From the IMG/VR virus record IMGVR_UViG_3300031757_000019, positions 1 through 24,337 of that record: a stretch of DNA of 24,337 nt; one strand, given 5' to 3'. The notes beneath the pieces are model-generated. The model saw only the letters and a program-made list of their open reading frames with translations, did not search any database and was not told where the DNA came from. The DNA comes from a virus. Position numbers and translations under genes: made by a program. Shown in pieces: positions 1 to 24,337 of this stretch. Each line of letters begins with the position of its first letter. Positions within the stretch are counted from its first letter, which is position 1.

Positions 1-372
1 GACCATCTTGATGGCGCCGTGATACCCCTTCATTAACCATCGGCCGATTTTGAATAGGCCATGAACAACAATCATTGATGCTGCGACTGCAGCAAACTCA
101 ACAACCATGAACTTGGTCGCAGCGCCGAGTACTTTTGTGATCAAAGAACCGAACCCTTTGACCATCTTGTCCCAGTCGGTCATGATCCGGGTGAATCGTT
201 CAGTGGTTTGATTCAGAGATTTGGCGAACTTCTGAGAAGAGGCGCCAAGACTCGCCATATTATTATCAGCGGTTTTGGCCGCAACGGCGATTCTAAGTAG
301 TTTGCGTTCAGCCTTGTTGAGTTCCCGCTCGCCGCGCAGATGGGCTCTTACTACAAGATTTACATCGGCCAT
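1..372 (-). CDS. Tape measure protein, N-terminal part (runs off left edge)
   Basis: An open frame of 124 codons starts at ATG 372 and continues past the left edge. A GGAG ribosome binding site lies 5 nt upstream of the ATG (about 378-381). The N-terminus (MADVNLVVRAHLRGEREL) is followed by a charged helical stretch and then by hydrophobic helices around residues 85-105 (MVVEFAAVAASMIVVHGLFK), a pattern typical of tail tape measure proteins, which set tail length and carry membrane-active segments. Position supports this: it directly follows the frameshifted tail assembly chaperone, the near-universal gene order in tailed phages. Only the first 124 residues are visible, so total length and any C-terminal lytic domain are unknown. 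Confidence 0.8.
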   Translation of the reverse strand, partial: MADVNLVVRAHLRGERELNKAERKLLRIAVAAKTADNNMASLGASSQKFAKSLNQTTERFTRIMTDWDKMVKGFGSLITKVLGAATKFMVVEFAAVAASMIVVHGLFKIGRWLMKGYHGAIKMV

Positions 373-416
373 ATGCGCTCCAAAGAGGACTCAGAGCCGG
401 TTAGATACAAGGAGCC

Positions 417-614
417 CTATTGATTCTCCCGTTCTTGTTTTTCCCGGTCATCCTGTATAACTTTAGCACAGGCCAGTAGAACAGCCCATTCGAAGTCGTC
501 AGATTTCAAAAGTTCTACAGGACTAGTAGAAAACGCTTCCGACAGTCTTGCTGCCGACTTTATATATGAATCTTCGGCTAGGAGATCGAAGATTCGTTCG
601 TAGGGTCCACCGTG
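417..614 (-). CDS. Tail assembly chaperone frameshift extension (gpGT-like C-terminus)
   Basis: In the -1 frame relative to the chaperone gene, the sequence is open from about 614 to a TAG at 417-419. It encodes a segment reading YERIFDLLAEDSY, then an acidic helical domain containing DFEWAVLLACAKVIQDD and ending KQERENQ. This W-A-x-L-x-A-x-A-x-x-I-x-x-D-x-R pattern resembles the T domain of gpGT-type proteins. There is no ATG of its own, so ribosomes must enter by slipping back one base between 614 and the zero-frame stop at 578. The fused product would be about 235 aa. No canonical X-XXY-YYZ heptamer is present; the nearest candidate is GGACCCT (minus strand, 608-602), which re-pairs well only in the A site. 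Confidence 0.7.
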   Translation of the reverse strand, partial: HGGPYERIFDLLAEDSYIKSAARLSEAFSTSPVELLKSDDFEWAVLLACAKVIQDDREKQERENQ

Positions 615-1123
615 TCAACAACATCAGAGAATCCTGCAGCCTCCAGAACAGCCAAGGCGGCTGATTCAACGTGAGGATCGTTCCCAAAAAAGTTGCGAAC
701 GGCGTCAGGCACAGGACGGCTAGCGCTTGTCATCTTGAGAACCGCAGCGGAAGCGAAGTTCATGGGATAACCATCGTCATCCATAACCTCTTCGCCGTCC
801 ATTTCGATACCGACAGTTGTATGTCCGACGACATAACAGGCGAATTTTGTGGGATCCAGCCCGTTCTTGGTTTCCTCGCCAGCCTGCTTGCGCCAATTGC
901 GCATCTTCGACTGGTTGATATTGGGACTGATGCGAATCATCACCCCATCACGCTCGGGAACCTCAAGTAGAACGACGGGTCGTTCGACTTCCTTTGAGAT
1001 CGTTTCCTTCAGACGTTCAAGGATGTTCGGCTCTGGGGCGTCTGGAACCTTTGGAGCGGCCGTAGCGGCCTTCTTCGCGGGCTTTTCCTCAGAGGATTCG
1101 TCAGTGTATAGTTCTGTGCTCAT
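578..1123 (-). CDS. Tail assembly chaperone, short form (gpG-like)
   Basis: A 181-aa protein between the tail tube gene and the tape measure gene, the position of lambda gpG / mycobacteriophage tail assembly chaperones. The N-terminus is charged and Ala/Pro-rich (about residues 1-35); a compact domain follows, with a WRKQAGEE segment and an acidic C-terminus. It would bind the tape measure protein during tail assembly and is not expected in the virion. The stop at 578-580 is bypassed in the long form by a -1 frameshift (next entry). No good Shine-Dalgarno is seen before the ATG, so translation may depend on the upstream tube gene. Assignment rests on gene order, size and the overlapping -1 frame rather than on a recognised motif. 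Confidence 0.78.
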   Translation of the reverse strand: MSTELYTDESSEEKPAKKAATAAPKVPDAPEPNILERLKETISKEVERPVVLLEVPERDGVMIRISPNINQSKMRNWRKQAGEETKNGLDPTKFACYVVGHTTVGIEMDGEEVMDDDGYPMNFASAAVLKMTSASRPVPDAVRNFFGNDPHVESAALAVLEAAGFSDVVDTVDPTNESSIS

Positions 1124-1163
1124 AAGCGAGAAACTAGCACACCCTTAACCTCGCCACAGTAAC

Positions 1164-1178
1164 TCCCGATAATCGGGA
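1164..1178. repeat. Perfect 15-nt palindrome after tail tube gene
   Basis: TCCCGAT-A-ATCGGGA is perfectly self-complementary apart from the central base. It starts 5 nt beyond the tail tube stop codon and lies before the chaperone start. As RNA it could form a 6-bp hairpin (TCCCGA, 3-nt loop, TCGGGA) on the minus-strand transcript. No U-tract follows on either strand, so it is not a standard intrinsic terminator. It could protect or attenuate the transcript between the abundant tube product and the low-level chaperone, or be a protein-binding site. Confidence 0.5.
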
Positions 1179-1182
1179 AGAA

Positions 1183-1683
1183 TTAGTGTGATGCTAGGTT
1201 AGAAGTAACACCCTGACAGGCGAAGGTTAGAGAGAAGGTTGCTGGTGCTCCAGAAGAAGCATCACCTTCAGGCTCAGTAATACCCACAAGTAGGGCATTA
1301 GTGTATTGTCGGTCAGTTCCGGTGATCTTGATGTCGCAGTCAGTTAGATACACGTTGAGAGTGTAGTAAGCCCGTCCGACTTTTTCCCTGAGAGTTGCCA
1401 GTTTCACGGCAACACCTGCACCACCCATGCCGGGATCAGTGCTTTGCTCTTCGTAGTCATCCATGTGGGCTGTGACAGTTACGTCTCCAATTTCATAAGG
1501 AGCGCACAATACTGTTGGGAATTGGTCACCGCCGGCATAGACCTTCTCTACGGCTGCAGTGATTTCGCCACCAGAGACCTGAGCGAACAGGAACTCGCCC
1601 CACGAAGGAAGTGTGTCATCCTCGCGAACGATGTTACAGACGATCTGGCGCTGTGAAAGTTTATGTGGTCCACCATGTGGCAT
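1183..1683 (-). CDS. Tail tube protein
   Basis: A 166-aa protein encoded directly after the tail sheath gene, as expected for the inner tube of a contractile tail. Sequence features fit tube proteins of this class: a GGxxITAAVEKVYAGG segment (about residues 38-52), DVTVTAHMDDYEE (about 67-79) and a beta-rich C-terminal half (YYTLNVYLTDCDIKITG). The start is firmly supported by a GGAGGT ribosome binding site at 1690-1695, 6 nt before the ATG, the strongest such site in the tail block and consistent with the very high copy number needed for a tube subunit. Family assignment combines sequence feel with gene order; I cannot test it by profile search. Confidence 0.85.
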   Translation of the reverse strand: MPHGGPHKLSQRQIVCNIVREDDTLPSWGEFLFAQVSGGEITAAVEKVYAGGDQFPTVLCAPYEIGDVTVTAHMDDYEEQSTDPGMGGAGVAVKLATLREKVGRAYYTLNVYLTDCDIKITGTDRQYTNALLVGITEPEGDASSGAPATFSLTFACQGVTSNLASH

Positions 1684-1697
1684 TTAAGTACCTCCGT

Positions 1698-3158
1698 CTA
1701 CACCACTGAAGTGGTGAGGTTGCTCTTGACGATATCGACATTGATCTGGTCGCCGACGCTAGACACGCGAACGCCGATCTTTGCCTTCACGAGTCCATCA
1801 GCCAACTGTGTAGCGGGGTTGAGGCCCGTGTCGCACTTGACGGTGTAACCCATGTCGATTCGCTTGCCGATCTGATCGAAGGCTTCGTATAGAGCCCCAC
1901 TGATTCGGCGTGGTTCCAGAATGGCGACCAACCGTGCCTGAACAGCGGCGAAAATGTTTCCGCGACCGTCGATAACACTGAAGACCAACTCTTCTAGAGC
2001 CTTGTTGGCGTCGTAAACGATGCCATTGATTGTGTCCTGTGATGTGATGTATCGGAAGTTCGCTGTGTCGTTTGACAGGGAGCGCGCTCCGTAGACCCGG
2101 ACGGCTCCGTCAATAACCCGAAGGCAGTTGACATTGTCGAAGTCCAGGGCATTACCTGATGCTGCGTTGGCTTCGGTTTCAAGCGAAGAAACCCATTTAG
2201 CGATAGAAATGGTGCCTGCACCCGGTTGATGGGAGCCTTTGCCGTTGTGGGCGCGTGCCCGAGCGGCTGCAACATATCCGTCCGGTGGAATCTTGCGAGT
2301 AACACCGACGAGAGAAGTTGGAACATTGACCCAAGGCCAGTAGAGCGCACCGTGTTCGGTGTTGGACTCGTTGCCTCGGATTGTGATTCCGAGGGTTTCG
2401 GCCTGAGCGACAGTTTGTGCCGCCGCCGAGTGGATGATTGCGATCCTGTTGTGAGTATTAGCGTGAGCGAGCAGACCTTGGTACACGGCCTGAACCTCTG
2501 ATTCCGGACACGAAACAGCGCCGACACCATAAGCGTCGTTGAAGTTTGTTAGGCCGGCAACATAGTGTGCAGAGGTCACGTTGGAGCGGTCATCGTCGCC
2601 CGCTGCAAGGTTCTGTTCGCTACTGTAGGTGTCCACCAATCCGCCACCCTCATCCGTCACTGTGACGTAGTAGGAGGCGATGGCGCTGGCGGAGAACTTG
2701 CTGACGATCTGATCGCTAGCCGTAGTGTCGTTGGCTACGAAGATTGCTGTGCCACTAAGAGAAAGGGTGACAGTCTTGCTGTTGGCGACACTACCTACGG
2801 CAGTGCTAACTGACAGAGCGGAACTCCACGCACCGGGACCGTTGGCGGTGAAAGTAACCGTGTCGTTGGATCCGTCGGTCAGGGTTACAAACCCTGTAGT
2901 GGCCGATGGACCGGCAACACGGCTAATCCAGCACTGTGAACCACCCTCTTCAAAGAAGGTCTCCACAGTTGGATGCAAGTACGAATAAGACTGGTATTGA
3001 CCATAAACGGACTCAAAGTCCAAAAGGCTCGCACAGAGCGTGGCCTTGTTGGTCGGGCCTCGATCGGCAAGCCCGCAGAAAAAAGCCTGCGAGGATGGCC
3101 GAATAGTGTTCCCGATTGGGCCACTTCGTGTTGCAGTTGAAATCGTTACGCCAGGCAT
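1698..3158 (-). CDS. Contractile tail sheath protein
   Basis: A 486-aa protein, normal length for phage tail sheaths. It begins MPGVTISTATRSGP, the usual sheath N-terminus, followed by a FFCGLADRGPTNKATLC segment and a Gly/Ser/Thr-rich variable middle domain (about residues 95-210). The C-terminal half has the conserved sheath features: a YWPWVNVP segment followed by PPDGYVAAARAR, later ARSLSND, and near the end a LVAILEPRRISGALYEAF stretch with a final DQINVDIVKSNL beta strand used for inter-subunit augmentation. It contracts around the tube to drive DNA injection. GGGACGG upstream of the ATG is a moderate ribosome binding site. Its presence shows the phage is a myovirus. Confidence 0.93.
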   Translation of the reverse strand: MPGVTISTATRSGPIGNTIRPSSQAFFCGLADRGPTNKATLCASLLDFESVYGQYQSYSYLHPTVETFFEEGGSQCWISRVAGPSATTGFVTLTDGSNDTVTFTANGPGAWSSALSVSTAVGSVANSKTVTLSLSGTAIFVANDTTASDQIVSKFSASAIASYYVTVTDEGGGLVDTYSSEQNLAAGDDDRSNVTSAHYVAGLTNFNDAYGVGAVSCPESEVQAVYQGLLAHANTHNRIAIIHSAAAQTVAQAETLGITIRGNESNTEHGALYWPWVNVPTSLVGVTRKIPPDGYVAAARARAHNGKGSHQPGAGTISIAKWVSSLETEANAASGNALDFDNVNCLRVIDGAVRVYGARSLSNDTANFRYITSQDTINGIVYDANKALEELVFSVIDGRGNIFAAVQARLVAILEPRRISGALYEAFDQIGKRIDMGYTVKCDTGLNPATQLADGLVKAKIGVRVSSVGDQINVDIVKSNLTTSVV

Positions 3159-3281
3159 ATGAACCGTCCCGTTGGTATTCGTCTAATATTGTACGACGAC
3201 CCTATGAGGTCACCGTGCAACTACTACCCATAAGATTACCACTACAGAGGCTCTGAAGAGTCATCCTTCTAAAGTCCATTA
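3159..3281 (-). promoter_or_regulatory. Intergenic leader of the sheath gene; weak promoter candidate
   Basis: This 123-nt gap is the largest non-coding space in the minus-strand block. On the minus strand it contains TACAAT (3188-3193), 5 of 6 matches to a sigma-70-type -10 box, 30 nt before the sheath ATG. A TTGCAC lies 21 nt further upstream, which is too far and too poor for a good -35 box. A small inverted repeat (GACC-TCATAG-GGTC) sits between them. A separate promoter for sheath and tube would make sense for high expression, but the sequence evidence is weak. Confidence 0.25.
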
Positions 3282-3587
3282 CTAATCGGACTTTTCTTCT
3301 TGGGTATGGCCGCCACCAGTTTTAGTGTCGGACTTTTTTACCTCTTTCTCACGAGGCTTTGCTCTATCGGCAGCAGGGGCTGAACATAGGGCAAGACTTC
3401 CGTTATCGAGGAGTGCTTGTGTGGTTTTATCTACTGATGACAACCCCCCACAAGTTTTTGTTGGCAGAACATGCCCCTCATCGGTAACCGTAAAATTTGA
3501 CAAAGATGTATTACGCACCCAAGTCAATCCATCAGGATCACTGAGGTGAGACGCGTGGTCTGAATGCTTGAAAGTTTTATCTGCCAT
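3282..3587 (-). CDS. Small hypothetical protein between neck and sheath genes
   Basis: A 101-aa hydrophilic protein whose last third (about residues 70-101) is highly charged and low-complexity (REKEVKKSDTKTGG). The front half has a LTWVRNTSL segment resembling short structural or decoration proteins, but no family is recognised. It lies between the neck genes and the tail sheath and reads in the same direction, so a minor structural or assembly role is likely. The ribosome binding site is weak, and a TACAAT box occurs only 7 nt before the ATG (3594-3599), sharing the 7-mer GTACAAT with the sheath leader. Confidence 0.6.
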   Translation of the reverse strand: MADKTFKHSDHASHLSDPDGLTWVRNTSLSNFTVTDEGHVLPTKTCGGLSSVDKTTQALLDNGSLALCSAPAADRAKPREKEVKKSDTKTGGGHTQEEKSD

Positions 3588-3604
3588 GAGATGATTGTAC
3601 CTTA

Positions 3605-3874
3605 TTAGTTGCTTATGGGGTGGCCGAGAGCATCATACTCTCTCTTTATTACCACCGACTTACGTTCGATCGCCTCCGCAATGTTTGGATAGTCGGGGGA
3701 ACATAGCGTCAATGAAAAAATGGGAGCCCTGTGTCCATATTTGCATGTCGTCAAGATGTATCCACTGTTGTTGTGGATTACTACAGAATTGGCGCGGTCA
3801 TAGTCAAAAGCATCCGGGTCAAGAACACTGTTTAATTCCTTGCAGACACAATCGGTTTCGACTATCGGCATCAT
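3605..3874 (-). CDS. Hypothetical protein, neck region
   Basis: An 89-aa protein whose ATG overlaps the TGA of the preceding gene by 4 nt (ATGA), indicating translational coupling. It contains four cysteines (CVCKEL near residue 9, CKYGH near 44, a CSPDY near 58) and a patterned middle segment SVVIHNNSGYILTTCKYG. No family recognised. By context it is a candidate minor head-tail joining or tail protein. Confidence 0.6.
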   Translation of the reverse strand: MMPIVETDCVCKELNSVLDPDAFDYDRANSVVIHNNSGYILTTCKYGHRAPIFSLTLCSPDYPNIAEAIERKSVVIKREYDALGHPISN

Positions 3875-4530
3875 TCGGAAGCACCCCCTTGAGCCAAAGT
3901 GGATGCGAGTGTGAGGGTGTCCTCAACTCCAACATTTTTAACCCCGAAGGAAACCCCGTCCTCGTCGACGTGGCCGTAAGCCTTACGCATGACAACCTCA
4001 TCTAGAGACAGTTCATACCCTAAATATGCACCAGCCAAAAATCTTTCACCTTTGAGGGGGGTCAAATCTGAAAACTCTTCCCTCATGCCAGATTCATCAA
4101 TTTCAGCACGGAAAGTTCTCGTGGTGTCTGTGGCCTGGAGGCTCGGATAATCAAGCAGTGCAGAACGCACGACAGTTGTGAGGCGGTCGCGTTGGAGTGT
4201 CGTCTCCTCGGAATTGCTGGATCGACACCAAACGTAGGTCCTCATATTGTAGGACATCCGATATTCGGGCGAGTACTGACTCGTTGCGTAGCCAATGCGT
4301 TCCATGTTGTTGGTCGTCAGGGCAACCGTAATTATGGTGGGCCACTTATCCAGTGCCACTGGTTCATAACTAAGGTATCTAGCAGGAAGAGGCAATTCAG
4401 AATCAGTCAATAGCCAGCCGTTCCTGTAATCAAGTATGCGGTCTGGAAGATCTGATTGAAGGTAGTCGGTGACATACTGCTTGGCAAAATGAGCACCCTG
4501 CATCAACTCATGTTTAGGAAGTGTTGGCAT
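3871..4530 (-). CDS. Putative tail terminator / neck protein
   Basis: A 219-aa protein lying after the gp10/gpG-like gene and before the sheath, the usual slot for a tail terminator or tail-completion protein. The middle segment shows a beta strand MRTYVWCRSSN followed by a helix with ETTLQRDRLTTVVRSALL (about residues 96-127), a strand-helix pattern seen in tail terminators of actinobacteriophages. It ends in a Ser/Ala/Gly-rich tail. The start overlaps the upstream stop by one base (TAATG type), so the two are probably translationally coupled. Function is inferred from position and fold-like pattern, not from a decisive motif. Confidence 0.6.
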   Translation of the reverse strand: MPTLPKHELMQGAHFAKQYVTDYLQSDLPDRILDYRNGWLLTDSELPLPARYLSYEPVALDKWPTIITVALTTNNMERIGYATSQYSPEYRMSYNMRTYVWCRSSNSEETTLQRDRLTTVVRSALLDYPSLQATDTTRTFRAEIDESGMREEFSDLTPLKGERFLAGAYLGYELSLDEVVMRKAYGHVDEDGVSFGVKNVGVEDTLTLASTLAQGGASE

Positions 4531-5000
4531 TAGAACAGGTCTCCATCTCCGCCATCTTCAAGGTATTCTCTGATCATCCTACCCCAACGCTTATTCGCTC
4601 CTGCCGGCTCAAAAATGATTTCGCGTTTAGCCATATGTTCCGTTCCATACTGATGGAACTTTGCTACCCGAATATTATTTAGACTGAATTCGGCCTTGTG
4701 GCGATCAATGTCAACTTCCACTCCACGCAAAGAGGAGATGGCCTTAAAGAGTTCCCCAGTCTGTACGAGTGGTGGTGCACCCGGGTAATTGGCGGCTTTC
4801 CAAGACGCATACTCCGCGTCTAAAGGAGCCCAACCCCCCACTGCGAGACCATTGGCTGTGAAGTTCTTGGTCCACGCTTTTTGTAACTCGTCACGAATTT
4901 CCTCTAGGGGGTCTTTGAAGTTCCTACCCCGTCGCTTTATGGCATCGAGTTTGTTCTGAGCCTCATCGTCGTCGTAGTCGACATCAATATCGATGCGCAT
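4530..5000 (-). CDS. HK97 gp10 / Mu gpG-like virion morphogenesis protein
   Basis: A 156-aa protein with the hallmarks of the phage virion morphogenesis (tail completion) family: an N-terminal charged helix (EEIRDELQKAWTKNF), then GGWAPLDAEYASWKA, a PPLVQTGELFKAISS segment (L-x-x-TG-x-L-x-x-S) and the late FHQYGT with a following basic/aromatic PxR-like region (KREIIFEP). These proteins help close the head-tail interface or tail end. It follows the gp6-like connector with a one-base overlap (start and stop share position 5000) and precedes the putative terminator, matching the canonical neck gene order. Confidence 0.82.
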   Translation of the reverse strand: MRIDIDVDYDDDEAQNKLDAIKRRGRNFKDPLEEIRDELQKAWTKNFTANGLAVGGWAPLDAEYASWKAANYPGAPPLVQTGELFKAISSLRGVEVDIDRHKAEFSLNNIRVAKFHQYGTEHMAKREIIFEPAGANKRWGRMIREYLEDGGDGDLF

Positions 5001-5650
5001 TATGAGATCCTTACGCGCCGGTACCTCTTGAGGGCGAGTAGTTCTTTCTCCAAAAAGCCGATTTCCGCCAAGGTGGTTTCCCGTGGGTCAAGGTCCTTAA
5101 TGCCCACAACGTCGTCATGCATGTTCTGCATTTCCCGAGCCGCTGCGCGTAAAATCATCAACTTGAACATCGGAATATTAGCGCCAGTCAAACCCGCCGT
5201 ATAAGTGACCGTGATTTTGTCATTAGGGGAACTGCCATATACGTCAATTCCATAACGGCGAATAACATAGTTTGTGTGTTCGGCTAAAGTTTCGACAGAA
5301 GCGCCAACAGATGCAGGGGTGCGGGTAACAGATGTGACTGTTGCGATAGGACTGTTGCGAAGGTAAACCGTTTCAGGAGGGTCGGTAAAGGTTTGAATGG
5401 TGGGCCAGGCTCCAGAGGTTGTGTCCGAATTGTCGTAGTTCTTAAAAAACGATCCCATTGGGACACCAACATGGTCTGACCCCATCACATGCACTTCATT
5501 GGTGTATGTGTTGACCTCAACAGGACGACCTAAATAGGTTTCCATTTCAGACTGGAGACCCGCAAGAACGATGTCCGCCGTGTCCTCTTGAAGAGGAGTC
5601 AGCGTGATATCCATGTATTTAACAATGTCGGCTTTGGTTACTAATGCCAT
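5000..5650 (-). CDS. Head-tail connector protein (gp6-like)
   Basis: A 216-aa protein with the organisation of gp6-like head-tail connectors, which form a ring under the portal. The N-terminus, MALVTKADIVKYMDITLTP, is followed by a helix ending in METYLGRPVE (about residues 36-45), the typical 'helix plus YLGR' signature. A central PPETVYLRNSPIATVTSV beta region and a C-terminal helix rich in Ala/Arg (LMILRAAAREMQN) follow. The start is supported by AGGCGG nine nt upstream. It is the first recognisable virion-assembly gene after the recombination/ParB region, and the portal it should dock onto is encoded on the opposite strand. Confidence 0.82.
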   Translation of the reverse strand: MALVTKADIVKYMDITLTPLQEDTADIVLAGLQSEMETYLGRPVEVNTYTNEVHVMGSDHVGVPMGSFFKNYDNSDTTSGAWPTIQTFTDPPETVYLRNSPIATVTSVTRTPASVGASVETLAEHTNYVIRRYGIDVYGSSPNDKITVTYTAGLTGANIPMFKLMILRAAAREMQNMHDDVVGIKDLDPRETTLAEIGFLEKELLALKRYRRVRIS

Positions 5651-5679
5651 ACGCTTTTACCGCCTTTGCAGGCGAGCCA

Positions 5680-5922
5680 CTAGGACGGTTTGCTCGACTG
5701 GGTTCGACCAGTCCTTCGGTTCTGCCAAACTTGACGCGTGATGTCTCGCACGCTCTCGGTTCGGCGCCCCGAAGTCCTCCGCCGAAGGGCGGCGCTCGCG
5801 ACACGACGACTTCTACCCGCACGTCGTTTGAACCTATCAGCCCAACTAATTTGGATCCAAAAATGCTGCAATGACATGAGTGTCATAAGCAGTCTAAACC
5901 CACCGAATATACCTAACTTCAT
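5680..5922 (-). CDS. Small basic hypothetical protein (uncertain)
   Basis: An 80-aa frame starting at ATG 5922 with a strong AGGAG ribosome binding site 6 nt upstream. The first 25 residues are hydrophobic (MKLGIFGGFRLLMTLMSLQ) and could be a membrane segment; the rest is very Arg/Ser-rich (RRAGRSRRVASAALRRRTSGRR). The frame could also begin at an upstream GTG near 5967 overlapping the ParB-like stop, but the ribosome binding site favours 5922. The ribosome binding site itself is inside an inverted repeat (5925-5958). The Arg-rich part covers a GC-rich patch with a stable hairpin at 5779-5792, so the segment could instead be a structured non-coding leader for the connector gene. Confidence 0.45.
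   Translation of the reverse strand: MKLGIFGGFRLLMTLMSLQHFWIQISWADRFKRRAGRSRRVASAALRRRTSGRRTESVRDITRQVWQNRRTGRTQSSKPS
5779..5792. repeat. GC-rich 5-bp hairpin, CCGCC/GGCGG
   Basis: CCGCC-GAAG-GGCGG on the plus strand (CCGCC-CTTC-GGCGG on the minus strand) forms a tight stem with a 4-nt loop in the most GC-rich patch of the region. It lies inside the uncertain small basic ORF. No U-tract follows. It may simply reflect Arg/Ala codons, or be an RNA structure upstream of the connector gene. Confidence 0.3.
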
Positions 5923-5924
5923 AG

Positions 5925-5958
5925 AGACTCCTACAGGATTCGAATCTATGTAGAGTCT
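5925..5958. repeat. 34-nt imperfect inverted repeat around TTCGAA core
   Basis: Outer arms AGACTC (5925-5930) and GAGTCT (5953-5958) are exactly complementary. The centre GATTCGAATC is a perfect 10-bp palindrome, and TACA/TGTA pair between them with one base offset. On the minus-strand transcript it would fold into a 6 + 4 bp hairpin that contains the AGGAG ribosome binding site of the small gene starting at 5922. It sits just after the second ParB-like gene, so it could be a translational switch, an operator, or a binding site for one of the ParB-like proteins. Confidence 0.55.
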
Positions 5959-5966
5959 ACCATTCA

Positions 5967-6533
5967 CTACCTGTCGGCGTTGGGCGGCTTCTCTATGGCG
6001 ACCTTTTGGCGAATAGCCATGTCGCTATCAGTTGTTCCCGGCGGAGCCTCTATCGGAACCCACGCCCTAGAGTAATTGTGATTAGCGACCTTCCGATGTT
6101 TGATAATTGAACCGTCCAACATCAATTCAAGTTCATCGAATTTCATACTGAACAAATCGTTATATTGGGCATCGGTCATACGCAGAACACGCCTGAGCGT
6201 TTTAACCAACCTGGACAACTTGTGAGCGACCACCGCTCCACGGCCTCGATTTATTTGGATATGAAGAATCATCGCTTCTGTGTCGTCACAGTCAACCCAC
6301 ACAATGGGAACTTTGCCCTCGCAGGCTTCGTTGAGGGGCTTGTTTCCCAGAATCAGACGCAGGCGTTGTCCACCGTCAATAACGTTAGACCCTTCCCGCT
6401 GAACTACCAGTGGTGCAAGGATTCCATGCTCGGAAATAGATCTCGCCAACACCAGTAGATCTGGCCTCAAGATGTAAGTGGCTCCCCATTCGGGAATATT
6501 CAGCGACTCCCCCTCAACTAGTTCAATCTCCAT
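5967..6533 (-). CDS. ParB/Srx-fold protein, second copy (IbrB-like)
   Basis: A 188-aa protein with an N-terminal ParB/sulfiredoxin-like domain (about residues 8-95): ILRPDLLVLARSISEHGILAPLVV corresponds to the helix-strand part, and VIDGGQRLRLILG carries the G-x-[QH]-R motif (GGQR at 54-57). A C-terminal helical part (about 100-170) is less conserved. Its start overlaps the end of the PP-loop gene by 11 nt, with AAGGAG 7 nt upstream, so the two are coupled. Pairing of a ParB-like protein with a PAPS-reductase-like enzyme recalls E. coli IbrA/IbrB. It is far too small to be a plasmid partition ParB and lacks an obvious HTH; a role in DNA or nucleotide chemistry is possible but unproven. Confidence 0.75.
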   Translation of the reverse strand: MEIELVEGESLNIPEWGATYILRPDLLVLARSISEHGILAPLVVQREGSNVIDGGQRLRLILGNKPLNEACEGKVPIVWVDCDDTEAMILHIQINRGRGAVVAHKLSRLVKTLRRVLRMTDAQYNDLFSMKFDELELMLDGSIIKHRKVANHNYSRAWVPIEAPPGTTDSDMAIRQKVAIEKPPNADR

Positions 6534-7653
6534 CCGCCATCTCCTTCATTCGTAATGTGTGGGCACGCGTTTTGGGTCCCACGGGGGTAACCGACCTGGC
6601 GCTACCAATTTCCTTCAGTAGTAAATGGCGCAACAGGTTTTCGAATGGGTATGAGTATGGGTCGCGAGCGTGTTTGCGGCGAAACTCTGCGGCGATTGCC
6701 ATTGCCCGTTTAGTGTTTCCGGGTCCAATCATGTAGGTATTAATGAAATCTGAGACACCTTCCCACCCCTCCTCTGAGTAGAGGGCGATGAATTTCTCTA
6801 CATCAACGTCTTTCCACCATCGACGTTGGGCATCTATCTGAGGGAAGCACTCGCAGAGGCGGTCAAAGAACTCCGGCTCGGTCGCTACAAGGTCACCAAT
6901 TCGCCGGATGGCGACTGCATGCAATGGAACCCCAACCCTTGTATTGGAACCAGTGGCTACAGCGCGGTCGTAGTACTTACAGTAGGGGGCGTTGTGTTCT
7001 TCTGAGATGAACCTGAAAACATCATTTACATTCCAGTCGTAGATGATCTTGGCCAACTTGAGGGGAACACTCTTACTCAACTTGTAAGGGTTGTTGATGT
7101 AGTTCTCATGCAACTTTTGGACAACCGACCTGTAACGAATCATGGACTCGGAGGCTCGGACTCCAGTGATGAAAGCAACCTGCCCGACCTTGCCTTGCAT
7201 GGTGTATTCATCCATGGATTTGGTCAACGGTTGGGAATGATCTAAACCAAAATGAAATGCAGTAATAGCCCATTCGGGTATGGGGCGCACCAATTTCCCT
7301 TCTTTTGCGCGCTCTTCATCCCAAATGATTAGAGACTGTCGTCTGCCTAGCACCCAAATTTCAGCACCGACCGGCAAGCAATACCACTCCATGTCCACCC
7401 AGTCAAACTGACGGACCTCATTGACATACTCCTCAACAAGCGGGCTGACCATCTCTTCATCACGGAAGATGACTTTTACTGGACCCAGACCACGCTCTTC
7501 GTGAATCTCTTTGGCCAGATACAGAGCCGCTGTGCTGTCTTTGCCCCCAGAGAATTGAACGCAAACCGTATCGAAAGTGTCATAAACGTGTCGGATTCTC
7601 TGTCTAGCCGCCTCGACACAAGATATGTCGAGAAACATTCTTTGGCGGCTCAT
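6523..7653 (-). CDS. PAPS-reductase-like PP-loop protein (IbrA/DUF3440-type)
   Basis: A 376-aa protein of the phosphoadenosine phosphosulfate reductase superfamily. The PP-loop SGGKDST, which binds ATP or adenylyl phosphate, is at residues 35-41; FRDEEMVSP (63-71) and ITGVRASESMIRYRS (162-176) match the later conserved motifs (G-x-R-A-x-E-S). The C-terminal half resembles the IbrA-type extension, with a YCKYYD cysteine and a YMIGPGN segment. The family includes assimilatory reductases, the DndC protein of DNA phosphorothioation and IbrA. No cysteine desulfurase or dndD/E-like gene is visible, so a full Dnd system is not supported. The start overlaps the upstream ParB-like stop by 4 nt (ATGA), and a second ParB-like gene overlaps its end, forming a three-gene cassette. 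Confidence 0.88.
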   Translation of the reverse strand: MSRQRMFLDISCVEAARQRIRHVYDTFDTVCVQFSGGKDSTAALYLAKEIHEERGLGPVKVIFRDEEMVSPLVEEYVNEVRQFDWVDMEWYCLPVGAEIWVLGRRQSLIIWDEERAKEGKLVRPIPEWAITAFHFGLDHSQPLTKSMDEYTMQGKVGQVAFITGVRASESMIRYRSVVQKLHENYINNPYKLSKSVPLKLAKIIYDWNVNDVFRFISEEHNAPYCKYYDRAVATGSNTRVGVPLHAVAIRRIGDLVATEPEFFDRLCECFPQIDAQRRWWKDVDVEKFIALYSEEGWEGVSDFINTYMIGPGNTKRAMAIAAEFRRKHARDPYSYPFENLLRHLLLKEIGSARSVTPVGPKTRAHTLRMKEMADGD

Positions 7654-8438
7654 ACTTCTGAATGGGAGTCTATAAACGAAAGAATCTTCTGTCCCGTGGT
7701 GGCTCCGTCATAACCCGGGTTGTTTCGAAGCCATCGGACAAAGTCGTACCACCGCTTCTGCTGGTCGGGATCATCGAAAACAATTGTGTATTGGACTACC
7801 GCACGAGGGGCAGCACCTGGAACGAGAGCGGTACTCCCCTGTACTGCGACATCAGCATGATCCATCGAGTCGTCAGCGACGATTTGTCGTTCTCCATCCT
7901 CGCCCTCTTGAACCATTCCAGCCAACATCTCTGCTGCGGCCCCAACCACTTCCCCTATTGCCGGAGTAATAAAACCAATTCCGTCGCTGTCGTTGGATTT
8001 GGTTTTTTGAGATTGCTCTTCGTAATATGCAATCTCAAAATCGTCCCATTGGAGACTCTCCATTAAATCGTTGTATTCATCAACAATTTCGATAATCATT
8101 TCCGAAGCCTGAGCCGGGTCCGTATACCCCAACTCCATCGTCCGGTTGTCTGCGAGAGCAAACGCAACCGCTCGCTTATCGTCGGCATCAATCGAAACCG
8201 CAGCGATATGAGTCCACCCAAGCCGCCTAACCGCTTCAACCTGATGGTTCCCGGCGATGACAGTGGAAGTGCCATCCTGGTTTGGCCTAATCACAACCGG
8301 TTTCACTTGACCAAATTCTTCATATGAAGCCATGATGGCTTCGACATTTCCCACACGCGGGTTATGTTCCAGCGGTGTCAACTCATCCAAAGGAACAAGC
8401 ATGTCGCCCAACGCTTCATTCGCATTATGTTCCATCAT
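7650..8438 (-). CDS. ParB/Srx-fold protein, first copy
   Basis: A 262-aa protein with a clear ParB-like nuclease domain at about residues 14-105: LVPLDELTPLEHNPR (NPR at 26-28), EFGQVKPVVIRP, IAGNHQVEAVRRLGW (the GNHx motif at 63-66) and FALADNRTMELG (DNR at 97-99). After a linker, the C-terminal 60 residues (VQYTIVFDDPDQQKRWYDFV, then WLRNNPG and TTGQKILSFI) form a second small domain that I recognise as recurring at the end of phage ParB-like proteins. The ATG overlaps the upstream stop (ATGATGG). It precedes and overlaps the PP-loop gene, so it is the first member of the ParB/PP-loop/ParB cassette. Partition is unlikely; DNA cleavage or modification, or regulation, are alternatives. Confidence 0.85.
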   Translation of the reverse strand: MMEHNANEALGDMLVPLDELTPLEHNPRVGNVEAIMASYEEFGQVKPVVIRPNQDGTSTVIAGNHQVEAVRRLGWTHIAAVSIDADDKRAVAFALADNRTMELGYTDPAQASEMIIEIVDEYNDLMESLQWDDFEIAYYEEQSQKTKSNDSDGIGFITPAIGEVVGAAAEMLAGMVQEGEDGERQIVADDSMDHADVAVQGSTALVPGAAPRAVVQYTIVFDDPDQQKRWYDFVRWLRNNPGYDGATTGQKILSFIDSHSEV

Positions 8439-8782
8439 GGACCCACTTGGAATCTGACATTTGCATTGAGCGTTCGCATGGCATCAATCGAGGTCCGCAG
8501 TGACAGCAGTTTTTCTCGCTTGGCCTTGACGAGAGCCTCGGCACACTTGAAGTCAAACTGGGTGTCTGCCAACTTGTAGTCGGCCCAAGACTCTCGCTCT
8601 TTAATCGACCCCTTGGCCGACAGGTATTCCTTGGCCCAACTGGCTTTGTAGCGGGACTCCTTTTTCGCGGCGTCTTCTGCTAATTGCTCAAACGCTTCTG
8701 TCTCGCCTTCTAATGATTCGATCAGGTACATGAGTTGATGCTCAATGTCGACCTGACTAATCGGCTGTGATCGGTTCACCAT
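8435..8782 (-). CDS. Hypothetical coiled-coil protein
   Basis: A 115-aa, almost entirely helical and highly charged protein (long runs rich in Glu, Lys and Ala, e.g. EQLAEDAAKKESRYKASWAK), probably a coiled coil. The ATG lies 26 nt inside the resolvase gene and its stop overlaps the ParB-like start, so it is embedded in a coupled chain of genes. Similar short helical proteins are often found beside RuvC-like or annealing proteins in phages, but I do not recognise a family and cannot assign a function. Confidence 0.65.
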   Translation of the reverse strand: MVNRSQPISQVDIEHQLMYLIESLEGETEAFEQLAEDAAKKESRYKASWAKEYLSAKGSIKERESWADYKLADTQFDFKCAEALVKAKREKLLSLRTSIDAMRTLNANVRFQVGP

Positions 8783-9308
8783 TCTCTACTCCTGCCATCA
8801 TTAACAATGGCTCCCACTCGATACCATCGAGGGCCTTGACATTTTCAACAGGCCATTCATACTCACTCTGACCCAATCGGTGAAGACCCATTTCCCGGAG
8901 CACCCAAGCATCGATACGATCATCTATACCCTTGCCTGACCAAGAACGTTGAGTTCTGAATGACACGGCAGAAACCACTTCTGCCTTGCCGGCATTTCCC
9001 CGACCAGTAGCGAACTTGGCTCGCGAGGTGGGGGGCACGACCACATAAGGAATCCACGCCTCGTCAAACGCCACCTTCATAACTCCTCCCAACTCACCCA
9101 GAGCATGTGCCCTGTTGCGTGAGCCAAAAGAGTAACCTTCCATAACTACACACTTGACATCGTTCTCTATGCACAACCCTATTACGAAGTCTCTTATATC
9201 CCTCAGTCGGTCCGTGTCTTCGTCGTAAGAGTGATATGCAACACAGTTATCGTCTCCCATGCAAATTCCCGTTGAGGTGAGAGATAAGTCCAAACCCATG
9301 ATCTTCAT
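8757..9308 (-). CDS. RuvC-like Holliday junction resolvase
   Basis: A 183-aa protein with the RNase H-fold resolvase signature: GLDLSLTSTG near the N-terminus with Asp7, VVMEGYSFG with Glu57, a RGNAGKAEVV basic region (103-112), and GIDDRIDAWVL with Asp129/130 and Asp133. These four acidic positions coordinate Mg2+ for cleavage of four-way or branched DNA. The ATG at 9308 is preferred over a TTG at 9317 because it forms an ATGA overlap with the HNH stop and has AGGAG 9 nt upstream. It probably trims recombination or replication intermediates before terminase packaging, alongside the annealing protein and nuclease in the same operon. Confidence 0.87.
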   Translation of the reverse strand: MKIMGLDLSLTSTGICMGDDNCVAYHSYDEDTDRLRDIRDFVIGLCIENDVKCVVMEGYSFGSRNRAHALGELGGVMKVAFDEAWIPYVVVPPTSRAKFATGRGNAGKAEVVSAVSFRTQRSWSGKGIDDRIDAWVLREMGLHRLGQSEYEWPVENVKALDGIEWEPLLMMAGVENGEPITAD

Positions 9309-9607
9309 CCCATCCAACTCCTTTTGGCAAGACCAAGATCAACGGCCAGTTCGGGGTAGTCGCCAATCCGTCGATGGCAGGGGCGACAGACCGCCATACA
9401 GTTTGACTCATCTGTAATGGACCCCCCTTGAGAACGACGCTTCAATTCGTGGATATCAACACTGCCATTACGGACATATGATCCGGCCTGATCATGTTCT
9501 GCGAAGACTGGACAGGCTTCACAATACGGACGATCTTCCAGTAGCCGTTTAACCAACTTGCGCCGCTCAACATACTCGCGCTGTTTCTTTTTGCTACGAC
9601 TTCTCAT
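9305..9607 (-). CDS. HNH endonuclease
   Basis: A 100-aa protein with a complete HNH/zinc motif: CEAC at residues 29-32, DIHELKRRSQGGS with the catalytic His53, Asn69 in DESNC, and CRPCHRRI with Cys74, Cys77 and His78. The N-terminus is very basic (RSRSKKKQR), suited to DNA binding. Small HNH proteins near the terminase in HK97-like phages assist DNA packaging cleavage; others are homing nucleases. Here it sits in a tight operon (TAATG overlap upstream, ATGA overlap downstream), which fits a phage-encoded working gene more than a homing insertion. Confidence 0.87.
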   Translation of the reverse strand: MRSRSKKKQREYVERRKLVKRLLEDRPYCEACPVFAEHDQAGSYVRNGSVDIHELKRRSQGGSITDESNCMAVCRPCHRRIGDYPELAVDLGLAKRSWMG

Positions 9608-10152
9608 TACAGGGCCGACGGGTCTAACGCATCGAAGTCCCAGCGGTTCTCAAGAGTGGCCCATAGGGCTCGGTCTATAGCCGTGTCCTCTAAGTCGAAA
9701 TCATTGAGCATGTTCCGATGGGTCACGATTGCCCGACGGTAGAACTCGACCGTCTCCCATGGGTTCTCGTCAATCGGCTGGCCTGTTTTGAGCATGCTTT
9801 CCACTTGACCCAAACGCCGTTCAACGTGCAGACGAAATCGCTCGACCTTGGTTTGCCGCATCTCATAGGCTCGCGCAGCCTCATCCGCCAAACGCTTGCC
9901 GTGTCGTCCCATGCCCCCATATCGGACAGCATCCGCTTCGGCATCTATCTTGATGTCTTCAACCTGGTCTTCAAGATTGTCAATCAAGGATAAGAGACCC
10001 CTTTTCCAGCGGTCCCAATTATCTTCGAGCATCAACTCTTTTCTTTGCTGGGCTGTGACACGATTTTTAACATCGTCCGCAACCAGGCGAGCAAAAAATT
10101 CGTCAGGCATCATACTTACCTTTACTCCAGTCAGTTGCTCCATAGTGGACAT
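9607..10152 (-). CDS. Hypothetical helical protein
   Basis: A 181-aa, highly charged, mostly helical protein (e.g. LLSLIDNLEDQVEDIKIDAE, ARAYEMRQTKVERFRLHVER) with a Trp-containing C-terminus. No family recognised. Start choice is uncertain: ATG 10152 overlaps the upstream nuclease gene by 22 nt, ATG 10143 has AGGGG 11 nt upstream, and ATG 10113 (MMPDEFF) has AAAGG 5 nt upstream. Position between the Cas4/RecB-like nuclease and the HNH gene suggests a DNA-metabolism partner. Confidence 0.65.
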   Translation of the reverse strand: MSTMEQLTGVKVSMMPDEFFARLVADDVKNRVTAQQRKELMLEDNWDRWKRGLLSLIDNLEDQVEDIKIDAEADAVRYGGMGRHGKRLADEAARAYEMRQTKVERFRLHVERRLGQVESMLKTGQPIDENPWETVEFYRRAIVTHRNMLNDFDLEDTAIDRALWATLENRWDFDALDPSAL

Positions 10153-10898
10153 ATCCCCTTGTAACTACACCAACCACATAAAACAGATTTCTGTGCAGGG
10201 AAATCTCCGGTAGCGCAGGCTTTATCGATGTCATCCTTTACGTCTCTCACATACGCGCTTGTATTAATAAGGACTTCCTCACTAAAGGGAACTTCGAATT
10301 TGACCCCATCTTTGAGGTAAAGCAGTTCCAGGCTGGCAGTACGTCCAATATCTAAAGTGTCTACCAGCGTTCCATAAATGCGTAGTTGTAGAAATCGGTC
10401 ATCGACATATTGTTCTCGTGGAACCTTGCCTGTCTTGTAGTCCGAAATAACAACCCCACCGCTCTCGTCCATAGTGAAACGGTCGATGAACCCTTTGAGT
10501 TTCACTCCAGACACTTCGCCGTTGAGTTCGTACTCCAACCCGTCAGGCTCAACGTGTTCTGGGTTTTCAATCTTCCAAAGGTTCTCAATGCACCACCACG
10601 CTTTCCAGCGGAACATTCGGTACTCTTCTTCGTCTGGAACCAGAGGGTGGACTCTCTGTCCCCAATTTTGCCCATCCCATATGCTCCTTGCTAATGACTG
10701 GGCTTGTTCTTGGGAGCGATCTTCGGGGGGCAAGCCGTAGAGTTCTTCAAGAACATCGTGAACAAAGTTCCCCATCAACGCTTCCTTGCCGGAAGGGTCG
10801 GGGATTTTGTCGATCTTGTTGTACTTGAACTTGAGGGGACATTGACGGAAGGTGGACATCGATGACGGCGACAAGTGTGGAGGGGCTACGGCAGTCAT
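10131..10898 (-). CDS. Cas4/RecB-like Fe-S PD-(D/E)XK nuclease
   Basis: A 255-aa protein of the RecB-type exonuclease superfamily. Visible motifs: STFRQCPLKFKY with Cys20; GNFVHDVLE with His47; GFIDRF with Asp139; VISDYKTGK with Asp153 and Lys155; the QLRIYG motif with Gln171; and a C-terminal CGWCSYKGICP with Cys241, Cys244 and Cys250. The first cysteine plus the three C-terminal ones are the set that binds a 4Fe-4S cluster in Cas4 and AddB-like nucleases. ATG 10898 is chosen because it overlaps the upstream stop (ATGA); a longer upstream frame would overlap that gene heavily. It probably resects DNA ends to give single strands for the Rad52-like protein encoded upstream. Confidence 0.88.
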   Translation of the reverse strand: MTAVAPPHLSPSSMSTFRQCPLKFKYNKIDKIPDPSGKEALMGNFVHDVLEELYGLPPEDRSQEQAQSLARSIWDGQNWGQRVHPLVPDEEEYRMFRWKAWWCIENLWKIENPEHVEPDGLEYELNGEVSGVKLKGFIDRFTMDESGGVVISDYKTGKVPREQYVDDRFLQLRIYGTLVDTLDIGRTASLELLYLKDGVKFEVPFSEEVLINTSAYVRDVKDDIDKACATGDFPAQKSVLCGWCSYKGICPLWSN

Positions 10899-11407
10899 AT
10901 CAAATACCCGTGCGTCAAACTGAAACCTACGGGCTGGATGGAGGATTGGACAGGTTTGGCTAGATCTGCACCGGGACATGCATCCACGTCGATCGGTTCG
11001 ATGGTTTTAACCACTCTGAACATCTCGGCTCCGTCAATCAAGTCCTGTAGGTCTGCTTTGGAGTCGAGCATCTTGGGAGTGATCTTGGCACCGTCGGTCG
11101 GGAGGGCGCTGGCGATGTTGTCCATGGCCGCTCGGGTTTCATGCTCTGCAGTCTTGTCGACGATCCCTGTCGGTGATTTTCGAATCGTGGCATCACAAAT
11201 CGCAGGTCGCAGGTCGACCGTCAAAACCCCTCCCTCCAAACTGATCTGAGCATCTGCAATCAAGGCAAAGTCTTGATAATCAAGTTCGGCCTGTTTAATA
11301 AATCTTTGGCGTTCAACCCCCGCTACTGGCGGCATGTTCCGCCCCTTCACTGCCTCCGCTCGGTCGTGAAACCGTTGGAGCATTTCTTTCGTATTTAAAG
11401 TATTCAT
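10895..11407 (-). CDS. Hypothetical phage protein
   Basis: A 170-aa protein with an N-terminal helix (MLQRFHDRAEAVKG), a basic GVERQRFIKQAELDYQDF segment and a beta segment ISLEGGVLTVDLRP. No family recognised. It lies between the annealing protein group and the nuclease, and its stop is coupled to the nuclease start, so a role in the same recombination pathway is likely. Confidence 0.65.
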   Translation of the reverse strand: MNTLNTKEMLQRFHDRAEAVKGRNMPPVAGVERQRFIKQAELDYQDFALIADAQISLEGGVLTVDLRPAICDATIRKSPTGIVDKTAEHETRAAMDNIASALPTDGAKITPKMLDSKADLQDLIDGAEMFRVVKTIEPIDVDACPGADLAKPVQSSIQPVGFSLTHGYLI

Positions 11408-11419
11408 ATATATGTACCC

Positions 11420-11530
11420 CTATTTTGTTTTAGATTTTTCCTTTTTCATGCGCTCTGCTTCCTCTTCCCGAAACTTCAATAATTGTTTGCGGGTAAAAGT
11501 GTCGTACTGTGGCTTCCGGATGTTGCTCAT
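11420..11530 (-). CDS. Tiny basic protein (36 aa)
   Basis: A 36-codon frame, MSNIRKPQYDTFTRKQLLKF followed by a Glu/Arg-rich helix and a Lys-rich end (KKEKSKTK). The ATG overlaps the stop of the zinc-ribbon gene by 4 nt (ATGA), the same arrangement used throughout this operon, which is the main reason to believe it. It is short, so it could be a translational-coupling remnant. Confidence 0.5.
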   Translation of the reverse strand: MSNIRKPQYDTFTRKQLLKFREEEAERMKKEKSKTK

Positions 11531-11682
11531 TTAACGCGGTCCCCTTTGGGGTCGATGGTGGTGCCGCAGACATTACAGGAAGAGTCGTACCTTTCCGCGG
11601 ACCTACCCCCTATGTAATGCAACGTGCACGACGGGCAGCGGTACATCGAGTTTTTGGGAAACTTCACGACCGGCTCACTCAT
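11527..11682 (-). CDS. Small zinc-ribbon protein
   Basis: A 51-aa protein with two CxxC knuckles, CPSC (Cys16, Cys19) and CNVC (Cys36, Cys39), spaced as in a zinc ribbon. The start at 11682 is inside the last codons of the Rad52-like gene (ATGAGTGA, 8-nt overlap); a longer frame upstream would read through that gene. Zinc ribbons of this size in phages usually bind nucleic acid or a protein partner; the exact role is unknown. Confidence 0.7.
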   Translation of the reverse strand: MSEPVVKFPKNSMYRCPSCTLHYIGGRSAERYDSSCNVCGTTIDPKGDRVK

Positions 11683-12313
11683 TGACGGTTTCCGCGCCAA
11701 AGGAAATGGCGACACACTTCTCAACTAAGGCCGTTAGATCTTCGACACTACCCATAGCGTCGGGCTTCGGCTTGGGGCGTTCCCCTGCATGCTCTTTCCA
11801 GAAGATCGCCACCTCTTCCTTTTGGGGTTTATCAAACTTGGCAATCAGGCTGCTGAAGTTGTCGTACAACTCCCTCGCTTCTGGATCTTCAGAAGTGTGG
11901 GCCTCGTGGGCGAGGGCTTCTTCGGAACGGTAGAGGTATAGACCCACACCGATCATGGAGGCAGCCTTCTTTAGGCCGTCGGAAACAGCGATTTTGTGAT
12001 CGTTGCCTAAATCGAGGAGACCCCCGTTCTTCTTTGCCTTGACCTCTGCACCACCATACGCATCCCTTTGAAGTGACTTACCCTCGACAAGAGCCGATAG
12101 GCGGACATGGGCAATGATGTTGTCGCCCCCCTCAAGGGTGCGCTCACAAGAGATGACCTCAAAGGTCCAGTTCTCGACCCCAAGCACTTCGTTGAGGCGC
12201 GCAATGACCTCGTTGACCGAAACAAACCTGAAGGCCATTCCCCCTTTGTTCAGGGTGCCTTCCAGTTCTTCTGGAAATGGTGTGGATAGTTGTTTTAATA
12301 GATCTTTACTCAT
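11675..12313 (-). CDS. Rad52/Rad22-like single-strand annealing protein
   Basis: A 212-aa protein with the Rad52-family core: an N-terminal helix/strand region with FVSVNEVIARLNEVLGVENW (about residues 30-49), then DAYGGAEVKAKKNG (84-97), and the signature HKIAVSDGLKKAASMIGVGL (106-125), equivalent to the conserved 'AVTDALKKAAxxFG' helix of Rad52 domains. It should anneal complementary single strands during recombination. The C-terminal third (130-212) is acidic and probably flexible. The ATG overlaps the previous gene by 4 nt. Together with the Fe-S nuclease and the RuvC-like resolvase it forms a complete annealing-based recombination set. Confidence 0.9.
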   Translation of the reverse strand: MSKDLLKQLSTPFPEELEGTLNKGGMAFRFVSVNEVIARLNEVLGVENWTFEVISCERTLEGGDNIIAHVRLSALVEGKSLQRDAYGGAEVKAKKNGGLLDLGNDHKIAVSDGLKKAASMIGVGLYLYRSEEALAHEAHTSEDPEARELYDNFSSLIAKFDKPQKEEVAIFWKEHAGERPKPKPDAMGSVEDLTALVEKCVAISFGAETVNE

Positions 12314-12807
12314 TCTGCGTCGCCCCTTCTGACAATCACACTTATCTTGCTTTCAGATCCCGAACAATAATTGTCGGGGTTCAATCCGATCTTGTTGAGT
12401 TCCCCCACCCTCCAATAGGACGGCTGACAGTAGTCCATCATCTTCAAGACCATCTCGGTCGGAGTCATAACAACTTCGCCCGTCCCCATATCAACGGACG
12501 ATTCTTCGATACGCCCGATCACGTCTCGGGCGAGATCCTTGTGTTGCCATCCAGAACGGCTAGAGGACATCTTGCGTTCTACCTGTGCGCCATTCCTGAG
12601 TGGCAGCAACTGGTTGCTCTCCATGACGCCACCAATCCAAGCAGACAGGGTGTTGTAGAGATCCCCCATATCCCGTTTGGCGAGATTCAATTCGAGTAAT
12701 AGGTTGGCTGAATCTTCGACCGGATGGTCGGCTTTCGTATATTCAAGCAACTTGGAATCGAGGGCGGTGATTTCCATCCGCAACGCCCGGACATCTTCAG
12801 GTGTCAT
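12310..12807 (-). CDS. Hypothetical phage protein downstream of terminase
   Basis: A 165-aa protein beginning MTPEDVRALRMEITALDSKL with a good GGAGG ribosome binding site 4 nt before the ATG. It has an N-terminal helical half and a C-terminal half containing EMVLKMMDYCQPSYWRVGEL. No family recognised. It sits between terminase and the annealing protein; similar ~160-aa proteins precede annealing proteins in some actinobacteriophages. A small terminase role was considered because none is visible elsewhere, but no HTH-like DNA-binding region is evident. Confidence 0.65.
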   Translation of the reverse strand: MTPEDVRALRMEITALDSKLLEYTKADHPVEDSANLLLELNLAKRDMGDLYNTLSAWIGGVMESNQLLPLRNGAQVERKMSSSRSGWQHKDLARDVIGRIEESSVDMGTGEVVMTPTEMVLKMMDYCQPSYWRVGELNKIGLNPDNYCSGSESKISVIVRRGDAE

Positions 12808-12823
12808 TTGGCCTCCATACTAT

Positions 12824-14128
12824 TTAGGCCAGAATAGCCGCCCGTTTGCGTTGAGGCAAGCCTAAACCTGTAAGAAATGAGAAGGCTCCCGTCGCCGAGT
12901 CAACCTGGTCATCATGGGGACAGGCTTCCGGGAACGACGACAATTCATCGAGCCAGTCAGTTAGCCATGTGCCCCTTACCACCCTCACGTTGCCATTGGC
13001 GATGGCCGCAGCGAATGGACGCGCACGAGTCACCTTGTCACCGGTCGACCGGATGCCGTGGATATCGAATCCCGGCACAACAAATCTTGCGTACTGGTTG
13101 ATGAGTGCTTTACCTGCGGACCCTGGCTCTTGTTCCATTCGGATAGGGACTGACACCCCATCCTCATATGCCGTCTGGGCGATGAACTGTTCGACCTTTT
13201 CTCCCCGATGGCGGATCTTCTTGACATCCAGGACATAGGAAATTCCCTCATCGAAGAGCATCAAAGTTCCTACTGTCCAGTCAGGGTCCGGATAAGAGGG
13301 AGATGGCTCTGATGCCGCAAGGTCCCAAAATCGAACTGCCTTTGCTCGGGGTGTCAGTGTCGGCACCTCGTCGCCTTCTAGAAGAACAACAGACTCCCTG
13401 TCGAACATGGTCCCCAATGTGGTTGACCACCAATCACCCTCTTCGAGCCTCTTGCGTTCTACAGGGTCCAACGCCTGGAGTGATTGACGATAGGACTCAG
13501 CGTCGATACCCGGATTGTCGGTAAGCAGTGATGGGACAAAGACTCGGCCCGTGGTATCGCCTTCCACTATGAACCGTTGTCTTACCCAATTGGGTGCAGG
13601 GTTGGAAGCACACCTCATCCGAAGTGGAACTTGAGAGACGGGACCTGTTGCTGGTCGCCGCAGTCGAGAGAAGAGGTAGCGGTAATCGTGTTCCCTGATC
13701 TCAGTGACCTCGTCCATCCCAATGAACTGGAACTCCGCTCCCTTGTAGCGCAGGTAGTCCTGGCTGTTGTTTAGGTAGCCGAATGAGATTCGGGCACCCG
13801 ATGGGAATGTGGCCACATACAGGGATCCATTCCACGACACGTCATCTGCGTTGCCAATCCATGAAGTGAAGCGATCCATGATGGCGCCGGGTAGGGCAAG
13901 GTCGGCGTAGGTGCGACGAAAGATAATGGCGGAGTAATTTGGCACGTCCACATATTGCAATGCCGACATGAGTAGTGCGGAAGATTTGCCCCCGCCGGCC
14001 GCACCGCCGAACAGGGCCTCCATGGAGTAGGTGCGCAGAAATACTTTCTGCGTCAACGAAGCAGTCTCCGGACAATATGGAGACTCCTTCGGTTGTAGAA
14101 ATTCTAAAATGCTTTCCCAATCAGCCAT
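12824..14128 (-). CDS. terL: Terminase large subunit
   Basis: A 434-aa DNA-packaging motor. The Walker A motif GGAAGGGKSS is at about residues 41-50, Walker B is FQFIGMDE (Asp139, Glu140), and the adenine/arginine-bearing FRRTYADL is at 70-77. The C-terminal nuclease domain shows FWDLA (Asp269), MEQEPGSAG (about 331-339) and the late HDDQVDSA motif (Asp406, Asp407, Asp410). ATG 14128 is preferred to ATG 14149 because GGAG lies about 8 nt upstream of it. It is the first gene of the minus-strand block and is transcribed away from the portal gene, an unusual arrangement since terL and portal are normally consecutive on one strand. Confidence 0.95.
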   Translation of the reverse strand: MADWESILEFLQPKESPYCPETASLTQKVFLRTYSMEALFGGAAGGGKSSALLMSALQYVDVPNYSAIIFRRTYADLALPGAIMDRFTSWIGNADDVSWNGSLYVATFPSGARISFGYLNNSQDYLRYKGAEFQFIGMDEVTEIREHDYRYLFSRLRRPATGPVSQVPLRMRCASNPAPNWVRQRFIVEGDTTGRVFVPSLLTDNPGIDAESYRQSLQALDPVERKRLEEGDWWSTTLGTMFDRESVVLLEGDEVPTLTPRAKAVRFWDLAASEPSPSYPDPDWTVGTLMLFDEGISYVLDVKKIRHRGEKVEQFIAQTAYEDGVSVPIRMEQEPGSAGKALINQYARFVVPGFDIHGIRSTGDKVTRARPFAAAIANGNVRVVRGTWLTDWLDELSSFPEACPHDDQVDSATGAFSFLTGLGLPQRKRAAILA

Positions 14129-14190
14129 GATCACAACTCCAGTTCTCATACATTCTAGAGCAGGCTGGCGAGTGCGCTAGGGTAACACCC
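14129..14190. promoter_or_regulatory. Divergent intergenic region between terminase and portal blocks
   Basis: These 62 bp are the only place where transcription must diverge: terL reads left, the small membrane protein and portal read right. On the minus strand TAGAAT (14152-14157), 5 of 6 matches to a -10 box, lies 24 nt before the terL ATG; no good -35 box is seen. On the plus strand TACATT (14149-14154, 4 of 6) overlaps it. Two back-to-back promoters in so little space would probably share a regulator or use a phage-specific polymerase factor. The need for promoters is inferred from the layout; the boxes are weak. Confidence 0.4.
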
Positions 14191-14358
14191 ATGAACTGGC
14201 TAAGAGCCCTGTTTGGTCGGGCAAATGCAGCAAATGCTCTAATGGTATCCTTTATTATATTCACAAGCATCGGCGCGTGGATGATTCAACCCTCGTGGGG
14301 GTTAATAGTCGCTGGCGCAACATGTGGGATCCTTGGCTTCCTATTAGGTCTTGAGTAA
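14191..14358 (+). CDS. Small two-TM membrane protein (55 aa)
   Basis: A 55-codon frame from ATG 14191 to TAA 14358, with AGGG 9 nt upstream. After a short basic start (MNWLRALFGRANAANA), two hydrophobic stretches (about residues 17-31, containing LMVSFIIFTSIGAWMI, and 36-53, containing GLIVAGATCGILGFLLGL) are separated by a short Pro/Ser/Trp turn, a hairpin membrane topology. It ends 2 nt before the portal ATG, so it is coupled to it. Tiny membrane proteins just before the portal occur in several phages; a holin-like role is possible but lysis genes are not nearby. Confidence 0.7.
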   Translation: MNWLRALFGRANAANALMVSFIIFTSIGAWMIQPSWGLIVAGATCGILGFLLGLE

Positions 14359-14360
14359 AT

Positions 14361-16319
14361 ATGGCTTGGAACTCTCCAGAAACAAAATCGCACCAAATGG
14401 CAGCAGGCAGGGCCATTGTAGGTCCGGGCGCACCGGTAGCCCAAAACCCCAACCTCACCGGTCAGCCTTATCGTGATTCATGGGACATTGAACGCGCCCA
14501 ACGAGAGGGCATGCAAAAAGTTACATGGGTGGCCCGATGTATCGATGCCATCGCGGGCAACCAAGCACGCCTTCCCGTAATCCTTCGAAAAGACAATTCA
14601 CCCGATGGCGAAATTGTAACAAGTAAAAGACTTAAGAAAGATTCCATATTAGATCTCCTGAATACTAAATCTAATATCGGAGAAAATTCTTTCATCTTTC
14701 GATACCGACTGTCATCACAACTCCTCATGGGGACGCGTGGCGCATTCGTTGAAAAGATCAGAGGACGCGACGGTCGGGTAATCGGTCTCAACCTGCTTCC
14801 TCCTCAAACCACGGCACCCATCCCCCACCCCAAGCGATTTGTCTCCGGGTACGAGGTTGCCATGCCGGATGGTCGGAAGGTGATTATGCCTCCCGAAAGC
14901 GTCATATGGATTCGTCGACCACACCCACTCGACCCATACCTCTCCATGACTCCAATGGAAGCCGCTGGGGTGGCTATTGAAATCGAAAACCTTGCCAAGT
15001 TGTACAACCGGAACTACCTCCTCAACGATGGTCGTCCCGGAGGACTGCTCGTAGTCAAGGGAGAAATTGATGATGACGACCGGAACGAACTGAGAAACAG
15101 GTTCCGAGGAAACTTGGGCCGAGCAGGAGCGACCACCGTTATCGCCGCCGATGATGGTGTCGATTATGTCGACACCTCTGCAAGTCCTCGTGATTCCGCT
15201 TATATCCAAATGAGGCAGATCACAAAAGAAGAGATTTTGGCCTCCTTCGGAGTGCCTGAGTCGGTCATCGGCAACGCCTCCGGAAGAACCTTCAGTAATG
15301 CAGGCGAGGAAATCCGAGTGTTCTGGAGCGAGACCATGGCACCCCACCTTCAACACATCGCTCGCGCTCTAGATGACTTAGACGACAGGCACTATGTCGA
15401 CTTCGACCTAGATGAAGTTCCGACCCTCACGATGTATCGACAAGAGCGATCACGTTATGTTCTTCAAGAATTTCAAACTGGCCTAATCAGTGCCAATGAA
15501 TATCGGGAGGCAACTGGTCGCAAGATTGTTCATTCTGATCTTGGAGATTCCCTGCTACAAAATCCGAACCTCACCCCAATAGCGAATACCCACAAAGAAA
15601 TGGAACCGGAACCCAATGTAACGATGGGACCCGGTGGTCAAATGCCAGGAGCGCCCCCAGGAGCGCCCCAGGAGGCTCCTCCCGGAGGGATGGTACCAGC
15701 GGAAGCCCCAATGGATCCAAACACCATGCAGGGCGCTATGGCCGCTCAGGCGGCAACCGCACCACAGCAGTTATCTGAAGAGGTCGGAGGTATGGAATTC
15801 AAAACTGATTCCATGGATTCCGATTTGAATAGGTGGTCAGGAATTCTGGATCGAAGTGTCGAACGTTTATTCGAGCGCCAACAGAGGGTGGTTTTAGAAA
15901 AAGCCGCTGGAGCCAAAGCCCGGAAGGCACTGTCTAAAGGAAGCCTTGTAGTTGATTTGCTTATGCCCCAAGACGTTTGGGACAAGCAGATGGATGAGGA
16001 CATCCGTCCAGTTCTAAATGCAATTGTTAAAGATGCAACAGAGTCATACTTGGGCAAATCAGCAGAAAATCATCCGCCCCTGGCCGAAGATGTCGTTACA
16101 CACATCAACTCTCAAATGGATAGAATCAAAGCAATCAATCTTGACAGTAGAGAGTCAATCTCTAAAGAAATCTCTTACTCTTTGCGTATAGAAGAAGACG
16201 ATGCTCGATTGGCAGCATTCAAGTCTGCCTTGGTTAGTCATTTCACATATCTATTGGCCAAAGTGCGTCCGCAACTTGCTTCCGATGAATCGCGTAGGGC
16301 CTGGAATCTAGCGGGTTAG
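14361..16319 (+). CDS. HK97-type portal protein
   Basis: A 652-aa portal. The N-terminal 400 residues follow the HK97-family pattern: WVARCIDAIAGNQARLPVIL (about 54-73), LSSQLLMGTRGAFVEKI, NLLPPQTTAPI, MPPESVIWIRRPHPLDPYLS, then ENLAKLYNRNYLLNDGRPGG and KEEILASFGVPESVIGNAS, the clip/stem signature of this family. A Pro/Gly/Met-rich linker (about 414-460) leads to a C-terminal helical extension of about 190 residues, which makes the protein longer than typical (400-500 aa). It forms the dodecameric DNA gate at the capsid vertex. The gp6-like connector it should bind is encoded on the other strand. Confidence 0.93.
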   Translation: MAWNSPETKSHQMAAGRAIVGPGAPVAQNPNLTGQPYRDSWDIERAQREGMQKVTWVARCIDAIAGNQARLPVILRKDNSPDGEIVTSKRLKKDSILDLLNTKSNIGENSFIFRYRLSSQLLMGTRGAFVEKIRGRDGRVIGLNLLPPQTTAPIPHPKRFVSGYEVAMPDGRKVIMPPESVIWIRRPHPLDPYLSMTPMEAAGVAIEIENLAKLYNRNYLLNDGRPGGLLVVKGEIDDDDRNELRNRFRGNLGRAGATTVIAADDGVDYVDTSASPRDSAYIQMRQITKEEILASFGVPESVIGNASGRTFSNAGEEIRVFWSETMAPHLQHIARALDDLDDRHYVDFDLDEVPTLTMYRQERSRYVLQEFQTGLISANEYREATGRKIVHSDLGDSLLQNPNLTPIANTHKEMEPEPNVTMGPGGQMPGAPPGAPQEAPPGGMVPAEAPMDPNTMQGAMAAQAATAPQQLSEEVGGMEFKTDSMDSDLNRWSGILDRSVERLFERQQRVVLEKAAGAKARKALSKGSLVVDLLMPQDVWDKQMDEDIRPVLNAIVKDATESYLGKSAENHPPLAEDVVTHINSQMDRIKAINLDSRESISKEISYSLRIEEDDARLAAFKSALVSHFTYLLAKVRPQLASDESRRAWNLAG

Positions 16320-16416
16320 TAGCCATTTACAGAAACTAACACATTTTTCACATTATTTTACAGTAGACCACCATCAGTGTGCTCTATTATGACTACAGAG
16401 CAACAGGGAGTTATCT
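16320..16416 (+). promoter_or_regulatory. Leader of the giant protease-fusion gene
   Basis: A 97-nt AT-rich gap between portal and the giant gene. It has a TATTAT box (16385-16390, 5 of 6 to a -10 consensus) with only a poor TAGACC 15 nt upstream, and AGGGAG 6 nt before ATG 16417, a clear ribosome binding site. A 27-codon frame starting at ATG 16389 overlaps the true start and is not believed. A separate promoter here is possible but weakly supported. Confidence 0.3.
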
Positions 16417-19400
16417 ATGCCTGTAGGGATGGAAACAGATATCCAAATCAAAGCCAGCAACGGCCAGGTTAGCGTTGACAAGGCTCAAGGTATTGTCGAA
16501 TGTTTCGTGGCAGGCATCGGCAACAAGGACTCCGTCGGCGACATTATTCAGCCAGGAGCCTTTGCCGGCACTCTTCAACGGCGCAAGCCGCGTGTTGTTT
16601 GGGGCCACAACTGGAATGACCCTATTGGGAAAGTTCTAGACATCCAAGAAGTGGGACCTAGCGATCCACGCCTCCCAGAAAAAATGAAAGCGGGAGGTGT
16701 CGGGGGCCTGTATGCACGAGTCCAATTCAATCTCGGATCCGAAAAGGGTCGAGAAGCCTTCGCCAACGTTGCCTTCTTTGGTGGTGAACAAGAGTGGTCA
16801 ATCGGCTACAAGACCATCAACGCCACATTCGATCCTGTTCGACAAGCAAACATTCTGCACGAAGTAGAACTGTACGAATGTTCTCCGGTACTGCATGGGG
16901 CAAACCAACTCACGGGGACCATCTCCGTCAAGGGCGCTGAAGCGGCCCTTATGGAGCGTCCCATCACAGAGACCCACGATCTCGAATTCGCCTTTGATGA
17001 CCTCGACGAGAAAGACGGGATGCTCGCAATGATGCCCGTCGAGACTCCACGGACTGAGAGCATGTCCGACGAGCATGATCACAAGTTGGAACTGGAGTTG
17101 CAGTCTCGCTCACCACAGCCGATCAAACTCATTAGCGCCACAGAAGGTGTAGCCGTCTTCCAGGTTCAACGTTCCGATAATGGAACGGCCATGTATCGAG
17201 TTCACTTCCATCATTGCCCGAAACGGGGTTTTATGCTGGGTCAACCTGAACGGGTTATTCCGCAGATGGTGTACGCGCCAGTCAAACCCCCGGGAGTTCA
17301 AGTAAAGCCACAAATCAATCCGGCTAACCGCTACGAGCAGAACCCGCAAGACACTGTCATGCCAAGGATCATGCGCATTGTCCAAAAACTGGACAGCGAC
17401 GACAGTGCAAAAGGTGAAGACCAACTGGTCATTTCTTGCAAACTTGAAGATGCTTTCGCTACCAAGTCTCTACTGGATCCCATCATTGATTACCACGGCG
17501 CAATCGCCGAGGTGACCGAAGAAGGAATTATCATCAAATCGGGGGCGACACCCGACTTCATCGAAGCCGTTGAAACGGCTACAAAGGCCCTAGGCCGGAG
17601 GCTTGGTCGTGGCCTTTCCCGAGGTGGTGGTGGAGGGTCGGGAAAAGTTCGTAGGGCTGGGAGAGCCCTCACGACAAGGTTTAACCCAGATGCCAGAGAT
17701 GCTGACTTGGACATGCTTGTCCAGGAGGGCACACCATGGGAACGACCGGCACTTCCCCGTAAGCCAGGACCATCTCGTGGTTTCCGTTCCAGCAGACGCC
17801 TCCTACAGGGGCGCAATTGGGATGAAGAGGGTGACGAGACCGATCTTGATACCCCCACTCCAGATGCTCGACCAGAAGGTGTCGGAGCAGAAGAACGCCC
17901 CCCAACCAAGGAACGCATGGGGCAATTTACCCGTGATGAATATGAAGCGTTCCGCAATGAGCAGATCCAAAAAATCATCAAGGCTTATGGAATCCAAGAC
18001 GTAAGCGACCCGATCTACCCTCATCCCGCTCTGACTGATTTCTACAACTTCGACCATACCGAACTCGTACCCATCGAATTCTTCGATGACATGCCGGGCA
18101 ACATCGGACCTTCAGCCAGCAACGGTTGGGATGAGGACGCCGCCACTCGTGCTGGAGAGATGCGAAGTTATGAACTAGACGCCCCCATCATTATGGGGAA
18201 GTTGGACGAGTTGACAGAGGACATCCGCGCCAACGGCATCAAGCATTCGTTGGTGGTTCAATACGATCCAGAAACCGGCACTCTTGCTCTCGACGAAGGA
18301 AACCACAGGCTGGCCGCCGCACAGCGATTAGGTATGCAAGTTGTCCCAGTGAGGATGATCAGACAACCTTCGGCCAAGCGGAGGGATATCCGTGGTCCTA
18401 AAAAAGAAATCCCTACCCGAGCAAACAGTAGGGGTGATCTGATCAACGCCAATGGGGAACTTCTTGGACCCAGTTTCAAGCCCTCAGATATTGGCGTTGA
18501 CACACAAAGCATCGCTCCTGAAACCAGGAGGATGCGCATGCTCGTGGCTGCTCGTGGGGGCAGCGCCGCTCAGGGTCACAGAAGGCGCGCCCGTCAGGGT
18601 TTGGAATCCACCAGAAACAGGTTTGATTTCCGGGCCACAGCGGTGTCCCCTGAGAGGGAAGGCGGTCAGCGGATAGAGCGAGGATCTCTTCGTACCCCCC
18701 AACTTGCTCGCGACCAAACGGTCGTTTGGAACAGGGCGACGGAGGCAGGTCTCGCCAGCCGCCGAGCCGCCGAACTTCGCAGTCGAGGCTTCAACGAGGC
18801 AGAGGTCACCTCCCTTATGGACCCTCCCCCGTTAAGGCAATCCGGGCTGGCTTCCAAAAGGAATTTCCACTCCGAAAACTCATATGGGAATCTACAAAAT
18901 CTCATAGATGCTCGCGAACAGATGCTCAACTTTTTGCAAGAAAATCCTCATTTCGATGAGACCCTGTTAAACGATTATGACCCCGATACTCGCTCCTACC
19001 CCGGCATAGAGAACTTTCCTGGAGGTCATGAAGAGTGGGACGATCTTTTCAGCACATGGGAAGAATTGAAAAAAGAATACGACGACGTACTCGACTTCTT
19101 CAGGGAAGAGAATGATTATTATCACGCCGCAGAGGACCGTCGCAATGAAGTGAGTAGTGAATTAGAGGATCACCGCAGATATCTCGATAGTCATATTACG
19201 GAGATTGAAGAGAACTTCGCTCCTAGTCACATGCCGGATGGCTCATATCTAGATGAAGACAAGATCCTAGAGTTTTTAAAAAACAACGACTACGAAGGTT
19301 TCCGTGCTCTATTCACTCCAGAATATATTTTGGAACGAAATGATGATCGCCGGAATGACCGCGGCGGCCACTTCGAAGACCTGGCAGTCGATGAGACTCG

Positions 19401-22400
19401 TGGTAAACCCGGATGGGAAACTTCTCTTGAATATGAGTGGAATTCGGCAATAGATGTTCTCAAGGACATAGAAGAAGCGGAGCAGAATGTCTACGGCGCC
19501 GAGATGGATGTCCAACAACATGCACCGAATGGAGCAGATATAGTTCTAGAGGCTGCTGAAAAAATCGACAAGTTCGACCGCAATATGCGAATCGAAGTTA
19601 AACCAGATGATTCGCTAGTGTCCTACGCTGACCGGATTGGCTCGACGCAACTTCTGAATCTGCGCATAGCCCGCTTACGCACCGACGACGAATACCGCCG
19701 GGCCACAGGACTCGCACTTGGTGATGATCTGGAGTCAACCCGAATCGATGCAACAACCGGGAGTCTTCAGGACTTCAAACCCAAAGGAACGGGTTTCCGA
19801 TCACAGCGTGGCGCTGGACTCGGCGAAGATTTCCAACTAGACACATCCGCAAGTACCGCCATCAACGCTGCTCATTACAACGCTGGCGATGAAGAACTCG
19901 CCGTCACCTTCAAAGGGGGACGGACATACATCTACGGTGGGATCGCTTCCGACATTGCCGCCGTTGTGGACGCTGAGAGCAGTCTGGGCGCTGCGATCAA
20001 CGAATGGGTTAAAGGTAGAGAGTCATACTTGATCAAGCCCGATGGCACGGTTGTGGACCGCATGGGCCTTCCCACCGAGTTGCCGACCCTGGGTGAGAAA
20101 TTGAAAAGGCACGCCAACAGGCTGAGGGATCACAGAGGACTAGATCGATATGAATCTGAAACTTTCAAGAAAGCCCAAAAAATCCTCGACGGAACAAACA
20201 CCTCTCCGGCCAAACCTATAGACAGGTCGGACCTGGTTAAACAACTCAACAGTCTGGCCGACAACATCTGGCGTGATGAAGAGCCACATGTTGCAGGACT
20301 ACTGCGTGATGCTGCTGCCGCAATTAGGTCGGACCCTGGACGACGAGTCAACGCCCACCACAGTGGTCGGATGGAAGTGTCCCTTTCTGAGGGGGAAATT
20401 GGCGAAATTAGTGATGGTTTGAAATCCACGCGGGCCAAGTATGACGGACACCCCGACATCGAACTCGGCCTGTCCGCATACGACAAGAAACTCCAAGATT
20501 CCAAGGGTGGCAAAGTCAGTTTGGATTCTGCTGAATACAACCAAATCCTTGAATCATATGCTCGTCTTGAAGCAGTAGATCCAGATGGTTATTTCAAACC
20601 CGGCCGAGATGTTCTTGAAATGGCGGCCTTTTCCAAAAAGGGCAAGTGGGTCTCTCCTAATCTTGCCAAGGACTCACAGTTCCCTGACAGGGACCATGGG
20701 TTTGCTTCACGGCGTCCCAACAATGGTGCGCCTGCGGACATTACGCCACGACTCCAAGGTGACTTGATCTACTGGGCACGCCAACAGGGCGGCTTCCATG
20801 TGGTCCAAGACTTAGTGCGGCGTTATGACCGAGGTGGAGAACAGTTGTCTCCGCGAGACTGGATTCGACTTCACGACTACTACGCGAATTACAGCCCAGC
20901 CGGCAGAGGAATGCCTCAGTACGGAGAAGGTAGAGGTCTTCGATCATCTAGAGGAACCCCAGAGAAGAGTCCGGGGGGTCTGAAGAAACCTAACGAACCA
21001 ACAGGCATGGGTCCCGGACAGGCACGTTTCGTTGGAAGAAAATGGGACGAAGTTAAACCAGAGAACTGGGACGAACTAAGCATTAATGAACAAGTGGATG
21101 AGTTGATGATCAACTTCAATCCACGTTCCGATCCAAACAAGCCGCAAGTTTTTGACTGGCCGCCCCCCGAGGAACGTCTCCGGTCTGTCGACTACGACCG
21201 AATCCTCGGCGGACTACTTGAAGAAATCCAAACCCGAGAAGAACGTGCAAACCCAGCCCTGGCCATGTCACGACGCCGAAGGGAACGAAGGCAGAGGCTG
21301 GCTGACGCCGCTAAGAACAAGCCAGCCATCCAGCGTCGCACGAGGCGGCCCCAAGAAGACACAGTGCTCTCCAGCGCAACGGGGGAGCGTAACACCGATG
21401 CTTTCCAGCCTGGGATAGGGGGCAGCCAACGCGAACAACTACTTGATCCAGAGGGTGGGCAGAATATTGAGGATGACGTTGGTCGGCAAAGTTCATCTCC
21501 AGATGCACAGGTGGCCCTTGACCGGCGTCTCAGGATTATGGATGCCCTTGATATCAACATCGGCATAAAACGCAACGCCCTTGCGACGGCAGTCATGGAC
21601 GACAGGGCGGATGAATCACATGTGGAATTTTGGGACTCCCTGCAAGACACTCTTGATGGAGACGAAGATTTAACGTTCGACGTGATTGAACGACTGGGAG
21701 TGCAGATCGATGATTATCTCGAAGATCAAACAGCCCGGACATTGACTGCCGACGAAGATCGAAGCATGACTTTTGCTGGTCGGCTGAGAGAACAGGTTGT
21801 AACACTCCGCGAACAGTATGAAGACGACAGGTTCATTAAACGTGGCGACCCCTTCATCGAAGATGTGGAGGACACGGCCCGCAGGTGGCTCGGCACGGAT
21901 GCAGCGCCTGAAGGGGACGATGACCCAGACGACCCGGGGGGCACGGCTCGGGTGTCAAGAGAAGATGAACGATTTGGCCCCAAACCTGCTGAACGCCCAC
22001 CGACTGGTATGGGGGTTTCACGGGAGGCAGCCCTTGCCGTTCGAACGGGTATGGAGAAGTACAGGAAGGGACGCGCAATAGACCGCTCTATCGAGAGGAA
22101 TCTCGATGAACGTTTCGGTCTGAGTTCCCGGCGCGGCGAATCAGAAAACAGAGAAGAGATTGAAAGTCTTGGGGAGGCTTTCCGCTCTCGGCGAGGAGAT
22201 CGGGAAACTCGGCGAGTTGCAAGGGAAAGCAGACAGTCTGCCCGAGAGATGGAAAAGAACAAAAAGTGGAGGGCGAAGCGAGAAGAAAAGCGCCGTCAGC
22301 AAAAAGCGAAGGACGATCAGAAATTTGAGGAGCGTGTCGCTGCCCGCCGGGCTCTATCCCAAGAAGAGCAACTCCAAATAAGAGAGGATGAGGACGACGT

Positions 22401-24337
22401 AATGGGACAGATGAACCCGGTTCGGACGCCGTGGGGCTTCTCTTCTCGACGCGATGAGGGACGATTTGCGGATGATGTCGAAGGGTTCGTGCGGCGAGGA
22501 GTACCGGGTCCGGATAGCCCTGACGAGGACGTTATTGCTTGGATGCGTCAAACTCTGACGGCGTCTGAGGTTCGATCACTGGGAATGCCAGATCCAATCC
22601 TTCGTTCATTCGATCGGGCCATGAACAAAGTACGCCGAGCGTTTGGCATCAACGATCGAGAAGACCTCGGCCCGGGCCACGAGAACGTGCCAAAGGGGGG
22701 TGGGCTGTGGGACCAGGAGGAGGGCTATGAGAGACTCCTACGGGTCGTAGATCTCGCTGCACAGGAAGTGAGGGATCAGGGTCCACGGTTCCCTGATTAC
22801 GGGAGCACAGTAGGGGGACCAGGGGGCTTATCTTCTCGACGCACGCCAGCCCATGACGTTGCCAGGGAGGAAGGGGTCAGTCTGGAGGAAGCGGGACGGA
22901 TCGTCAGCATCGCCCTAGAGGGGATGGACGAAGGAGTCCTGCGAGAAATGCTTGGCGAACTCGCGGAGTTCGACGAGGAGGGCCGACTTTCGAATCCGGG
23001 CCACTATGCCAACGCACCCGACACCGGCACCGGTGAAACATGGCCCCCTATGAACAGGCATGGCAGTTATGACCTAATGGGTGGAGCCAATTACGACGGC
23101 CCTGAAGAATTCGTTGGAACATTGTCTGAGGCCATTGATCAATGGATGGAACATCGGAGGGGCGGTCCAAGCGGCGCACGGACCCCGCTGTGGGCTGATG
23201 GCCTGGAACCCGATGACGCCGTGATCTGGTCTTACGCTTCAGACGATGTCGACGGTGATGGCATCCCCCTGTTGACAAGATCCGATGTGGAAGCGGCCTT
23301 CGAAGCGGGAGGCATCCCATCCGATGGTGATCTTGATGAGATAAGACACGGGGAACACATCGAACGAGGACCACAAGACAGGAGGCCGGCGGGGGAAATC
23401 ATGGGAGAGGCGCACACCGAAGGGCCGACTAGTGAACCGGGCTACTCCGCGTCCAGGATAGAACCTGTCGATCTGGATGCCATAGAAGAGGAAGTTCAGA
23501 ACGCCCGGGCACATTACCGTGCCACGGTTGAAGAACCCGAGCAAGACCTTCTTTCCCCCGAGGAACTGCTAGAGGTCGAAGGGGCGATCGAATCACTGCA
23601 TCGAACAAGACCCCATGAATTAAGCGACATGAGTGCCGACGAACTGGAACGCCTACAGCAGGCGCTCGAAGCAGGTGAGCATTTCGGGCATCAGACACAA
23701 AGCATCTCCCGAGAATTAGAGATTCGAGACGAATTTGAAAAAATGCGGCGGGCCTTTGTCGGGCTCCTGGTCGAGTACGACGGTCGAAGGCTTCCCCATC
23801 TTCACCCCCTGCGTGACCTGCGTAACGCACTGCGCAACGAGTTTGGGTTCGGCGAGACCTCAACGAGACCTAATGTCATTAAGCGGTACAACGACCCAGA
23901 CGACTTCAATGACGCAGTAGTCATATTTCATGCGCTCTCACGGCTGGCAGAAGACGGGGTGTTGGATGAGGAGCCTGGTATCCCGCCTATTAATACAGAG
24001 GTTGATACCGAAGTGCCTGACCTTAAGACACAAGTTGAAGTGTTCGGCAACAACCTGTATCGAGGAATCGGTAATCCGCCCGGACTGGAGCCTGGGAGCC
24101 AGGAAGCGGCAATGGCCAAGATGAATAGAGGCCGTTACCTCAATGAAAGGCATCTCCGAAAGATTCTTGAAGCACCCACATATCCGCCGCATCCAACCCG
24201 ATCCGACAGGGCGGTCTCACCGGATTTTTGGAAGAACGAGGCATGGCAGCAGATGGCCTTCCTAGAGTTGGCACGGCGTGAGGCTCGCGACTTCGACTTG
24301 AGTATTCCCATGGAACAACGCAGTCAATTCCAGCGGT
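16417..24337 (+). CDS. Giant prohead protease-fused polyvalent polyprotein (3' end beyond window)
   Basis: One frame, read codon by codon without a stop from ATG 16417 to the right edge, gives at least 2640 residues. Residues 1-175: HK97-type prohead protease, with GHNWNDPIGKV (His64), EWSIGY (Ser128) and LYECSPVLHGAN (Glu154) as the likely triad. About 230-390: unrecognised domain. About 549-650: ParB-like, with LALDEGNHRLAAAQRLGM (His630). About 815-1125: acidic, helical. About 1144-1206: KTSC-like (AAHYNAGDEELAVTFKGGRT, then YIYGG). About 1609-2000: very charged, with Arg-rich coiled coil. Near 2548: LYRGIGNP, possibly the first motif of an ADP-ribosyltransferase. Copies of G-[FLY]-x-S-x-R-like motifs punctuate the modules. 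Such mixtures fit 'polyvalent proteins' injected with phage DNA; processing by its own protease is inferred. Confidence 0.85.
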   Translation, partial: MPVGMETDIQIKASNGQVSVDKAQGIVECFVAGIGNKDSVGDIIQPGAFAGTLQRRKPRVVWGHNWNDPIGKVLDIQEVGPSDPRLPEKMKAGGVGGLYARVQFNLGSEKGREAFANVAFFGGEQEWSIGYKTINATFDPVRQANILHEVELYECSPVLHGANQLTGTISVKGAEAALMERPITETHDLEFAFDDLDEKDGMLAMMPVETPRTESMSDEHDHKLELELQSRSPQPIKLISATEGVAVFQVQRSDNGTAMYRVHFHHCPKRGFMLGQPERVIPQMVYAPVKPPGVQVKPQINPANRYEQNPQDTVMPRIMRIVQKLDSDDSAKGEDQLVISCKLEDAFATKSLLDPIIDYHGAIAEVTEEGIIIKSGATPDFIEAVETATKALGRRLGRGLSRGGGGGSGKVRRAGRALTTRFNPDARDADLDMLVQEGTPWERPALPRKPGPSRGFRSSRRLLQGRNWDEEGDETDLDTPTPDARPEGVGAEERPPTKERMGQFTRDEYEAFRNEQIQKIIKAYGIQDVSDPIYPHPALTDFYNFDHTELVPIEFFDDMPGNIGPSASNGWDEDAATRAGEMRSYELDAPIIMGKLDELTEDIRANGIKHSLVVQYDPETGTLALDEGNHRLAAAQRLGMQVVPVRMIRQPSAKRRDIRGPKKEIPTRANSRGDLINANGELLGPSFKPSDIGVDTQSIAPETRRMRMLVAARGGSAAQGHRRRARQGLESTRNRFDFRATAVSPEREGGQRIERGSLRTPQLARDQTVVWNRATEAGLASRRAAELRSRGFNEAEVTSLMDPPPLRQSGLASKRNFHSENSYGNLQNLIDAREQMLNFLQENPHFDETLLNDYDPDTRSYPGIENFPGGHEEWDDLFSTWEELKKEYDDVLDFFREENDYYHAAEDRRNEVSSELEDHRRYLDSHITEIEENFAPSHMPDGSYLDEDKILEFLKNNDYEGFRALFTPEYILERNDDRRNDRGGHFEDLAVDETRGKPGWETSLEYEWNSAIDVLKDIEEAEQNVYGAEMDVQQHAPNGADIVLEAAEKIDKFDRNMRIEVKPDDSLVSYADRIGSTQLLNLRIARLRTDDEYRRATGLALGDDLESTRIDATTGSLQDFKPKGTGFRSQRGAGLGEDFQLDTSASTAINAAHYNAGDEELAVTFKGGRTYIYGGIASDIAAVVDAESSLGAAINEWVKGRESYLIKPDGTVVDRMGLPTELPTLGEKLKRHANRLRDHRGLDRYESETFKKAQKILDGTNTSPAKPIDRSDLVKQLNSLADNIWRDEEPHVAGLLRDAAAAIRSDPGRRVNAHHSGRMEVSLSEGEIGEISDGLKSTRAKYDGHPDIELGLSAYDKKLQDSKGGKVSLDSAEYNQILESYARLEAVDPDGYFKPGRDVLEMAAFSKKGKWVSPNLAKDSQFPDRDHGFASRRPNNGAPADITPRLQGDLIYWARQQGGFHVVQDLVRRYDRGGEQLSPRDWIRLHDYYANYSPAGRGMPQYGEGRGLRSSRGTPEKSPGGLKKPNEPTGMGPGQARFVGRKWDEVKPENWDELSINEQVDELMINFNPRSDPNKPQVFDWPPPEERLRSVDYDRILGGLLEEIQTREERANPALAMSRRRRERRQRLADAAKNKPAIQRRTRRPQEDTVLSSATGERNTDAFQPGIGGSQREQLLDPEGGQNIEDDVGRQSSSPDAQVALDRRLRIMDALDINIGIKRNALATAVMDDRADESHVEFWDSLQDTLDGDEDLTFDVIERLGVQIDDYLEDQTARTLTADEDRSMTFAGRLREQVVTLREQYEDDRFIKRGDPFIEDVEDTARRWLGTDAAPEGDDDPDDPGGTARVSREDERFGPKPAERPPTGMGVSREAALAVRTGMEKYRKGRAIDRSIERNLDERFGLSSRRGESENREEIESLGEAFRSRRGDRETRRVARESRQSAREMEKNKKWRAKREEKRRQQKAKDDQKFEERVAARRALSQEEQLQIREDEDDVMGQMNPVRTPWGFSSRRDEGRFADDVEGFVRRGVPGPDSPDEDVIAWMRQTLTASEVRSLGMPDPILRSFDRAMNKVRRAFGINDREDLGPGHENVPKGGGLWDQEEGYERLLRVVDLAAQEVRDQGPRFPDYGSTVGGPGGLSSRRTPAHDVAREEGVSLEEAGRIVSIALEGMDEGVLREMLGELAEFDEEGRLSNPGHYANAPDTGTGETWPPMNRHGSYDLMGGANYDGPEEFVGTLSEAIDQWMEHRRGGPSGARTPLWADGLEPDDAVIWSYASDDVDGDGIPLLTRSDVEAAFEAGGIPSDGDLDEIRHGEHIERGPQDRRPAGEIMGEAHTEGPTSEPGYSASRIEPVDLDAIEEEVQNARAHYRATVEEPEQDLLSPEELLEVEGAIESLHRTRPHELSDMSADELERLQQALEAGEHFGHQTQSISRELEIRDEFEKMRRAFVGLLVEYDGRRLPHLHPLRDLRNALRNEFGFGETSTRPNVIKRYNDPDDFNDAVVIFHALSRLAEDGVLDEEPGIPPINTEVDTEVPDLKTQVEVFGNNLYRGIGNPPGLEPGSQEAAMAKMNRGRYLNERHLRKILEAPTYPPHPTRSDRAVSPDFWKNEAWQQMAFLELARREARDFDLSIPMEQRSQFQR
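16426..16941 (+). other. Domain: HK97-type prohead (capsid maturation) protease
   Basis: Residues about 4-175 of the giant protein. The pattern GIVECFVAGIGNKDSVGDII followed by PGAF, then VVWGHNWNDPIGKVLDI, GREAFANV, EWSIGY and LHEVELYECSPVLHGAN is the usual order of the U35-type protease fold. Likely catalytic residues are His64, Ser128 and Glu154, matching the His-Ser-Glu arrangement of HK97 gp4. It would cut scaffold and capsid proteins during prohead maturation, and may cut its own C-terminal extension. Confidence 0.87.
18061..18360 (+). other. Domain: ParB-like domain within the giant protein
   Basis: Residues about 549-648. ELVPIEFFDDMPGN starts the domain, PIIMGKLDELTEDIRANGIK supplies the helix, LVVQYDPETGTLALDEGNHR the beta hairpin and the G-N-H-R motif (628-631), and LAAAQRLGMQVVPVRM the following helix and strand. 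This third ParB/Srx-type domain in the window is placed between the first two copies of the SRR motif, so it could be released as a separate 320-residue unit. Confidence 0.75.
19846..20034 (+). other. Domain: KTSC-like domain within the giant protein
   Basis: Residues about 1144-1206, beginning 13 residues after the GFRSQR motif. The pattern S-x-x-I-x-x-x-x-Y-(x)-E-x-L-x-V-x-F-x-x-G-x-x-Y-x-Y, then a short helix and A-E-S-S-L-G at the end, matches the short KTSC domain (about 60 residues). Its function is not established; it recurs in multi-domain phage and toxin-like proteins. Confidence 0.7.

Follow-up and report, generated by a model that had tools for sequence, protein, structure and literature searches.

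Three overlapping genes on the minus strand of the window, a virus record of 24,337 bases that also encodes sheath, tube, portal and terminase proteins, probably form a phage DNA-modification cassette, as judged by comparative genomics. We named the genes B, P and A in the order of their transcription. The P-A pair belongs to the known IbrA/IbrB family, from which it differs in the constant presence of B and, in the window, in a P without detectable DUF3440. A literature search found no paper on the trio or assigning it a function. In many phage genomes such genes are labelled "PAPS reductase" (sulfur metabolism) and "partition". If the proposal is correct, a common misannotation as viral "auxiliary sulfur metabolism" would be corrected, a further DNA-modification chemistry would be added, and ParB-fold proteins would gain a general function as loaders of modification enzymes. 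Because the trio is syntenic with proven DNA-modification cassettes, a direct test is feasible on the laboratory-collection phages Phlyer, Kovu and Laroye.

Layout and conservation of the trio

The features of the locus are as follows.

7650..8438, minus strand: gene B, ParB/Srx-fold protein of phrog_723, first gene of the trio, with a conserved C-terminal tail; 262 aa
8241..8252, minus strand: GNHQ of B (residues 63-66), at the ParB phosphate-motif position
7653..7799, minus strand: C-terminal tail of B (residues 214-262), [IV]xYx[IL]VFDDxxQQxxWxxFxxWL
7650..7653, minus strand: ATGA, 4-nt overlap of the B stop and the P start
6523..7653, minus strand: gene P, PP-loop ATP pyrophosphatase/PAPS-reductase fold, IbrA family, phrog_2302; 376 aa
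7534..7551, minus strand: PP-loop SGGKDS of P (residues 35-40)
6523..6533, minus strand: 11-nt overlap of P and A
5967..6533, minus strand: gene A, IbrB-type ParB/Srx-fold protein, phrog_2159; 188 aa
6363..6377, minus strand: DGGQR of A (residues 53-57), at the DGFHR position

The initial annotation had described a trio of overlapping ORFs here, and its coordinates, strand and two overlap lengths are all borne out. Each of the three ORFs begins with ATG. The overlaps suggest that B, P and A may be co-translated, as had been claimed. P has no clear Shine-Dalgarno sequence and is compatible with coupling through the ATGA, but A has its own AAGGAG site. A search of the whole window returned neither tRNA genes nor Rfam families. 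A scan of genome contigs for the phage host matched only MAG contigs whose labels disagree (Phycisphaerae, Oxalobacteraceae, Gammaproteobacteria), and we therefore claim no host.

To survey the gene order, 123 P loci, not counting IbrA-type loci, were gathered from 80 close IMG/VR relatives and from scans with the P proteins of Rhizobium phage L338C, Kovu and a Bacillus phage. Among loci with enough flanking sequence to judge, 78 of 79 have B upstream of P and 103 of 104 have A downstream; the reverse order was never seen for either gene. The exception in both counts is the same locus (L094), which has P without A or B. These contigs are redundant. At identity thresholds of 90%, 60% and 50%, their P proteins fall into 43, 11 and 3 clusters, respectively, and every cluster at the two lower thresholds contains complete trios. 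Profiles made from the close marine set alone detect the two ParB genes of cultured phages, B upstream of P and A downstream, at about 30-38% identity. The B-P-A order is common to marine phages and to phages of Mycobacterium, Arthrobacter, Bacillus and Rhizobium, and the cultured phages with the trio include Kovu, Phlyer, prophi79-1, Bacillus 031MP002 and Rhizobium L338C. Because the order is kept in other phages, a chance arrangement is excluded. The survey of homologues proposed in the initial annotation thus returned a conserved order, with an independent P only at the one locus among 79-104, and its view of a second ParB as unusual was wrong: B together with A is the rule for the clade of P. 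B-like ParB domains without P do exist, mostly alongside other DNA-modification enzymes. In some members of the marine group, a ThyX or dCMP deaminase gene lies between B and P.

The three proteins

P matches PAPS_reduct (PF01507, E=5e-11, above the Pfam cut-off) and phrog_2302 (E=1e-76). Across 17 diverse homologues, the residues S, G37, K, D and S of the SGGKDS-type PP-loop do not vary, and P also keeps an arginine loop, GxRxxES. The AlphaFold model of P is of good quality (pLDDT 84, pTM 0.80). Its best PDB matches are human FAD synthase and the PAPS reductases; TilS and further PP-loop enzymes rank lower. The sequence profile of P likewise ranks FAD synthase first, with a YCxxYDR segment in common. 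FAD synthase, an FMN adenylyltransferase with the PAPS-reductase fold, is therefore the best solved relative of P by both profile and fold (8ron/8rom), although it is a eukaryotic flavin enzyme with about 17% identity to P and a flavin substrate is not expected for P. These similarities suggest that P is an adenylyl-transferring enzyme and not a reductase. The cysteines of P bear on its chemistry. Cys225 is present in 23 of 24 clade members and is replaced by Asn or Pro in six IbrA-type relatives, and each of the other cysteines occurs in no more than about two thirds of the sequences. Across 17-24 homologues we found no conserved cysteine beyond position 225, and the ECGLH-type motif of CysH is absent. 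This pattern therefore excludes both a CysH tail cysteine and a DndC-like three-cysteine Fe-S cluster.

A matches ParB_N below the cut-off (E=0.0019) and phrog_2159 with E=1.2e-20. Its D, G and R at the DGFHR position are invariant in 17 homologues, and it ends in a YSxAW tail. The description of P as flanked by two ParB/Srx-fold proteins thus stands, clearly for B, and for A through a weak ParB_N match with a clear phrog_2159 match. The proteins annotated as IbrA and IbrB in Streptococcus phage CHPC1148 belong to the PHROGs of P and A, respectively, in agreement with the "IbrA type" assigned to P at the outset. The IbrA/IbrB systems comprise the IbrAB island of E. coli ECOR-9 and phage homologues, with DUF3440 and ParB proteins; P and A share their PHROGs and lie side by side. 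Family membership identifies P-A as the IbrA-IbrB pair, with B as an added ParB. DUF3440 was not detected in the P of the window, where PF01507 is the sole match at E<=0.1; the Streptococcus IbrA matches DUF3440 with 6e-52. The IbrA/IbrB loci also differ in that an upstream B is absent in five of six IbrA-type loci but is the rule in the clade of P. A weaker B-like ParB precedes P in the IbrA-type locus of Faecalibacterium phage Pioen. Among the six loci, A (IbrB) is located on either side of the P homologue, and in Hendrix at the opposite end of the genome.

B matches ParB_N (PF02195) above the curated cut-off (E=2.8e-7) and phrog_723 with E=1.7e-35; the corresponding phrog_723 matches of other B-type ParBs are 3e-76 in Phlyer and 2.5e-65 in Hedgerow. 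Gly63 is invariant across alignments of the B-type ParBs. The N-terminal part has structural matches to Noc/ParB, sulfiredoxin and a serine kinase, and the whole model has a pLDDT of 75 and a pTM of 0.52. The ParB fold binds CTP, ATP or GTP (PMC12704722). Of 70 distinct B proteins from trios, 65 carry the C-terminal tail motif; it was seen in none of 14 ParBs from other contexts and in none of 1149 other ORFs. The five trio-locus proteins that lack it are three divergent versions and two extra ParBs that do not adjoin P. Confined as it is to ParBs paired with P, the tail is likely a docking element for P or A. We also considered the ParB of a ParABS partition system as an identity for B and rejected it: B scores 38.9 bits against a TIGR00180 cut-off of 58.45, and A is not listed. 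In the annotations of the Kovu, Phlyer, prophi79-1, Bacillus and Rhizobium phages, there is no ParA beside the trio.

A slot shared with DNA-modification cassettes

A search with the B-type ParB of Phlyer returned matches in 334 phage records. We read the contexts of 14 of these that lack P, spread down the ranked list; this sample is small and mostly from actinophages, and Hedgerow was picked as the Rosebush type. In 11 of the 14, the ParB adjoins or is fused to a recognised DNA-modification family; for four of the 11, the support is weak or below the Pfam cut-off (Stinger, Bolt007, Vincenzo) or consists of annotation and PHROG (Nadezda). The first eight entries below are the 11 contexts, and the last three fall outside them.

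Hedgerow (species rosebush): ParB-DpdA-QueC-QueD-QueE-FolE-terminase-RuvC-portal
Nadezda: DpdA-QueD-QueE-FolE beside ParB
Stinger: ParB-TET/JBP-like-TerS-TerL; TET/JBP-like 4e-6 (below the Pfam cut-off), named queuine transferase by PHROGs
Bolt007: TET/JBP-like (2e-5) and TAGT (1e-4) beside ParB, both below the Pfam cut-off
NTR1: TAGT (7e-36) beside ParB
Phonegingi and Zartrosa: Mom beside ParB (5e-46 and 4e-61, respectively)
Elener and Twister6, N6/N4 DNA methylase fused to ParB; D_HF5_3, DNA methylase (N6/N4) adjoining ParB
Vincenzo: weak methylase fused to ParB, plus a PLP enzyme
Mariokart: GNAT-like domain and formyltransferase
UBSmoodge: DUF4417 fusion
Abba: nothing recognised

The strongest shared-slot evidence comes from a comparison of Phlyer and Hedgerow within the Bclasvirinae; Stinger, of the same subfamily, has its TET/JBP-like gene in this slot. 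The gene order in Phlyer is ParB, two small genes, P, A, terminase, RuvC and portal; P-A occupies the slot between ParB and terminase that is held in Hedgerow by DpdA and the preQ0 genes. In the DNA of Rosebush, which by taxonomy is of the same species as Hedgerow, about 28% of G is present as dPreQ0 (PMC6884629), and the ParB gp1 of Rosebush-type phages was proposed to be a DpdB homologue (PMC6392294). The Rosebush-type cassette thus lies in the same subfamily and in the same slot between a phrog_723 ParB and terminase; it differs from the trio in having DpdA and four preQ0 genes in place of P-A, and its ParB has no tail. The Mom and TET/TAGT genes of actinophages are likewise found beside the same type of ParB, and their enzymes are different from P-A. 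Profile searches that did detect these genes in positive control phages found no Mom and no DpdA in 18 trio phage records, as expected if these cassettes are alternatives.

Many of the non-marine phages carry a fourth gene with the trio, either downstream of A or between P and A. At 10 loci its product is a small class-I methyltransferase of phrog_11826, and at 15 loci it is a GNAT of about 122-143 aa; the two never occur together. The position of the GNAT gene in Kovu is taken by the methyltransferase gene in Laroye, LiSara and Waltz, whose P proteins are about 83-87% identical to that of Kovu. The Arthrobacter phage Wheelbite also has the trio with the methyltransferase, and Phlyer has the trio without a fourth gene. 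Of 50,697 phage records, 18, from three genera, contain this methyltransferase, and every one is a trio phage. On inspection of its alignment, the DPPY motif of amino DNA methylases is missing. The GNAT is small and has no match to the Mom model of Pfam. In the marine group, neither form was found beside the trio or elsewhere in the 15 phage records searched, and the lack of a fourth gene in the marine lineage of the window counts against DNA modification.

DNA modification is favoured because of the ParB contexts (the 11 of 14 and the Bclasvirinae slot) and the exchangeable methyltransferase and GNAT. The initial annotation offered sulfur- or nucleotide-based DNA modification, regulation of host genes and counter-defence; of these, DNA modification is supported by comparative genomics, but its sulfur part is not, given the missing cysteines and a desulfurase that was not found (see below). 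We think that the trio would work like the ParB-linked modification cassettes. B may be an NTP-binding clamp or adaptor on DNA, of the ParB/Srx-fold type that is paired with varied DNA-modifying enzymes, and its tail would recruit P or A to phage DNA. P would then transfer AMP from ATP to an acceptor, with release of pyrophosphate; the acceptor is most likely the carbonyl or another group of a DNA base, and adenylation is our best guess for the chemistry of P. A small nucleophile would displace AMP at the adenylated group. The IbrB-type ParB A, the obligate partner of P, would gate P or position it on DNA. In phages that carry the fourth gene, the methyltransferase or GNAT would add a cap to the product. 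Since the last place is open to a methyl- or an acyltransferase alike, P may leave behind a nucleophile, for instance an amine or a thiol. Newly made phage DNA would receive the mark before it is packaged, probably as protection from host restriction. The late or terminase-proximal position of the trio in several lineages fits DNA marking ahead of packaging.

More tentatively, the contexts raise the prospect of a modular platform, in which one type of ParB adaptor would serve interchangeable chemistries (DpdA/preQ0, Mom, TET/TAGT, methylase). P-A could then represent a further, undescribed chemistry, namely base adenylation by a PP-loop enzyme with an exchangeable methyl- or acyltransferase cap, although we hold this less than evenly probable. 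To our knowledge, the activation of prophage eib genes is the sole published activity of any IbrA/IbrB pair, which counts against DNA modification by the trio.

Alternative functions

That activity raises the alternative that the trio is an IbrAB-type co-activator of transcription of phage or host genes and does not modify DNA. P and A share PHROGs with IbrA and IbrB, and IbrAB is described as activating prophage eib genes (Sandt et al., 2002, as cited in PMC10434257). However, co-activation leaves unexplained the invariant ATP site, the replacement of DpdA or Mom cassettes by P-A beside the same type of ParB, and the exchangeable methyltransferase and GNAT. It is also compatible with a DNA mark, which could itself alter transcription. 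We consider co-activation without a mark unlikely.

In the window, as in the mycobacterial and Arthrobacter phages, the trio lies within or close to the packaging region, and its frequent location beside terminase, which weighs against our proposal, is compatible with a packaging accessory. The ParBs would bind or nick DNA near cos or pac and aid terminase, with P as an ATP-driven control; ParB domains can act as nicking nucleases (PMC5512222). This role is quite unlikely. The annotated neighbours of the trio in Rhizobium phage L338C include ribonucleotide reductase, and no terminase is annotated within 5 kb. In Phonegingi and Zartrosa, the same type of ParB is near replication genes, with Mom. 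Moreover, no such role is known for a PP-loop enzyme, a GNAT or a methyltransferase.

We regard Dnd-like phosphorothioation, with P as the DndC analogue, A and B as DndB analogues and sulfur supplied by a host desulfurase, as very unlikely. DndB also belongs to the ParB superfamily and is found together with a PP-loop enzyme (PMC10853773); the DndB/DndC and BrxP systems share this combination with the trio, which differs from them in lacking the Fe-S cysteines and a phage desulfurase. P is weakly and locally similar to the DndC (E 1.9e-7) and BrxP (E 2e-6) models, but it scores 23.8 bits against the DndC equivalog cut-off of 290, and its single widely conserved cysteine, Cys225, leaves no three-cysteine Fe-S set. 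A cysteine desulfurase (Aminotran_5) was found in none of 20 trio phage records and in all 14 control genomes, although a host enzyme could substitute. The missing cysteines and the lack of a phage-encoded desulfurase therefore make a sulfur chemistry a weak proposal. DndE was likewise found in none of the 20 records, in a search without any positive control match. A known defence system was also considered as an identity and rejected; PADLOC returned only weak matches (DndC, BrxP, methyltransferase domain).

It is also very unlikely that the trio serves counter-defence or superinfection exclusion by acting on nucleotides or proteins instead of DNA, for example by transferring AMP onto a host protein. 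P is nearest to adenylyl transferases, and the PP-loop QueC-family proteins of type IV CBASS conjugate nucleobases to proteins, as outlined in PMC12424860. However, the stable link to ParB DNA-binding folds and the slot common with DNA-modification cassettes point to DNA.

Finally, the usual annotation of P as a PAPS reductase in sulfate assimilation, in line with its PF01507 match, is almost certainly wrong and was rejected as a sulfur AMG: P lacks the conserved C-terminal catalytic cysteine, its constant linkage to two ParBs would have no explanation, and the NCBIfam CysH and PAPS-reductase models are silent for the P of the window and give the Kovu P 37.4 against a cut-off of 165.

Nucleotide-metabolism genes at the trio

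In marine relatives of the window, genes for ThyX and/or dCMP deaminase are inserted within or beside the trio formed by B (ParB), P (PP-loop) and A (IbrB-type ParB). ThyX is found at the trio in 11 loci and dCMP deaminase in 10. Such insertions lie between B and P in L030, L031, L035, L049, L063, L079 and other loci, indicating that nucleotide-metabolism genes arrive repeatedly at the same spot.

Genes bordering the trio

The trio is bordered in the window by two short genes:

8435-8782, minus strand: 115-aa gene (phrog_1389), overlapping B by 4 nt
5651-5966, minus strand: short Arg/Lys-rich ORF between A and the head-tail adaptor

Within the marine group, 64 loci carry the phrog_1389 gene upstream of B; no such gene accompanied the trio in the cultured phages examined. 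The Arg/Lys-rich ORF is present in nearly all marine relatives (about 50-95 codons, R+K roughly 20-38%), with the residue pattern GRxRRxxRS...RxRDIIR. Its product is a small basic protein, unannotated.

P and ParB genes found apart

Only one P gene has neither A nor B nearby. It is 64% identical to the window P, and its contig is labelled Oxalobacteraceae. Either this P is a solitary gene or the contig is degraded or chimeric. This P and three neighbourhoods that have a B-type ParB without P lie as follows:

L094:7663-8814: P gene without A or B
L136:776-1744: Stinger gp2, annotated as queuine tRNA-ribosyltransferase
L137:609-2446: GNAT-like protein and formyltransferase of Gordonia phage Mariokart, between ParB and terminase
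L143:1-2275: Vincenzo gp1 and PLP-dependent enzyme, adjoining terminase

Stinger gp2 matches Pfam Tet_JBP (4e-6) and no TGT family in Pfam; judged by these matches, its label may be a misannotation in Coopervirus phages. The Mariokart pair is a candidate for one more modification chemistry. Vincenzo gp1 is a ParB of 479 aa with a weak C-terminal DNA-methylase match, and is followed by the PLP-dependent enzyme.
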